Shown here: piece after piece, positions 1 to 64,000 of the stretch
Numbering within the stretch: position 1 is the stretch's first letter
How the letters are laid out: every line of letters starts with the position of its first letter
Notes under the pieces: model-generated
Databases searched by the model: none
Told to the model about the DNA's origin: nothing
What the model saw: only the letters and a program-made list of their open reading frames with translations
Translations under genes and position numbers: made by a program
NCBI RefSeq assembly: GCF_003172875.1
Contig: NZ_QGKM01000076.1
Span: forward strand, 1-64,000
Reading direction: 5' to 3'
Length of the DNA: 64,000 nucleotides
From: Leucothrix pacifica
GTDB taxonomy: Bacteria > Pseudomonadota > Gammaproteobacteria > Thiotrichales > Thiotrichaceae

Positions 1-739
1 CCCAACTGAGGATTTTAGGATTATGTTTTTTGGCTTGTAACCATGTAATCACTGCACCTGCCGCAACAGCAATACTTTCGGTAGGTAAAGACATCTCAGG
101 CGCTCTGATACGGTATAACAGCATAATGATGGCAAGCGCATGTAAAAAGACGGATACCCAGAACCACACATTCGCCCATTTTTTGTTCGCTCTGGATTTA
201 TTGGTATACCAATCCGCTTGATTATCAATACGTTGGGCTTGATACACCTCAAGACGTCTAATACCTGACAACGCTCTGATATTGGCCATCGACTCGGTAA
301 TCGCTTCAAACCCAACAGAGACATCCAAAGCATCACTTAAACGCCTGTTTTGACTCAGGATCTTTTTCATATCATCAATAAATAGAGTCGTCACTGCCTC
401 ATGAGTATGACTATCATCATAAGGCTCTGCCCGCATTGCCCAGCGCCATGCCCTGGTTTTTACTGACTCCGCTACGGCACGACCGTTATACCACGTGTCA
501 TCAGGCCGCTTTAGCCGTAAATAAATAAGTATTCCGAGCGTTAGCAGAAATAAAATAGCCGACGCGATCGCACCGAACTCATCAGAGGGCCACAGGTAAG
601 TCACTGTCGCTGCCACTACCAATAGAAACAGATATAGCTTTAAGCCTAAGAAATAATTAGCCTGTGCATTAACCGATGCAGCATCTGCTGAGCGAAACAA
701 ACCGGGTAATTGATCATCATCTAATATCGGTTGACTCAT
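1..739 (-). CDS. SLATT/DUF4231 2TM membrane protein, C-terminus cut by window edge
   Basis: An open frame runs from an ATG at 739 off the left edge, giving 246 visible residues. Two hydrophobic pairs are seen (about residues 30-75 and 185-235). They are separated by a soluble part with a WYNGRAVAES-like stretch and a later QADWYTNKSRANKKWA stretch just before the second pair. This layout resembles the SLATT_3-SLATT_1 (DUF4231) proteins, predicted pore-forming effectors that often accompany nucleotide-signalling (SMODS) or SLOG defence genes. The ATG abuts the stop codon of the upstream hydrolase, so the two are probably translationally coupled. No SMODS or SLOG partner is visible, but the side beyond the gene's 3' end is outside the window. 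Family by pattern recognition; function inferred. Confidence 0.65.
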   Translation of the reverse strand, partial: MSQPILDDDQLPGLFRSADAASVNAQANYFLGLKLYLFLLVVAATVTYLWPSDEFGAIASAILFLLTLGILIYLRLKRPDDTWYNGRAVAESVKTRAWRWAMRAEPYDDSHTHEAVTTLFIDDMKKILSQNRRLSDALDVSVGFEAITESMANIRALSGIRRLEVYQAQRIDNQADWYTNKSRANKKWANVWFWVSVFLHALAIIMLLYRIRAPEMSLPTESIAVAAGAVITWLQAKKHNPKILSW

Positions 740-1585
740 TTATATCTCGCTATCTTGTTGCTTGTTTAGCCACTCAGTAATATCCGCCAACACCTCATCC
801 TTCTCCGGCTCATTGATCAACTCATGGTACAGGCCATTATAAATCTTCAATGTCTTATCCTCTGACGAGATCAGTTGGTACAAGCGATCAGCGCCGGCAG
901 GGTCTACGATCAGATCATCAGTCCCTTGCAAAATCAACATGGGCAGGCGGATATGATGTGCCTCTTTATTCACTCGCGCCATCGCATCGACCAGCTCTGC
1001 TAATAAGCGCACGGAGGTTTTCCCTTTTTCAACCAAAGGATCATTATTGGCAAGCTCAACCACCAAAGGATCACGTGAAATATACTGACCTTGAATCGAC
1101 GACATACCGTATTTAGGGAAAATAGCCGACATCAACTTACCACCATAGCGCTTTAAAGGCGGAACGCCGCCGATAACTTTGAGTGCAGGTGCTGACAAAA
1201 TCGTCCCGGCGAATTCTTGTTGATGATCAATCAAATAATGAGTGGCGATTAAACCGCCCATGCTGTGACCAAATAAATACAATGGCAGATCAGGATGCTG
1301 CTGTTTGATTTCAGTTAAATACTGAGTAATGACCTGAGTGAAATCAGAGAAATGAGTGATGAATTTTCGATCACCATCAGAACGACCATGACCGATATGA
1401 TCCCAGCTATAAACCGCATAGTTCTGCGGTAACAGGCAATCCAATAAGTTACTGTAACGACTACTGTGCTCACCCAAGCCATGAACGAGCAAAATGACTG
1501 CCTTAATCTCTTGGTCAGGCAGCCAGCATTGTTGGAAGATCCTATTATTCTTAAGATCTGTCATGTAGCTTTGGGTATATTTCAT
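740..1585 (-). CDS. alpha/beta hydrolase, monoacylglycerol lipase/lysophospholipase type
   Basis: 281 residues of the Hydrolase_4 type. Visible are the oxyanion segment HGLGEHS (35-41), the nucleophile elbow GHSMGG with Ser108, an acidic segment LQGTDDLIVD and a terminal catalytic His in GLYHELINEP. This matches bacterial monoglyceride lipases and PldB-like lysophospholipases. There is no signal peptide, so it is likely cytoplasmic or peripherally bound. It lies 27 bp after rhlB, and its stop codon touches the start of the SLATT gene. The exact lipid substrate cannot be told from sequence. Confidence 0.8.
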   Translation of the reverse strand: MKYTQSYMTDLKNNRIFQQCWLPDQEIKAVILLVHGLGEHSSRYSNLLDCLLPQNYAVYSWDHIGHGRSDGDRKFITHFSDFTQVITQYLTEIKQQHPDLPLYLFGHSMGGLIATHYLIDHQQEFAGTILSAPALKVIGGVPPLKRYGGKLMSAIFPKYGMSSIQGQYISRDPLVVELANNDPLVEKGKTSVRLLAELVDAMARVNKEAHHIRLPMLILQGTDDLIVDPAGADRLYQLISSEDKTLKIYNGLYHELINEPEKDEVLADITEWLNKQQDSEI

Positions 1586-1612
1586 TGCTACTTCCCAACG
1601 AGTTATATCAAA

Positions 1613-2977
1613 TCAACCATCTGTTTTAGGCGTTGATGGTTTACGGCGGCGCCTTGGTCCCCGGGTTTTCTTCGCGCCCGATGGCTGCTTGTCTGACTTG
1701 CTACCACCCGAGCGGGAGCGGTTATGACCATGTCCCGACTTACCACTCTTTGCTTTATTATGACCTTGTACACGGTCACGTTGCACCCGCTTAGGCTTGT
1801 TCAACTCTGGCAACAAATCACTGGTCACATCGGCCATTGGAATTTTCGCACCGATATATTTCTCAATGTCCGGCAGATAGAACGCAGTATCTTCACAGGC
1901 AAAGCTATGTGATTCACCAGACGCCCCCGCACGTGCGGTACGGCCGATACGATGCACATAATCTTCTTCAGACTGAGGCAAATCAAAGTTAAACACATGT
2001 GTCACATCATCAATATGTAAACCACGCGCTGCAACATCCGTCGCAATCAATACCTGATGCTTACCCTGTTCAAATTCTGAGAGGTAGCGTTGACGTTTGT
2101 TCTGTTTCACATCACCTGAAATCATGACCGCATCAATACCGTTACCGCGCATGAAGTCATCAATGTTTTCCGCATTCCGCTTGGTATTTACAAACACAAT
2201 GCAGCGCTTCGGACCAAGCTTTTGAATCAAACCGATCAGTAACGGAATTTTCTCGTCATTAGATGGATAGTAAACCCATTGCTCGACCCGATCCGCACTT
2301 TTGGTATCCGCTTTAATCTCAACCTTTTGCGGGTTGTTCATATGCTCATATGCCAGTTCCAGAACCCTGGAGGACAAGGTCGCAGAGAACAGCATATTCA
2401 AACGTTTCTCAGGATTAGGCAAACGACGCATCAAAAAACGAATATCTTTAATGAACCCCAGATCGAACATACGATCCGCTTCATCCAAAACCAAACACTG
2501 ACAACGTCGCAAGCTGTACAACTTTTGCTTATAAAAATCGATCAGGCGACCCGGTGTGCCAATCAGGATATCCGCACCGGCAGCGATAGCATTTTTCTGC
2601 TTCTCATAACCTGTGCCGCCATAGGCCAACGCAATCTTCAGTCCACTTTCATTAGTAAAAACCTCTGCATCCTTCGCCACCTGAATCGCCAACTCGCGCG
2701 TTGGCACCATAATCAACGTACGTACATGACGTGCTTCGTGATTTTCCAATGGATTTGACAGCAAATGCTGAATAACCGCCAGCATGAAGGCTGCGGTTTT
2801 GCCGGTTCCGGTCTGAGCCAGACCCGCAACATCCTTACCTGCCAAAGAGATAGGAAGGCTTTCTGCCTGTATCGGGGTGCAAAATTCGAAGCCGGTTTTT
2901 TCTACTGCTTTTTCGATTACCGGTAGCAGCCCGAGGTCGCTGAAGCGAACGTCTGATAAATGTGTTGTATTAGTCAT
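1613..2977 (-). CDS. rhlB: DEAD-box ATP-dependent RNA helicase RhlB
   Basis: 454 residues. Helicase motifs in order: Q-motif with CTPIQ, AQTGTGKT (Walker A), PTRELA, GTPGR, DEAD in VLDEADRMFDLGF, SAT, and HRIGRTAR. The N-terminus (FSDLGLLPVIEKAVEKTGF) and the core match RhlB better than RhlE or DeaD. The C-terminal ~60 residues are basic and rich in Lys, Arg, Gly and Ser, a usual RNA-binding tail. RhlB unwinds structured RNA and in enterobacteria joins the RNase E degradosome; that partnership is not testable here. It is transcribed toward the hydrolase gene and separated from pepN by a structured 180-bp gap. Confidence 0.85.
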   Translation of the reverse strand: MTNTTHLSDVRFSDLGLLPVIEKAVEKTGFEFCTPIQAESLPISLAGKDVAGLAQTGTGKTAAFMLAVIQHLLSNPLENHEARHVRTLIMVPTRELAIQVAKDAEVFTNESGLKIALAYGGTGYEKQKNAIAAGADILIGTPGRLIDFYKQKLYSLRRCQCLVLDEADRMFDLGFIKDIRFLMRRLPNPEKRLNMLFSATLSSRVLELAYEHMNNPQKVEIKADTKSADRVEQWVYYPSNDEKIPLLIGLIQKLGPKRCIVFVNTKRNAENIDDFMRGNGIDAVMISGDVKQNKRQRYLSEFEQGKHQVLIATDVAARGLHIDDVTHVFNFDLPQSEEDYVHRIGRTARAGASGESHSFACEDTAFYLPDIEKYIGAKIPMADVTSDLLPELNKPKRVQRDRVQGHNKAKSGKSGHGHNRSRSGGSKSDKQPSGAKKTRGPRRRRKPSTPKTDG

Positions 2978-3067
2978 GTTCTGAGCTTAACACGTCATCA
3001 TTAATAAGCGTATTTGTTTTGGGGATATTGAAATCGCTCATCACCTCCTCTCAAAACCGTAGCATCC

Positions 3068-3149
3068 TGCTCTAAGTCCGGCATTACTGTTACGAAGACC
3101 TTTCGCGCTTGCGCGTCGGTGAAGTAATGATAATGTCGGACTTGGAGCA
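3068..3149. repeat. long inverted repeat between pepN and rhlB
   Basis: The 19-base arms at 3068-3086 and 3131-3149 are complementary except for two positions, both of which would be G-U pairs in RNA. The 44-nt loop contains a short inner palindrome, CGCGCTTGCGCG, at 3104-3115. It begins about 10 bp after the pepN stop. No U-run follows on either strand, so it is not a plain intrinsic terminator. It may be an RNA processing or stabilising hairpin, or a small dispersed palindromic element; no second copy was noticed in this window. Confidence 0.7.
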
Positions 3150-3158
3150 CACTACATT

Positions 3159-5801
3159 TTAAGACAAACTCTTATCGACGATTTCGAAGACGTCGTTGGA
3201 GATGCCATTGGTTTGATGAATTCGCTCCAGACATGCCTTCATCAACTGCGCACGAACAGGTTCTAACTGTCGCCATTTCGCTAGCGCACGCACCAGTCTT
3301 GAAGCAACTTGCGGATTACGCGTGTCCAAATCAATCACGAAGTCAGTCAGGAACGTATAACCTTCACCATCTGCACGGTGGAAGTTCACCGGATTAGCCA
3401 TGGCGAACCGCCCTATCAATGAACGAATCTTGTTAGGGTTGTTCGCATCAAATGATGGGTGAGATTGCAAAGCTTTTACTTGCTCCAGGGTATTTGGCAA
3501 GCTGGAACCGGCTTGAATCATAAACCATTTATCCATCACCAAAGGATTGTCTTTCCACTGAGTTTCAAATACTTCCAGAGCTTTGGTTCTCTCAGGACAA
3601 TCGATGTCAGCCAAAGCACTTAGTGCAGCCAAACGATCCGTCATATTGTTAGCATTTTCAAACTGTGCAAAACACTGCTGATGGATCATCTCATCATCGA
3701 TACTCGCAAGATAAGACAGACAAACATTTTTCAGACGGCGGCGCCCCATACTAGCCGCATCAATGGCATACTCCTCATCTTGATTCAGGCTGTCATAGCA
3801 CGCATCAAGCGATAAGCGCATGCCGTTGGCGAGCGTGCGAATGAAAAACTCACGCACCTCATGAATCGCTTCAGGATCAGCCTCGGCGACTTCACCCGCA
3901 ATGTCAGATTCACCCGGCAGACTCAAGGCTTCAGCACGTAAAGCATGATCTAAGTCTTGGTTATCAAGCACTTGTTGATAGGCATTCACCACCTCAGGGG
4001 ATACGCCAATAGCGCGCCCTGCTTTGCGGTCTTCCAGCATCTGTAGCATCAGTTGCTGTGCCAAACGTTGACTCGCTTCCCAACGATTAAAATCATCGCT
4101 GTCGTGTTGCATGAGGAAAATATAGTCCTCTGTGCTGTAATCAAAGTGGTATTTCACTGGGGCCGAGAAATCACACAACAAAGAAGGTAATGGCTTTTCA
4201 GCAACATCCACAAAGGTAACGCTCTGTTGCTGCTCGGTAATTTTGACAACACGCTGCGTATCCGCGGCAATATCATTATCATCCGTTTTCAGCACAATAG
4301 TCTTACCTTGAGGATTCAACAGAGATAATTTAAACGGAATCAGGAATGGCGCTTTGTCATCAGACTCTGGCGTTGCAGGGCAACTTTGCACGAAGTTCAG
4401 AGTGCAACGTTTGTTGGCAGCGTCATAATCCATGGTCACGGCAACTTCTGGTGTACCAGCTTGGTCATACCACGTCTGCATTTGTGACAAATCAGCCTCA
4501 TTGGCATCCGCCATTGCCGCAAGGAAGTCTTCAGTGGTTACCGCTTGACCATCATGACGCTCAAAGTACAAATCCATGCCTTTGCGGAAACCCTCACGAC
4601 CCAGTAAGGTATGATACAAGCGCACAACTTCCGCGCCTTTCTCATACACCGTCACGGTGTAGAAGTTATTAATTTCAATAAATGAAGCTGGGCGGATGGG
4701 GTGTGCCATTGGGCTGGCATCCTCCGCAAACTGATGCGTGCGCAACATACGCACGTCTTCAATACGTTTGACCGGACGTGAATGCAAGTCAGCAGTGAAT
4801 TCCTGATCACGGAATACCGTTAAACCTTCTTTTAAACTTAACTGGAACCAATCACGGCAAGTGACGCGGTTACCTGTCCAGTTATGGAAGTACTCATGAC
4901 CAATCACCGCTTCGATATTGATGTAATCCACATCGGTAGCGGTGTCAGGACTCGCGAAGACCAATTTAGAGTTAAAGACATTCAGTCCCTTATTCTCCAT
5001 TGCCCCCATATTAAAGTCATCAACCGCCACAATCATGTAGATATCAAGATCGTATTCCAGACCAAAACGCTCTTCGTCCCACTTCATGGCACGTTTCAGT
5101 GATTGCATCGCATGATCACAACGCGACACATTATGCGCTTCGGTGTAGATTTCTAACGCTACTTTACGACCCGACATCGTGGTGTATTCATCACTGACGC
5201 ACGATAAATTACCTGCTACCAAGGCAAACAGGTAAGCCGGTTTAATAAAAGGGTCATGCCAAACAGCAAAATGGCGTCCATTATCAAGGTCACCCTTTTC
5301 TATACAGTTTCCATTTGAAAGCAGTACAGGATTCGTTGCCTTGTCTGCTGTCATTCGCGTGGTGAAAATCGACATAACATCCGGACGGTCCAGGAAGTAA
5401 GTAATTTTACGGAAGCCTTCTGCCTCACACTGCGTACAGTAATTACCACTAGACTGATATAAACCTTCCAGAGACGTATTTTTCTGTGGATAGATACGAC
5501 TCTGTACTTCCAACTCAAAGGCTTGCGGTAAGTCCCGCAAGCTTAGATGAGTCTCATCCAACTCATAACTATTCTCATCTAATAAAACACCATCAATCTT
5601 AACGCTTAGCAGTTCTTGCGACTCACCATGTAAAGCTAGCGTCGTGGCATCCGGTTGCTGTGGATGGCGATGATACTTCACCGTTGATGTCACAATTGTC
5701 GACTCATCATTCAAGTCAACATTCAGGTGGATTGTCTCTGCCTCATAAAAAGGCACCTGATATTCTTCCAAGCGAATGACCTGTGCTTGTCCTTGTTTCA
5801 T
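3159..5801 (-). CDS. pepN: aminopeptidase N (M1 family metallopeptidase)
   Basis: 880 residues, close to the ~870 of E. coli PepN. The substrate-binding GAMEN motif is present (MGAMENKGLN, about 265-275). The zinc site HEYFH, followed by a glutamate 19 residues on in LKEG, lies near residues 300-325. The C-terminal alpha-helical domain is complete. It removes N-terminal amino acids from peptides in the cytoplasm. The chosen ATG gives the usual N-terminus (LEEYQVPFYEAETIHL). It is a single gene with 96 bp before the membrane-protein gene upstream. Confidence 0.95.
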   Translation of the reverse strand: MKQGQAQVIRLEEYQVPFYEAETIHLNVDLNDESTIVTSTVKYHRHPQQPDATTLALHGESQELLSVKIDGVLLDENSYELDETHLSLRDLPQAFELEVQSRIYPQKNTSLEGLYQSSGNYCTQCEAEGFRKITYFLDRPDVMSIFTTRMTADKATNPVLLSNGNCIEKGDLDNGRHFAVWHDPFIKPAYLFALVAGNLSCVSDEYTTMSGRKVALEIYTEAHNVSRCDHAMQSLKRAMKWDEERFGLEYDLDIYMIVAVDDFNMGAMENKGLNVFNSKLVFASPDTATDVDYINIEAVIGHEYFHNWTGNRVTCRDWFQLSLKEGLTVFRDQEFTADLHSRPVKRIEDVRMLRTHQFAEDASPMAHPIRPASFIEINNFYTVTVYEKGAEVVRLYHTLLGREGFRKGMDLYFERHDGQAVTTEDFLAAMADANEADLSQMQTWYDQAGTPEVAVTMDYDAANKRCTLNFVQSCPATPESDDKAPFLIPFKLSLLNPQGKTIVLKTDDNDIAADTQRVVKITEQQQSVTFVDVAEKPLPSLLCDFSAPVKYHFDYSTEDYIFLMQHDSDDFNRWEASQRLAQQLMLQMLEDRKAGRAIGVSPEVVNAYQQVLDNQDLDHALRAEALSLPGESDIAGEVAEADPEAIHEVREFFIRTLANGMRLSLDACYDSLNQDEEYAIDAASMGRRRLKNVCLSYLASIDDEMIHQQCFAQFENANNMTDRLAALSALADIDCPERTKALEVFETQWKDNPLVMDKWFMIQAGSSLPNTLEQVKALQSHPSFDANNPNKIRSLIGRFAMANPVNFHRADGEGYTFLTDFVIDLDTRNPQVASRLVRALAKWRQLEPVRAQLMKACLERIHQTNGISNDVFEIVDKSLS

Positions 5802-5897
5802 ATCTAAAATTCTCTTTTCGTAAATTATTAACGAACCACCTGATCAAAAATTAGACCAGAATTAATCTATAAATCGTGTAAGAAGCTCAACCTGACA

Positions 5898-6521
5898 TTA
5901 TGGTAATCTTTTGAGAATACTCGGCTTCGGCAACTTAAACCCTTTGGACGGGATAATTGGCGTATCCGCTGTGCTTGTATCATCTGACTGACTATCGGGC
6001 TTAATATCACTGACTTCAATAAGGGGGGCAGATTGATTTGCCAGCGCCTCTAATTCACGGTGCGCTTTCTTCGCCCGAACTAAATACCCACCAAGTGCCC
6101 CACCTGCCGTGGTGATTGTCATTAACCCAAAGGTCAGCAACTCAATCACCAACATCAAAATACCCGCACCAACCGTGGCAGCAAAGGCCAGACCGACCTT
6201 AAGGTTAGCGCCGCGATGTGTCTTTCGTGACTCGCTGGCGATCTGTTTATGTGTTTTATCAATCAGCTTAGACTTCGCTTTTTCCGCTTTGACATGGATA
6301 TTTTCACGCTCTTTTGCGAACGCTAATTTGGTTTTATTAACCGCTTCCTGAGTGCTGTTCTTTGCGACAGAACCAAACCACAATGCGACAAATATTCCCA
6401 ACAGGACAATCGGCAAAAGCACCGCAATCCATGCTTTCCCTTCGATAGGTTGTGGAATAAATAAACATATCCCGAGTGTCGCCAGCTGTAGGAGCAGTAC
6501 TCCGGGCAAAAAACGCAGCAT
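5898..6521 (-). CDS. membrane protein of unknown function with charged central region
   Basis: 207 residues, not recognised. Two hydrophobic helices sit at the N-terminus (about 5-25 and 30-52). A strongly charged, Lys/Glu-rich helical stretch follows (about 58-100), then a long hydrophobic hairpin rich in Gly and Ala (about 108-150). The tail carries acidic residues and a Pro/Lys-rich end. This looks like an inner-membrane protein with a cytoplasmic coiled segment. It lies between pepN and the divergent ubiG. No family assigned. Confidence 0.6.
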   Translation of the reverse strand: MLRFLPGVLLLQLATLGICLFIPQPIEGKAWIAVLLPIVLLGIFVALWFGSVAKNSTQEAVNKTKLAFAKERENIHVKAEKAKSKLIDKTHKQIASESRKTHRGANLKVGLAFAATVGAGILMLVIELLTFGLMTITTAGGALGGYLVRAKKAHRELEALANQSAPLIEVSDIKPDSQSDDTSTADTPIIPSKGFKLPKPSILKRLP

Positions 6522-6604
6522 AAAATGAACCTATTTAGCTGATGATGAATCCAATAGAGGTTATCATACCGTATTAAATATTGGGTCTTAGGATTAATCT
6601 ACCA

Positions 6605-7312
6605 ATGCAAAACGTTGATCAACACGAAATCAAGAAATTCGAAGATATCGCTCACCGCTGGTGGGATGCAGAGAGTGAATTTAAGCCTCTGCATCAAATC
6701 AACCCGCTGCGATTGAATTATATTGAGCGACTTGCCGGGGGCTTGGCTGGTAAGAAAGTGATCGACATTGGCTGTGGTGGCGGAATCCTATCTGAGAGCA
6801 TGGCACTTCGTGATGCAGAGGTTACTGGTATTGATATGGGTGAAACACCTCTGTCAGTGGCTCAGCTTCACAGTCTCGAAGCAGGCGTTGAAATTGATTA
6901 CCAGCAAATCACCGCTGAGGAAATGGCTGCCCAACGCCCTGCTCAATATGATGTCGTGACCTGCATGGAAATGCTGGAACACGTTCCTGACCCGGGCGCA
7001 ATTATCGCAGCGTGTGCTGCACTCGTTAAACCGGATGGACATATTTTCTTTTCCACAATCAATCGCAATCCCAAATCGTTTGCGATGATGATTGTTGGCG
7101 CTGAATATTTTTTGCGCATGTTACCTAAGGGTACCCATGAGTACGCAAAATTTATTCGCCCATCTGAATTAGAAAGCTGGGGCCGTGAAAGCGGTTTAAA
7201 GTTGGAAGACATAAGCGGGATGACTTATAACCCTGTCTTCCAAAGTTACAAAATTGGGAACGACGTGGACGTCAATTACCTGATGCATTTTACTAAGGAC
7301 AAACTGTCATGA
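6605..7312 (+). CDS. ubiG: ubiquinone biosynthesis O-methyltransferase UbiG
   Basis: 235 residues from the ATG at 6605, preceded by an AGGA at 6590-6593; an upstream TTG at 6581 would extend it but lacks a ribosome site. The start [20 protein letters not shown] is diagnostic for UbiG. SAM-binding motif I is [13 protein letters not shown], and motifs [10 protein letters not shown] and STINRNPKS follow. UbiG catalyses both O-methylations of ubiquinone synthesis, using SAM. The stop overlaps the next ATG (ATGA), indicating an operon with a lipoprotein gene. Confidence 0.93.
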
Positions 7313-7887
7313 TTCGATCTTTAAACAAAAGATTACTCTTCATATTATCGTTAATCGCAGTACTCGGCTTAACAGGCTGCTCCGTAAGATACGACAATGT
7401 CGCTGTTGACCCGGTCAGCAAGCGTACTATTGTTAAAAATATGGATTTGAGAACTCAACAAGAAGTAGCAGCAGTGACGAAAGCGCTGATGTCTCTGGGC
7501 CCTAATATTGACCCCGCAGAAGCACGTCTGCTTGCACACGAAGCGGTAAACTACCCTAAAGTATTGGCTAACCAGTACAACTTAGTTCGGCCTGCTTACC
7601 TACAAAATATCCTCGTAAACTATGGTTACCGTGAGAATGGTCTATGCTGGCAGTGGACGCGTGATATGGCGAAGCACATACAGGCACGCCAATGGAAAAG
7701 TTTTGACTTCTTCCACGGCACCGCAAACCGCCGTCGCTACAATGAGCACAACTCACTGGTTGTAGCAGCGAAAGGTAAAGGCGTTCGTGAAGGCATGTTG
7801 CTTGACCCTTGGAGAGACTCGGGTAAGCTTTACTGGAAGCGTACCACGGAAGATCCTAAGTACTACTGGACTCGTTTCACAAACTAA
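7309..7887 (+). CDS. predicted lipoprotein of unknown function
   Basis: 192 residues beginning with a lipoprotein signal peptide: basic start, hydrophobic core, and lipobox LTGC with Cys near residue 24. The mature part has a segment with [15 protein letters not shown] and ends in YYWTRFTN. Asn, Trp and His are frequent in the C-terminal half. It overlaps ubiG by four bases, so the two are cotranscribed, and is followed by an intrinsic terminator. I do not recognise the family; by its signal it is membrane anchored and faces the periplasm. Confidence 0.7.
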
Positions 7888-7936
7888 GTAATGACGGGTA
7901 GTCTGAGTTCGATCATCAAGCTACCCACAGTTACTC

Positions 7937-7968
7937 AAAAGGGAGCCCTGTTTGGCTCCCTTTTTTTA
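7937..7968 (+). terminator. intrinsic terminator after the ubiG-lipoprotein pair
   Basis: Perfect 7-bp GC-rich stem (7941-7947 with 7954-7960), 6-nt loop, followed by seven T residues; preceded by four A residues, so it could also act on the minus strand. It excludes the upstream start at 7891 for the next gene. Confidence 0.9.
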
Positions 7969-7992
7969 TCGTTTGCAAAAGGATTAGCAATC

Positions 7993-9465
7993 GTGAAATC
8001 AATATCGCTCACCGTGACATTCGTCAGCCTATCTTTGTTACTTAGTGCCTGCTCGGATAAAAAGACATCGGAATATCAGAACTTGTCTGAGAAACCACCG
8101 TTATCCATCGTACCGCACTCATCTGAAGTGAGTGAGTCAGTTATTCAAACCCGACTGCGCTTGCATCTGGACAATCTACAGCAAAAACTGGAACAGGATA
8201 TTCCGGCAACCTTGTATGACTCACCTGGTGAGGTGAAGCAAAAATGTGTGCGAATTTTTGGCAAAAAACACTGCGAAGAGTTTCAGGTCGGTGGATGGGC
8301 TAAACGCACTGGCCCTGTGCAGTTACACGCACTCAACAATGGTTATTTACGTGTGCAAATTCCGCTGCAATACAAACTAAATGCCACTGCTGATGGCCGC
8401 TTGATTCGTGGCTTATTGCGAGAAGTCGATTTTAAAACCGCCTCATTCACCGCAGTCGCTGACTTAAGACCAGTGATGGATACAAACTGGCGTCTAAACC
8501 TACTGCATCAAACGCAGATTGTTTGGCAAAAGCCGCCACAGGTAAGCGTATTAGGCATTCGCTTTGATATTCAGAACCAAATTGAAAAGCCCCTGAAAAA
8601 AGCACTCAACAAGGCGCTGGCGAAGCAACAAAAGAAACTGGCCAGCGACGACCGGATCTATCAGCAGATGGAGAAATTCTGGACTCGTCTACAAACACCG
8701 CGCTCACTCAGCGATAAATTTCCTCTCTGGATTCGCGCTAACCCCAGCGAACTCGCGTTATCAGAACTTCGTATTGTTGGTGATGCCATAGAACTGGACT
8801 TATCACTTCGTGCAAAGCTACGCACAGCCAGTGATGAAGCCTCCTTAAGTGCTGCAGCGACACCACTCCCACCGCTTAGTCATACCGCTATCAGCGCTTC
8901 TCAAATACGCATCAATCTGCCGCTAGCGTTGGACTATCAGGTCATGGCCGAGCGCTTGCAGCAAGGTTTAAAAAACAAACCCATTAATATCAGCGAGCGC
9001 AATACCAGCATTCAGGTGAATGAAGTTGAGATTTATCCCAATAATGACCGACTGGTCTTAGCGACTAAAGTGACGCTTAATGGCTTTAACAATTGGTTTA
9101 ATAGTGATGGTGAGATTTACATTTCCGGACGTCCGGTGGTGGATAATCAAACTAAAACCGTGCGACTTGCGGAGGCAGCGTTTTCCCGCCAGCTGGATAG
9201 TCCGTTTTGGAGTGTGGCGACTCAGCTTATGAAGAACCAATTACTGGAGAGTTTGCAAAAGTCTTTAGTACATGATTTTTCTCACGATTATCAGCAGTTA
9301 TACGACTCGTTAAATCAGCAATTACAGGGAAAGCAGTCTGGTGATATGCGCTTGCAGGGTGTTTTTCAGGGATTGGTGATTAAGGATATTTATCCGGATT
9401 TGGATGAGTTGCGGCTGGTGTTGGAGGCTTCTGGGGTGGTGGATGTTGAGGTTGTGTTGGATTAG
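7993..9465 (+). CDS. DUF4403 family lipoprotein
   Basis: 490 residues from a GTG at 7993, with AAAAGGA 9 bp upstream. The frame is open further upstream, but a start at 7891 would place the terminator inside the gene. The N-terminus is a lipoprotein signal with lipobox LSAC. The length and content (HLDNLQQKLEQDIP near the start, long beta-rich body, internal similarity between halves, terminal GVVDVEVVLD) fit DUF4403 proteins, which have a BPI/TULIP-like predicted fold. A role in lipid handling at the envelope is inferred from that fold only. It is monocistronic, flanked by the terminator and by the palindrome upstream of the ATPase gene. Confidence 0.75.
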   Translation: MKSISLTVTFVSLSLLLSACSDKKTSEYQNLSEKPPLSIVPHSSEVSESVIQTRLRLHLDNLQQKLEQDIPATLYDSPGEVKQKCVRIFGKKHCEEFQVGGWAKRTGPVQLHALNNGYLRVQIPLQYKLNATADGRLIRGLLREVDFKTASFTAVADLRPVMDTNWRLNLLHQTQIVWQKPPQVSVLGIRFDIQNQIEKPLKKALNKALAKQQKKLASDDRIYQQMEKFWTRLQTPRSLSDKFPLWIRANPSELALSELRIVGDAIELDLSLRAKLRTASDEASLSAAATPLPPLSHTAISASQIRINLPLALDYQVMAERLQQGLKNKPINISERNTSIQVNEVEIYPNNDRLVLATKVTLNGFNNWFNSDGEIYISGRPVVDNQTKTVRLAEAAFSRQLDSPFWSVATQLMKNQLLESLQKSLVHDFSHDYQQLYDSLNQQLQGKQSGDMRLQGVFQGLVIKDIYPDLDELRLVLEASGVVDVEVVLD

Positions 9466-9510
9466 TTGCTTTCTAAGTCCGCAATAACATATTTGTAACT
9501 TCCTCGAAGC

Positions 9511-9572
9511 GACTATTTCGCAGTGTATTGCTAAATAGTCTTGACTATTCCGCAATTCACTGCAAAATAGTC
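9511..9572. repeat. 62-bp palindrome in the leader of the AAA/DUF4143 gene
   Basis: Two 30-base units (9511-9540 and 9543-9572) are inverted copies of each other, matching at 26 of 30 positions across a 2-bp centre. Each unit also begins with GACTATT and ends with AATAGTC, so it is itself partly palindromic. The palindrome ends four bases before the ATG at 9577 and therefore covers the ribosome-binding region. It could act as a protein-binding operator, a translation-blocking hairpin, or the end of a mobile unit. Confidence 0.8.
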
Positions 9573-9576
9573 AATC

Positions 9577-10695
9577 ATGAAAAGAACTCAACAACCCCTT
9601 ATTAAGAAAGACTTATCACGTAAAATGGTCTTTCTGACCGGCCCCCGTCAGGTTGGAAAAACCAGCTTAGCCAAAGCCATCGCAGCAGATTACAAGTCAT
9701 CAGTCTATTTAAACTATGACAGCATGGCTGACCGGAAAATGATAATTGATATGGCTTGGCTACCTTCCACTGATTTGTTGATTCTTGATGAATTACATAA
9801 AATGCCAGAGTGGAAAAACTACCTTAAAGGTCTCTATGACACTAAAGTTGAACGACTACAGATTCTGGTCACTGGCAGCGCTCGTCTTGAAACCTTCCGC
9901 CAAAGCGGCGATTCACTAGCCGGACGTTTTTTCAGACATCGTCTAAATCCATTGTCATTAGCTGAAATTCCGGAGGAAGACGAACACACTTTGGACTTAT
10001 TAATGGAACGTGGGGGCTTTCCCGAAGCTTATTTAGCCGAGTCGTTGGCTGAGTCAAACCGCTGGCGTTTACAGTATATCGATGGCCTGATCCGTACCGA
10101 TATACTCGACTTTGAAAAAATCCACGACTTTCGTGCGATCCAACTCACCTTAGAACTGCTGCAAAACCGCGTAGGATCACCGCTCTCTTATTCGAGCTTA
10201 GCGCGTGATGTCAGTGTTTCCCCCAATACGATTAAACGCTATATCGAAATTTTTGAAGCTTTGTACATCATATTTCGGGTTACTCCTTATCATCGAAATA
10301 TCGCTCGCTCTTTACAGAAAGATGCCAAAATTTATTTCTATGATACGGGCATGGTGAAAGGTGATGATGGCGTCAGATTTGAGAATCTAGTCGCTATCAG
10401 CTTACTCAAACACCTGAATGCCATTGAGGACTATCAAGGCAAGCCGACAGCACTCCGGATGCTACGCACAAAAGAACAAAAGGAGATTGATTTTGTATTG
10501 GTGGTCGATGAAAAGCCGGTGCAAATGTTGGAGATAAAACTATCTGATCCCACCATCAGTCCGTCGTTACGCTATTTCTATGAAAAATATAATATACCGG
10601 CAGTACAGCTAGTGAAAAACCTGCGCCATGAACGAGCAGATAATGGAATCGAGGTACGACGTGCGCTTAACTACCTTGGCCAGCTTGAGTTGTGA
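9577..10695 (+). CDS. AAA ATPase with C-terminal DUF4143 domain
   Basis: 372 residues. Walker A GPRQVGKTS (about 21-29) and Walker B LLILDELHKMP (about 65-75) define the AAA_14 domain; sensor region LVTGSAR follows. A winged-helix segment lies about 205-235, with SYSSLARDVSVSPNTIKRY. The C-terminal DUF4143 domain has EIDFVL and a later EIKLSD, a PD-(D/E)xK-like pair of acidic motifs. Such proteins occur in many copies in some genomes, behave like mobile or horizontally moved genes, and have no established role. It is convergent with murB. The palindrome covering its leader is unusual. Confidence 0.85.
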   Translation: MKRTQQPLIKKDLSRKMVFLTGPRQVGKTSLAKAIAADYKSSVYLNYDSMADRKMIIDMAWLPSTDLLILDELHKMPEWKNYLKGLYDTKVERLQILVTGSARLETFRQSGDSLAGRFFRHRLNPLSLAEIPEEDEHTLDLLMERGGFPEAYLAESLAESNRWRLQYIDGLIRTDILDFEKIHDFRAIQLTLELLQNRVGSPLSYSSLARDVSVSPNTIKRYIEIFEALYIIFRVTPYHRNIARSLQKDAKIYFYDTGMVKGDDGVRFENLVAISLLKHLNAIEDYQGKPTALRMLRTKEQKEIDFVLVVDEKPVQMLEIKLSDPTISPSLRYFYEKYNIPAVQLVKNLRHERADNGIEVRRALNYLGQLEL

Positions 10696-10730
10696 ACACC
10701 AAATCTGTGAGTAGCCGCCACCAAGCTACT

Positions 10731-11762
10731 CTATGATCCAATCACCCGCGGCTCCGCCTCAAGCCAAACCCCAAACCGCTCCTCAACAGACTTCTGAATC
10801 CGCTCTGCCACCGCCCAAACCTCAGCACCACTAGCATCACCATGATTCACCAACACCAACGCATGCTTCTCATAAACACCAGCATCGCCATCCCGAAAAG
10901 CCTTCCATTCACACTGATCAATAAGCCAACCAGCCGAGGTTTTGATTAACCCATTGTTTCCCGCCACCGGATAGCCCGGAATACTCTCAAACCGCGCCTT
11001 CAACTCATGCCATTGCTCAATCGGCATTATCGGATTTTTGAAGAAACTCCCCGCATTACCAATCACTTTAGGATCTGGCAATTTACTCTGCCGAAGCGCA
11101 ATAACAGTATCGCTGATGAGTCGAGCACTCGGCTCCTGCCCTGCTATCGCCGAATCCACCCCAGCATAAGCCGTAATCCACTGCGCTTGTTTAGGCAGAC
11201 GAAATGTAACAGCGATAATCAACCACCGGTCCGGCTGCTGACTCTTAAAAAAGCTATCACGATAAGCAAATTGGCAATCTTCGACGCTAAATTCTCGGTG
11301 TTCTCCGGTCAGCAAATCAACAGCCTGCAATGACTGCATGCGATCGGCCAATTCCACCCCATAGGCACCAATATTCTGCATCGGTGCAGCGCCAACCGTT
11401 CCGGGAATCAGCGATAAATTCTCCAGTCCGGCATAGCCCTGATCAATCGTCCAACGTACAAACTCATGCCAGTTTTCACCGCCAGCGGCTTGCACATAAT
11501 AGGCATCATCATCTTCAGACACTTGTGTGCGACCTTTGAGATTGATCAATACCACCAAACCGTCATAGCCACTGCGAAACAACATATTGCTGCCGCCACC
11601 GAGTAACAAACAAGGCGTGTCAGTGTGCTCTGCGCGCCATTGAATCAGGGCATCCACATCTTCCGGCGCGTTAATTTTTGTAAAAAAACGAGCGGAAACA
11701 TCAATACCAAAGCTATTGAGTACTTTTAATGAGTAATTTTCTTGTATTTGCATGGGGCGCAT
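10731..11762 (-). CDS. murB: UDP-N-acetylenolpyruvoylglucosamine reductase
   Basis: 343 residues, the size of type I MurB of gammaproteobacteria. FAD-binding motifs LLLGGGSNMLF and SLIPGTVGAAPMQNIGAYG are present. The catalytic Ser region (GSFFKNP) and the C-terminal domain ending in LEAEPRVIG are intact. It reduces UDP-GlcNAc-enolpyruvate to UDP-MurNAc in peptidoglycan synthesis, in the cytoplasm. An in-frame ATG three codons downstream (11753) is an equally plausible start; neither has a clear ribosome site. It is divergent from argG across a 56-bp gap. Confidence 0.95.
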   Translation of the reverse strand: MRPMQIQENYSLKVLNSFGIDVSARFFTKINAPEDVDALIQWRAEHTDTPCLLLGGGSNMLFRSGYDGLVVLINLKGRTQVSEDDDAYYVQAAGGENWHEFVRWTIDQGYAGLENLSLIPGTVGAAPMQNIGAYGVELADRMQSLQAVDLLTGEHREFSVEDCQFAYRDSFFKSQQPDRWLIIAVTFRLPKQAQWITAYAGVDSAIAGQEPSARLISDTVIALRQSKLPDPKVIGNAGSFFKNPIMPIEQWHELKARFESIPGYPVAGNNGLIKTSAGWLIDQCEWKAFRDGDAGVYEKHALVLVNHGDASGAEVWAVAERIQKSVEERFGVWLEAEPRVIGS

Positions 11763-11778
11763 TTTACAGAATTAAGCG

Positions 11779-11784
11779 TATAAT
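11779..11784 (+). promoter_or_regulatory. candidate -10 box for argG
   Basis: A perfect TATAAT lies 34 bp before the argG ATG, in the short gap divergent from murB. No good -35 hexamer is seen 16-18 bp upstream, so the call rests on the -10 box and position only. Confidence 0.45.
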
Positions 11785-11818
11785 ACCCCTCTTTTGAACA
11801 CCTCAGGCTGTAATTAAT

Positions 11819-13036
11819 ATGTCTCACTCTGTCAACAAAGTCGTACTCGCCTACTCCGGCGGACTCGATACCTCAATCATCGCTAAGTGGCTTTCTGATA
11901 CTTATGGCTGCGAAGTCGTTACGTTCACCGCTGACATCGGACAGGGTGAAGAAGTTGAACCAGCTCGCGCTAAGGCGCAGGCGATGGGCATCAAAGAAAT
12001 CTACATCGAAGATCTGCGCGAAGAGTTTGTTCGTGATTACGTTTTCCCGATGTTCCGTGCCAACACAATTTATGAAGGTGAATACCTGCTAGGTACGTCG
12101 ATCGCTCGCCCTTTGATTGCTAAGCGTTTGATTGAAATCGCTAATGAGACCGGTGCAGATGCAATCTCTCACGGTGCGACCGGTAAAGGTAATGATCAGG
12201 TACGTTTTGAGCTGGGCGCATACGCGCTTAAGCCAGGTGTACAAGTGATTGCGCCTTGGCGTGAATGGGATCTGAACTCTCGTGAATCATTAATGAACTA
12301 CGCTGAAAAGCATGGCATCCCCATCGATTACCAAAAGCAGGCAACAAAGTCTCCTTACTCAATGGATGCGAATTTGCTGCACATCTCTTACGAGGGTGGC
12401 ATTCTGGAAGATCCTTGGGCAGAAGCAGAAGAAGAAATGTGGCGCTGGTCAGTGTCTCCTGAAAATGCACCAGACACACCAACTTACATTGAACTGACCT
12501 ATGAAAATGGTGACCCGGTTGCACTAGACGGTGAGCGTTTATCACCTGCAACTATGTTGGAAACTCTAAACAAAATCGGTGGTGATAACGGTGTTGGTCG
12601 TTTGGATATCGTTGAGAATCGTTACGTCGGCATGAAGTCACGCGGTTGTTACGAGACACCGGGCGGCACCATCATGATGAAAGGTCACCGTGCCATTGAG
12701 TCTTTGACATTAGATCGTGAAGTCGCTCACTTGAAAGACGCGCTGATGCCAAAATATGCAGAGATGATTTACAACGGCTATTGGTGGAGTCCTGAGCGTG
12801 AAATGATGCAGAAAATGATTGATGCATCACAAGAACACGTTAACGGTAAAGTACGCCTGAAGCTGTACAAAGGTGCTGTAACAGCGGTTGGCCGTAGCTC
12901 TGAAAAAGACAGCCTGTTTGATGAGAAGATCGCGACGTTTGAAGATGACGAAGGTTCTTACAATCAGGCAGATGCAGAAGGCTTCATCAAACTGAATGCA
13001 CTACGTTTACGCATTGCTGCAGGTCGTAAAGGCTAA
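11819..13036 (+). CDS. argG: argininosuccinate synthase
   Basis: 405 residues, the normal length for the short-form enzyme. The ATP pyrophosphatase P-loop AYSGGLDTS is at residues 11-19. The conserved [15 protein letters not shown] segment, the [11 protein letters not shown] segment and ETPGG are present. It joins citrulline and aspartate using ATP in arginine synthesis. Followed after 3 bp by slyX. Codon usage looks like that of a well-expressed housekeeping gene. Confidence 0.97.
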
Positions 13037-13039
13037 TTC

Positions 13040-13249
13040 ATGAGTCTTGAAGACCGCATTACTAACCTCGAAATCCTGCTCACCCAGCAGGATGACGTGG
13101 TGGATACACTAAACCGACTGGTTCACGATCAACGTTTACAAGTTGAGGCTTTACAGCAGCAAGTGAAGCGTTTAGAAGAAAAGCTCGGTAATAGCGGTGG
13201 TAGCAATATGGCGTCTGAAAAAGACGAAACGCCACCCCCGCATTACTGA
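13040..13249 (+). CDS. slyX: SlyX family coiled-coil protein
   Basis: 69 residues. The N-terminal heptad pattern (LEDRITNLEILLTQQDD) and the C-terminal PPPHY are the marks of SlyX. The protein is a predicted short coiled coil of unknown role. It starts 3 bp after argG, and its TGA shares one base with the ATG of rsmJ, so all three genes may form one transcript. Confidence 0.88.
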   Translation: MSLEDRITNLEILLTQQDDVVDTLNRLVHDQRLQVEALQQQVKRLEEKLGNSGGSNMASEKDETPPPHY

Positions 13250-14034
13250 TGGAAAAGCAAGTAACATTGGCGGTTAGTGGGCATGATGAGTGCCCACCCG
13301 CCGATTTAGAACAGCTCTCCAAACTACTGCGTTGCCCACTTTATACAGCGGCAAGCGATGCAGAATACGTCCTCCATAAAAGCCCTACCCGGCTTGAATT
13401 ATTTAACCCAAAGCAACCCAATACCAAGGCGATCTTTGCTGATTTTGTTGAAGGCAAAGTGCGCCATAGACGTTTGTATGGTGGTGGCAAAGGGCAAGAT
13501 TTATCTAAGGCACTTGGCCTACAGAAATTCCCAAATGCAACGATTATTGATGCCACTGCTGGCTTAGGGAGTGACTCGTTTGTGATGGCGACGTTGGGTT
13601 GTAATGTAACGATGTTAGAGCGTAATCCTGTTGTGCAGCTATTGCTGAGTGATGCGCTAGCACGTGCCGATAGTAGTGACGATTCAGAGGTTGAGGAGAT
13701 TTCAGCACGTATGCGCCTTGTTCAGCAGCCTTCGATTGAGTATCTCACAGCACTTGAGCCTGAAGATTACCCGCAGCTTATTTACTTAGACCCGATGTTT
13801 CCTGAGCGTGGTAAACAAGCACAAGTGAAGAAGGAAATGCGCTTCTTTCATGATGTGGTTGGGGATGATAATGATAGTCCGGAACTATTGGATATTGCTA
13901 TACAGCGAGCGGTTGAGCGGATTATTGTTAAGCGTCCGTTACGTGCTGAGACGCTGAATGATCGTAAGCCTGACTTTAAGATTAAGGGTAAGACGATTCG
14001 GTATGATGTTTATTTGGGTACGAGGCATAACTGA
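13249..14034 (+). CDS. rsmJ: 16S rRNA (guanine1516-N2)-methyltransferase
   Basis: 261 residues. The SAM-binding motif IDATAGLGSDSFVMA, the acidic end of strand 2 (MLERNPV) and the catalytic motif YLDPMFPER are the hallmarks of RsmJ (YhiQ). It methylates G1516 of 16S rRNA. It starts in a one-base overlap with slyX. Confidence 0.92.
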   Translation: MEKQVTLAVSGHDECPPADLEQLSKLLRCPLYTAASDAEYVLHKSPTRLELFNPKQPNTKAIFADFVEGKVRHRRLYGGGKGQDLSKALGLQKFPNATIIDATAGLGSDSFVMATLGCNVTMLERNPVVQLLLSDALARADSSDDSEVEEISARMRLVQQPSIEYLTALEPEDYPQLIYLDPMFPERGKQAQVKKEMRFFHDVVGDDNDSPELLDIAIQRAVERIIVKRPLRAETLNDRKPDFKIKGKTIRYDVYLGTRHN

Positions 14035-14250
14035 CCAAATCAGCATTAATCAAATCTTTAGCAAACAACAGTAAACACTTAATTACAAAAGCTTTGTGTT
14101 TTGTCTCCTCCAACCCCTTTAAAACCACCTCTTACAAACACCAATCAGTCCTTCCAACTGCCTATTCAAACAGCTAATCCTTGCGACACTACCCTATAAC
14201 TCTGTTGCGTCTCATATTGACAGCAAGAATCAAGGAATGGATATGGAATA

Positions 14251-14658
14251 ATGAAGGGATTCAGCTACTCAAAGCTACTACTGCTAAGCAGTCTTAATGC
14301 CGGCAGCCAGGCACAGCCACCTGCGGAGATTAAATTAGCACTGACACAACTCACTGGCCAGCAATGTGAAAGCGCCACATTTAGCGAAAGAAAAACGCTA
14401 CCAGGCGACTGTATTACCTACCGTATTAAGGTCGAGAACGTGGGTGGCAAAGACGCCCGCAATGTGGAGGTTTCAGGCCTAATACCAAAGCACACGATCC
14501 TTCGCAGCAATTTTCGTGATGTGGCCACTCAGGAAAAACTAAACACTGTCGTTGAACAAAAAGCGGACGGTACGCGAGTGATTAAGACTACCCTTGGCTC
14601 ACTACCCTCAAAAGGAAACAGCACCGTTATTTTAGAGTATTCTGTTATGGTTTTGTGA
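14251..14658 (+). CDS. small secreted protein with DUF11-type repeat domain
   Basis: 135 residues. The N-terminus (MKGFSYSKLLLLSSLNAGSQAQ) looks like a short signal peptide. The rest resembles one DUF11 conserved-repeat domain, an Ig-like beta fold: GDCITYRIKVENVGGKDARNVEVSG-like strands and a final LEYSV. Two cysteines in the first half could form a disulfide. The 216 bp upstream hold no other gene. Convergent with the response regulator. Function unknown; a surface or periplasmic role is inferred. Confidence 0.65.
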   Translation: MKGFSYSKLLLLSSLNAGSQAQPPAEIKLALTQLTGQQCESATFSERKTLPGDCITYRIKVENVGGKDARNVEVSGLIPKHTILRSNFRDVATQEKLNTVVEQKADGTRVIKTTLGSLPSKGNSTVILEYSVMVL

Positions 14659-14664
14659 CCTCAA

Positions 14665-15333
14665 TCACAAACCATGTGGCGCACTTTTCTTAAGCCCATA
14701 CTCAACCGCCATAACAGCAGCAGTAATCCGCGAACTAATCTCCAGTTTTCGAAGAATCGCCTTTACATGCAACTTCACGGTACCGTCAGAAATCCCCAAA
14801 TTCCGTGCAATGACTTTATTACTTTGCCCTTCTGCAAGGTGTAACAAAATCTCATATTCACGTGGTGTCAGACACTCAAAGGGGTTCGGTTTTTGCGGGG
14901 CCTGCGCTTGCTTGGTACCCTGAACGGCACTAGCCAGAACGGGCGCAAGATCAGACGCGACAACCGTTTTACCATTAATAATTTCACCAATCGCAACCAC
15001 CAGCTCATCCGGTTCCATATCTTTCATCAGGTAGCCTTGAGCACCTAACTGCAGTGCACCAACAAGGTCTTCCTCATCACTGCTTGTGGTCAGCATCGCA
15101 ACCGGCAAATCAGGCTTGGCTTGCTTGATCATTTTCAATACGCTGAGACCATTCATTTCAGGCATCCGCATATCCAGCAACACGATATCCAACTCTTTTT
15201 CAGATACCAGCTTAATACCATCGTTGCCACTTGCAACCGATGCGACAACTTCGATGCCTCTGCGCTTTAACAGGTCCTCAAGACCAGCACGGAATAAAGT
15301 ATGATCATCAATCAATAAGACTTGTTGTTTCAT
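14665..15333 (-). CDS. NarL/LuxR-type response regulator
   Basis: 222 residues. The receiver domain (1-120) has the acidic pocket DD at 9-10, phospho-acceptor Asp54 in LLDMRMPEM, and Lys in GYLMKDMEP. The C-terminal LuxR-type helix-turn-helix (about 155-215) contains LTPREYEILLHLAEG and NLGISDGTVKLHVKAI. It resembles NarL and NarP. It starts 4 bp after the NarX-like kinase at the 3' end of the dsr operon, so sulfur-oxidation genes are plausible targets. That target is inference. Confidence 0.88.
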   Translation of the reverse strand: MKQQVLLIDDHTLFRAGLEDLLKRRGIEVVASVASGNDGIKLVSEKELDIVLLDMRMPEMNGLSVLKMIKQAKPDLPVAMLTTSSDEEDLVGALQLGAQGYLMKDMEPDELVVAIGEIINGKTVVASDLAPVLASAVQGTKQAQAPQKPNPFECLTPREYEILLHLAEGQSNKVIARNLGISDGTVKLHVKAILRKLEISSRITAAVMAVEYGLKKSAPHGL

Positions 15334-15337
15334 CGTA

Positions 15338-16966
15338 TTAGCTTCCTGAAGGTTTGGGTGAGGCAGTGTCTGCTACCGGCACCTTAAAATTCAATTGTAG
15401 TAACAGGCCTTCGCCATCTGAGTCGAACTGCAACTCGCCATTTAAACGCTCCGCACGCTCTTTCATCACTGATAAACCGATGTGCTCACCAGTCTCTGCG
15501 TTCGGGCCGGGACGATCATCTGAGAGCCCTTCCCCATCATCTTCAATCAGAATACTGCACTCACCATCTTCTGAGCTATACATGAGAATTCGCACAGTCT
15601 CTGAACCACTGTGTTTGCGGATATTCGCCAAGGCTTCCTGCACAATTCTGATAACTTCAATCTCTGCATCACGCGACAGGTCTTTTAAGTCCCAATTGTG
15701 ATAGAAAAACACATCAAAGCCCGTATCACGGCGGTAACGCTCGACTATTCGTTCTACAGCCCTTAAGACACCCTTGCCGTCAATTGGTGCTCTAAAGTGG
15801 GTAATTAAGCTGCGTAATTCGGCATAAGCATCATCAATACCACCTTCCAGTCCTTCCAGCTCCTGCCAAAGCACTTCCTCATCACCTCTTCTCAACGAAT
15901 CATCAAACAGACGCACTTTATAACGCAAGCTAGCCAAGGTCTGAGCCAAGGAATCGTGCAATTCATGCGCCATTCGTGTGCGCTCCTGAATGACAGATAA
16001 CAAGCGTGAATTTTCTTCGACACCAGCTTGCTCAATGGCCATCCCAAGATGCTTTCCAATACTTTGCAGTAATGCATCTTCATCGGTAATACTGGATTCA
16101 AGTTCACCACCACGCGGTACAAACAAGTTGTAAACACCAATCGATTTGCCTTGATAACGTAATGGGATTGCCAACATTTCACAGTCCTCTGACTCGCTAA
16201 AGTCGGTGCTCTCCGTCAGACTGCATTGTGGCATTTCTGTGAGACGGCTTACGCAATTATCCGCAAAGCTTTTGACACAGACACACTGCTCGTTTTCTAA
16301 TGACCAATGTACATCACTAAGCATCGGGCCTAGGCCAATACTTGCGACCAAACGTAAGCTATCGTCTTTGTCCAACAGGCGAACAGCTGCTGCCTTAGCA
16401 TTCGTTACTCCCTGAATAGTTTGCAAAAAACGCTGCAATAAATCATCCAAATCGGACGAGCTGTTTATGCAATCCGCCACATCATAAAGCACACTGAGAT
16501 GGTATTTTTTCTCCGCCAGATACGTTTCCTGTTGCTCAACATACAGACGTTGTTGTTCGGCCATACCCTCATAGTCAGAAGAAATCACATTGATATGTTG
16601 GCGAATACCTTTTGAAGGACAGTAATCCGTATGAAAAGGCATTCGGACCGACAAATCGCCATTCAACAGACTCGTCGCCCAGTCAGATAAATCGTTGGAA
16701 AGCCGGTTAAACTCCTGCCACATCCAGTACAGCATTAAAAACATGCCCGCACCTGCCGCCAGCCATAACACACTCATTACTGCAGGTAACCACACGGGAT
16801 GTTTACCGGACGCCATGATCCAAAAGTAAATCACCCCCATCGTCACGAATAACAGCAATAGCATCAGCAATACTACGACTGCCCTTTTTGGCACTTTGAT
16901 ACTCGGCTTGGTGAGCTTTAGGCCACTCGCCAAACTATTGTCTGTATCCGATTCGATGGTTGACAT
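15338..16966 (-). CDS. NarX-like sensor histidine kinase without a periplasmic sensor domain
   Basis: 542 residues. Two membrane helices (about 28-51 and 57-83) are joined by only a few residues, so the large periplasmic nitrate-binding domain of true NarX is absent. A HAMP-like linker, a GAF domain (about 180-310), a HisKA_3 dimerisation helix with HELHDSLAQT (His near 335) and an HATPase_c domain with GxGL-type loops follow. Input is therefore likely cytoplasmic, through the GAF domain or the membrane. It lies 10 bp after dsrR and 4 bp before the regulator. Signal unknown. Confidence 0.85.
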   Translation of the reverse strand: MSTIESDTDNSLASGLKLTKPSIKVPKRAVVVLLMLLLLFVTMGVIYFWIMASGKHPVWLPAVMSVLWLAAGAGMFLMLYWMWQEFNRLSNDLSDWATSLLNGDLSVRMPFHTDYCPSKGIRQHINVISSDYEGMAEQQRLYVEQQETYLAEKKYHLSVLYDVADCINSSSDLDDLLQRFLQTIQGVTNAKAAAVRLLDKDDSLRLVASIGLGPMLSDVHWSLENEQCVCVKSFADNCVSRLTEMPQCSLTESTDFSESEDCEMLAIPLRYQGKSIGVYNLFVPRGGELESSITDEDALLQSIGKHLGMAIEQAGVEENSRLLSVIQERTRMAHELHDSLAQTLASLRYKVRLFDDSLRRGDEEVLWQELEGLEGGIDDAYAELRSLITHFRAPIDGKGVLRAVERIVERYRRDTGFDVFFYHNWDLKDLSRDAEIEVIRIVQEALANIRKHSGSETVRILMYSSEDGECSILIEDDGEGLSDDRPGPNAETGEHIGLSVMKERAERLNGELQFDSDGEGLLLQLNFKVPVADTASPKPSGS

Positions 16967-16976
16967 AACTACCTCA

Positions 16977-17303
16977 TCAATCGTTGCTGGATTGCGCAGG
17001 TGGTCGGTAATTGGGGTCGTTAGGATTGATAAAGATAAACTCTAATGTACCCTCAATTTCAACGTAATCCAGCGTCATACCTTTTGCCAGAGGTGCACTA
17101 TTTTGATCAACAATCAACAATACACCTTGACTCTGCAATTGCTCATCAGTGGGGTCTACCTTGTCATCAAAGCCCATTTGGTAATGAAATGAACCACCCG
17201 GTCCATTCGGGTGAACAGCAATGCGTAGTGGCAACCCCATCGCGCCCGACTCTTCAATCGAGCGCATCACTTGTTGCGCAGCAGCTTTACTTACTGTAAT
17301 CAT
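16977..17303 (-). CDS. dsrR: DsrR, IscA-like protein lacking the metal-binding cysteines
   Basis: 108 residues with the A-type Fe-S carrier fold signature: ITVSKAAAQQV start, FHYQMGFD, YVEIEGTLEFIFINPN. There is no cysteine at all, so the three ligands of IscA (one central, two C-terminal) are missing. This matches what is known of DsrR from Allochromatium vinosum, an IscA-like protein without Fe-S function that affects dsr expression. Its ATG overlaps the dsrN stop (ATGA), with a strong GGAGGG inside the dsrN end. Confidence 0.88.
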   Translation of the reverse strand: MITVSKAAAQQVMRSIEESGAMGLPLRIAVHPNGPGGSFHYQMGFDDKVDPTDEQLQSQGVLLIVDQNSAPLAKGMTLDYVEIEGTLEFIFINPNDPNYRPPAQSSND

Positions 17304-18700
17304 AAAATCCCTCCACCGGGTTGATGATCCGGCTTTCTATGCTGTTTAACAAAGGCCACAAATCGCCTGGCCCAATGGTGCTGTTCGGTGTCTCTGAGAT
17401 GAGAATAGGAGGCCAGTAAATTCTTGTAAACCCAGCCGTCTTCCTCTCCGGTAATACCCTTTCCCCGCCGTACTTTATAAGCAAATTTACCCTGCTGTTT
17501 TAACTCTTCAAGACAGGAGTAGTGAAACTCATGAGCACCGATAATCGACGTTCCCGCTCCACCCGGCCAAGGCATAGCAGCAGTCTCTTCCAGCTTAACA
17601 TAGCCCCGCCCCTGCGGCTTGACGTGCATCACAGCATCTGCAGGAATAACCCCGACCATGTCTGCCATTTGCTCACCCCAAATCAAGCGTTTTGACAGAT
17701 ACATCAGGCCGCCGCACTCCGCATATGTCGGCAAGCCTGCTTCAATGGCCTGACGGATCGACTCACGCATCCGCACATTTTTTCCCAACTCCTGCATATG
17801 CGTTTCCGGGAAACCACCCCCGATAAATAATCCGTCAATATCAGGCAATTTACTATCTTCCAGGGTATTCACCGGAATTAACTCTGCACCTGCCATCTGC
17901 AACGCATGAAGGTCACTTTGATAATAAAAGCTAAACGCTCTGTCCTGACAAATACCAATCCGCACCGTGCAATTCGGTACATCAGGGACCGGCATGGCAG
18001 GAAAAGTTGGTAATTCACCTCCCTGCTTTGCAATTGCCAAACACGCCTCTAAATCAACTTGATCCGCAACCTGTCGGCCAATGGCCTGAATAATTGCAGC
18101 GGATTGTTTGTTTTCATTACTGGGCATTAAACCCAAGTGGCGCTCAGTCAGCTCCATGTCTTTATGCCGGTTTACCACGCCCAATACGGGTATATCCGTG
18201 TATTCTTCAGCAACACTTCTAAGCTTAGCGGCATGTCTTGCACCACCTGCCAGATTGAAGATCACTCCTGCAATGTTTATCTCAGGATCAAACTGTTGGT
18301 AGCCTAACAGTAATGGCGCTATACCGCGGGATACACCACGCGTATCAATCACCAACACAACCGGGGACTTCAGTAATTTTGCCATGCCCGCATTGGAGTC
18401 GCTACCATCCATTGACATGCCGTCATAAAGACCTTTATTACCCTCTATTACTGTGATGTCAGCATCGACGCGACGCTGCTGAAATACCCGCAGTATTTCT
18501 TCATGCGCCATGGTATTAAAGTCAAGATTGCAGGCACAACGCTGACTTGCCTGAGACAGCCAAAGAGGATCAATATAATCCGGACCTTTCTTATAAGGCT
18601 GTACAACTAAACCACTTTGATGGAATGCGGCGCACAGCCCAATGGATAGAGTTGTTTTCCCTGAGGACTTGTGTGCAGCGGAGATATACAGGTGTGACAT
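17300..18700 (-). CDS. dsrN: DsrN, sirohaem amidase (cobyrinic acid a,c-diamide synthase family)
   Basis: 466 residues from the ATG at 18700; an ATG four codons earlier is also in frame. The dethiobiotin synthetase-like P-loop is SAAHKSSGKTTL. The C-terminal class I amidotransferase domain carries the nucleophile Cys in YAECGGLMYLS and the GGGFPETH loop. In the dsr context this CobB/CbiA-type enzyme makes the amidated sirohaem cofactor of DsrAB, using glutamine and ATP. An intrinsic terminator lies just upstream, so expression may be reduced relative to dsrA-P. Confidence 0.9.
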   Translation of the reverse strand: MSHLYISAAHKSSGKTTLSIGLCAAFHQSGLVVQPYKKGPDYIDPLWLSQASQRCACNLDFNTMAHEEILRVFQQRRVDADITVIEGNKGLYDGMSMDGSDSNAGMAKLLKSPVVLVIDTRGVSRGIAPLLLGYQQFDPEINIAGVIFNLAGGARHAAKLRSVAEEYTDIPVLGVVNRHKDMELTERHLGLMPSNENKQSAAIIQAIGRQVADQVDLEACLAIAKQGGELPTFPAMPVPDVPNCTVRIGICQDRAFSFYYQSDLHALQMAGAELIPVNTLEDSKLPDIDGLFIGGGFPETHMQELGKNVRMRESIRQAIEAGLPTYAECGGLMYLSKRLIWGEQMADMVGVIPADAVMHVKPQGRGYVKLEETAAMPWPGGAGTSIIGAHEFHYSCLEELKQQGKFAYKVRRGKGITGEEDGWVYKNLLASYSHLRDTEQHHWARRFVAFVKQHRKPDHQPGGGIL

Positions 18701-18724
18701 TAGCGACTCCACCTTATTTCAGAC

Positions 18725-18752
18725 AAAAAAGCCGACAGTAAGAGCCGGCTTA
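18725..18752 (-). terminator. intrinsic terminator or attenuator between dsrP and dsrN
   Basis: Read on the minus strand, an 8-bp stem with one G-U pair and a 7-nt loop is followed by a run of six T residues. It starts 32 bp after the dsrP stop and ends 24 bp before the chosen dsrN start. Confidence 0.8.
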
Positions 18753-18784
18753 AAACACAACGAGAAGAAGATGTTGCGTTTGTT

Positions 18785-19993
18785 TTACTCATCGGCCACC
18801 GCTGCATCTGCCAGTGTTTCAGGCAGTAAACGTAAGGCTTTTACAGCGACAACTACTAACGCTAAGGAAAGAGCAACACCACCTAAACCCAAGGCGAACT
18901 CTGGTAACGAAGCGGAGTATGACGTGCTGCTACCATCGTAATAACTACTCTCTACTTCAGCGTTCGGGAACAACACCAAAGGATAAAGCTGTCCGCCTAC
19001 GATAATCACATAAAGCTGGGAAATGCCACCGAATATCGCCAAGCCCGCTGCGCTTAATAAAGCGAGCTGATTATTCTTAAGCGAAGGCAACCAAATTAAC
19101 AGTAACGGCAATAAACTTCCCAGAATCACCTGACCCAGCCAGAATAACCACGTTATTTTATCACCACCAGTCAGAATATAAGCCTCAACGCCGTGATGCT
19201 CAGTCGCATATAAATTGCTTACGTGACGCACTATTTCAAAGAACAATACCAGCGCAATAAAGATCGCCAAGGTATAACGCAAGCGGTTCTGTATTTCGTT
19301 GCCCAGTTCACGGTTTGTCAGCTTATAGAGTGCGATCAGTACCAACGTAAATACGGCCGTTCCGAACACATAGGATGCCGCGATAAATAACGGTGCCAAT
19401 ATCGCCGCATCATAATACTGTCTGGCCACTAAAAATCCGAAGATCGACCCAGTACCAGTTGTTAGAATAAAGCGCCAGACAAAACCAACATAACCCGCAG
19501 GCTTGTAGGCCGCTTTAGCCATTTTACGGCGATCCATCATGGACCAGAGGTAAATCCCCATAATCACCAGAAAGCCGTTATACAGCAGGATATTCCAGGC
19601 AAAGATCGACTTAAAGTTGTAGTAGGTCATGGCGATAATCAGACGGTCCGCATGACCCAAGTCCAATACCAGTACTGCCAAACCACCCAACAACAATGAC
19701 ACCGCTACAATCAACGACAGGCGTCCTAGTGGCTGGTAGATCTTTTTATTGAACACAGTACCCAGCGAGCCAATATTCGCTGCACCCGAGGCGGCAACAA
19801 TCAGGAAAATAGCAAATACATGCGGCATTCCCCACACCACCTGATTATTCATGCCCGTCACGTAATGACCGTGGTGCTCAACATAGAAAAACGAAATTGC
19901 AGCGGCTGCAATAAAGGCACCTAACACGCCCAAAATACCGAGGAAGCTTGTGTTATCTGTATCTAATTCGCTAAAAACAGGTTTAGTCGCCAC
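18785..19993 (-). CDS. dsrP: DsrP, NrfD-type integral membrane subunit of DsrMKJOP
   Basis: 402 residues with about ten hydrophobic helices across the whole length. The content and size match NrfD/PsrC-family quinone-interacting subunits. In DsrMKJOP it exchanges electrons between the periplasmic DsrO/DsrJ and the quinone pool. It starts one base after the dsrO stop. A clear terminator follows. Confidence 0.93.
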   Translation of the reverse strand: MATKPVFSELDTDNTSFLGILGVLGAFIAAAAISFFYVEHHGHYVTGMNNQVVWGMPHVFAIFLIVAASGAANIGSLGTVFNKKIYQPLGRLSLIVAVSLLLGGLAVLVLDLGHADRLIIAMTYYNFKSIFAWNILLYNGFLVIMGIYLWSMMDRRKMAKAAYKPAGYVGFVWRFILTTGTGSIFGFLVARQYYDAAILAPLFIAASYVFGTAVFTLVLIALYKLTNRELGNEIQNRLRYTLAIFIALVLFFEIVRHVSNLYATEHHGVEAYILTGGDKITWLFWLGQVILGSLLPLLLIWLPSLKNNQLALLSAAGLAIFGGISQLYVIIVGGQLYPLVLFPNAEVESSYYDGSSTSYSASLPEFALGLGGVALSLALVVVAVKALRLLPETLADAAVADE

Positions 19994-19994
19994 G

Positions 19995-20738
19995 TTAAAT
20001 CCCCCAGTACCGAACGCCGGTATTTAAACCAAGATCCGCACGAATCTGCTGTGCGCCATACTTTGCCAGTGCTTTACTAATAGCACTTTCAGGATCATTC
20101 AGATCACCAAATACAGCCGCTTGAGGTGCTGCTTCGATACAGGCAGACTGCTCGCCTTTATCCACTCGATGAACACACATATTGCAAGATTCAACGGTAC
20201 CAATCCCGCGAGGTGACTGAGGCTTTTGATTCTCAAGATGCTCATGGACGAAGCTACGCGCTTTATACGGACAGGCCATCATGCAATAACGACAACCAAT
20301 ACAAATGTGCTTATCTACCAAGACAATGCCGTCATCACGCTTGAATGACGCACCCGTTGGGCAAACATCGACACATGGCGCAGTATCACAATGCTGACAC
20401 ATCACCGGCAATGAGGTTTCATGCTTAGTCAGCTTGTCTTTGAATGTAACCTTACGCACCCACTGACTTTGTTGCTCAGGAGACGAGTGAGGGTCATTTC
20501 CCCAACCATGCTCTTTCTTACAGGCAGCGATCATACCATCGCCACCATCAGATAATTTATTGGTATCAATCAACATACCCCAGCGCACTTTATCGCTGAT
20601 GGGTTGATCATCCGGCTTTGCCTGCACTTCGCGCAGAATCAACCCCGGCGCTAATGTCACTGCCGCTGCAGCGGTTAAACCACCTAAAAAACGGCGACGG
20701 TAGCGATCAATCAGATTAGCTTGCTTCTGCTCACTCAT
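19995..20738 (-). CDS. dsrO: DsrO, periplasmic ferredoxin-like subunit of DsrMKJOP
   Basis: 247 residues. The N-terminal Tat signal is RYRRRFLGG followed by an Ala-rich helix. Cysteine clusters for [4Fe-4S] centres include CQHCDTAPCVDVCPTG, CIGCRYCMMACPY and CNMCVHRVDKG. It resembles the HybA/TtrB/PsrB electron-transfer subunits. It passes electrons between DsrJ and DsrP at the periplasmic face. Its ATG overlaps the dsrJ stop (ATGA). Confidence 0.94.
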   Translation of the reverse strand: MSEQKQANLIDRYRRRFLGGLTAAAAVTLAPGLILREVQAKPDDQPISDKVRWGMLIDTNKLSDGGDGMIAACKKEHGWGNDPHSSPEQQSQWVRKVTFKDKLTKHETSLPVMCQHCDTAPCVDVCPTGASFKRDDGIVLVDKHICIGCRYCMMACPYKARSFVHEHLENQKPQSPRGIGTVESCNMCVHRVDKGEQSACIEAAPQAAVFGDLNDPESAISKALAKYGAQQIRADLGLNTGVRYWGI

Positions 20739-21154
20739 GGCTTCACCACCTCCGCGGTTTCTAGCGCCGGACGGTCAGCGTGGCACTGGAAACAATCCAA
20801 TTTAACGGCCACTTCAATATGGCAGGTCACACAGAAATGTTCTTCATCCGTGTGCTTCACCACCTTACTGACAGTTGGTGCTGGCACATGACAGTCAATA
20901 CAGGCGTTAAAACTATGTTTCGTTGTACGAATACCTTGGTACATCGTCTCATCACGCTTATGTGTCAATCGATGCATGTGATTAGTCCGCATATCCGCAA
21001 TGTGCAGCACCTTTTGCTCTTCCGTCTGGAACTGCTTAACAGCAGGCATCAATGCTGGCGGCTTACTGTCACAACCCGCCAATAAAAATACCATTAGCGT
21101 AGACAATAATGCTGGTAACAACGTTATCCGATTTAGTAGGCGTGAACACTCCAT
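20735..21154 (-). CDS. dsrJ: DsrJ, tri-haem cytochrome c, here with a lipoprotein-type signal
   Basis: 139 residues with three CxxCH haem sites: CIDCH, CVTCH and CFQCH. The N-terminal hydrophobic segment ends in LLAGC (Cys28) followed by Asp, a good lipobox with an inner-membrane retention signal. Family members studied earlier use an uncleaved signal peptide as anchor, so lipid anchoring would be a variation. Apart from haem cysteines only Cys3 and Cys28 occur, so no free cysteine is available in the mature part as haem ligand. Overlaps dsrO by four bases and lies 6 bp after dsrL. Confidence 0.93.
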   Translation of the reverse strand: MECSRLLNRITLLPALLSTLMVFLLAGCDSKPPALMPAVKQFQTEEQKVLHIADMRTNHMHRLTHKRDETMYQGIRTTKHSFNACIDCHVPAPTVSKVVKHTDEEHFCVTCHIEVAVKLDCFQCHADRPALETAEVVKP

Positions 21155-21160
21155 GTTGTG

Positions 21161-23113
21161 TTAACCACCTAAGCCCATTTCGATGTAACCCGTTGGGCAA
21201 ACATCAGCACAAATGTGGCAACCAATACATCTGTCATAATCAGTATCGACGTAACGACCTGTGGTTGACTCAGCTTTCTTCACACGGAATACCGCATCCT
21301 GAGGACAGTAGATGACACAGTTGTCACATTCAAAACACATACCACAACTCATGCATCGACCTGCTTCTTCAACCACCTGCTCTTCAGCCAGCGCGTTGAC
21401 ACGCTCCATAAAGTGACCAATAACTTGTTCAGAGTTCGGCACATCTTCCGTTCTTAAATGACGGTCCACCTTTTCAAAGTGACCTAAGAAAAGCTCGCTA
21501 GAGGCGACAATCTCATGCTCAGAACGGTCGTCGTAGTTATGTACTGCGAATTTAGCATGCTGTGTGCCTCGCAAATCATCAGCTTTAGCTTCTTCATATG
21601 CCACTGGCTCAAGCTCAGCTTCACGCAACTTATCCATTAAGTCGAAGTGGTGCTTATCAACCTTAGGACGCTTCACCTGATCTTCATTATTCAGGTAATG
21701 ATTAATACTTTCTGCCGCAATCGATGCCTGACCAATTGCCGTTGTCAGCAAGTGAGGACGAACAATATCACCCGCTGCAAAGTGGCCTGGCTTGCCCGGT
21801 ACTTGATAGAACTGATCCGAATCAATCAGATTACGACCATTATCAAAGTCCTCAACACCGTCTAAGTCACCGTATTGACCGATCGCTGACACGATTAAGT
21901 CTGCTTCGATAATGGTTTCTTTTCCGCCCTCTTTTGGCTTAGGCATACTGCCTTCCATCACACACTCAACAACCTTGAGCGCAACACCGCGTCCATTCTC
22001 ATCAACCAGAATTTCAACTGGCATGACCTCATTCAGAATAGTGACACCTTCAATCAGTGCATCATTTACTTCATGCTCAGCTGCAGTCATTTGATCCTGA
22101 GCAAACAATGAGGTTAATGTGACTTCAGCGGGAACCTTGTTTGCAGGGTTTTCAGTGTGAACTTCACGACCGTAAACCACTTCTTCCGGCTTCTCGTTAT
22201 AATCCGCCAGTGTTCCGATACGACGTGATACTGATACAACATCAATCGACGTATCACCACCACCCACACACACAACCTTTGGTGCAGTGTAGTTCATCTT
22301 GCCGCTGTTAAATTGCTCCAGGAAGTTAACCGCCGGCACCGCGTTAGGCACATCCTTCCAGTTATCAACAAACAAACCACGACCGTTCTTACAACCCAAA
22401 GTCCACAAGATTGCATCGTAGTCTTTCTCTAATTCTTCAACGCTGACATCACGACCGATACGGGTACTAGTGCGTACTTCAACACCTTCCATATCCGTGA
22501 TACGAGCGATTTCAGCATCCAGTTTGTCACGTGGTACACGATAACTAGGAATACCATAGCGAGCCATGCCACCTAATTCTTCATGATCATCAAATACCGT
22601 TGAGCCGTGTCCCATCATGCGTAATTGGAAGGCTGCAGCCAATCCAGCCACACCACCACCGATGATGGCAATCTTTTTGCCAGACATTGCCTCAGGAGGA
22701 TTAAAGGAAAAACCACCTTCAATCGCTGAATCACCGATGTATTGCTCGACTGAATTAATGCCAACAAAATCATCAACATCATTACGGTTACAGCCGGTTT
22801 CACAAGGTGCCGGACACACTCGTCCCATCATCGAAGGGAATGGATTTGCACGGGTTGAGCGACGGAATGCATATTCCTGCATGCTCATGCCAGCCGGCGC
22901 TTTTTCTATGCCGCGAACGATCTGCAACCATCCACGAATATCTTCTCCGGACGGACAACTACCCTGACAAGGTGGCGTCTTCTGAATATAAGTCGGGCAT
23001 TTGTAAGACGTATCCTCTAAAAAGATTTTGTCTTGCATATTGCTCCAGGTAAAGTCGTCATCTTCATAACGTCTGAAGGTATGCACTTTCATAGTATCAG
23101 GTGATGTAGCCAT
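21161..23113 (-). CDS. dsrL: DsrL, iron-sulfur flavoprotein NAD(P)H oxidoreductase
   Basis: 650 residues from the ATG at 23113, 4 bp after dsrK and with GGAG placed 10 bp before it. The N-terminal Fe-S domain has a CQGSC cluster. FAD-binding motif IAIIGGGVAGLAAA and a second nucleotide-binding motif with VCVGGGDTSID follow, as in the glutamate synthase small subunit. A C-terminal ferredoxin domain carries CMSCGMCFECDNC and CIGCHICADVCPTG. DsrL passes electrons from DsrAB-linked sulfur oxidation to NAD(P)+ and is essential in oxidisers of the Allochromatium type. Confidence 0.94.
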   Translation of the reverse strand: MATSPDTMKVHTFRRYEDDDFTWSNMQDKIFLEDTSYKCPTYIQKTPPCQGSCPSGEDIRGWLQIVRGIEKAPAGMSMQEYAFRRSTRANPFPSMMGRVCPAPCETGCNRNDVDDFVGINSVEQYIGDSAIEGGFSFNPPEAMSGKKIAIIGGGVAGLAAAFQLRMMGHGSTVFDDHEELGGMARYGIPSYRVPRDKLDAEIARITDMEGVEVRTSTRIGRDVSVEELEKDYDAILWTLGCKNGRGLFVDNWKDVPNAVPAVNFLEQFNSGKMNYTAPKVVCVGGGDTSIDVVSVSRRIGTLADYNEKPEEVVYGREVHTENPANKVPAEVTLTSLFAQDQMTAAEHEVNDALIEGVTILNEVMPVEILVDENGRGVALKVVECVMEGSMPKPKEGGKETIIEADLIVSAIGQYGDLDGVEDFDNGRNLIDSDQFYQVPGKPGHFAAGDIVRPHLLTTAIGQASIAAESINHYLNNEDQVKRPKVDKHHFDLMDKLREAELEPVAYEEAKADDLRGTQHAKFAVHNYDDRSEHEIVASSELFLGHFEKVDRHLRTEDVPNSEQVIGHFMERVNALAEEQVVEEAGRCMSCGMCFECDNCVIYCPQDAVFRVKKAESTTGRYVDTDYDRCIGCHICADVCPTGYIEMGLGG

Positions 23114-23117
23114 GCTG

Positions 23118-24668
23118 TTATTCTCCATCCTCATCTTCGTCAACTTGTCCGGTTAAGATCAGTGCGCTGCTTACCAGTTGATGAACACTTACGATTTGAT
23201 CCATAGTAAAACCATAATACGGAATTACTTTGGTGAATTGCGATTTACAAATAGCGCAGATTGCCGCCATGTGAGTTACGCCGTGATTATCGGTAACATG
23301 CTTTAATGCCTGCATGCGAGGTTGAGCACCTTTGACCCGGATATCCATCAGGTCATCAGTCAGGATGCCGCCACCGCCACCGCAGCAGAAAGTCGCATCC
23401 TTGGTTGTATCGGCCGGCATATCCACATAGTTATTGCAGACTGCCTTAATAACGTTTCGCGGCACATCGAACTGGCCGCCCTCTTCCTCACCCATACGTG
23501 AACCACGTGCCACATTACAAGAGTCATGGAAGGTAAGTGTCATGTCGTCGTTTCGTGACTTATCAATATTGAGCTTTCCATCGCGTAGTGCCGGCCAGGT
23601 AATTTCCAGCACATGCTGAGGAACCGGGTAACGCTGATCCAGAAAATCAAACGGCCCCGCGAGTGTGTTTAAGAAGCTGTAAGCCACACGCCATGCATGA
23701 CCACATTCTCCAAACACAATTCGTTTTACTCCTAAGTCCTGAGCGGCTTTACGAATACGCATCGATATCTTGCGCATATTTTCGTAACTACCGATGAACA
23801 TACCGAAGTTGGCACCTTCAGAGGCGTAGGAGCTTAGTGTCCAACTCAAGCCCAACTCGTGGAAGACTTTGGCATAACCCATCAATCCATCGACATGAGG
23901 CTCAGCAAAGAAATCAGCTGAAGGTGTAATCAGTAGAATATCAGCGCCATGTTGATCCAGCGGCAACTTAACAGGAACGCCAGTTTCATCTTCGATATCT
24001 TCTTCAAGGCCTTCCAGTGTGTCGGCTAAAGCAGCTTGGGGTAATCCCAGATTGTTGCCAATCTTGTAGACTTTACCCATGATCTCGGTACAGTACTTCT
24101 GACCGCGACCAATATGATTCAATATCTCTCGTGCAGCCATCGAGACCTCTGCAGTGTCTATGCCATATGGGCAGAACACGGAGCAGCGACGACACTGCGA
24201 ACACTGGTGGTAATAGTTGTACCAGTCATCGACCACTTCTTCAGTCAGATCGACCGCACCCACCAGCTTTGGAAAGTATTTTCCCGCAAAGGTAAAGTAA
24301 CGGCGGTACACTTTTCGTAGCAAATCCTGACGTGCCACCGGCATATTCTTTGGATCAGAAGTGCCGATGTAATAGTGGCACTTATCCGTACAGGCTCCGC
24401 ACTTCACGCAGATATCCAGATACACTTGTAACGAACGATAACGTCCCCGCAAGTCATCTAATTTATTCAGTGCCTCTTCTTTCCAGTTCGGAATCAGCGA
24501 CCAGTTGCCGTCTTCATCTTGCTCAATGTCCGAAGGAAAATTCATTCCCTCCTGAAACTCAGGCTTAGAAATATAAGGCCCTTTACCAACCATGGTATCC
24601 GGAACCAGCGCGGGTACATCGACCAAGCCATCATCTGATGACAATTCTGGTGTTTCATAATCAGCCAT
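23118..24668 (-). CDS. dsrK: DsrK, HdrD-like Fe-S subunit of DsrMKJOP
   Basis: 516 residues from the ATG at 24668, which has AGGAGG 8 bp upstream; a longer frame begins at 24707 without a site. Two [4Fe-4S] motifs are CVKCGACTDKC and CSQCRRCSVFCPYG. The C-terminal CCG-type region has FCCGGGGGI and a preceding GECGHAWR, which in HdrB/HdrD-like proteins bind the catalytic noncubane cluster. It is the proposed site of DsrC disulfide or trisulfide exchange on the cytoplasmic side of the complex. Confidence 0.94.
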   Translation of the reverse strand: MADYETPELSSDDGLVDVPALVPDTMVGKGPYISKPEFQEGMNFPSDIEQDEDGNWSLIPNWKEEALNKLDDLRGRYRSLQVYLDICVKCGACTDKCHYYIGTSDPKNMPVARQDLLRKVYRRYFTFAGKYFPKLVGAVDLTEEVVDDWYNYYHQCSQCRRCSVFCPYGIDTAEVSMAAREILNHIGRGQKYCTEIMGKVYKIGNNLGLPQAALADTLEGLEEDIEDETGVPVKLPLDQHGADILLITPSADFFAEPHVDGLMGYAKVFHELGLSWTLSSYASEGANFGMFIGSYENMRKISMRIRKAAQDLGVKRIVFGECGHAWRVAYSFLNTLAGPFDFLDQRYPVPQHVLEITWPALRDGKLNIDKSRNDDMTLTFHDSCNVARGSRMGEEEGGQFDVPRNVIKAVCNNYVDMPADTTKDATFCCGGGGGILTDDLMDIRVKGAQPRMQALKHVTDNHGVTHMAAICAICKSQFTKVIPYYGFTMDQIVSVHQLVSSALILTGQVDEDEDGE

Positions 24669-24779
24669 GACTGCGCCCTCCTGATACTGACCCATCGCAC
24701 AAAACACGATGACTCGTTACTAATCCGAACAAATAACTGCGACTAACAGATCCGACATTTACACCACTGCTGAACATCT

Positions 24780-25538
24780 TCATTTTTTAAGCTCACTGAT
24801 GTAGTCAACATTCTGCTTATCCAGCTCTGCGGCCCACGGCGCAATATGACGTTCTTCACGTGAGTTATCGACCTGATTACGACTCGGACTAAAAAATACA
24901 CCCGGCGCATGCAGCAGCTTACTAATCGGGAATATCATCATTAACAACACGACCGATGTCAGATGTAGCAGCAAAGTAAAATCAGCAGGCAGTGGTTGCC
25001 AGCTAAAATACTTAAGACCCTGGAAGAATGCTTTCACCATCACAATATCGGTGGGGTTCACAAACTTCATCATCAACCCACTGACACCAATCACCAGTAG
25101 TAATACCAGCATTAAGTAGTCAGAAGGTGCCGAGATGTAACGCACCCGATCTATCACTACGCGCCTTGCCATTAGGCCTAATAAGCCGAGAACCAACCCA
25201 AAACCTGCATACAAGCCGAACGGCTGAATGAAGCCAATGATTCCCCATACCGGATCAAGGAAATAGCGTAAGTGACGTAGCACGATCAACAATAAGGAAT
25301 AGTGAAAAACTATTGAGATCGCCCATAATAATTTGTCAGCACGGAAAAGGCTTTGAAACAAAAACACTTCCCGTGCCATCCGCCAGGCCACACCCTGTTT
25401 AGTGAGTGGGGCCGGCATCGTTGGAATCTTCAGAGGTGCTGGTGTATTCCAGTACAAGCGAAGCTTGTTAGCGACGCCTAACACTAATATCAGCGTTGCC
25501 GCCCAGAACAATAAACCGTAAACAATTCCCAGAAACAC
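24780..25538 (-). CDS. dsrM: DsrM, NarI-like cytochrome b subunit of DsrMKJOP
   Basis: 252 residues with five to six membrane helices. Histidines in helix contexts (IVFHYSLLLIVLRHLRYF and LLLHLTSVVLLM) are candidates for the two b haems, as in NarI. It links DsrK to the quinone pool. Separated from dsrK by about 110 bp, a longer gap than elsewhere in the operon; no terminator is seen there. Confidence 0.93.
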   Translation of the reverse strand: MFLGIVYGLLFWAATLILVLGVANKLRLYWNTPAPLKIPTMPAPLTKQGVAWRMAREVFLFQSLFRADKLLWAISIVFHYSLLLIVLRHLRYFLDPVWGIIGFIQPFGLYAGFGLVLGLLGLMARRVVIDRVRYISAPSDYLMLVLLLVIGVSGLMMKFVNPTDIVMVKAFFQGLKYFSWQPLPADFTLLLHLTSVVLLMMIFPISKLLHAPGVFFSPSRNQVDNSREERHIAPWAAELDKQNVDYISELKK

Positions 25539-25582
25539 CCTTGATTCTCCCCTTTCGGTTGATTAGTTAAATGACCTAACGA

Positions 25583-25915
25583 TCAAACACAACCTGTTGG
25601 CTTTGGCAGACCAGCATACTTACACGCTTGCTTACCAGGACCATATGGGAACAATGAGTACAGATACTTAGAGTTACCTTTTTCCTTACCCAAACGTTTA
25701 CCTACTGCTTTGGTTAGTACACGTACTGCCGGAGCAATCTGGTACTCTTCGTAATACTCACGCAGGAAGTTGATAATATCCCAGTGCTCATCTGTCAGCT
25801 CAACGTCTTCTTCAGCAGCCAGTGCTGTAGCCACATCAGCGTTCCATGAACCAAGATCTACCAGATAACCTTCTTCATCTTGCTCGTAAGTTGTACCATT
25901 AATCTCGAGTGCCAT
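25583..25915 (-). CDS. dsrC: DsrC sulfur-carrier protein
   Basis: 110 residues. The flexible C-terminal arm has both conserved cysteines, Cys98 and the penultimate Cys109 (KPTGCV), which marks a true DsrC rather than TusE. It receives sulfur from DsrEFH and presents a persulfide or trisulfide to DsrAB and DsrK. The gap of 42 bp before it and 44 bp after it would allow its own promoter, though none is evident. Confidence 0.96.
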   Translation of the reverse strand: MALEINGTTYEQDEEGYLVDLGSWNADVATALAAEEDVELTDEHWDIINFLREYYEEYQIAPAVRVLTKAVGKRLGKEKGNSKYLYSLFPYGPGKQACKYAGLPKPTGCV

Positions 25916-25957
25916 TAGCGCTCTCCTTCTTCTCTATTGTTTAAATAAGGCTGACTT

Positions 25958-26266
25958 TTATAACCAGCTTTGTGTTGTGTCGTTATCCACAGTCAGATCA
26001 ACAAATCCTGCATAATCAACCGCTGTAACGCCTGTTATTATACGATCTTCACTCAAGCCGCGAGCGGCTAGATCACCAGACAATACATAAACAGACTTAT
26101 CTTTTAAGGCCGCCTCAATACTCTCTGAAAAGCGTGTATTTTTTACCGCACCTACCGCTGCATCTTCGATCATCAGAATCGAGTCACCAGCTGATGCATG
26201 ATTTAAACAAGACTCAAACGCTACGCGTTCAAACGGCGACTTGTTTACAATATGTAACATTGCCAT
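25958..26266 (-). CDS. dsrH: DsrH, TusB-like subunit of DsrEFH
   Basis: 102 residues of the TusB/DsrH family, starting MAMLHIVNKSPFE. The single conserved cysteine is Cys20 (ESCLNH). AGGAG lies 8 bp before the ATG. With DsrE and DsrF it forms the hexameric sulfur transferase that passes sulfur to DsrC. It starts 11 bp after dsrF. Confidence 0.92.
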   Translation of the reverse strand: MAMLHIVNKSPFERVAFESCLNHASAGDSILMIEDAAVGAVKNTRFSESIEAALKDKSVYVLSGDLAARGLSEDRIITGVTAVDYAGFVDLTVDNDTTQSWL

Positions 26267-26277
26267 ATCAAATTCTC

Positions 26278-26682
26278 CTAGAAACTGATGACGACTTCTT
26301 GTTGAGCCATGATGCCCGCCATATCCGCACGATCTACCAAGTGGATAGATGGCTTCTCTTCGTAGTCATCATCTTCATCTTCCCACGTCAGATCCATTAG
26401 ATCGTCAAGGGTCAGACCACGCTCTTCCAGTGACTCTTTCTCAACATAAAGCTTGTTGATTTCGTAATCACCCAACGCTTTGTAAGTCGCTGAGAAGTTC
26501 TTCTGGCCAATGCCTGTTGTATCCTGTCCTTTAGCGATTTGGTAAACACCATCATCGATGAACGCCAGTGATACATCCTGCTCAAACGCCGCTGAGATCA
26601 GCACGACTTCCAGAGACTCCAGCGCATACACTGTGCCATAAGGAGCCTTGCGATTTACAAACATGAATTTCTTAGTTGCCAT
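26278..26682 (-). CDS. dsrF: DsrF, TusC-like subunit of DsrEFH
   Basis: 134 residues of the DsrE-like fold, recognised by KKFMFVNRKAPYGTVYALESLEVVL and a FIDDGVYQ segment. It has no cysteine, consistent with its structural role in the DsrE2F2H2 complex. It lies 12 bp after dsrE and 11 bp before dsrH. Confidence 0.92.
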   Translation of the reverse strand: MATKKFMFVNRKAPYGTVYALESLEVVLISAAFEQDVSLAFIDDGVYQIAKGQDTTGIGQKNFSATYKALGDYEINKLYVEKESLEERGLTLDDLMDLTWEDEDDDYEEKPSIHLVDRADMAGIMAQQEVVISF

Positions 26683-26694
26683 GTCGCGCTCTCC

Positions 26695-27087
26695 TTAGTC
26701 GCCAAATACAAGTGTGCGGTCAGCCTGGATACCACCTTCAATCAGCTGACCCAGACCCGAAATACGGAAACCTTCAATGATATTATCGGCATCCATCCCC
26801 TGACGTTTCGCTTCATCAGCATCCATCAGACCACGGCGCTGAGCCGCGGCAATACAAATAACCAAATCAAGATCATGCTGCTTAGCAAGCTCTGACCACT
26901 CCTTCTGGATCTGACGGTCATCCTGAGGAGGAGCACTCAAACGTGTTCCGTTATTCACACCATCATGGTAGAAAAACACACGATAAATCTCGTGCCCTTT
27001 CTCCAGAGCCGCGCGTGCAAACTGCAGAGCAGTGTCTGAGGACTGGTGCTGATACGGCCCCTCATTAATCATTAACGTATATTTCAT
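26695..27087 (-). CDS. dsrE: DsrE, TusD-like sulfur-binding subunit of DsrEFH
   Basis: 130 residues. The sulfur-binding residue is Cys78 (LVICIAAAQRRG), the same position as in the characterised DsrE of Allochromatium vinosum. The start KYTLMINEGPYQHQ and the YHDGV segment are typical of TusD/DsrE. It accepts sulfur from upstream carriers and passes it to DsrC within DsrEFH. It starts 15 bp after dsrB. Confidence 0.94.
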   Translation of the reverse strand: MKYTLMINEGPYQHQSSDTALQFARAALEKGHEIYRVFFYHDGVNNGTRLSAPPQDDRQIQKEWSELAKQHDLDLVICIAAAQRRGLMDADEAKRQGMDADNIIEGFRISGLGQLIEGGIQADRTLVFGD

Positions 27088-27102
27088 CAGTAAACCTTCC
27101 GA

Positions 27103-28191
27103 TCAAAAACGGATATGCGTTGAAGAGTTCAGATTGTTTCGTGCACCGCGCCAGTTATCAATGTGATATTTCGTAAATGGCAGCCCGGTTACCTCAAAGA
27201 AACGAGGCCAGCCGATACGCTCAACCCACTCATTCATACGCTCCCAATCACGTCCACCTTCTTTGTAGCACTCCAGAATTTTCTTCACGACCGCAGTCGC
27301 TTCTGGCCAGCGTGGTGGGTTATTTGGGATACCTGCAGCTACTAAACGCTGGAATGTTGGCTTACCACGCGCATTCGAGTGATTACCACCGATCCAGATT
27401 GCTAATTGCGTGTACTGATGATCGTTGATCTGCATTGGCGGGCATGGTGGATAGCACGCACCACAACAAATACACTTCTTCTCGTCGACTTCCAGCGACG
27501 GCTTACCATCAACCATGGCAGGACGAATCGCTGCAACAGGGCATCGCGCAACCACCGATGGACGCTCACAGACATTACCAACCAAGCTATGGTCAATTTT
27601 AGGTGGCTTAGTGTGCTGTACATTGATCGCAATATCACCCTGACCACCACAGTTAATCTGGCAGCAAGAGGTTGTCATGTGTACACGGTTAGGCATGTTC
27701 CAGCTTTTGAATTCGTCATAGAACTCATCCATCATCGCCTTCACAACACCTGATGCATCCGTTCCAGGAATATCACAGTGCAACCAACCCTGAGTGTGTG
27801 ACATCGACGTAATCGAGTTACGCGTCCCACCCACCGGGAAACCGGCATCTTCCAAGGCAGCAACTAAAGGCTGCACTTTAGATTCATCGTCCGTCTGGAA
27901 CTCCATGTTAGAGCGAATAGTGAAGTGAATATATCCATCAGAATACTGATCGCCAATATCCATTAATTTACGCAGTGTGAATACATCCAAAATACGTTGA
28001 GTACCACAGCGAACGGTGTAAATTTTCTCGCCAGAGTAAGCGACATGAACCAACACACCAGGCTGAACATCTTCATGATATTTCCACTGGCCGTAGTTAC
28101 GTCGCATGGTTGGGTGCATATATTGAAAACCGTCCGGACATCCTGACTCGATCGGTTCACGCATCACTTTTTTTGCTGCTGGAGCTGACAT
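27103..28191 (-). CDS. dsrB: reverse dissimilatory sulfite reductase beta subunit
   Basis: 362 residues. The sirohaem/[4Fe-4S] region TTSCCQINCGG and NVCERPSVVARCPV is intact. A ferredoxin domain with CICCGACYPPC follows, and the C-terminal part ends NLNSSTHIRF. DsrB carries the catalytic sirohaem in known DsrAB. In this operon (with dsrL and dsrEFH) the enzyme should work in the oxidative direction. 59 bp separate it from dsrA. Confidence 0.97.
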   Translation of the reverse strand: MSAPAAKKVMREPIESGCPDGFQYMHPTMRRNYGQWKYHEDVQPGVLVHVAYSGEKIYTVRCGTQRILDVFTLRKLMDIGDQYSDGYIHFTIRSNMEFQTDDESKVQPLVAALEDAGFPVGGTRNSITSMSHTQGWLHCDIPGTDASGVVKAMMDEFYDEFKSWNMPNRVHMTTSCCQINCGGQGDIAINVQHTKPPKIDHSLVGNVCERPSVVARCPVAAIRPAMVDGKPSLEVDEKKCICCGACYPPCPPMQINDHQYTQLAIWIGGNHSNARGKPTFQRLVAAGIPNNPPRWPEATAVVKKILECYKEGGRDWERMNEWVERIGWPRFFEVTGLPFTKYHIDNWRGARNNLNSSTHIRF

Positions 28192-28250
28192 TTAATGATT
28201 CCTCAATTCTGTATCGATAGCTGTTAAACGACTGTTATACTGTCGAATTA

Positions 28251-29513
28251 TTAGCTCGCCATCTTCTGTTCACGCACACGGTTGAACCATTCTTCCGCCG
28301 CTTCATCCCAACCATCTGTTCTGACATAAGAGCTATTACGCGGCTGCTTAATCATATTTGGATCTGGGTCAATGCCGACACCTTCCAGGAAATTAACCAG
28401 ACCGATACGCTCGATCATCTCACCGCAACGCTCATGCTCCAGACCGTTTTCAGCCCAGTAGTCGATAACTTCTTCCGCCATCTCTACTAACTGCTCATAA
28501 TCTTCTTCGGTTTCCAACTTCATGAATGGAACAATTACCGTACCCATTAAGTCACCGATTTTCAGCGTACGCTTACCACCCATTAAGATAGTGACACCTT
28601 TATCGTCACCCGGATGAATCGCTTTAGGTACTACGTTCATGCAATGCATGGAGCGAACACAATTGGTCTCATCAGCAATCAGTGAATTATCATCACCCAA
28701 AGACAAACTCTTTGACGTACAACGTGAAATCACATTATCCATCACATGCTCACGTCCCTTCTCCGCAACGTATGCTTTCCAGGCTTCCTGATCGATTTTC
28801 TTGTGGTCACGCCATGTTCCGATCACCGCGAAGTCAGAACGCTCAATGGCATTCATGCAGTCATTCGGGCAGCCAGACACTTTAAACTTAAACTTGTAAG
28901 GCAGTGCCGGACGGTGAACATCATCCGTAAAGTTGTTTAGCAATGTGCGATGAATGGCCTGCTCATTACAGTTAGACATCTCACAACGCGCCGCACCCAC
29001 ACAAGACATACCGGTACGAACACATGGGCCTGCACCACCTAAATCCCAACCGTACTCATTGATCTCATCAAAAAAGTGCTGGTAGCTGGCAGAGTCGGAA
29101 CCGATGAACATGATGTTGCCTGTCTGACCGTGGAAAGTCTGAAGGCCTGAGCCCCATTTTTCCCAGCTATCAGCCAGTTGGCGTAACATGTCTGTCGTAT
29201 AGTAGTTACCCGCAGGTGGCTGCACACGCAGCGTATGGAATTCTTTTGACTCAGGGAATTTATCACCCACTTCCGAGAAACGAGGAATAATACCACCACC
29301 GTAACCGAACACAGAGATGGTTCCACCTTTCCAGTAACCCATACGGGTTTCATAAGAATGTTCTAACTGACCTAGAAGACCATTGTTTACGTTACGGATA
29401 CGCTCATCTGGATGATCGTCGCGCAGTGCTTTTATGCCTGAAATAAAACTAGGCCAAGGACCGTCTTCCAGAACATCCAACATCGGCGTTGGATACTTCT
29501 TCATTTCAGCCAT
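28251..29513 (-). CDS. dsrA: reverse dissimilatory sulfite reductase alpha subunit
   Basis: 420 residues. The family motif GYWKGGTISVFGYGGGI is near the N-terminus. Sirohaem/Fe-S cysteines lie in CVRTGMSCVGAARCEMSNC and SGCPNDC. In the inserted ferredoxin domain the cluster reads NCVRSMHC, with Ser where a CxxCxxC pattern would put a middle cysteine. AGGAGG is 6 bp before the ATG. First gene of the operon, so the promoter should lie in the 197 bp before it. DsrAB oxidises DsrC-bound sulfur to sulfite. Confidence 0.97.
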   Translation of the reverse strand: MAEMKKYPTPMLDVLEDGPWPSFISGIKALRDDHPDERIRNVNNGLLGQLEHSYETRMGYWKGGTISVFGYGGGIIPRFSEVGDKFPESKEFHTLRVQPPAGNYYTTDMLRQLADSWEKWGSGLQTFHGQTGNIMFIGSDSASYQHFFDEINEYGWDLGGAGPCVRTGMSCVGAARCEMSNCNEQAIHRTLLNNFTDDVHRPALPYKFKFKVSGCPNDCMNAIERSDFAVIGTWRDHKKIDQEAWKAYVAEKGREHVMDNVISRCTSKSLSLGDDNSLIADETNCVRSMHCMNVVPKAIHPGDDKGVTILMGGKRTLKIGDLMGTVIVPFMKLETEEDYEQLVEMAEEVIDYWAENGLEHERCGEMIERIGLVNFLEGVGIDPDPNMIKQPRNSSYVRTDGWDEAAEEWFNRVREQKMAS

Positions 29514-29710
29514 GATATGCCTCCTGAGTATGAATATGGTTAGTGCTTTTAAACTATGCCGACTAGTGTATTTTGCTTGCTGGTTTCAGAGAATCCCCTT
29601 CATGGGATGGCGCTATTTTTAGCGTATACCCCAAAATGGATAGATACCCTTTCGATCAAATTTACTTACCATGATTAACGCCTTCCCAACTCTGGAAAAC
29701 AATCGAACTC
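29514..29710. promoter_or_regulatory. divergent control region between dsrA and a TauD-type dioxygenase
   Basis: This gap must hold the promoters of the dsr operon (minus) and of the dioxygenase gene (plus). A small inverted repeat at 29612-29625 (CGCTA, 4 nt, TAGCG) sits about 100 bp from the dsrA start and 85 bp from the dioxygenase start, a reasonable operator position. No convincing sigma-70 -35/-10 pair was found on either strand. Confidence 0.5.
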
Positions 29711-30580
29711 ATGGAATTTTTTCCTGCCAAACTAAACGACCAAAATTATCTGAAATGGCGCGAGCAAAAACTGACGTCAGCCAACCGAAGTGCGCAGTCT
29801 AGGCTAATTCACCTAAAGAATGCAGCCTCCCTTAGAGATAGTGAACGACTTTCTATTATTACCGATTGTCTACACCATAATTTCGCCTTGTATCAATTTG
29901 ATGATCCCTCTCAAAACGAAAAGTCAGCCGTACACCACTTTGCGAAACAAGTTGGACTACACTCACTGGACGGGAATATCTGTGCGGATCAGGACCAACT
30001 GACTTCCATCACGGTGACCAAGCACAAGGGCCAACACGACTATATTCCTTATACACCTAAGAAACTCAGCTGGCATACCGATGGTTATTACAATACTAAG
30101 GAACGGCAAATTAACGGCATGTTATTGCATTGTGCTAATCCGGCTTCTCAAGGTGGTGAGTCGTGGTTAATGGATCATGAGCTGATTTACCTACTCCTTC
30201 GGGATGAGAACCCGGAATACGTAAATGCTTTGTTTGCTGAGGATGCCTTGACTATTCCAGCCAATATTATTGATGGTGAAGTGATTCGACCTGCTCAAAC
30301 CGGACCCGTATTCTCTATCACAAACAATGGGCGACTGCACATGCGTTACAGTGCGCGCTTGCGGAATATTGAATGGAAGGATGATCCTTTAGTCACTGAA
30401 GCAACTGAATTCTTACAGCAACTTTGGAAGGATGGTAGCTACTTCATTGTTAAACATACCTTACAAACAGGTCAGGGAGTGATTTGTAATAACGTCCTGC
30501 ATTGCCGAACAGCATTTGAAGATGATTCCGAAAACAATCGCTTGCTGTTTCGTGGGCGGTATTACGAAGGTATCTCCTGA
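29711..30580 (+). CDS. TauD/TfdA-family Fe(II)/2-oxoglutarate dioxygenase
   Basis: 289 residues. The iron triad is suggested by HTD in LSWHTDGYYN and a distal His in VLHCRTAFED, with Arg in RLLFRGRYYEG as the 2-oxoglutarate contact. The N-terminal third (about 1-100) is less conserved. It is transcribed divergently from dsrA. The family attacks small molecules such as taurine, betaines or sulfonates; the substrate is not predictable here. Its position suggests a link to sulfur metabolism, which is inference. Confidence 0.8.
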   Translation: MEFFPAKLNDQNYLKWREQKLTSANRSAQSRLIHLKNAASLRDSERLSIITDCLHHNFALYQFDDPSQNEKSAVHHFAKQVGLHSLDGNICADQDQLTSITVTKHKGQHDYIPYTPKKLSWHTDGYYNTKERQINGMLLHCANPASQGGESWLMDHELIYLLLRDENPEYVNALFAEDALTIPANIIDGEVIRPAQTGPVFSITNNGRLHMRYSARLRNIEWKDDPLVTEATEFLQQLWKDGSYFIVKHTLQTGQGVICNNVLHCRTAFEDDSENNRLLFRGRYYEGIS

Positions 30581-30690
30581 TTCCATTTCTATAAGTACTC
30601 CAGACTAAACCCCGCTTTAAATAGACATACTTGCACTTACACAAGTGCCGATTCACCATATAATCAGGAACGACTTTTATTGGATTCTTG

Positions 30691-31194
30691 ATGATGAAAA
30701 CGCTTCACACGATTTTTTTTCTATGCCTGATAATACCGTTGATAAGTATTGCTGACTCCCACAAAGCTATTATCAGTAAAGCCAGTGGTGAGGTGGTTGA
30801 TAATATTACTGCCCGCGGCACTGGAGGCACGTCACCTTTTGATGGCACGGTAGACAATAAATCTGACTTGGATGGTCTTGTGAAGCTTGCCTGGGGCGAT
30901 GGTTGGTTAGGACTTCACCGTGGCCACGCCCCCATTGAAGAGGTATTAAAGGCGTTCCTAGGCATCAGCCATGAAGAAATGCATGTTTTGATGGAAGACC
31001 ATGACCTAAATCTGGCGAAGACTTGTGAGTATTTTGGTTTTGAACCTGAAAATCTGATTGCAAGTTTGACGGCTAGTTTTGTACCGCTGGTCAAACAAGG
31101 TACTGAAAATGGTGTGATCAACGCTGATGAGGTTGAAACCTGGGTAGAGAAGATTCAAAGTGAATTTCGCAGGCGGGTTTATTGGGAGGGGTAA
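30691..31194 (+). CDS. secreted protein of unknown function
   Basis: 167 residues from the ATG at 30691 (a second ATG follows directly). The signal peptide is KTLHTIFFLCLIIPLISIADS. The mature part has a Gly/Thr-rich start, a segment GDGWLGLHRGHAPIEEVLKAFLGI and a C-terminal helical half with NLAKTCEYFGFEPENL. It is not recognised. It is followed at 31195-31541 by a gap that contains at most one doubtful small frame. Confidence 0.6.
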   Translation: MMKTLHTIFFLCLIIPLISIADSHKAIISKASGEVVDNITARGTGGTSPFDGTVDNKSDLDGLVKLAWGDGWLGLHRGHAPIEEVLKAFLGISHEEMHVLMEDHDLNLAKTCEYFGFEPENLIASLTASFVPLVKQGTENGVINADEVETWVEKIQSEFRRRVYWEG

Positions 31195-31228
31195 TAATTG
31201 CCTATTCCTGTTTGTGCACCAATCTGAG

Positions 31229-31426
31229 ATGAACACGCACTATAAAGCCTCATTACGACACGCTTATCTACAAGCACTTGCTCGGAGATGCATGGGGTCA
31301 CTCATTGCTTGGCTTAGTTTTAATCGCAATACTGTCTACTACCACGTATTTTCTGGTGAGCCTGAAGCTGATGAGATAACAATGCTGCAAATGTTGTATC
31401 AACGATATGGAACAGCGACAGCCTGA
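31229..31426 (+). CDS. doubtful small ORF in the gap before the di-haem cytochrome gene
   Basis: 65 codons from the ATG at 31229, with Arg-rich and hydrophobic stretches and an acidic segment GEPEADEITMLQMLYQRYG. The frame extends upstream into the previous gene. No ribosome site or family is recognised. The segment could be a small protein gene, a decayed gene remnant, or chance. The remaining 115 bp up to 31541 show no other feature. Confidence 0.25.
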   Translation: MNTHYKASLRHAYLQALARRCMGSLIAWLSFNRNTVYYHVFSGEPEADEITMLQMLYQRYGTATA

Positions 31427-31541
31427 CACTTCGGAGTCTGAACAACAGAGCTAGCATAACCGAGCCATTCTCTATTCTAAAGATACCTTTCACATCGCGA
31501 TGCGTTATTATCTCGTATCTGTGAGGAAATGAGGAACCACT

Positions 31542-33611
31542 ATGAGCAACGCTAGCAAGCCACCCGGTATGATCAAACGTTTCATTACATCGGTTTGGTC
31601 ATGGTTGTTACTGCTGCTCATCATTGCTGGCTATGTCGCTCTCACTATAAAAACCACGATCGATAATACCGGTTACATATTAACTCCCCCCGGGTTACCG
31701 CTCTACCAAGCTACCAGCGAAGCCAATACCATCCACTTAAACCCGACGGGTTGGCCTGATAAAAGTTCGCAAGCATACCGCCATAGTTCAGTGGGTGCTG
31801 CGACAATTCCAATCCCCTATTCATGGCTGTTGGCGCTTGAATCCCCCAAACAAGACCCGCTTAGGTTGCTCTCCGGAAAAGAGCCATTATTTGTCGATGA
31901 ATATCTGCCCCGACTGGGCTTTATCAAACAGAAAAAGACAGCCAGCAACCCTAATGGATTACCAATCGGCCTTACTAAAACACCCAATGTTTACTTTCCG
32001 GGAATAGACAGAAAAGACACCGCAGCAGGCTTTAACTGTGCTGCTTGCCACACTGGCCAACTCATTCATGGTGACACTCGCTATATCGTTGATGGTGCCC
32101 CTGCAAATATCGACTTTGGCCTGCTAAACCAAACCTTAGGAGCAGCGCTGGCTCAAACCGTTATCTCTGCGAAAGTGCCTGTTTATAACGACCGCTTCTC
32201 ACGATTCGCAGAGCGTGTATTGGGTAATAATGACAACCGATTATCCCGCCAACAATTATCCGCAGCACTGAGTAAGACCGTTCGTTTTATGTCCGAGGCT
32301 CAGGACAGTATCGAAGTTACCGAAGGATTTAGCCGACTGGACACTATGAACCGTATTGGCAACCAAGTCTTTGGTCACGCCATGCAGCGGAGCGAAAACC
32401 ACACTGCGATCAATGCACCGGTAAACTTCCCACACCTCTGGACAACCCCTTGGTTCAACTGGTTGCAATACGATGGTTCTATCATGCAACCACTGGTTCG
32501 CAACACGAGTGAAACTCTGGGCACAAAAGCCTACCTCGATACACAAGGCCCTGCTGAACAGCGTTTCGCAACGTCTGCCGGTATATCTGACTTAGTTAAA
32601 ATGCAGAATTGGCTGGCAGGTAAACACCCTAAACGTAATGACAACACATTCAACGGCTTAAGTGAGCCAACATGGCCCGAGACTTTCCCCGCCATTGATA
32701 AAGAAATGACCGAAAAGGGAAAAACGCTATACCAGCAGCACTGCCAAGAGTGCCATCTGCCGAGCGTTGATTCCGATGAGTTTTGGGAAGATAAAAACTG
32801 GCAAAAGATTACCTATGTCAGTAAGTTAAATACCATCACACAAACGCCTGACAGCTACCTAAAGCTGAATATCGTTCCCTTATCAGTGATTGGGACTGAT
32901 GCAGCACAAGCTGAGGTAATGGCAAAACGCACGGTTGATACCACAGGACTCAATCTAGCCACTCAAGTATGCACACCCGCCAAGTCGGTAAACTCAACGA
33001 TTACCTATGCCTCAGCGTTTGCTGGTATGGATGATATTCCGGCGGATATGACTGTGCTCAGGCACGTACCATTTAAGGATAGTGCAACAGCAAACTTTGG
33101 ACTGGCACTGGGCGCAGTCGTTGACCAAACCAATCAGCAATGGTTTAAGCAGAACCACACACCACGAGCGGAGCAAGCAGGACTCGAGGGCAATCGACCG
33201 AATTGCTTGCAAGTTGGCAAAGGCTATAAAGCCAGACCGTTAAATGGCATTTGGGCAACCGCGCCCTTCCTCCATAATGGCTCCGTCCCTACACTCTATG
33301 ACTTACTATCACCTCTGGAAGATCGACCTGACTTTGTACAACTAGGCAGCCATCACTTCGATGCCGGAAAAGTAGGAATTCAGCAGGATGAATCCTTAAA
33401 TAAAAAGCTGATAGCGCAACAAAGTGCTTCTCATTCACTAACACCGGATTATAAGGATGGTCTTTTCATTCTGGATACACGACAAGCCGGTAATCGCAAT
33501 ACAGGACATGTATTTGATGATGAGGAAACAGAGTCAGTATCTGGCATTATTGGGCCAAAGCTCACTGAAGAGGAAAAGTTGGCGCTGATTGAGTATCTGA
33601 AAAGCCTTTGA
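31542..33611 (+). CDS. di-haem c-type cytochrome, RoxA/MauG-like
   Basis: 689 residues. One N-terminal membrane helix (about 13-33) acts as anchor or signal. Haem sites are CAACH at 166-170 and CQECH at 401-405. The segment LHNGSVPTLYDLL (about 575-590) is typical of the large di-haem proteins related to rubber oxygenase RoxA and, more distantly, MauG and bacterial cytochrome c peroxidases. GAGGAA precedes the ATG. It is periplasmic by signal and haem type. The substrate is unknown, and a true rubber-cleaving role is unlikely without further evidence. Confidence 0.75.
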   Translation: MSNASKPPGMIKRFITSVWSWLLLLLIIAGYVALTIKTTIDNTGYILTPPGLPLYQATSEANTIHLNPTGWPDKSSQAYRHSSVGAATIPIPYSWLLALESPKQDPLRLLSGKEPLFVDEYLPRLGFIKQKKTASNPNGLPIGLTKTPNVYFPGIDRKDTAAGFNCAACHTGQLIHGDTRYIVDGAPANIDFGLLNQTLGAALAQTVISAKVPVYNDRFSRFAERVLGNNDNRLSRQQLSAALSKTVRFMSEAQDSIEVTEGFSRLDTMNRIGNQVFGHAMQRSENHTAINAPVNFPHLWTTPWFNWLQYDGSIMQPLVRNTSETLGTKAYLDTQGPAEQRFATSAGISDLVKMQNWLAGKHPKRNDNTFNGLSEPTWPETFPAIDKEMTEKGKTLYQQHCQECHLPSVDSDEFWEDKNWQKITYVSKLNTITQTPDSYLKLNIVPLSVIGTDAAQAEVMAKRTVDTTGLNLATQVCTPAKSVNSTITYASAFAGMDDIPADMTVLRHVPFKDSATANFGLALGAVVDQTNQQWFKQNHTPRAEQAGLEGNRPNCLQVGKGYKARPLNGIWATAPFLHNGSVPTLYDLLSPLEDRPDFVQLGSHHFDAGKVGIQQDESLNKKLIAQQSASHSLTPDYKDGLFILDTRQAGNRNTGHVFDDEETESVSGIIGPKLTEEEKLALIEYLKSL

Positions 33612-33798
33612 AAAAACTCCGATGAGATTCACAGCAAGAAAAATCCGCCGATTATGACGCTCAGACTTTACTCAGACAGTCATAGGGACTGATTACCAGA
33701 CTCTGTATTAGTGATCATTCTCAATGGTGATATTTCTCGGCAATATAGTCAGTGCTATGATAGAAAAAACAATCACCCATGGTTAGAGACCCGACCCT

Positions 33799-33996
33799 AT
33801 GCTAGTACTCAGTGAAGTCCTTCTAAAAGAAGGTCACAACGTAAAATCCTTTGAAGAACTGGTGACATTAATCCAGCGTATTGCAGTGGAAAACGGTGAA
33901 ATTCATTTTGAGGTAGACATCGAACCACCGGCTTATTCCGATCGCCCACACGAATGGCATGATCAGCTCAATCTCGCTTTTGAGTCAGCGCGCTAA
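33799..33996 (+). CDS. small protein upstream of the Cas6-like gene
   Basis: 65 residues, not recognised. It is soluble, with an N-terminal helix and an acidic middle (NGEIHFEVDIEPP) ending FESAR. It ends 8 bp before the Cas6-like gene, so the two are very likely cotranscribed and may act together. The 187 bp upstream have no gene; they presumably hold the promoter. Confidence 0.6.
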   Translation: MLVLSEVLLKEGHNVKSFEELVTLIQRIAVENGEIHFEVDIEPPAYSDRPHEWHDQLNLAFESAR

Positions 33997-34004
33997 GGAT
34001 CATC

Positions 34005-34694
34005 ATGTTCTGGGAAGAAGAGGAAGACAAAACACTGCCCTATCAGGCACCGGATGACATTGTCGATGTGTTGTTTGCATTGAAATGTAAAACGCTGCCA
34101 CTGGATCACGCCTGGGCATTATCAGAAGCACTCCAGACTCAACTCCCATGGATTAAAGACGATGAACAACTAGGCATTCATCAAATTCATGTCGCAGAAA
34201 GCGCTAATGGCTGGATGCGCCCGGATGATTCGGAACGCGAACTGCTGTACCCTTCCCGCCGCACTAGACTCTCATTGCGTCTGCATAAAAATCGCCTGAC
34301 AGATATCGAAGCCCTGAGCGGTCAAACCCTGAGTATTGATGGGCACAGCTTAACAATTGGCAGCATGAAAACGAAAGCGTTAATCAATGCCAGTGTGATT
34401 TTCTCTCGTTATGTCGCCTCAGATGCCACTGAATCAGAAAATGACTTTCTAATGCGCATGTCAGATGACATCTTTCAACTTACATCCGTTAAAGTGAAAA
34501 AAATGATGTGCGGAAAGTCTCATCACATTCAAACCCCAAGTGGCGCACTACACACCCGTCATTTAATGATCGCTGACTTAGACAGTGAGCCATCCATTAC
34601 TATCCAACAATATGGCTTAGGCGAGCATCGTAAACTCGGTTGTGGCCTGTTCCTTGCACACAAAGGCATCAAATCACTCAAGCCCAATGAGTAA
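34005..34694 (+). CDS. stand-alone Cas6/Cmx6-like RAMP protein
   Basis: 229 residues. The C-terminal segment GEHRKLGCGLFLAHKGIK is the glycine-rich loop of the Cas6/Cmx6 type (type I-MYXAN Cas6). An earlier LYPSRRTRLSLRLHK and the helical N-terminal third, with DVLFALKCKTLPLDH, fit the same family. Cas6 proteins bind and cut CRISPR repeat RNA. No CRISPR array and no other cas gene is present in the window. Instead it lies among small genes and a DsrC-like gene near the dsr operon, so it may process or bind another RNA. Family assignment is by pattern recognition. Confidence 0.6.
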   Translation: MFWEEEEDKTLPYQAPDDIVDVLFALKCKTLPLDHAWALSEALQTQLPWIKDDEQLGIHQIHVAESANGWMRPDDSERELLYPSRRTRLSLRLHKNRLTDIEALSGQTLSIDGHSLTIGSMKTKALINASVIFSRYVASDATESENDFLMRMSDDIFQLTSVKVKKMMCGKSHHIQTPSGALHTRHLMIADLDSEPSITIQQYGLGEHRKLGCGLFLAHKGIKSLKPNE

Positions 34695-34870
34695 TGAGTA
34701 ATGAATAATGAATACTTCTTGCGATCCATATAAATCAGCATCGTCAACACAAGCAGACCTCTGAACAAGCTTGTCGTTATTTATTAACTACCCCCTTCGG
34801 GAAATAGCGATAGCATGATACTCACCCCTATAATTTGACCACTAGTGAAAGTATCGATGAGGAAACATTC

Positions 34871-35209
34871 ATGGCTTACGAGGTTAATGGTAAATCCATT
34901 GAAACAAACGATAACGGCTATCTGCTAGAGGTAAACGATTGGGATGAAGCGGTGGCTGAGGCAATCGCTGCTGAGGAAAGTATTGAACTAACTGAAAAAC
35001 ACTGGGATGTACTAAAGTACCTTCGTGATCAGTTCATCAACAATAATGGTAACCAGCCGAATGAGCGCACCATCGTAAAAGATATGAAAGATGTTTGGGG
35101 AAGCAAGCCTTCAAGTAAGGATATGTATCAACTATTCCCGGGCATGACCAGCAAGCAAGGCGGCAAGATTGCCGGCCTACCGGAAAGTCGTCGTAAAGGC
35201 GGATATTAA
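34871..35209 (+). CDS. DsrC/TusE-family protein lacking both C-terminal cysteines (RspA type)
   Basis: 112 residues from the ATG at 34871, with GAGG 8-9 bp upstream. The frame is open further upstream but without a site. The sequence follows DsrC closely (VNGKSIETNDNGYL, LTEKHWDVLKYLRDQF), but the C-terminal arm reads GKIAGLPESRRKGGY, with no cysteine. It cannot carry sulfur as DsrC or TusE do. Cysteine-less members of the family have been grouped as RspA and proposed to be regulatory. True dsrC lies 9 kb away in the same window. Confidence 0.88.
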   Translation: MAYEVNGKSIETNDNGYLLEVNDWDEAVAEAIAAEESIELTEKHWDVLKYLRDQFINNNGNQPNERTIVKDMKDVWGSKPSSKDMYQLFPGMTSKQGGKIAGLPESRRKGGY

Positions 35210-35232
35210 TCCCTTGGCACAGGAGCCTCCAA

Positions 35233-35427
35233 ATGGATGAGCGTAAAGCAGAATTAATTAAAGAAATGTTAGAGATGCAGGCAAAATTCACTGCCCATGA
35301 GCAATCTGGCAAATTTTCTCCCGAAGATTATTACGTCGGTGAGTGGAAAGAATACCGTGACCGCTACACAGAAATCGCAAGTGAGGTACGTGAAATTGCC
35401 TCAAAGGAAGCAAATTTCTGGAAATAA
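35233..35427 (+). CDS. small charged protein after the DsrC-like gene
   Basis: 64 residues, all soluble and strongly charged, predicted to be two helices (MDERKAELIKEMLEMQ and YRDRYTEIASEVREIA). AGGAGCC precedes the ATG. It starts 23 bp after the cysteine-less DsrC gene, so cotranscription is likely. Not recognised. Confidence 0.65.
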   Translation: MDERKAELIKEMLEMQAKFTAHEQSGKFSPEDYYVGEWKEYRDRYTEIASEVREIASKEANFWK

Positions 35428-35476
35428 GTATCTTATAAAGCGTCCGTCAGATCCAACTCTGAGTCATTAGGAGTGA

Positions 35477-36145
35477 TTATATTTCACTCCACATTCTGAG
35501 TAGATTGGAATAGACCTGATCAAGTCTGGCTTTCTCAGCATCGTTTTGAGAGGTCAGACTTTCGCGTATTTGGGAGATATTAAATAGCATCTCTCGTTGC
35601 TCCGTCGCTTTAACCATACTTTGTGCCCAAGTCACTGCCACTAAACGCTCACCGGCTGTTACCGCTTTCACCTCATGCAAACTCCCGGATGGGTAAATCA
35701 CTGCATCACCTGCCTCCAGCTTTACCAATTCTTCACCGTATTGAGTGTGAATCAGCAACTCACCACCGTCATAATCATCAGGAGAATTAAGGAAAATTGT
35801 CGTCGACACATCACTGCGATATCGTCCTGTTATCGGGCCCATGACAGCATCATCGACATGAGCACCGTAACGCATTCCCTGTTGGTATCTTGAGTAAAAT
35901 GCAGTCGCGACTTTTAATGGCAACACTGCTGCCTGGTACTCACTATGATTGACAAGAGAGGACATCACTAACTGATTTAACTGCTGATGTAACGGACTTT
36001 GCAAAGACAATTCCCGATTATGTTTTACACCTGCCGCTAAACTACCCGCTGACAAACTTCCATCGACAAATATTGCCCCATCAAGCAAGCTTTGAGCCTG
36101 CCTGACAGCACGGTTAGTCAGCACATTTTTGATCCTTAAAATCAT
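35477..36145 (-). CDS. PKHD-type Fe(II)/2-oxoglutarate hydroxylase (PiuC/YbiX family)
   Basis: 222 residues. The iron site is HVDDAVMG plus a distal His in PSGSLHEVKAVTAGERLVAVTWAQS. This last segment and the length are typical of PiuC/YbiX. The family is often linked to iron uptake through TonB-dependent receptors, but no such receptor is nearby. It is convergent with the small gene at 35233 and divergent from the one at 36226. Confidence 0.88.
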   Translation of the reverse strand: MILRIKNVLTNRAVRQAQSLLDGAIFVDGSLSAGSLAAGVKHNRELSLQSPLHQQLNQLVMSSLVNHSEYQAAVLPLKVATAFYSRYQQGMRYGAHVDDAVMGPITGRYRSDVSTTIFLNSPDDYDGGELLIHTQYGEELVKLEAGDAVIYPSGSLHEVKAVTAGERLVAVTWAQSMVKATEQREMLFNISQIRESLTSQNDAEKARLDQVYSNLLRMWSEI

Positions 36146-36225
36146 TATAGTTAACCTTAGTTTAGACTGTTTTATTTAGCCGATGTATTTAGTAGAATCG
36201 CACACCACGAAGAAGAGGAAATAAG

Positions 36226-36546
36226 ATGAAACTGACTGTTTTTATCGATGAAGAACAACATGATATAGATATTCCTGACTTTATTCTGAGTGAAGCGAAA
36301 GACTACTTTGACATGATGGATAAAGACATGGATCAAGGCTACCAAATGAGCCGAAGCTGGGTTGAAAACCCTGACTTATTCCAGCGCTGTCAAATCGCTG
36401 GCGACAAAATTCTGACCGCAATTCAAACCGAAAACCGTGAAACTTCAGCACTTATGGCTGGCTATATTTTATCGCGTGTGCCACAAGCTAAGACCCTTTA
36501 TCTTACACAAAACGGTGATATGACCGAGCACGATTTAGAAACTTGA
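36226..36546 (+). CDS. small soluble protein of unknown function
   Basis: 106 residues, acidic, no signal or membrane segment. GAAGAGGAAATAAG precedes the ATG, a good ribosome site. The sequence starts KLTVFIDEEQHDIDIP and includes DMDQGYQMSRSWVENP. It lies between two oxygenase genes on the opposite strand, and its stop codon abuts the stop of the prolyl-hydroxylase-like gene. Not recognised. Confidence 0.65.
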   Translation: MKLTVFIDEEQHDIDIPDFILSEAKDYFDMMDKDMDQGYQMSRSWVENPDLFQRCQIAGDKILTAIQTENRETSALMAGYILSRVPQAKTLYLTQNGDMTEHDLET

Positions 36547-37122
36547 TTATCGGAAAGTTATCCATGTGGTAGCTATATATTTTACGCCACTCACCATCTC
36601 AACAGCCCGATGCTCATGTGTCCAAAACGGTGGAAACAAAATCATCTTTCCTTTTTCGGGCGTCACCTTCACTCCCTGATGCAAAAACTCAGTTTCCCCA
36701 CCCGGCCCGGCCACATCATTTAAATACCACAATGCCACTAACTGCCGCGAGGCTAAGTCATTATTATCCGCATCAACATGCCAATGGTAATACTCACCGG
36801 CTTCATAACGTTGTAGATTGTATCCCATATCCTTAAAACGGCGCATATCCTGAAAGAAGGGGTAGCTTTGTTGAAATTCTCTTATCGCCAAACCAAGCGA
36901 ACGAAATAAATTGTTATCGACATCTTTCCAATGCGCTTTACCACTGACGACTAAGTCTGTGGTCTTCTTTAGCTGCTGGTTTTGACCAACATTAGAACCC
37001 ACTCTTCCCTCGTATTGTTCTTCACGGTGAGACTCAAACCGTTCAACCATATTGTCACAAAGAAATCCCGGTAGGGCATTGGGGATAGAATAGATAAAAC
37101 TATTGGGTTTCAGTTCTGTCAT
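36547..37122 (-). CDS. 2-oxoglutarate/Fe(II) oxygenase, prolyl 4-hydroxylase-like
   Basis: 191 residues. The iron site is HVD in YHWHVDADNN, with a distal His in PPFWTHEHRAVEM and a 2-oxoglutarate-binding basic residue in GVKYIATTW. The jelly-roll core lies in the C-terminal two thirds, with LVALWYLND and GGETEFLHQ. It is tail-to-tail with the gene at 36226. The likely substrate is a protein or small molecule; not predictable. Confidence 0.85.
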   Translation of the reverse strand: MTELKPNSFIYSIPNALPGFLCDNMVERFESHREEQYEGRVGSNVGQNQQLKKTTDLVVSGKAHWKDVDNNLFRSLGLAIREFQQSYPFFQDMRRFKDMGYNLQRYEAGEYYHWHVDADNNDLASRQLVALWYLNDVAGPGGETEFLHQGVKVTPEKGKMILFPPFWTHEHRAVEMVSGVKYIATTWITFR

Positions 37123-37173
37123 GGATCAAAAATCCTTTATAATTAGACTCATAGTCATCTAGGAGCTTAAACC

Positions 37174-37767
37174 ATGCGCATCAGAATCAAAACCCGCTGG
37201 AGCAAAGAAAACCGTGAAATTTCGGTGGAAGATTCAATTAGTGTATTGGCGTTTAATAGCTGGAAAATTGGCATGCAAGCCTTGCTGGAAATCGAAAACC
37301 AAGATTTTGACATTGACCATCAAATGCAACGCATTCAGGTACTCGAAGAAATTTCAGCCTTTATGATTCAGTCTGTTGATCGCATGATTCATGGTACTAC
37401 CAGTGATGAAGACCGCGCCGAAATCATTACTTATTACGCAAAGAAAATGGCTGATCATGTCCATGAAAATGCCCGGGATTTTGGAGATCTTGATGATTAT
37501 CGCTCACCATTTATTCACAAACTCAATGACCGCTTCCCGGCTTATGCTGAGACTAAATGGAATGAAGATGACGACGAGCCAGGATTTTCTATGAGCCGTG
37601 AATTCGCGACAAATGTTGCGGCGGTACTGGGAGATCGCGACCGCAAATGGGCACTGGATTATATTCAACAGGTTTTATTGCCAGACTTTTTCCCCGTTTT
37701 CAAACGCACCATTAAGTCCATTGGCCTGATTGAAGACAGAAAAATGCCCGAACAAGCCGGGCATTAG
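37174..37767 (+). CDS. soluble protein of unknown function
   Basis: 197 residues, no signal or membrane segment, mostly helical, with an acidic loop WNEDDDEPGF near the C-terminal third. TAGGAG lies about 10 bp before the ATG. Not recognised. Its last codons form half of a terminator hairpin that serves the opposite strand. It belongs to the block of small unknown genes that alternate with two oxygenase genes. Confidence 0.65.
   Translation: MRIRIKTRWSKENREISVEDSISVLAFNSWKIGMQALLEIENQDFDIDHQMQRIQVLEEISAFMIQSVDRMIHGTTSDEDRAEIITYYAKKMADHVHENARDFGDLDDYRSPFIHKLNDRFPAYAETKWNEDDDEPGFSMSREFATNVAAVLGDRDRKWALDYIQQVLLPDFFPVFKRTIKSIGLIEDRKMPEQAGH
37738..37764 (-). terminator. intrinsic terminator of the META-domain gene
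   Basis: 7-bp stem (37744-37750 with 37758-37764), 7-nt loop. On the minus strand it is followed by TTTTTCTG. It overlaps the last codons of the plus-strand gene; on the plus strand the T-run is weaker. Confidence 0.75.
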
Positions 37768-37795
37768 ATCTTTCGTTTTATTACTGATTAAGCCA

Positions 37796-38314
37796 TTACA
37801 GCTTAGTCATTACTAAACCTTCTTTACCATTACGGTCGTAGAATACCAGCGTTCCTTCATCAGTCTGCTGCACGCTACCCATGCGACGCATAATACGTAG
37901 GTATGAACCTTCGATATTGCCCAAGTGAATAGTTGGCTTTCCTTCACCCTGGCTAACAACCATACACGGCTCACGCGTACGATCGATCTGTGAAATAACA
38001 AAGCCAGTTGCACCGATCTGCTTAAATTTAGCAGCATATTTATTACAACCTGTATCACCTGTCATTGTGTCCAGGTTTACTGTCATCGACAACGTCACAG
38101 GCGTAGGAATCTTGTTACCGTAGGTCTCCGATACTCTCCACTTAGTACCCAATAAAGACGGTCCACCACTGTTTAGCGGGCAAGATTGTGTTTCACGATC
38201 AGTAATACCATCCAGCTCTTCATCTGCAGCATAACTTGCTGAGGAAACTAAAAGTGCTGTTAATGCGCTAATCGCATAAAAATTTAATGTTTGTTTCTTT
38301 CCGTTGGCTTTCAC
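37796..38314 (-). CDS. secreted META-domain (HslJ-like) protein
   Basis: 172 residues from a GTG at 38314, chosen because AGGGAGG lies just upstream and a clean signal peptide follows (LTALLVSSASYA). The open frame upstream to 38479 is AT-rich noncoding-like sequence. The META pattern is GTKWRVSE, then MTGDTGCNKYAAKF, then a later Cys in REPCMV. HslJ-like proteins are tied to envelope stress and novobiocin resistance in E. coli; the role here is unknown. Confidence 0.7.
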   Translation of the reverse strand: MKANGKKQTLNFYAISALTALLVSSASYAADEELDGITDRETQSCPLNSGGPSLLGTKWRVSETYGNKIPTPVTLSMTVNLDTMTGDTGCNKYAAKFKQIGATGFVISQIDRTREPCMVVSQGEGKPTIHLGNIEGSYLRIMRRMGSVQQTDEGTLVFYDRNGKEGLVMTKL

Positions 38315-38682
38315 AAAGGACCTCCCTGAAAAATATCCCTTTAGGCTAAAATAAAACAAAAATGTGTTTTCCTTACCACACCTACACATAATATAGGAAA
38401 AATCTCCGGCATATTGAGAATAATTTAACCTAAATATAATTATGATACTGATAATTATATTTAATGCCTCAAATTCCACAATATTTAAGCAATCCGTGCA
38501 TCAAAGATTTCCTTCCGTGAAGATAACATACTATTGCATAGATTCTTATCCTGTGTTAAAAATCGTCAACACTTCTTACAAGAGCCCCCAGAAGCCACCG
38601 GAAGTGATCATAAAAACAATAATAAATAATAATAATTAAAGCGATTTAAAAGATTTAATTTTATTCCCGGAGTATTACAAAT
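38315..38682. promoter_or_regulatory. AT-rich divergent intergenic region
   Basis: 368 bp between the META gene (minus) and the thioredoxin-like gene (plus), markedly AT-rich with an AATAAT-type simple stretch at 38617-38638. A candidate -10 (TATTAT on the minus strand, 38388-38393) lies about 75 bp before the META start. CCCGGAG at 38667-38673 is the ribosome site of the plus gene. I see no gene or RNA structure here. Confidence 0.5.
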
Positions 38683-39171
38683 ATGGCACTTAAGTCATGC
38701 CTGCGCGTTGCGAAATTCTTCGCAGTTGCTGCACTGTTCCATGTTGGCGCAAGCCAAGCCGCGATGTCTGATATTTATGGCAACCCATCTGAACTAAACC
38801 ACCACGTAGGGAAAGGCAAATGGTTGGTAGTAAAAGTTTGGCGTTCCGACTGCGGTATCTGCATGTCAACCATGCACGAAACCAATTCAGCCCGCGATAC
38901 AATCCCTAACACTGAGATTGTTGGTGTTTCACTTGACGGAGATGCCCGTGTAGCCAATCAGGCGCTACGTCGCGTTCGCGTCAATTTCAAAAACCTAGTG
39001 TCTAACGCTAATGAGTTTAATCGCTATATCAAGCGAAGCACGCGTCGTAATATCACAGGCTACCCAACCTATATGATCTACGCACCTAACGGCAAACTCA
39101 AGGCGATGCAGACAGGTGACGTTAAGCCTTCAGAGCTTAGACGTTATATTAGTCGTCAGACTGCATTATAA
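38683..39171 (+). CDS. secreted thioredoxin-fold protein
   Basis: 162 residues. A signal peptide covers about 1-27. The active site is CGIC at 57-60 after WRSD, and the cis-proline is in GYPTYMIY. This is the TlpA/thioredoxin layout. The CGIC dipeptide is unusual, and the C-terminal part is Arg-rich. It is likely a periplasmic thiol oxidoreductase; the partner is unknown. GGAG lies about 11 bp before the ATG. Confidence 0.8.
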   Translation: MALKSCLRVAKFFAVAALFHVGASQAAMSDIYGNPSELNHHVGKGKWLVVKVWRSDCGICMSTMHETNSARDTIPNTEIVGVSLDGDARVANQALRRVRVNFKNLVSNANEFNRYIKRSTRRNITGYPTYMIYAPNGKLKAMQTGDVKPSELRRYISRQTAL

Positions 39172-39204
39172 GTTCAATCTATTTTCAATAATAAGTTTCA
39201 GGCA

Positions 39205-39229
39205 AACAAAAGCCACCTTAAAGGTGGCT
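39205..39229 (-). terminator. intrinsic terminator of the prfB-lysS transcript
   Basis: 7-9 bp stem (39211-39219 with 39221-39229). On the minus strand it is followed by TTTGTTTG. It lies 36 bp past the lysS stop, between convergent genes. Confidence 0.75.
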
Positions 39230-39264
39230 CTGCCTCGACGCTAAAGCTTTAACAGGTTGTTACA

Positions 39265-40770
39265 TCAGTGTTCCGGACGCATATGCGGGAACAAGATCAC
39301 ATCACGAATTGATGGCGCGTCAGTGAATAGCATCACTAAGCGATCAATACCGATCCCCTCACCTGCTGTTGGTGGCATACCGTATTCAAGCGCTTGCACA
39401 TAATCTTCATCATAGTGCATCGCTTCATCATCGCCTGCGTCTTTCTCTTCGACTTGCTTGCGGAAGCGTTCTGCCTGATCTTCAGCATCATTAAGCTCAG
39501 AGAATCCGTTCCCGATCTCACGCCCACCGATAAAGAACTCAAAACGATCCGTCACGAATGGATCACTGTCGCTACGACGTGCCAGCGGCGATACTTCAGC
39601 CGGATACTCTGTAATAAAGGTAGGATCATTTAATTGCTCTTCTACCGTCTCCTCGAATATCTCTGTGATGATTTTACCAAGACCAAAACCTTCTTTAATA
39701 TGGATATTCAGAGATTCCGCCACTTTAGAGGCGCGGTACTCTGTTTCCAGATCAGCAGGTACCAAATCTTTATTGTAATGAAGAATCGATTCTTTCATGG
39801 TCATACGAACGAATGGCTTGCCAAAGTCAAAGGTCGAGCCTTGGTACTCTACTTCCGCATTGCCATACACTTCAGTTGCCAGACCACGGAATAATTCTTC
39901 CGTCGTATCCATAAGGTCTTTGTACGTGGCATACGCCTGATAGAACTCGATCATAGTGAATTCTGGATTATGGCGTGTCGATAAACCTTCGTTACGAAAG
40001 TTACGATTGATTTCAAAGACGCGATCAAAACCACCGACAACTAAACGCTTCAGGTACAGTTCCGGCGCAATACGCAGATACATATCGATATCTAGCGCGT
40101 TGTGGTGCGTAACAAAAGGACGTGCCGTCGCACCACCCGGAATAACCTGTAACATGGGCGTTTCAACTTCCATGAAGTCACGCTGCGTAAAGTAGTTACG
40201 GATATAGGCAACAATCTTAGAACGCATCTTGAAAGCATCACGCGTTTCCTGACTCATAATCAAATCAAGATAGCGCTGGCGGTAGCGTTGCTCGTGATCC
40301 GTCAGGCCGTGAAATTTTTCAGGCAATGGACGCAAAGACTTAGTCAGGAGCTTTAGTTCATCCAACTTAACGGATAGCTCACCCTTGTTGGTTTTGAACA
40401 TCGTACCGGCTGCACCGACGATATCACCGATATCCCAGCCTTTGAATGCATCGTAAAGCTCATCACCCAGCATGCCTTTTTGCACATAAAGCTGTAAACG
40501 GCCCGTTGAATCACTAATGGTGATAAAACTGGCTTTACCCATGACACGTTTAAGCATGATACGACCAGCAACCCTGACACGGTGAGGGTTTTCTGCCAGC
40601 CACTCCTTATCCTTTTCTTCAAACTCAGCCTGCAATGCCGCTGCATCGTGCTCACGTTTGAAGTCATTAGGAAATGCCACACCAGCTTCACGAATCGCTG
40701 CCAGCTTCTCACGACGTAAGGTAATTAACTGGTTTTCATCCTGTTCTTGTATTGAATCCTGTTCACTCAT
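39265..40770 (-). CDS. lysS: lysyl-tRNA synthetase, class II
   Basis: 501 residues. An N-terminal OB-fold anticodon domain (about 60-150) is followed by the class II core: motif 2 [15 protein letters not shown] and motif 3 [15 protein letters not shown]. Charges tRNA-Lys. It lies 12 bp after prfB, the same order as in E. coli, and ends at an intrinsic terminator. Confidence 0.97.
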
Positions 40771-40782
40771 TGCTCTACTCTC

Positions 40783-41878
40783 TTACAGACCGTTTTTCAG
40801 GCTTGCTTCTATAAATTGATCAAGGGAACCATCAAGCACTGCTTGTGTGCTGCCTGTTTCAACGCCGGTTCTGTGATCCTTAATTCTTGATGCGTCCAGT
40901 ACATAAGAACGAATCTGACTACCCCAACCGATATCCGACTTGTTGTCTTCCATCTCCTGGTTTTCAGCATTACGCTTTTGAATTTCTTGCTCATAAAGAC
41001 GCGCCCGCAATTGCTTCATTGCAGTGGCTTTATTCTGATGCTGAGAGCGACCGTTCTGACATTGCACCACCGTATTGGTCGGTACGTGCGTAATACGAAC
41101 TGCAGACTCCGTTTTGTTTACGTGCTGACCACCCGCTCCTGAGGCGCGGTATACGTCGATTCGTAAATCAGAGGGATCGATATCAATCTCAATATCATCA
41201 TCAATCTCAGGCGATACAAACACCGAGCAGAATGAGGTATGACGACGACCACCCGAATCAAATGGTGATTTACGTACTAAACGGTGCACACCAATTTCGG
41301 TGCGCAACCAACCGAATGCATAATCACCTTCAAATTTGATCGTGGCTGACTTGATACCCGCTACATCACCCGGGGAGGCTTCCATTAATTCTACTTTAAA
41401 GCCCTTGGCCTCACCCCAGCGCAAGTACATACGTAAGACCATTTCACCCCAGTCCTGCGCCTCTGTACCGCCAGAACCCGACTGAATGTCTAAGAAGGCA
41501 TTACAAGGATCCATTTCGCCGGAAAACATACGTTTGAATTCCAAACCGGCAAGGTCTTTTTCAAAGCCATTAATCTCTTCGATAACATCCGCGACCGCTT
41601 CTTCATCACCATCGGCTTCAGACATTTCCAGAAGTTCCTGAGCATCGTTCAGGCCTTCATCCAGACGCTCAACGGTCAGTACTACATCTTCCAGACGTGT
41701 ACGTTCCTTGCCGAGTTGCAAGGCACGCTCCTGATCATTCCAGACACTGGGATCTTCTAATTCGCGAACAACTTCTTCTAATTGCTCTTTTTTCTCAGCA
41801 TAGTCAAAGATACCCCCTAAGCGCTTCAAGGCGCGACTTCAGGTCTTTGATATGAGTATAAGTCGGATTTAATTCCAT
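40783..41878 (-). CDS. prfB: peptide chain release factor 2 with programmed +1 frameshift
   Basis: 364 residues if read through a +1 shift. The first 24 codons run from an ATG at 41878 and end at CTT-TGA (41809-41804). Shifting by one base gives CTT-GAC and continues to 40783. The GGQ motif ([16 protein letters not shown]) and the SPF tripeptide ([10 protein letters not shown]) that reads UGA and UAA are intact. The frameshift is the known autoregulatory device of RF2, not a mutation. A start at 41829 would miss the true N-terminus. Confidence 0.97.
41803..41818 (-). promoter_or_regulatory. RF2 programmed frameshift site
   Basis: On the minus strand: AGGGGG (41818-41813), TAT, then CTTTGAC. 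The Shine-Dalgarno-like AGGGGG just upstream of CTT-TGA-C is the canonical stimulator of +1 shifting in prfB. Confidence 0.97.
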
Positions 41879-42049
41879 AATTCAGGCTAGCTAGTTCGTT
41901 GGGATGGCTATGATACATGATCATATTAGGCCGTAGATAGATTTTTGATAGATTCGTCAGTTATTTGCCAACCATTTCACGGGTGCATTGGTGTAATCAC
42001 CCATCAGAATCCAGTATCATAGCCACTTTGTTTTACTGGAGAAGTTATC

Positions 42050-42535
42050 ATGCCATCATTTGATGTCGTTTCTGAAGTTGATCTTCACGAAGTTCGTAAT
42101 GCCACGGATCAGGCTAATAAAGAAGTGACCACCCGCTTTGACTTTAAAGGCAGTGATGCCAGTTTCGAGCTGAAAGATGACATTATCACTCTGAAAGCTG
42201 AAAACACATTCCAGTTAAAGCAGATGATGGATATTCTGCGCGCCAAGTTTGCCAAGCGAAATGTTGATTCCGGTGCGCTTGACCCTCAGGACCCTAGTGA
42301 AACAGGTATCAACAGTGCCAGCCAGAAAGTACTTCTGAAACAGGGTCTCGACTCTGACAATGGTAAGAAAGTCGTCAAAGCGATTAAAGCCGCTAAACTC
42401 AAGGTACAGTCACAAATTCAAGGCGAGCAGGTCCGTGTAACCGGTAAAAAGCGTGATGATTTGCAACAGGCGATTGCACTACTTCGTGAGCAGGAGCTGG
42501 GACTACCACTACAGTTCACAAACTTCAGAGATTAA
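42050..42535 (+). CDS. yajQ: YajQ family nucleotide-binding protein
   Basis: 161 residues, beginning [18 protein letters not shown] and ending [10 protein letters not shown], both diagnostic. Two ferredoxin-like halves are expected. YajQ proteins bind nucleotides, and some bind c-di-GMP and act on transcription. CTGGAGAAG lies upstream of the ATG. It is divergent from prfB and is followed by a strong terminator. Confidence 0.95.
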
Positions 42536-42596
42536 TTTATCTCCTAACGTCATTATCTCATTCAGTGATCGTGACGTTTGACCCAAATATAAATAT

Positions 42597-42627
42597 AAAA
42601 AAGGCTCGCTAAGCGAGCCTTTTTTAT
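42597..42627. terminator. bidirectional terminator between yajQ and the coiled-coil gene
   Basis: 10-bp GC-rich stem centred near 42610, flanked by A residues on the left and six T residues on the right. It should end transcripts from both convergent sides. Confidence 0.9.
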
Positions 42628-42655
42628 TCCAACCGAATCGTACAGACCCGATAAA

Positions 42656-44338
42656 CTAGATGTAGCTTTTCAAGGTCTCTGCATGGCGAATCCATCCTGC
42701 TACCGTTGCAATATCAGGTGACTGATTAACCTTTTCAACACGCTGATTAACTGAGCTGATCAGCTGAATCAGTTTCTCAGGGTTAGCATCTGCAAGTGCT
42801 TTAGATGAATATACACCACTTAACTCAAGCACTTCAGCCATTGGCCCATCGATACCTTTAACCCGAAGTAAATCAGCTATTGATACCCAAGAAGACACTA
42901 CCCATGGCTCACGACCCAATGCTTTAGAGATCAACTTTGTCCCGTCATCATCAGCACACTTATCAAGGAGGTTCTGAGTGGTTGTGATGCCCATGTCATG
43001 CAAGTGACGGCGATTATCACTACCAATCGAACGAATCACTTCGATACGGTAATTCTCATCATTAGGGGATGCTTTGGCAGTCGCAGTCACAACATCCGAT
43101 GTTGTGTCTTCAACTTTCTCTTTCACTTTCTCAAAGCCACCACGCGCCATTTCACTGAGTTTTGACCAGCCTGAGCTACGGCCGCTTCCGGATGCTGACA
43201 TCGCAGCAGTTGCAGCACCACCCGCCAACATACCCGATGCAACACCTGAGTAGTCTTTAGGAGCCTGAGGGACTTCCGGCTGATTTTGTAACGCAGTCAC
43301 TTTCAGCTGACTAGCACGTAACTCATTGTCTAACTGCTGCTGACGGCGGCTGCTTTCAGTCAGTGCTTTTTGAGTTTCATCAAGCTTTTGCTCTGCCAAA
43401 CTTAGCTGCTGAGTTTGTGCTTGTGTTTTCTTTTGCAACTCAACAAACTCAAGCTCTCGCTCCTCAAGCTTTCCTTTGACTTCATTCAGCTCACTTTCTT
43501 TAGCTTTAACGGCTTTATTAAGCTCTGAAACGTGCTCATCGCCCTGATGCAGTTTGCTATCCATTTCACGACGGGCGACTTCAAAGAACTCTTGCTTCTG
43601 CTTTAGCTCTTTTGATACTTCGCCCAAAGTGTTTTCACTGACTTTAAGCTGCTCATCGTACTCACCCAGCTTGCGTTTAGCTTCCTGCAGTTCTGTTGCC
43701 GCAGCACTAGCTTTTTGGCGCTCAGCTTCAAGCTCAGTCGTTAGAGAGGACTTTGTTTCCTCAAGAGTAGTTAGGTTTGCAGCAAGCTTCTGGTGCATCT
43801 GATCAAGCTTTTCATCACGCGCTTTAATTGATTGCTCCGCATCTTTCAGCTTAGCTGAATACGCTTCAACCTGAGCGGCGCCACTTCTCAACTCTTTAGA
43901 TTCGCCATCCATTTGCGCCTGAGTTAACTGTAGTTTGTTTTGAGTATCAGACAACTGCTGAGCAGTTTCTTTGAACTGCGACTGCAATTGCTCCACTTCA
44001 ACTTCACGCTGTTTAAGCTGTTGCTTATAGGTCGCTACCTCTTTGCTACCAGCAGTATTACCCTTCTCACTTTCCAGTAAACGCTTGGATAAAATGTCGC
44101 GCTCTTCCGTCAGTTTGAGGTACATATCGCCCTGACGTACGCTAGCAGTATTTAACTCTTCAACCTTTGCACTGTACTCATCACGTTCCGCTTCAAGATT
44201 TGCCACGCGCTGTGACCACTCCTGATTGACTTTATTCAATTCACGACGCGAGCCGCCACGCATTAGCCATCCTGCGATTAAACCAATCAATGCAGCAATC
44301 AGCAGGAATATCCAAATTTGTAGAACCAGATAGCTCAT
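42656..44338 (-). CDS. membrane-anchored coiled-coil protein with C-terminal helix-hairpin-helix (DUF4332-like) region
   Basis: 560 residues. One N-terminal membrane helix (about 6-26) is followed by a very long coiled coil (about 30-345) rich in Glu, Lys and Gln. A Gly/Ala/Ser-rich linker (about 355-395) follows, then a helical C-terminal domain (about 430-555) with IRSIGSDNRRHLHDMGITTTQNLL. That domain resembles the tandem helix-hairpin-helix DUF4332 domain. The start overlaps the stop of the OmpA gene by one base (TAATG). It could be a scaffold that reaches from the inner membrane into the cytoplasm. Function unknown. Confidence 0.7.
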   Translation of the reverse strand: MSYLVLQIWIFLLIAALIGLIAGWLMRGGSRRELNKVNQEWSQRVANLEAERDEYSAKVEELNTASVRQGDMYLKLTEERDILSKRLLESEKGNTAGSKEVATYKQQLKQREVEVEQLQSQFKETAQQLSDTQNKLQLTQAQMDGESKELRSGAAQVEAYSAKLKDAEQSIKARDEKLDQMHQKLAANLTTLEETKSSLTTELEAERQKASAAATELQEAKRKLGEYDEQLKVSENTLGEVSKELKQKQEFFEVARREMDSKLHQGDEHVSELNKAVKAKESELNEVKGKLEERELEFVELQKKTQAQTQQLSLAEQKLDETQKALTESSRRQQQLDNELRASQLKVTALQNQPEVPQAPKDYSGVASGMLAGGAATAAMSASGSGRSSGWSKLSEMARGGFEKVKEKVEDTTSDVVTATAKASPNDENYRIEVIRSIGSDNRRHLHDMGITTTQNLLDKCADDDGTKLISKALGREPWVVSSWVSIADLLRVKGIDGPMAEVLELSGVYSSKALADANPEKLIQLISSVNQRVEKVNQSPDIATVAGWIRHAETLKSYI

Positions 44339-45609
44339 TATTTTAGTCCTTTAACAATCAATTCAATTCGGCGGTTTTGAGCACGCCCTTTCTCCGTTTT
44401 ATTACTGGCAATTGGTTTTGCTTCCCCATGACCCACTGCCAACAAACGCTTTTCAGCCAATCCCAGACCCGCAAGCAAACTGCTTACAGCCTCAGCCCGA
44501 CTTTTACTTAACTTCTTATTGGCCGCTGCTGCACCATTTGAATCCGTATATCCATGAACCTGAATCTGGTGATCAGGACAACGGCTCGCTACCTGCGCAA
44601 CTTTTTCCAACAAGACTAAACTACTTTTCTCAACCTCGGTTGAGCCACTTTGAAACTGGATTTTCTCTTGCTTCAGTAGCGCATCAAATTCAGTCTGACA
44701 AAACTTTTCAGCGTACTTAGACGAACCAACCATCGGAACCGCTTCATTGTTTTGCACCACCTGCTTAGGACTAGCAATGTCAAATGCTACATCCGTGCTT
44801 GCAAAATCACTCGACAAAGATTGCACTAAAGACTCTGCTTGATCACTAACATCCTGTGAGACTGCAACACCTTTGACTAAGGCCTGATCACCATCAAGGT
44901 TCACACTTCCCTCCTGCAGCAACTGCAATGCACTGATACTCTTAAGTGTATTGTCCTGCCAGTTTGCGGGAGGTGCTTCGGAACTGACATCAACCTGCCA
45001 ACGTGCTCTCACCGGATCAGCACCCACTGATTGCATGTGTGCATCAACTGCCTGCTTGTACTCAGGATTAGGCACAACGCCTTCAAACACATAAACGCCG
45101 ATATCATCTTTACTGATATTCATTCGATACGGAATCGCATTGGCATTGATATCGACCTTAGCAACCGCCACATCAGCTGCTACCGGCTCAGCTGACTTTG
45201 ACTCATTGTCAGACTGCTCTGCCACTTCCTGAGTGGGCTCTTCCACTTTTTCAGCGACTTGCCCGGTCTCAGGCGCTTGTGTTGGCTCTGCTTCAACCTC
45301 AGGCTCTTTAATATCTGATGCAGCAACGCTCGCGAGTTGAATATTGTCAGTCAACTGGCGAACACCATAGACATTTGCGGTCTCCAAAGCATGTTGCTTC
45401 AGTTGCTCACTCGGCGCTGAACCAGACAGCGTTACATCCCGGCCATCAACTGCCACATTAACCCAGTCCAAACTGTTGGAGGCTAATGCTTCTGTTGAAC
45501 GTTTTTGGATATCGGACTGAATGGCAGGCGCTTTGAGCTGGTAAATTGCAAACCAGCCTAATACGGCTATTGCAATCAACGCCAAAATGAAGATCAATAG
45601 TTTTTTCAT
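44338..45609 (-). CDS. OmpA-family protein with BON-like domain
   Basis: 423 residues. An N-terminal signal or anchor helix (about 4-24) is followed by a BON-like domain with VAVDGRDVTLSGSAPSEQLK (about 45-95). A Glu/Pro/Ala-rich linker (about 100-150) and a middle region repeating BON-like elements follow. The C-terminal OmpA domain has VHGYTDSNGAAAANKKLSKSRA and GRAQNRRIELIVKG, the peptidoglycan-binding signature. It is probably anchored in the inner membrane and grips the cell wall. Coupled to the coiled-coil gene downstream; 115 bp separate it from the PBP-like gene upstream. Confidence 0.82.
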   Translation of the reverse strand: MKKLLIFILALIAIAVLGWFAIYQLKAPAIQSDIQKRSTEALASNSLDWVNVAVDGRDVTLSGSAPSEQLKQHALETANVYGVRQLTDNIQLASVAASDIKEPEVEAEPTQAPETGQVAEKVEEPTQEVAEQSDNESKSAEPVAADVAVAKVDINANAIPYRMNISKDDIGVYVFEGVVPNPEYKQAVDAHMQSVGADPVRARWQVDVSSEAPPANWQDNTLKSISALQLLQEGSVNLDGDQALVKGVAVSQDVSDQAESLVQSLSSDFASTDVAFDIASPKQVVQNNEAVPMVGSSKYAEKFCQTEFDALLKQEKIQFQSGSTEVEKSSLVLLEKVAQVASRCPDHQIQVHGYTDSNGAAAANKKLSKSRAEAVSSLLAGLGLAEKRLLAVGHGEAKPIASNKTEKGRAQNRRIELIVKGLK

Positions 45610-45724
45610 CAGATGTTAAGTCCTTTTATTCGTTATATCAGTCAATGTATAGGTGACAATCAACTTGATAATATTTCACTATCTTACTGAATATAGGCGC
45701 TTAATGTAATTCAACACCTGTTAA

Positions 45725-48055
45725 TCAGTCAAGGCTATCTATGATTTCGGCCATGATCGGGAAGAACATTTCTGCAGCTTTTAGTCTGTCAGCAAGACCC
45801 GCTTGGTCATCAACCGCACTTCCCACAAACGCGCTGATACTGTAACGCTTACCCCGTATCACCACGCTCGCGATCAGCCACTGATCTCTTAAGGCCTGCT
45901 GCTTAGTGTAACTTTGACCGGATTTGGTTGATAAAAATCTGATATTCCTTAACCTCAGTAATTCTTTCAGACTACCATCCCTGTTATTTAGCTCATGTGT
46001 GAGCAACTGTTTCATGGTTTCTTTAGCAGCCTGCGTCCGCAGATAATTGCCATTCAAACGAATCGTTGACGGCGTTTCACTGAACTCCAGATAGCGACGA
46101 CTTTGCTCCATATCCGTCACCAGGAACTGAGAAATACTCTGCAGTGCTTTTGGATCACCTACCCCATGTAGTACCTCACTGAGCTGATGAATCAACTCAA
46201 GCATCTGCATCGGATTAGACTGCACCACGCCATAACTCATCTCATAAGCCAATTGCTCTGCATGACTGGCTTTGCCCTCACGGCTACGAAGATCCTTCAA
46301 TGAAAAATTTCGGTATAACGATTGTAATTCTTCGGGGCTAGCTTGTTTACGTACCGCATTGAACAAGGGCAATGAGGCTCGTAATTCGGTTGAATCTAAG
46401 AAACTTGCTGTATGGCCCGACTCATTAGGGGTGTCACAGTTTATGAGGCCACGGGGAAAGCCTTCGACAGAGCTTGGCAGATTCCGATAGGTTTGATTAC
46501 AGAATAATGACTCAGGCTTGTTGCCCTTGGAAGCTAACAACACCGAGGCCGGGATTGTCGATAACACGCCGATTGCACGGTCCTGCACATCACCACGCTT
46601 AAAGTAGCGAACTAACTGGCCAGCCTGATCAGCAACAATAACCTGAATATGCGCGCCAGAATTTTCAGGCTGCTCACCCAACGTTTTTCTGATACCACAG
46701 CTGGTACAACGACGCTGAAACTCTTTTAACCGGCTGAGTAAACGCGCCTGAAACTGCAGATTATCAGCAACTGGCAGACTGATCTGTGCATCACTGATTA
46801 GCTTGGTTCCATTTGACTCTGCATATTCATCCGATAAGCGTGAGTAAATCAAACTTTCGAAGTCACCGAGTGCCAGCTCTGAGCGCTTTCGCAAATTCCT
46901 TCGTTTAAGAATTTCAGTAGGAGACTGGGGAGAATTACTTTCTAAGCGAGCACTTTGCGGCTCGCGAATACGCTGCAGGTCTTTGCTGATTTCTATTGCT
47001 AAATTATTCTGATCACGTGCGTACAGGGTCAGACTGACCTCATCCGCGTTAGCTTTCAGGTCATCCCAATTTTCCAGATCCAAAACCGCATGCCGCTCTA
47101 ACTGCGCCATTGCCAGAAGGGCTTGCTCAGCATTTGATAGTTGTTCCGGGCGCTTATTAAAGACGGTTTCTGCAACCGCTCTCAAACCATAAACGTCATC
47201 AGCTTCACCTCTCAAGGCATTATGCATAGCGGTCCATCGCTTAAACTCAGAACCATTATTACGCGCCAGATACGGGAACGCATGCTTGGCTAAGCGAACC
47301 GCTGACAAGGTATTACAAAAGTCACTGAACCATCCAAAACAACGCTCATCCGCATTACCTTGGACTTGCAAGGCATTACTGAGCTGTTTGATCAGACTAT
47401 TGTTAGGTTGACTAAATGGATTGAGTGACGCAACAACATCTGTAGTGGCGATCCCCTTGTAATGGCGTTGTCGCCAAAACAACAAATCACTAATGCCGGT
47501 ATTCTGATAATCCCATCTCAACTGACGTCCGGTTTGGTGATCCAATACATCCCAATACACCGGTGGCACTAATTCAATCGATAGGCTTCCTACCGAGGAA
47601 TCTTGTCGCTGAGGGTTTGGCATTGCACCAACCAAACGCCCCTGGCTGTCCAGCAGCGCAGTTGCAGTATGTTGTTGGTGTAATTGTTGGTAGCGAGCCA
47701 ACATCTGCGGATCAGGATCACCGGATAAATAACCATATAAGCCTGCGACGCTTAGCACGGCCAAAACCAGCACAAACTTCACACCGCTCAGGAAAAACTC
47801 AGCAATACTTCGGGTATTGAAAAAGAACAGCCACCGAAACACTTGCCAGAACATTCTGACCACAGCTTCAATGAGCGCAAAGACTACGCTAACCGCATAG
47901 CGCCAGTCACTCAGCGGTAACTTGCCAGCACGCTCGCCTTTATTCCCATAACCACTCTGTACGATGTCGTGTCCAAAGTAGCGCAGCGCATGAATCCGTA
48001 CCCAGTCTACGCTCTCACGAACTAACCAAAATAGTTTTAATAAGGCCAGGTACAC
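45725..48055 (-). CDS. class A PBP-like membrane protein with degenerate catalytic motifs
   Basis: 776 residues. Hydrophobic helices lie at about 52-80 and 88-110. Residues 165-330 resemble a GT51 transglycosylase: a segment like ITQQLAKNL reads SLIKQLSNAL, and YGLRAVAETVFNKRPEQLSNAEQALLA matches well. The catalytic Glu-Asp is Ser-Asp at 189-190. Residues 465-745 resemble a transpeptidase: SxxK reads STIP (499-502), and KTG reads KSG (711-713). So it is likely a pseudo-enzyme or a regulator. A GTG start overlaps the upstream gene by 19 bp. Confidence 0.6.
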   Translation of the reverse strand: MYLALLKLFWLVRESVDWVRIHALRYFGHDIVQSGYGNKGERAGKLPLSDWRYAVSVVFALIEAVVRMFWQVFRWLFFFNTRSIAEFFLSGVKFVLVLAVLSVAGLYGYLSGDPDPQMLARYQQLHQQHTATALLDSQGRLVGAMPNPQRQDSSVGSLSIELVPPVYWDVLDHQTGRQLRWDYQNTGISDLLFWRQRHYKGIATTDVVASLNPFSQPNNSLIKQLSNALQVQGNADERCFGWFSDFCNTLSAVRLAKHAFPYLARNNGSEFKRWTAMHNALRGEADDVYGLRAVAETVFNKRPEQLSNAEQALLAMAQLERHAVLDLENWDDLKANADEVSLTLYARDQNNLAIEISKDLQRIREPQSARLESNSPQSPTEILKRRNLRKRSELALGDFESLIYSRLSDEYAESNGTKLISDAQISLPVADNLQFQARLLSRLKEFQRRCTSCGIRKTLGEQPENSGAHIQVIVADQAGQLVRYFKRGDVQDRAIGVLSTIPASVLLASKGNKPESLFCNQTYRNLPSSVEGFPRGLINCDTPNESGHTASFLDSTELRASLPLFNAVRKQASPEELQSLYRNFSLKDLRSREGKASHAEQLAYEMSYGVVQSNPMQMLELIHQLSEVLHGVGDPKALQSISQFLVTDMEQSRRYLEFSETPSTIRLNGNYLRTQAAKETMKQLLTHELNNRDGSLKELLRLRNIRFLSTKSGQSYTKQQALRDQWLIASVVIRGKRYSISAFVGSAVDDQAGLADRLKAAEMFFPIMAEIIDSLD

Positions 48056-49614
48056 GATTCATCACTTTCTTCTGCTTGATCATGCTGCTGAACCGCCACA
48101 CTCAATGCCTGTTTCAGCTCATCCCACTGCGTCGCACTCATGCGGTACACATTGAAGGTCAAATGCTCCGCATCGTCTCCCAAAATGGAGTACACCTCAT
48201 TACGAACACCTCGTGGTATCCAGCTATAAGGCACTTGCCGCAACATAGCCGGTCTGATGCGCTCACTGGCTAAGACTTCAAATAACTCCAGCAGCTCACT
48301 GGCCATACGATTACCGTGCACGGGTGAGCTTGGAATAATGAAGAAATGCTGACCCAGGCTATCGTGCAGATAAGGTTGCACATTGCTGGCCAGATGCTTC
48401 ATATCTGTAATACCGCGAAGTTTTGAAGCATCTTCTGCACTGAAGTACTCACCCTCGAAAGAATCACTCATCCAATTACGACGTCTTGATATATAGCCGT
48501 CTGCCAGACCAACAATTAACAACACAAAGTCAACCAGAGCACCTAGCAACAAAGGAATATAATCATCCCGACGTGTTGAATCCTTACCCTGCTCCATCAA
48601 GGGCTGAAGGTTTTCTCCTCTCCACCAGGCACCGATCAGTCCCGGAATAGAGCGAATTACATCCATCGCACGATTCAGAACGTTACGCTGATCATAAGGG
48701 TTGAACAGCTGGACATCTTCCATAAACGGCAAGTTTTCAATACTGGCCAACATGGCGTTACCGTTCAGCGTAATGGTGTTATCCGGACATGGAATATTAC
48801 CAGCCGCTGTTGGGACGATACGCTGACGTTTTTCACCTACCCGTTGCGCAATCACCCGTGATGACTCCACCAGTACTGGTGCATTACGACTGGTATTAAT
48901 CTCATGCACGATGCCATTAATCTCACTTTGCAGGGAGGCAACGTCCTGAGTGTCAGGGCGATAATTTTCGATAATGGTTTGCAGCTGGGTAATGTCTTGT
49001 TTTACTTTAGCGCCCAGTGGTTCGATGCTGCTGGCAATTGCTGAAAACACCAATGCTTCATTATTTCGGAAAGTACGGCGAGGTCCTTTACCCGGCACTG
49101 AGCCATCACCACAACTCCCACCGAAATTTTCTTCTTCGCGGGCGCGTCTTTCAGAGTAGAGCTTTAGCTGTTTACTCCCTCGCTCCACCGCTTCAAATGA
49201 CAATAAGTAATCTTGTGCACCATCACGCACATTGTTTAGCTGTGCCGTAAAGTTCTCTTGTGCGTACCCCTCTGCACGCAACAACTTGTAGTAGAATCCG
49301 TAACTGAAAAACACACTAATACACATCATCAGCACGTACAGCGGCAACCAGCGAAACTTAACCAAGAGCCTGCGCGACAGTGCCATTTTGCGCAGTGAGT
49401 AAACCAATACTAACTGGATGCAAAACACCACCAGCCCCAGCACAACGATGCTGATCCAAGAAGCATCCTCTGGCGTTGCAAAAGAGAAACGAACCAATCC
49501 ATCATAGCTGGTATAAAACGAGATGACGGATAGTAATATGATTAAGACCACGGGCGTGGTTCTGGCGTTCGTGAAGAAGCCAGCAAGCATGCCTAAAAAG
49601 GTAGGGTTTGCCAT
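48037..49614 (-). CDS. multi-pass membrane protein of unknown function, partner of the PBP-like gene
   Basis: 525 residues from the ATG at 49614, preceded by AAGGA at 5 bp; an earlier ATG at 49635 lacks a site. Four N-terminal membrane helices (about 5-120) precede a large, probably periplasmic part with Cys pairs (SCGDGS, IPCPD) and helical content. A further hydrophobic segment LLLGALVDFVLLIVGLADGYI (about 365-385) leads to a soluble C-terminal domain of about 140 residues. It overlaps the PBP-like gene. Not recognised. Together they look like one envelope complex. Confidence 0.65.
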   Translation of the reverse strand: MANPTFLGMLAGFFTNARTTPVVLIILLSVISFYTSYDGLVRFSFATPEDASWISIVVLGLVVFCIQLVLVYSLRKMALSRRLLVKFRWLPLYVLMMCISVFFSYGFYYKLLRAEGYAQENFTAQLNNVRDGAQDYLLSFEAVERGSKQLKLYSERRAREEENFGGSCGDGSVPGKGPRRTFRNNEALVFSAIASSIEPLGAKVKQDITQLQTIIENYRPDTQDVASLQSEINGIVHEINTSRNAPVLVESSRVIAQRVGEKRQRIVPTAAGNIPCPDNTITLNGNAMLASIENLPFMEDVQLFNPYDQRNVLNRAMDVIRSIPGLIGAWWRGENLQPLMEQGKDSTRRDDYIPLLLGALVDFVLLIVGLADGYISRRRNWMSDSFEGEYFSAEDASKLRGITDMKHLASNVQPYLHDSLGQHFFIIPSSPVHGNRMASELLELFEVLASERIRPAMLRQVPYSWIPRGVRNEVYSILGDDAEHLTFNVYRMSATQWDELKQALSVAVQQHDQAEESDESCTWPY

Positions 49615-49740
49615 GTATTCCTTACGCCATGCCAATAAAGTTGTGAGCAGTACCTAGTTTTCTGTATTCCATTTCAGATCTCGGATTTATAGGCGTGACA
49701 ATATACCCGCTGAGCTGCGGATTGCAAACTTAACATCATG

Positions 49741-51387
49741 TTACCGATGCGTCATCAAACGCATTTTAGTCTGTAAGCCACTTTGGCGCTGTACCTGCTG
49801 ATTCACTGTGTAAGCAAATATCGCTGGTGAAGCCACGATATCGACCTTCTGCTTGGCGCGTGTTATGGCGGTGTATAGTAATTCACGGGATAACAATGGA
49901 TTATTATTAGCCGGTAACACAATCATCACATGGGTAAATTCTGAGCCCTGACTTTTATGTATTGTCATAGCGTAGACCGTTTGATGTTCTGGCAATCGCC
50001 CCGGCATTACGGGCCTCAACGAGCCATCACTTTGTTCAAACCATACACGCATTTGATCTCGCTCTGCATCATACAAGCACAGACCGATATCACCGTTGAA
50101 TAAGCCTAGAGCCGGATCATTACGGTTGATCATCACCGGCCGGCCATGATACCAAGTCAGATGTGTCGCAATGCCTTGCCCCTGCAAGCCTTTTTCTAAA
50201 GCCTGATTTAATCCTTCAACGCCATGAGCCCCTTGCCGAAGAGCGGCTAACACCTGAAACTTTGAAAACTCCGCAAACGCTGCTTCCGGATCAGCACTGC
50301 GCTTTATTTGTTGAATATACGCTTGATAATGTGCCTGCATATGCTCCACTGGATCGGCTACCACCTCGCTCACCACATCCTGCGCCGGATCTTGCAGGAT
50401 CTGCCACGCTTGTTTTGCCTGACAATGATTCACCGCCAATGCCATATCCTTAATCGGCCCGCTGAAGCGCCAGGTCTTTTTAAGCTGCAAGGTGTGTTGA
50501 GGTAAGCTGGCACACAAGTCACTAAGCGCTGCACCAGACTCCACGGAGGCAAGCTGATCCTGATCACCCAGCAATATCAATCTGGCATCAGGGTGCAAGG
50601 CATCAATGACTTTACTCATCATCGCCAAATCAATCATGGACGCCTCATCAACCACCAACATATCGCAGCTCAAAGGCTTTTTGGCGTGATGTCTGAATTG
50701 TGTGGATTGATTAATAGGCCCCAATAAGCGATGCAACGTACTGACCTTATCCGGAATAGACTCAAGTAAGACATCACCCAAGTCAGTCATCCCCTGCTTT
50801 CCTTCCATTAATGACTGCTGCAAGCGCATCGCTGCTTTACCAGTTGGTGCTGCCAGTGCGATAGATAACTCACCATTATGAATCTCCTGCAATAATGCAA
50901 GAATCTTGAGCACGGTCGTGGTTTTCCCGGTACCAGGGCCACCGGTAATTATACTGAAAGACTGCTGAGCACTGCAGGCAGCGGCTTCACGCTGCCAATC
51001 CGTTTCCTCTGCCTCATTCTGAGAACCAAAGTACTTATCCAGCAACGCATCTAAGTCGGCTGGCTTATCGATCTGACGTTCAATGCGTTTGCTAATGCTC
51101 GCAACAAGACGAGACTCGTATCGCCAGTAACGTTGTAGATACAGATGATCACCTTCTAAAATCAGTGGCGTGTTATCAGATGCCGACACCAGCGATGAAC
51201 TCAATAGCAATGATTGCTGAGATTCATTCACGGTTATACAACTGTGCCCTGCACTTTGCGCAGCGGATAAATCCAATACCATTTGTCTAAAGTCAGTTTG
51301 CTGCTCAGCAGATACACCAGAGCGCCCTGTTAAAAACTCTGCCAGAGCCTGATCCAACCTTGAATACACAACATTAGGCGCACTCAT
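49741..51387 (-). CDS. recD: exodeoxyribonuclease V alpha subunit
   Basis: 548 residues, slightly shorter than E. coli RecD (about 608). Walker A GGPGTGKTTTV, Walker B VVDEASMID, GDQDQLASVESG and the motif VI region AMTIHKSQGSEF are all present. It is the 5'-3' helicase motor of RecBCD. It overlaps the recB stop by four bases. recC is not in this window. Confidence 0.93.
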   Translation of the reverse strand: MSAPNVVYSRLDQALAEFLTGRSGVSAEQQTDFRQMVLDLSAAQSAGHSCITVNESQQSLLLSSSLVSASDNTPLILEGDHLYLQRYWRYESRLVASISKRIERQIDKPADLDALLDKYFGSQNEAEETDWQREAAACSAQQSFSIITGGPGTGKTTTVLKILALLQEIHNGELSIALAAPTGKAAMRLQQSLMEGKQGMTDLGDVLLESIPDKVSTLHRLLGPINQSTQFRHHAKKPLSCDMLVVDEASMIDLAMMSKVIDALHPDARLILLGDQDQLASVESGAALSDLCASLPQHTLQLKKTWRFSGPIKDMALAVNHCQAKQAWQILQDPAQDVVSEVVADPVEHMQAHYQAYIQQIKRSADPEAAFAEFSKFQVLAALRQGAHGVEGLNQALEKGLQGQGIATHLTWYHGRPVMINRNDPALGLFNGDIGLCLYDAERDQMRVWFEQSDGSLRPVMPGRLPEHQTVYAMTIHKSQGSEFTHVMIVLPANNNPLLSRELLYTAITRAKQKVDIVASPAIFAYTVNQQVQRQSGLQTKMRLMTHR

Positions 51388-54300
51388 GAATTCACCCCCG
51401 ACAACACATCGCTGATCCCCTGAATAACATCTAAAGAGGGACGGTCAACAAATACGCCTTGCATTGGCAGAGTTTGATCCATACCACGCAAGAATAAATA
51501 CTTCACACCGCCAAAGTGTTGCTCATATTGATAGTCCGGCAAACGCTGTTCCAGATAATGATGTAATACCACCGAATACAAAAAGTATTGCAGTCCGTAA
51601 TTATGTGCCTGCATCGCCTTCTCAATATTGCTGTGGTCGTACTGATCCAAGGCATTGGACTTGTAATCCATCACGTAATACCGACCGTCATACTCACAAA
51701 TCAGATCGATAAAGCCTGTCAGTTGACCACTTAGCTCACGATGCGACAGAGACTGGCAGGCTGGTTGCTCTGCTAACAAGCGATTTAAGCCCTGAGTCTG
51801 CAAGTCATTAATCGCAAAATAAAAAGGCATTTCTTTGAGGCATGCGCTGTCTTCAAGACTGGCAAGGGTAAACTGAGAGTTGTGCGCATCTAATGGTGCA
51901 GTAACTGATTTGATCAGCAAGTCATCCAGTGCCTGTTCACCTGTTTCATCCAGTGACAATCCATACCGTAAGCAACTACGCTCACGTTGCTTGGCGTAGT
52001 TTTCGTAATCTTTCGGTTTCTGCTTCCCCAGATCCTTCAGAAAGCTAAAACTGTTATGTTCCAGTAAGTCATGCAGCACGTTTCCGGTATGTGCGCCTTT
52101 GGGTAGCTGATAAACGACTTCCTCTTCGGTAGCTTCCTCCGGTTGCTCCACAACCAGATCGCCAACGTCCTCGACATCCACCGGTTCCTGAGATTTATCG
52201 ATCGGTAGTTCGTGATTTTGCGTGTGATGACTGAGGTAAGCTAAGGCTGAGTAACTACTCATTTGCCAGCGTTGTTTTATTTCTTTTTCTTGCTGCCGCG
52301 CTAATAAGCTTCCTGCCTCAGCGCCCTTTACATCAGCACGTAATAATTCATCCTCTGCCGGGATTATGGCGAATTCAAAACAATCAGCTGATTCACTCAA
52401 GCCTTTTAGCTTATCCAGCCAATTTTCCTCAGGACTATGCGGTTTTAGCAAGTAGGCAAAAGCAGAATTATTGTCCCTCTTAGCGGATCTCACAGTCGCC
52501 CATGGCATATAGCAACGTGCCGCAGCGCGGGTCACTGAGACGTATAACAAACGCAAATCTTCCGCTCGCTGTTCAAATTTAGCCTGCTCAAAACGCTCCA
52601 TTTGCTTGGTCGTACCCAAATCAGCAATGAGCTGATCACCCTCATGACAGATCACTACCTTGTCGCCAGTCGGTTTTTGTCCGGCATCCTTCTCACCCCA
52701 TAACTCAGGGCAAAAAACGACGGGATATTCCAAGCCCTTAGCACTGTGAATCGTAACGATACTAACAGCAGCTTCATCCTGCTCCAGACGAAGCTCCTGA
52801 CCATCACTGGTTTGTTCGCCTTGTAGTGCCAGATTGAGCCATTGCACTGTTTTGTGCATATCCAATCGTTCATCGCTTGCCGCCTGCTGTAACAGCTCCA
52901 GCATATGATTGAGGTTGGTAATGCGACGTTCCGGTTGTTCCAACCTACTTAGATTCTGCAATACTTGATGCCTGGACATTAAAGCCCGCATCATGGCCAT
53001 CAAACCTTTTTGCTGCCATTGCTGCTGAAAAAGCTGAAAATCACTCACATATTCTTGCAGCTTCATATCATCCCGACACACAGCATCATAAGCCTGCCCA
53101 TCTAAGCCAAACCAAGGTAATGTCAGTGCCTGTCGCACGCGTTGTAAGTTTGCGGGTTGTAATAAGGCATGTAATAAGTGGAGTAGATTGACCGCCTCCT
53201 CACTCTCAAACACTGAGTGCTTGCTGTTAAGTACTGCGGGAATACCTACTGCTTGTAAATAGCGTTGATAAGTGGCTGCCTCTTCATTGCCGCGCACTAA
53301 AATAGCAATATCTTGTGGCTCCAATGGCACCGTATCGCTGGCGGAATCCCCCTTGCCCGCACCGTTGTTCTCATCCAACAAGCGCACAATCTCATTGACC
53401 ACTTGTATACGAATTGCTTCTTTAGCAAAACCGGAAGTCCAATAGCCGTCAGGCTTACCCGGAAAGTCTTCCAGCATCCACAGCACCATGGTATGTGCAG
53501 TCTCACCATGCCACCACAACTTGTCGGTAGTGTTGCCTGCTTTTACCGGATAATAGGGAATATCCTCCAGCAAAAAAGGCTTGTCGATGCCAGCAAACAA
53601 TTGATTGACCGAGTTAACCAGCTTCGGGTGAGAGCGAAAGTTTGTTTCCAGTGTATAGGCACGTTGCGCTGCGTGCTTTGCGGAGAGGTAAGAGTAAATA
53701 TCGGCACCGCGGAATTTATAGATCGCCTGCTTGGGATCACCAATAAGGTACAGATAGTGCTGAGGTGTGGCGTAGACAGTTGAAAAAATATTCCACTGTT
53801 GTTGATCCGTATCCTGAAACTCATCAATTAAAGCAACCGCGAACTGTCTTCTTAACGCAGCCTGTAATAACTCGCCACCATCCGCCTCTAACACCCGTGC
53901 CAGACGAATAATTAAGTCGTTAAACGACAATACTTTTTGCGTGGACTGACTGGATTGCAAGTGCTCCTCAAGATAAGCCAGCAACCCTAAGCGAAACGCT
54001 AAACCAACCTGATCCAGTTTTTCTAACAAAGCGTCTAAATCATTAGTTTGTGTGATACCAATGTCGGCAAAAAACGCCTGTTTTCTTTCCTCTGACGTGA
54101 GGCCGCCTTTTTTTCTGAATTTATTACCGTGTAGTGACGCCACTAATGAGTCGTATGAAAAAATCTGAAGACTAGTGGTTGGCGCCGCCCCTTCTGGATT
54201 GCTAAGCCATGTCACGACGTCATCGCTTGCCATAGCCAATCGCTCAGCAACCCCGGCTTTAAAAATGTCCGCAAACGAAGTTACCAATTCCATCAATGGC

Positions 54301-55010
54301 TGAATCACAGACTGCTCAAAGCCACGTAAGGCTTCGATATCTGAGCGAATACCAACAAATAACTTATCTAAATCCAAATCAGACGGATATGTTTGCATCC
54401 CCTCTTTAATGGACCGAATGCTGCTTAGCAACGCCGCCGGTGTTTTGTATTGTGCAGTACAGATAGATACTTTCTGTGCATCGGCCACATACAACTGTCG
54501 TCGCCAATAATCCTCCGCCAGCGATAACTTTAAGTGATCCACACTACTGCTCAACTCAGCATCAAACAATTGCCCGCTCTCTAAGGCATATTGACGAAGC
54601 ATACGCTGACAAAAGCTGTGAATCGTGAAGATGGATGCGTTATCAATAGACGCTAAGGCGGTTGCGACACGTTCTGCTACCTGCTGCTTATCCTCCAACT
54701 GATTCGCCCACGCTGTAAAGGCTGGGTCTTGCTCTTTATTTAGCGGGTTATCCGGGTCTGTGATAAATCGCTTTAAGTCCTGCAATCGCATACGAATACG
54801 CGTACGCAATTCCTGAGTCGCCGCCTTGGTAAACGTCACGACCAGCACTTTCTCAATGGGCAATTGCTGCTCCACCACAAAGCGCAACACCAACATGGCA
54901 ATCGAAAAGGTTTTTCCGGTTCCCGCGCTGGCCTCGATCAGGTTTATGCCCGTCTCAAGCTCAGTGTTAAAAGCATCAAACGGCAATGGCTGGAGCTCAA
55001 ATTGGGACAT
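51384..55010 (-). CDS. recB: exodeoxyribonuclease V beta subunit
   Basis: 1208 residues from the ATG at 55010; a frame from 55040 is possible. The UvrD-like motor has EASAGTGKTFSIA, TFTKAAT, ALIDEFQDTDQQQWNIF and a late SIVTIHSAKGLEYPVVF. The C-terminal nuclease domain carries GFIDLICEYDGRYYVMDYKSN. It processes double-strand breaks with RecC and RecD. No recC precedes it: the next gene upstream is a divergent diguanylate cyclase. recC must lie elsewhere or be absent. Confidence 0.94.
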   Translation of the reverse strand: MSQFELQPLPFDAFNTELETGINLIEASAGTGKTFSIAMLVLRFVVEQQLPIEKVLVVTFTKAATQELRTRIRMRLQDLKRFITDPDNPLNKEQDPAFTAWANQLEDKQQVAERVATALASIDNASIFTIHSFCQRMLRQYALESGQLFDAELSSSVDHLKLSLAEDYWRRQLYVADAQKVSICTAQYKTPAALLSSIRSIKEGMQTYPSDLDLDKLFVGIRSDIEALRGFEQSVIQPLMELVTSFADIFKAGVAERLAMASDDVVTWLSNPEGAAPTTSLQIFSYDSLVASLHGNKFRKKGGLTSEERKQAFFADIGITQTNDLDALLEKLDQVGLAFRLGLLAYLEEHLQSSQSTQKVLSFNDLIIRLARVLEADGGELLQAALRRQFAVALIDEFQDTDQQQWNIFSTVYATPQHYLYLIGDPKQAIYKFRGADIYSYLSAKHAAQRAYTLETNFRSHPKLVNSVNQLFAGIDKPFLLEDIPYYPVKAGNTTDKLWWHGETAHTMVLWMLEDFPGKPDGYWTSGFAKEAIRIQVVNEIVRLLDENNGAGKGDSASDTVPLEPQDIAILVRGNEEAATYQRYLQAVGIPAVLNSKHSVFESEEAVNLLHLLHALLQPANLQRVRQALTLPWFGLDGQAYDAVCRDDMKLQEYVSDFQLFQQQWQQKGLMAMMRALMSRHQVLQNLSRLEQPERRITNLNHMLELLQQAASDERLDMHKTVQWLNLALQGEQTSDGQELRLEQDEAAVSIVTIHSAKGLEYPVVFCPELWGEKDAGQKPTGDKVVICHEGDQLIADLGTTKQMERFEQAKFEQRAEDLRLLYVSVTRAAARCYMPWATVRSAKRDNNSAFAYLLKPHSPEENWLDKLKGLSESADCFEFAIIPAEDELLRADVKGAEAGSLLARQQEKEIKQRWQMSSYSALAYLSHHTQNHELPIDKSQEPVDVEDVGDLVVEQPEEATEEEVVYQLPKGAHTGNVLHDLLEHNSFSFLKDLGKQKPKDYENYAKQRERSCLRYGLSLDETGEQALDDLLIKSVTAPLDAHNSQFTLASLEDSACLKEMPFYFAINDLQTQGLNRLLAEQPACQSLSHRELSGQLTGFIDLICEYDGRYYVMDYKSNALDQYDHSNIEKAMQAHNYGLQYFLYSVVLHHYLEQRLPDYQYEQHFGGVKYLFLRGMDQTLPMQGVFVDRPSLDVIQGISDVLSGVNS

Positions 55011-55129
55011 GGGCGATTCTTTGGAAGTCAGCGAGGCCATATTGATACCACATATCGGATAATCGGCAAGTGCTTTTTAAATAAAGATAAGGTTCAGCAA
55101 CCCAATCATAAGATTAAATAAAAAGGCTA

Positions 55130-56134
55130 ATGACGTTGGAAAATCGCAGCTATAAAGAGAAAATTTTGCTCTACGGTTCATTACTTGGACTCCTGGCACT
55201 AGTTCCTATTACAGTGTACCGTTTTTTAAGTGGTGATTACCTGATCGCTGCACTCGAGACACTACTTGCCATTGGTGTTGGTTCAGTGTCCGTCTATGTC
55301 TGGCATACCGGAAAAACCTTAGTGCCCGGTTTTTTAGTATCCCTATTCTCTTTGACTACCATCGTTGTCATTCTCCATGTCAAAAATCCGGCGGTTGCGT
55401 ATTGGCTGTTCCCCATCAGTCTGGCTTGTTACAGCATCGTTGATCATCGCTCGGCGTCAGTGCTTAATTTGTTAGCGGTATTCTTTGCATTCCCCGCCAT
55501 ATATCCCAGGGCAGACTTACATCAGGTTTTGGTGTTTTACAGTGCATTTACAATACAGTCATTTTTCGCTTACATATTTACAGTCGCTAACTTAAATCAT
55601 AACCAGCAGTTATCTCAGCTTGCAGAGCGAGATGCACTAACAGGCGCACTCAATCGACGCGCACTTGATGAAAACATGCTGATTGCGATCAATAAACTGA
55701 AACGTAATCACTCGTTTAATAAGTCATTAATTATTCTGGATCTGGATCATTTTAAAGACATCAACGATACCTATGGACACAGTACGGGCGATGAAATACT
55801 GATACGAATTGCCAGACTTATCCGGTCAAATATTCGCTTGTCAGATAGCTTATTCCGTTATGGTGGAGAGGAGTTTGTTATTCTGGTTGATAATGCCAAC
55901 CTTCAGGAAGCCAAAACACTTGCAGAGGGCATTCGTGAGCGCGTGGAAATGGGCAACATTTTTGAGAAACGCAGCATCACCATTTCACTTGGCGTGGCCG
56001 AACTAAAACATAACCTCTCAGCAGATGCATGGCTAAAGTCAGCTGATGATGCTCTTTATGAAGCAAAGCGCAGTGGTCGCAATAAGGTGTGTGTCGCGAG
56101 CAACGCTGGAACTGAGTTAGCTGTTGCCGCCTAA
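55130..56134 (+). CDS. membrane diguanylate cyclase (GGDEF)
   Basis: 334 residues. Five to six N-terminal membrane helices fill about 15-160. The GGDEF domain (about 170-325) begins RDALTGALNRRAL and has the active loop RYGGEEF. An inhibitory I-site RLSD lies five residues upstream of GGEEF, so product feedback is likely. It makes c-di-GMP at the inner membrane. Its stop overlaps that of the convergent GDPD gene. yajQ, a possible c-di-GMP receptor, is elsewhere in the window. Confidence 0.9.
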   Translation: MTLENRSYKEKILLYGSLLGLLALVPITVYRFLSGDYLIAALETLLAIGVGSVSVYVWHTGKTLVPGFLVSLFSLTTIVVILHVKNPAVAYWLFPISLACYSIVDHRSASVLNLLAVFFAFPAIYPRADLHQVLVFYSAFTIQSFFAYIFTVANLNHNQQLSQLAERDALTGALNRRALDENMLIAINKLKRNHSFNKSLIILDLDHFKDINDTYGHSTGDEILIRIARLIRSNIRLSDSLFRYGGEEFVILVDNANLQEAKTLAEGIRERVEMGNIFEKRSITISLGVAELKHNLSADAWLKSADDALYEAKRSGRNKVCVASNAGTELAVAA

Positions 56135-56883
56135 GGTGAGCTGAGGACTTCGTCTAACGGCCTGTCCAACATAAAGCCATCCGCTCCGATCTCAATAAAT
56201 CGCCTGATGATATCCCCTCTTTCCGATGCTGCATTCTGTCGCCAGAAAATCACCCCTTTGCCAACAGAGTGAAGTGCCGCAATCAGGGCAGGATCTGCAT
56301 AGCGAGGGGTAATCGGCAAGCCGACTAACTCCACAAACGTAGGTAGCCGGGACATATCGAAGTTATTTGTGAACAAGGCCAGCAATGGAATATTCGGATT
56401 CATCTGATATACCGCCAGCAAATCCTGATGATTAAAACTCTGAATCACCACATTGTTCAGATAATCGTATTGATTCAATAATGCAATCAGGCGTTGCGTA
56501 ATACCGGGATACAAATGACTCTGTTTGATCTCAATCCACAGAGGTATGCGGTACTGTTTGGCCAGAATGATGACCTCTTCCAGAGAAGGTATATTACTCT
56601 TAAGAAACGCTTGCTTCGACTGGGTATTTTCAACGCGCTGACTACCGATTTCAGCGATCACAGGCTCGTGCGTCACCAGCAACACATTGTCTGCACTCTG
56701 ACGAATGTCCAACTCTAGCCCGTCAGCCCCACTGTCAATGGCATATTGAAATGCTTGCAGTGTGGATTCCGGATTCATCGCCGCATAGCCCCTGTGGGCA
56801 ATATCGAGCACACCATTAGCGGATGGATTCGCATTCGCTAATAATGGGAGTAGAAGCAGACAACTCAGAAGCAATTGTTTCAT
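56131..56883 (-). CDS. secreted glycerophosphodiester phosphodiesterase
   Basis: 250 residues with a signal peptide (about 1-18). The GDPD signature IAHRGYAAMNPESTLQAF, then GADGLELDIRQSADNVLLVTHEP, gives the catalytic His, Arg and acidic metal ligands. The C-terminal GADGFMLDRP fits too. It hydrolyses glycerophosphodiesters to glycerol-3-phosphate in the periplasm. Convergent, with a 4-bp overlap with the GGDEF gene. Confidence 0.9.
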   Translation of the reverse strand: MKQLLLSCLLLLPLLANANPSANGVLDIAHRGYAAMNPESTLQAFQYAIDSGADGLELDIRQSADNVLLVTHEPVIAEIGSQRVENTQSKQAFLKSNIPSLEEVIILAKQYRIPLWIEIKQSHLYPGITQRLIALLNQYDYLNNVVIQSFNHQDLLAVYQMNPNIPLLALFTNNFDMSRLPTFVELVGLPITPRYADPALIAALHSVGKGVIFWRQNAASERGDIIRRFIEIGADGFMLDRPLDEVLSSP

Positions 56884-56923
56884 TAGACATACTCGCTATT
56901 GCAGAGTCTTAAGCATAGCGTAT

Positions 56924-57448
56924 TTACACAAGCATCGTGTCAATCTTGAGTACGAACCTGTCATACAGAACAATCAATAGAAAGCCCAGCTCCTGATAAT
57001 CACGAATCTGCTGTGGCGCCTGTGCCGAGACACTCACGTAGTCCGGAAAATCTTCCGCAGAGATATCGTACCAACTCGCATGAGTCTCACAGATATGTAC
57101 CGGCACATCACTATCAGTAATTCGCTGAACTTGTTCGTGTGTACCTTTAAATGTCATCTGATTTTGTTTGGTTAATGAAAACTGCTCTCTGCCATGAGAA
57201 ACAATCGCCAGTTCTATCTCCGGAAACTTTTCCTTCAATTGTTTCTGATAGACTTCAAAACGATCCAAAGCAGACTTGAGATAATCTTTATTACCTGACA
57301 CTACCTCAAAAACAACACCCTCAGGAGCGTTCTCCATGGCTAAGACCTGATTTACCTTGTCTTCATTCGCCTGCGCCAGACTTGTCACACCAAGCACTAG
57401 TGAGAACACCAGTACCCATAAACTACGTAATAATTGAGTCAAATACAT
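56924..57448 (-). CDS. periplasmic DsrE-like fold protein
   Basis: 174 residues with a signal peptide (about 1-27, ending AQA). The body follows the exported DsrE/DsrF-like family: VVFEVVSGNKDYLKSALDRFEVY, IVSHGREQFSLT and one Cys in VHICETHASWY (about residue 118). The final LLIVLYDRFVLKIDTMLV is hydrophobic. These exported relatives often sit near sulfur-metabolism genes, but their role is not established. It is not part of the dsr operon here. Confidence 0.72.
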   Translation of the reverse strand: MYLTQLLRSLWVLVFSLVLGVTSLAQANEDKVNQVLAMENAPEGVVFEVVSGNKDYLKSALDRFEVYQKQLKEKFPEIELAIVSHGREQFSLTKQNQMTFKGTHEQVQRITDSDVPVHICETHASWYDISAEDFPDYVSVSAQAPQQIRDYQELGFLLIVLYDRFVLKIDTMLV

Positions 57449-57667
57449 TATTAGCTACCCTCTTAAGATTTTAAGTAATCTACGTTTAGTCAGGGATTTC
57501 AGATCAATTAATTTAAGACAGTATTGCAATCAACACCACATCAAGATGTCTTAGAAGCTAACAGCTGAAATACCTGCACACTTCTCCATCACTTTTTTGT
57601 CTAATAAACAGGCTTGTACTAGATTCGGCCAACCGTTACTCTGCGTTTAAAATTTTAAGGAATGATT

Positions 57668-58402
57668 ATGAAAATTGCCTACCAACTGATTGGCGTGCTT
57701 ATTTTAATAATGACAACCAATGCCGTGAATGCTGGTGAGCGCATTTACCTACTGGCCGGACAGTCCAATATGATGGGATTAGCTAAAAGTTACTACCTAC
57801 CTCCGGCTTACAAAAAAACACCGTCAAACGTCACCTTCTACTATCAGGGACGACCACGCAAATTGGCACAGTACTCCAAGTTTGGTCCGGAAGTGAGTTT
57901 TGCGCACCATGTGGCACGGGCCTTTCCTCATGATAAACACATCATTGTGAAGTTTGCCGCAACAGGTAGTCACATCCAACAATGGATGCCAGGACAAGAT
58001 CTGTATAAAGGTATGCTAAGACAAGTGGGCTTCTCTATTAAGCAGCCGAATCCAAAGATCAACGCCATCATATGGATGCAAGGTGAAAGTGACGCACTAA
58101 ACTCAGGTCGCGCCAGCAAATATGCCCAGCGTCTGAGTCAATTTATTCATAGCCTTCGGCGCGATCTGAAGTCTCCGCATAGTCTATTTGTAATGGGGGA
58201 GATAAATCCCAAAGGTAAAGACTTCCCACTGGTCAAGGTGGTACAACAAAAACAAAAGCAAGTGCAGTCACAAGTCACTAATACGGTGCTGACCCCCGCT
58301 AAAGGCCTGGGTAAAATTTATGACCATATTCACTACAGTGCACAGGGGCAAATGGAGCTGGGCAAGCGCTTTGCTGAAGCTTATATCAAACGTGCCCGCT
58401 AG
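57668..58402 (+). CDS. secreted SASA/DUF303-type carbohydrate esterase, copy 1
   Basis: 244 residues from the ATG at 57668, 7 bp after AAGG. The signal peptide ends near NAVNAG. The SGNH-like motifs are LLAGQSNMMGL (nucleophile Ser), IWMQGESDA and DHIHYSAQG (Asp and His). It is probably an acetylesterase acting on glycans outside the cytoplasm. A closely similar second copy follows after 180 bp, so this is a tandem duplication. Confidence 0.82.
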   Translation: MKIAYQLIGVLILIMTTNAVNAGERIYLLAGQSNMMGLAKSYYLPPAYKKTPSNVTFYYQGRPRKLAQYSKFGPEVSFAHHVARAFPHDKHIIVKFAATGSHIQQWMPGQDLYKGMLRQVGFSIKQPNPKINAIIWMQGESDALNSGRASKYAQRLSQFIHSLRRDLKSPHSLFVMGEINPKGKDFPLVKVVQQKQKQVQSQVTNTVLTPAKGLGKIYDHIHYSAQGQMELGKRFAEAYIKRAR

Positions 58403-58582
58403 TCATAAAACAGGGCAATGACTACCCAGTAAGATATTGATTTGAATTAAAATATTCTTTAACGGTCTGAGCTTTTGATAGTACCCCCGTTAAAGCACCG
58501 TCAGATAATATCACTAGAAAAAATAGTACAAAAAACTGACGCACGGCTTTTAAAACCTTCATAGCTAAAAAGGATTTAAGCC

Positions 58583-59374
58583 ATGACAATAAAAAAATAC
58601 CTCTCTCTGCTACTGCTACTGCTTGCTAGCATTTCTTTCAGCGCTGGCTGGGCTGGACAACGTGTCTACCTGATGGCGGGACAATCCAACATGATGGGGC
58701 TCGCCAATACGAGTCAACTTCCTGCTGGTTACCGCCATACCCCGGCAAATGTGACCTTTATCTACCAAGGGCGACAGCGCCCTCTTGCCCGTGACAGTCG
58801 CTTCGGGCCTGAGGTGAGCTTTGCCCATCTCGTCTCACGCGCCTTTCCTGATGATGAACACATCATTATTAAATTCGCCGCCACTGGCAGTCATATCCGG
58901 CAATGGCTACCCGGCGAACATTATTACCGTGCCATGCTGCGGCAAATTAACATCTCTTTTGACCGCACGCCCAGAATCGATGCCGTGTTTTGGATGCAGG
59001 GAGAAAGTGATGCCAGAAACAGCTACCGGGCAACTCGTTATGCAAACCGTCTGAGTCGCTTCATCCATAGCCTCAGGAGAGATCTTCGTTCCCCATCCAG
59101 CCTGTTTATTATGGGTCAGATCAATCCACAAGGCAGTGGTTATCCAATGGTGCAAGAAGTACAGTTGAATCAACGCGTCGTTGACACGCAAGTGAATAAC
59201 ACACTGTTAATCACCACGCACGGACTACATAAAAACATCGACAACATCCACTACAGTGCACAGGGTCAACTTGAGTTAGGCAGACGTTTCGCCGCGACTT
59301 ATATTCACTCCAACCGGGCGCTGCAACCGATACGCAGAAACCTGAGATCAGAAATTTTAGCGCTGTTTCGCTAG
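58583..59374 (+). CDS. secreted SASA/DUF303-type carbohydrate esterase, copy 2
   Basis: 263 residues. The signal peptide ends near SAGWAG. Motifs match copy 1: LMAGQSNMMGL, FWMQGESDA and DNIHYSAQG. It has an extra C-terminal stretch of about 25 residues rich in Arg. Similarity to copy 1 runs the whole mature length (for example FGPEVSFAH, FAATGSHI, RFIHSLRRDL). AAGGA lies 11 bp upstream of the ATG. A terminator follows. Confidence 0.82.
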   Translation: MTIKKYLSLLLLLLASISFSAGWAGQRVYLMAGQSNMMGLANTSQLPAGYRHTPANVTFIYQGRQRPLARDSRFGPEVSFAHLVSRAFPDDEHIIIKFAATGSHIRQWLPGEHYYRAMLRQINISFDRTPRIDAVFWMQGESDARNSYRATRYANRLSRFIHSLRRDLRSPSSLFIMGQINPQGSGYPMVQEVQLNQRVVDTQVNNTLLITTHGLHKNIDNIHYSAQGQLELGRRFAATYIHSNRALQPIRRNLRSEILALFR

Positions 59375-59394
59375 AATAATCTGACTCACCACAG

Positions 59395-59429
59395 TGCCTG
59401 TAGTACTCTCATGGTATTGCAGGCATTTT
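59395..59429 (+). terminator. intrinsic terminator after the esterase pair
   Basis: 12-bp stem (59395-59406 with 59414-59425) including two G-U pairs, 7-nt loop, and four T residues after it. It lies 20 bp past the second esterase stop. Confidence 0.65.
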
Positions 59430-59469
59430 CATAGCCGCACATCATTTCTTTAGGTTTTCATGACAGTTT

Positions 59470-59961
59470 ATGAATGATATACCCTCCGGTTTTTGGGCGT
59501 TTTCTTTATCCTTTTATCAACAGACTGATGTCAGGAACGCCTGCCTGAATCTACAAAACACCGTCGATGCTGACGTGAATATTGTTTTGTATATGCTATA
59601 CCTTGCCAGTCAACGCCAGCGCATTAGCGACAATGAAATACACCGCATCATTCAAACAGTGAGTCCTTGGCGAGACAATGTCATCAAGCCCATTAGGGCA
59701 GCGCGCACTAATTTAAAAAAAACTGAGATGCACCCAGATGGTGATGCTGTCAACTCTTTTAAGACACAACTCATGGCAACTGAACTAGAGGCTGAGAAGC
59801 TCCAGCAAAGCCTCCTCGAATCGCTTCAAGTCGATTTCAGTGATGCCACACCAGACTCAGCAGCGCATTCAAATCTAATAAAATACGCGCAAATGTTAGG
59901 GATAAAGGGCAAGGAAAAAAGTATACAAACGCTGCTCAATCATTTCTGCAACAACGCCTGA
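59470..59961 (+). CDS. TIGR02444/DUF2390 family protein
   Basis: 163 residues, mainly helical and soluble. The N-terminal half (GFWAFSLSFYQQTDVRNACLNLQ, ADVNIVLYMLYLA) follows the TIGR02444 family, as does the SPWRDNVIKPIRAARTNLKK stretch. The family has no known role. It lies between the esterase terminator and the DyP peroxidase gene. Confidence 0.78.
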   Translation: MNDIPSGFWAFSLSFYQQTDVRNACLNLQNTVDADVNIVLYMLYLASQRQRISDNEIHRIIQTVSPWRDNVIKPIRAARTNLKKTEMHPDGDAVNSFKTQLMATELEAEKLQQSLLESLQVDFSDATPDSAAHSNLIKYAQMLGIKGKEKSIQTLLNHFCNNA

Positions 59962-60054
59962 CAAAAAAATCTCATAATCGATCAAAAAAAACGACTCTAG
60001 CCAATCTTGTTTGATACCCTAGCCACATTCATTAAAAACATTGAGGCATCACCT

Positions 60055-60930
60055 ATGAAGCATCAGTTCGGCATTATCGATGAGATCCCGGTATTAGCAC
60101 GTTATCAATATTTTCGTCTGAAGCCGGGCGCTGACCCTCGTGCATCACTCTCTGCACTGGCAGAAATTGCGGTCGATAATGACATTGTGGTTGGGCTTGG
60201 ACAGTCGTTATTAATGGCACTTAATGCAAATATTGATGGCATGCATAAAATGCCTGAGTTTATGGGCAAAGGCATCGAAATCCCAACCACACCGCATGCG
60301 CTATGGTGCTGGATTCGCGGAACAGATCGTGGGGATCTGTTACACAAAGCACGCACCGTCCGACAGTTACTGGCAGATGCATTTGATATCGACCACACTA
60401 CCGACGCTTTCAAGTACGATAAATGCCGTGATTTAACCGGCTACGAAGACGGCACTGAAAACCCGCAAGGTGATGACGGCCTGGCTGCTGCTCTGCTTGC
60501 GTCGGATCAGGATGAATTAGATGGATCAAGTTTTGTCGCTGTACAAACGTGGGTACATGACCTGGATAAGTTTCAGGCAATGTCTCACACCGAGCAAAAC
60601 CATACGTTTGGACGTGATCAGGAAAGTAATGAAGAATTGGATGATGCCCCTGAATCTGCCCATGTAAAACGCACTGCCCAAGAAGATTTTGAACCGGAGG
60701 CGTTTGTAGTTCGCCGCTCTATGCCATGGGCCAATGAATCTAAAGAAGGCTTGGTTTTTGTTGCTTTCGGTAAATCATTCGATGCCTTTGAAGCCCTCCT
60801 TAATCGCATGATTGGTGCCGATGACGGCATTATTGACGGGCTATTTAGCTTTACCCGCCCCATTTCCGGTAGTTACTTTTGGTGTCCTCCGGTCAAAGAC
60901 GGACAATTAAATCTAGCCGCAGTGCTTTAA
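60055..60930 (+). CDS. Dyp-type haem peroxidase (YfeX-like)
   Basis: 291 residues from the ATG at 60055, chosen for GAGG about 9 bp upstream. The frame opens at a TTG at 60007, which would add 16 residues. The GxxDG motif is GYEDGTENP with the distal Asp, and the proximal haem His is in SAHVKRT. There is no signal peptide, and the layout is that of cytoplasmic B-type (YfeX) peroxidases. It oxidises organic substrates with hydrogen peroxide. The native substrate is unknown. Confidence 0.9.
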   Translation: MKHQFGIIDEIPVLARYQYFRLKPGADPRASLSALAEIAVDNDIVVGLGQSLLMALNANIDGMHKMPEFMGKGIEIPTTPHALWCWIRGTDRGDLLHKARTVRQLLADAFDIDHTTDAFKYDKCRDLTGYEDGTENPQGDDGLAAALLASDQDELDGSSFVAVQTWVHDLDKFQAMSHTEQNHTFGRDQESNEELDDAPESAHVKRTAQEDFEPEAFVVRRSMPWANESKEGLVFVAFGKSFDAFEALLNRMIGADDGIIDGLFSFTRPISGSYFWCPPVKDGQLNLAAVL

Positions 60931-60961
60931 GACATTCACTTAATACTATTTCGGTAACCTT

Positions 60962-61615
60962 ATGACATACAACGCTATTTTATGGGACATGGATGGAACA
61001 CTGATTGACAGTGAACCTGCCCATGAACAAGCATTTCATGATGCCATCGAGTCACTCGGCGTGAGTATCCCCCATGGCACACATGACTCCTTACTGGGGT
61101 CTAGCTTTGTTGAAGTACATCAGAAAGTCGTTGAAGTGACCGGGTTGCCGTTGACACTGGATGAGTGGCGGGATGTGAAGTGGAAGCACTACCAGCAAAG
61201 TGCTTCTGGCATTACGCCGCTCAAAAATAGTCAGAAGATCCTTGAGACATTTGCCGATAAAGGCATTCCGATGGCTCTCGTGTCTAACTCGACGCGAGAT
61301 GAGGTGACGTTAAACCTTGATGTAACGCAGTTAGCAAACTTCTTCGACGTTACGGTAAGTCGTAATGACGTGACCAATGGCAAACCTGCACCTGATGGTT
61401 ATCTGGCTGCGGCCAAGGCTTTATCGGTAGATCCCTCTGACTGTCTGGTCATTGAAGATAGCGTCACCGGTGCAAAAGCCGGTCTAGCTGCGGGAATAAC
61501 TACAGTGTTTCATCCTGAAACGGAAGAATTGGTTGAACACTGTCCGGATGGCGCTATTTTGGTGAAACCAAATGAAGATTTATCGGCATGGCTAAATCAA
61601 ACATTTGCAGACTGA
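60962..61615 (+). CDS. HAD-superfamily phosphatase, beta-phosphoglucomutase-like
   Basis: 217 residues. Motif I LWDMDGTLIDSEPAHEQAF, motif II with LVSNSTRDE, motif III with NGKPAPDGY, and motif IV VIEDSVTGAKAG are all present, with a helical cap between I and II. It is a small-molecule phosphatase or phosphosugar mutase of the YcjU/YfbT group; the substrate cannot be told. It starts 31 bp after the DyP gene, so it may be cotranscribed. Confidence 0.88.
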   Translation: MTYNAILWDMDGTLIDSEPAHEQAFHDAIESLGVSIPHGTHDSLLGSSFVEVHQKVVEVTGLPLTLDEWRDVKWKHYQQSASGITPLKNSQKILETFADKGIPMALVSNSTRDEVTLNLDVTQLANFFDVTVSRNDVTNGKPAPDGYLAAAKALSVDPSDCLVIEDSVTGAKAGLAAGITTVFHPETEELVEHCPDGAILVKPNEDLSAWLNQTFAD

Positions 61616-61664
61616 GCTTGCTCAAGACCATATCGTCAACAGAGCACAAGCAACAGTGCCAGAG

Positions 61665-62207
61665 CTAGGATTTTAAAATCTCGTAATAATCCAGGCTTGT
61701 AAACTTATCGCCACAGCTTCCTTCAGCGGTGCCAGTATGACGAAAGCCTGCTTTTTCAAGCACACGGCCAGAAGCAGGATTGGCACTCAGTCTTCGCGCA
61801 CAAATCCTATCCAAAGCAAGCTCATCTAAGCCAAACTTAACGATGCGCTGACAAGCTTCTGAAACAATCCCCCTGCCCCAGTATTCCACTCCCAACCAAT
61901 ACCCTACCTCAGCTTCTGTGAGGCCATTGTCTGCAGGCTTAATGCTCAAGCCAATAGCCCCAAGCAACTGATGGTTAGCCTTATCAACAATCGCAAAACT
62001 CGCCTGTGACCTTTCGTCCCATGCCGGACGATGACTATTTATCCACGCTAAAGCTGCCCCTTCTGGATAAGGATGTGGAATATTGGAAACCATCTCAGAA
62101 ATTCGCTTGTCCGCTGCCAACAACTGCACGGTATCAGCATCATCTGCTCTAAAAGGACGTAAATAGTAACCGGTCGTCTTCAGGCTGGGTTGTTCTTGAT
62201 TATTCAT
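61665..62207 (-). CDS. GNAT N-acetyltransferase, RimJ/RimL type
   Basis: 180 residues. The acetyl-CoA loop region VGYWLGVEYWGRGIVSEA and the later LDRICARRLSANPASGRVLEKAGF are the marks of Acetyltransf_3 enzymes of the RimJ/RimL group. The substrate may be a protein N-terminus or a small molecule. It is convergent with the HAD gene and divergent from the DUF3316-like gene. Confidence 0.88.
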   Translation of the reverse strand: MNNQEQPSLKTTGYYLRPFRADDADTVQLLAADKRISEMVSNIPHPYPEGAALAWINSHRPAWDERSQASFAIVDKANHQLLGAIGLSIKPADNGLTEAEVGYWLGVEYWGRGIVSEACQRIVKFGLDELALDRICARRLSANPASGRVLEKAGFRHTGTAEGSCGDKFTSLDYYEILKS

Positions 62208-62420
62208 CCGTTTTTCCTACCTTTAGATTATCTGAGTTCACTCGTTAACCAATCTCTATTAATGCGGCCAGATTATCATTGGCGCGCTAAAAAACCGCTT
62301 TAAAAACAATAAGAAATAAAACCTCATGAAACATTGCAAAAATGTCATTTAACTGAAAGTCTGGTGTCAGCGTGTAAATTACATACTAGGGCATATGATA
62401 GGCAATGAATAGAGAATACG

Positions 62421-62780
62421 ATGATGAAGACTTTACAGACAATCATAATCCTATTGGTGCTTCTATTGGATGTCAGCGTATCTGCATTTTATTCATTCCA
62501 GCAAACAGTGACGAGATCAATTACTACCGAAGCAGCACCGACGGTTGAACAAGCTTATCAGCTAGGAAAAACCAGGCTGGCTAAGCTGCATGACAGTACA
62601 ACCTCTGAACTGGAACAAATGCTGATCGACGAGGTCGGTGTGGTTGAAGCCAATACGCTGCACATTATCGATGAAGGTTCAGTGTCAATACAGGAAAGAA
62701 TGGGCATCGACAGAGAACTTAGCTATGTTGGCGTTGTTAAAGTGGATGTCTCCTTCGTTCCTCATGAATACGATGATTGA
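62421..62780 (+). CDS. small secreted DUF3316-like protein
   Basis: 119 residues with a signal peptide (about 1-22, ending SVSA). The mature part has TVEQAYQLGKTRLAKL and a C-terminal GVVKVDVSFVPHEYDD, a pattern resembling DUF3316 proteins of gammaproteobacteria. It precedes an OmpR-type regulator and sensor gene by 106 bp on the same strand. Such small periplasmic proteins are sometimes controlled by the neighbouring system. The family call is moderate. Confidence 0.6.
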   Translation: MMKTLQTIIILLVLLLDVSVSAFYSFQQTVTRSITTEAAPTVEQAYQLGKTRLAKLHDSTTSELEQMLIDEVGVVEANTLHIIDEGSVSIQERMGIDRELSYVGVVKVDVSFVPHEYDD

Positions 62781-62830
62781 TTAGGCGTGCATTAGTCGTA
62801 ATCGCTTGGTCATTAAACTATTAAATCTAT

Positions 62831-62843
62831 ATCAAATTTTGAT
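62831..62843. promoter_or_regulatory. small palindrome upstream of the OmpR-type regulator
   Basis: ATCAAA-T-TTTGAT, a perfect 6-bp inverted repeat around one base, 43 bp before the regulator start. It could be an operator or part of the promoter. Short and AT-rich, so chance is possible. Confidence 0.35.
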
Positions 62844-62886
62844 GTAACATACGCTCAACATGAGCTCTTGGGATGGTACAAATACT

Positions 62887-63579
62887 ATGAAATTACTGGT
62901 CATAGAAGACGAGGTCAAAGCAGGCGAATACCTGAAGAAAGGCCTGACTGAATCCGGCTACACTGTCGACCTTTGTCAAGACGGTGTGGATGGTTTGTAC
63001 CATGCAACCAGTGAAGAATATGACCTGATTGTACTCGACATTATGCTTCCCAAGCTCAACGGCTGGCAGGTTTTACAAACGCTAAGAAGTAGCGAAATCA
63101 GCACGCCGATTATCATGTTAACGGCTAAAGATCAGATCGAGGATCGTGTAAAGGGCCTTGAACTTGGCGCAAATGATTATTTAGTTAAGCCTTATGCCTT
63201 TGCGGAGTTATTGGCACGCGTTCACAACGCCCTTCGGGTACCTAGCACTGCTCAGTCTGTTGGTAGCAACGCTAACACGATTGTCATTGCCGACCTTGAA
63301 CTTGATCTGCTAAAGCGCACAGCAACCAGACAAGGTAAGTCTATTCCCTTAACGGCTAAAGAATTTCTGTTACTTGAGTTATTTATGCGAAAAGCAGGAC
63401 AAGTGCTCTCACGTACCACTATCGCCTCACTAGTCTGGGACATGAACTTTGACAGCGATACGAATGTGATTGACGTTGCAGTAAAACGATTACGCAGTAA
63501 AGTCGATAAGCCTTATAACCAAGCACTCATACATACTGTCAGAGGTATGGGATACAAATTTGAAGCAAGTGACTCATGA
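62887..63579 (+). CDS. OmpR/CusR-type response regulator
   Basis: 230 residues from the ATG at 62887, which gives the family start MKLLVIEDE; the frame opens nine codons earlier. The receiver domain has phospho-acceptor Asp in LIVLDIMLPKLNG and Lys in YLVKPYAF. The winged-helix domain (about 130-225) ends VRGMGYKFE. It is most like CusR/CopR heavy-metal regulators, though metal sensing is inference. Its stop overlaps the sensor kinase ATG (ATGA). Confidence 0.88.
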   Translation: MKLLVIEDEVKAGEYLKKGLTESGYTVDLCQDGVDGLYHATSEEYDLIVLDIMLPKLNGWQVLQTLRSSEISTPIIMLTAKDQIEDRVKGLELGANDYLVKPYAFAELLARVHNALRVPSTAQSVGSNANTIVIADLELDLLKRTATRQGKSIPLTAKEFLLLELFMRKAGQVLSRTTIASLVWDMNFDSDTNVIDVAVKRLRSKVDKPYNQALIHTVRGMGYKFEASDS

Positions 63580-64000
63580 TATTTAGCCGAAAGCCCTCAA
63601 TGCGACGAAAGTTGGTACTTATGTTCCTTGGTACCACTGTGGCTGTTCACTTGATTCTGAGTGCCGTTGCACAAAAAATGACTAAGTCTTACTTTTATGA
63701 CTCAGAGTCTGCGCACATCGAAAATAAATTCAATGGCTTAAATGAAAAGTCGTCACTTGATTACACTGATCCAAAAGCGGTTAAGCACTTTGGGAAGGCG
63801 TTAATAAATATATGGAATCTCACTGACAATAAAGTGACTTACCAAAACTCGCCTATCCTTTTACCCATCGAGTCGAATAACTTCTTCCTGAAGAATGACG
63901 GGGATGAGTACACAAGCATGTGGGAGCTTGAAGGCAATCACTACTTGTCATCGTCCTTTTTTGTTAACAAAGAAAACACTTTGGTTCTTGGACTGAACGT
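63576..64000 (+). CDS. sensor histidine kinase, N-terminal part, cut by window end
   Basis: 141 visible residues from an ATG that overlaps the regulator stop. One membrane helix (about residues 12-34) is followed by a periplasmic region with many Asn and Ser residues, as in CusS-like kinases. The second helix, HAMP and kinase domains are beyond the window. The pairing with the regulator is clear from the overlap; the signal is unknown. Confidence 0.85.
   Translation, partial: MIFSRKPSMRRKLVLMFLGTTVAVHLILSAVAQKMTKSYFYDSESAHIENKFNGLNEKSSLDYTDPKAVKHFGKALINIWNLTDNKVTYQNSPILLPIESNNFFLKNDGDEYTSMWELEGNHYLSSSFFVNKENTLVLGLN

Follow-up and report, generated by a model that had tools for sequence, protein, structure and literature searches.

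A Cas6-family gene beside oxidative dsrA in Gammaproteobacteria: a candidate RNA-acting accessory of sulfur oxidation outside CRISPR

The 64,000-nucleotide stretch of a Leucothrix pacifica contig analysed here (hereafter the window) carries a gene for a Cas6-family protein, with a small gene just upstream, in a cluster that runs divergently from the dsr genes (Table 1). The neighbouring dsrA was assigned to the oxidative type because it adjoins dsrEFH and a dsrL-like gene. Two further genes of the window (30688-31194 and 31542-33611) separate the TauD-type dioxygenase from the small partner gene, which the dioxygenase directly precedes in many other loci. The gene following the Cas6-like gene belongs, like dsrC itself, to the DsrC/TusE family (PF04358), whereas it has no cysteine against the two of DsrC, cysteines having been counted in the window only.

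Table 1. Genes and features of the dsr-linked cluster in the window
Feature	Position	Strand	Remarks
dsrC proper	25583..25915	-	two Cys; C-terminus PKPTGCV
dsrB	27103..28191	-	
dsrA, oxidative type	28251..29513	-	divergent neighbour; typed by dsrEFH and dsrL-like neighbours
Conserved element before dsrA	29563..29632	-	GGGGTATA, CATCCCATGAAGGGGAT, then TTCTCT-17-TACACT; read as promoter/operator
TauD-type dioxygenase	29711..30580	+	PF02668, E 1.4e-20; first gene of the divergent cluster; 60/80 loci
65-aa acidic partner protein	33799..33996	+	pI 4.7; 8 bp upstream of the Cas6-like gene
dsr-linked Cas6-family gene	34005..34694	+	229 aa; active-site-type His35; glycine-rich loop 204-214
DsrC-family paralogue, zero Cys	34871..35209	+	PF04358, E 1.6e-32; downstream of the Cas6-like gene
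64-aa conserved cluster gene	35233..35427	+	47/80 named loci; no Pfam match
2OG-Fe(II) oxygenase	35477..36145	-	PF13640; 41/80 loci; far edge of the conserved neighbourhood

At least 533 loci were confirmed, and recurrence of the cluster was scanned in the 80 named ones that most resemble the window, so that counts out of 80 favour near relatives. Almost all are gammaproteobacterial (Thiothrix, Cocleimonas, Thiofilum, Thiohalobacter, Thiogranum and others); L131 and L145 bear wider taxonomic labels. A DsrC-family match was found in 67 loci, the 65-aa partner in 60 (tblastn), the dioxygenase in 60, dsrA in 54 and dsrB in 50. The usual order is dsrB-dsrA and then, outward, dioxygenase, partner, Cas6-like gene and DsrC paralogue, and dsrA is upstream and divergent in every one of the 54 loci that contain it. 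In the 26 loci lacking dsrA, the upstream DNA amounts to less than 3.5 kb in 15 and to more in 11. The DsrC-family match lies downstream of the Cas6-like gene in 57 of the 80 loci, three times on the opposite strand, and 10 of the 67 matches are taken to be the dsr-operon copy because they lie 5-6 kb upstream on the opposite strand.

The Cas6/Cmx6-like identity proposed for the 229-aa protein was borne out by both profiles and predicted structure. The protein matches Pfam PF09559 (Cas6; E 2.2e-57, 194.6 bits against a cut-off of 26.7) and NCBIfam TIGR02807 (cas6_cmx6; 114.7 bits against 98.85), PADLOC also assigns it to Cas6, and TIGR02807 is matched by all 40 aligned members (E <= 0.001). An AlphaFold2 model, for which 40 sequences from the window and the named loci served as input, reached a mean pLDDT of 85.6. 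Searched with Foldseek against the PDB, it first retrieved two chains of type I-B CAST Cas6 at E of about 2e-15 (8fcu_B, E 1.7e-15) and then many Cas6 proteins, and VIA gave Z 24.3 with an rmsd of 2.2 A for 198 residues against 8fcj_B and Z 16.8 against 5yi6_A; the predicted model thus has the double RRM/RAMP fold of Cas6. In a profile search, the 8fcj chain was the sole PDB-sequence relative below E 0.001. By profile and by fold, the protein belongs to the Cas6 family. An alignment of 100 rows (92 dsr-linked and 8 CRISPR-type, 94 of the 100 being different) places His35 in 92/92 dsr-linked rows and Gly204 and Gly214 in 100/100. In Cas6 proteins, a catalytic role belongs to a histidine that opens helix 1 and to a C-terminal glycine-rich loop. 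The CAST protein, although it provides the nearest solved structure (8fcj/8fcu, 23% identity), has an asparagine aligned to His35 and works for an RNA-guided transposon.

We compared the distribution of the gene with that of DsrA (E <= 1e-30) in a class set of 369 gammaproteobacterial genomes. PF09559 was found in 118 and DsrA in 119 (87 and 88 of 272 when counted by genus); 111 genomes have both, 7 the Cas6-like gene only, 8 DsrA only and 243 neither, which corresponds to a Fisher p of 7e-75, a statistic that ignores kinship. The two genes share one contig in 84 of the 111 genomes; 82 of these 84 pairs lie within 10 kb, separated by 641-4549 bp and divergent in 82/82, and the two exceptions are G170 and G385, with 41 kb and 517 kb between the Cas6-like gene and dsrA. 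In each of the seven genomes with the Cas6-like gene only, no more than 2.7 kb of contig remain in the direction expected for dsrA, so that these cases may reflect gaps in assembly or binning; a DsrA search of their other contigs also found none. Five of the eight DsrA-only genomes are less than 90% complete, and the remaining three (G171, G184 and G268) have completeness values of 94, 95 and 99%. A smaller order set gave PF09559 in 51 and strong DsrA in 46 of 63 genomes (42 both, 9 Cas6 only, 4 DsrA only, 8 neither; p 0.0016), with DsrA defined at E <= 1.7e-17 and a nominal completeness of 99% entered for 16 genomes of 91-100%. The original prediction had merely placed the gene in a sulfur-oxidation neighbourhood, and the link is far stronger than that claim.

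Across a phylum sample of 249 genomes, PF09559 occurs in three, all of them DsrA-bearing and one the window's own, and 47 of the 50 genomes with DsrA are without it, all 47 outside Gammaproteobacteria. The Dsr pathway can therefore run without the Cas6-like protein, and the pairing is a property of Gammaproteobacteria, not of the pathway itself: within this class the gene co-occurs with and adjoins dsrA as a component of the oxidative dsr locus would, whereas presence in the other DsrA-bearing classes was not found. As a side observation, the Cas6-like gene that lies distant from dsrA in the 1.4-Mb genome G170 (L183, 6779-7441) is divergent from an RNase III-like gene, followed by era-like and recO-like genes according to ORF reading.

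The 65-aa gene, which had been taken for a fixed partner, proved to be conserved, being present in 40 of 50 class loci by profile (a count that includes some genes fetched twice) as well as in the named loci counted above. Ten loci yielded no match; three of them (L063, L070 and L179) include about 0.1 kb or less of upstream DNA, whereas L181-L184 and L188 gave no partner although several kb of upstream sequence are available there. Neither Pfam nor NCBIfam yielded a family for the window's protein, and among 36 aligned relatives no Pfam family was matched by more than one. All 36 are acidic (pI 4.1-5.0) and share ten invariant residues (M1, S5, L21, D40, P43, P44, P50, W53, L57 and F61). The partner is modelled as three helices (pLDDT 87), for which the best Foldseek E against the PDB was 1.6, that is, no PDB match. 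The Cas6-like gene and the partner are retained together even in genomes of 1.0-1.1 Mb (L185, L186 and L190). Across 40 class loci, the two genes are at most 40 bp apart in 18 and 0.7-1.1 kb apart in 22; in four inspected loci the gap is filled by a conserved gene of 234-248 aa (L137 9253-9999, L150 9295-9999, L142 9259-9975 and L121 661-1368).

Where a small acidic gene directly precedes one with a nuclease fold, as in those 18 loci, the two could also be read as an antitoxin and an RNase-type toxin. We consider such a pair very unlikely and rejected it: the wider spacing in the other 22 loci, the fixed place of the gene and its single copy in 49 of 51 order genomes and 117 of 118 class genomes are not the mobile or patchy distribution expected of a toxin-antitoxin system. 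At E <= 1, plasmid matches were confined to 8 cyanobacterial records, and the sole phage match has an E of 0.6 and a coverage of 34%, which counts against a toxin-antitoxin pair and on which basis mobile cargo was likewise rejected.

The absence of CRISPR components around the gene held well beyond the window. A tblastn search with 22 cas proteins as queries (E <= 1e-4), covering the window together with 100 related loci, 1.49 Mb of DNA, detected no cas gene, and a repeat-array scan of the same DNA found no array; positive controls were recovered for 5/5 cas-gene loci and 4/4 array loci. At the genome scale, where a CRISPR link was scored by cas1 (E <= 1e-10) and not by arrays, cas1 was found in 43 of the 118 class genomes with the Cas6-like gene and in 78 of the 251 without it (p = 0.34). 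By these searches, the dsr-linked gene is thus neither near cas genes or arrays nor co-occurring with cas1, and its occurrence is independent of cas1, in support of the proposed life outside CRISPR. A correction is needed at the level of the window's genome, which has CRISPR-cas loci on three other contigs (C104, C63 and C57; L194-L196). The C104 array adjoins cas3-, cas5-, cas8-, cas7-, cas4- and cas1-like genes and is of type I-C by ORF reading, and the C63 array belongs to a locus that is type III-A-like by the same reading. C57 carries an array pair around cas1 and a reverse-transcriptase-like gene. Weaker cas1 matches occur on C78 and C81, and two Cas6 genes of family PF10040 are located at C63:25446 and C143:30020, the former within a few kb of the type III-like genes.

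Given these arrays, and the name that NCBIfam and PADLOC assign to the gene, the protein might process crRNA in trans for arrays elsewhere in the genome. The original prediction had itself named, as evidence against it, an array elsewhere with repeats cut by this protein; the first part of this is present, arrays lying on other contigs, but the Cas6 near the type III-like locus is of another family. The PF10040 proteins share the Cas6-family label with the dsr-linked protein but belong to a different Pfam family and are basic (pI 8.8 and 9.3). Type I-C CRISPR systems use Cas5, which counts against crRNA processing in trans. So does the lack of a cas1 match in 75 of the 118 class genomes bearing the gene, as do the presence of a PF10040 Cas6 close to the III-A-like locus and the position of the Cas6-like gene at dsr. 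With cas1 independence, a PF10040 Cas6 nearby and no cas gene or array at the loci, we rejected service in trans as extremely improbable.

The CRISPR-linked relatives differ from the dsr-linked form in several respects. In a quick tree, one branch (SH-aLRT 99) splits the 92 dsr-linked from the 8 CRISPR-type rows; because the root is not known, the ancestral side of this split is a matter of inference. Cas genes adjoin 7 of the 8 cyanobacterial plasmid copies, and His35 is present in 7 of the 8 CRISPR-type rows, namely all those that cover the region. The type I-MYXAN Cas6/Cmx6 proteins of these plasmids (L215-L221) have in common with the dsr-linked form the family name (TIGR02807), a DH motif with the histidine and the C-terminal glycine-rich loop, but they are encoded beside cas genes, are basic, are without an SGNGWxRP loop and fall on the other side of the tree. 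In the dsr-linked form, W70 of this loop is conserved in 88/92 and R72 in 84/92 rows, and W70/R72/P73 correspond to a gap in 8/8 CRISPR-type rows; residues 65-71 of the model, in the loop region, are of low confidence. The median charge of the dsr-linked proteins is -5.4 (n=92; -5.5 for the window's own) against +6 to +14 for the cyanobacterial CRISPR-type copies. Median dN/dS in 13 same-order genomes was 0.057 for the Cas6-like gene (61 pairs) and 0.047 for the partner (67 pairs), indicating that purifying selection is strong on both.

The acidic charge, where relatives are basic, and the new loop favour protein contact, and the charge also speaks against a simple RNA binder. One alternative is accordingly a protein scaffold, in which the Cas6 fold was kept, RNA work was lost and protein contacts took its place; it might, for instance, bind the DsrC paralogue or Dsr enzymes, and the 65-aa partner would then serve as a subunit. 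The conservation of the SGNGWxRP loop only in dsr-linked rows (low confidence in the model notwithstanding) and the DsrC-family neighbour agree with such a scaffold. Yet all 92 dsr-linked rows retain the histidine and the glycine-rich loop seen in CRISPR Cas6, which favours RNA work, and a pI close to 6 is nothing unusual in this genome, where 36 window ORFs of at least 220 aa, spurious ones included, have a median pI of 5.65. We regard the scaffold as rather unlikely, though worth keeping in view.

An RNA target was sought in the dsrA leader by folding and covariation, and none was found. What the leader does carry is a conserved element, whose class form reads GGGATA, about 17 nt, CACCCCATGGGTGAGG, TTCTC, about 17 nt, TAGACT. 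It was recovered in 51/53 dsrA leaders at E < 0.07 with a model built from 17 of those leaders, the E-values being small-set values. A rebuilt model applied to the window and 100 loci gave 54 hits ahead of dsrA, one ahead of a dsrE match and another close to the end of a locus. In DNA preceding dsrA from genomes outside the class (17 stretches), the element was not detected (best E 3.3). TTCTC- and TAGACT-like boxes stand about 17 bp apart, by eye in several rows and exactly so in the window, and for this reason the element is read as a promoter preceded by an operator and not as mRNA. It suggests a shared dsr activator in Gammaproteobacteria. The 50 of 53 leaders with a confident promoter element folded no more stably than controls (mean z -0.80 vs -0.48, n=50 each, p 0.21), the antisense mean z was -0.82, and the window's leader gave z +1.1. 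An Rfam search of window positions 24000-38000 returned no match at E <= 1. A hairpin in the dsrA leader was therefore rejected as the Cas6 substrate, as the element carries promoter-like boxes and the leaders fold like controls. In leader alignments of two clades, 3 of 13 (A4) and 5 of 28 (A5) pairs were compensatory, and small hairpins with compensatory changes are seen at columns 58-102 of A4 and at columns 28-79 and 151-182 of A5.

The reading that we prefer, with a probability of roughly 0.55, is that of a Cas6 that left CRISPR and was kept as an accessory of the gammaproteobacterial oxidative dsr locus, acting on RNA together with its partner. The accessory role is supported by family, fold, co-occurrence with DsrA, divergent adjacency, the recurring cluster, independence from cas1, selection and the separate branch; leaders no more structured than controls, the acidic charge, DsrA genomes without the Cas6-like gene, the two genomes in which it lies far from dsrA and loci without the partner count against the reading. 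By its sequence features, the dsr-linked protein is probably an RNA-processing or RNA-binding regulator. It would still recognise a small RNA hairpin and cut or mask it, and could in this way tune how dsr transcripts, or others of sulfur metabolism, are expressed or turned over; the acidic 65-aa partner might hold the RNA cleft or act as its gate, perhaps sensing the state of the DsrC pair. This mechanism is the weakest step of the preferred reading, and a pure scaffold seems to us less likely than a regulated RNA-binding protein or nuclease. The fixed place and the distribution point to vertical descent. A more specific scenario is put forward tentatively, the odds being somewhat against it: a single recruitment of an RNA-processing CRISPR nuclease, together with a new acidic partner, would have given rise to a dedicated RNA-based regulator of oxidative Dsr energy metabolism, passed on vertically throughout Gammaproteobacteria, reduced genomes included.

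In a search of open-licence PubMed Central papers, among them PMC5944118, PMC10952691, PMC5728499, PMC8889020 and PMC11406059, no link between Cas6 and dsr was found. NCBI models label such proteins as CRISPR-associated, and this name hides a gene whose occurrence in Gammaproteobacteria follows that of oxidative DsrA almost perfectly. If the protein does act on RNA, it would be an example of a nuclease taken from CRISPR and domesticated for use in energy metabolism, and it would supply a layer of regulation hitherto missing from a major pathway of sulfur oxidation. The Cas6-like gene also offers a simple genome marker and a target for gene deletion in culturable strains. Separately, a TIGR02807-named gene on a Gloeobacter plasmid (L214, 5974-6765), with no annotated cas gene within 12.6 kb, lies in an operon with PAPS-reductase-family and cupin genes.
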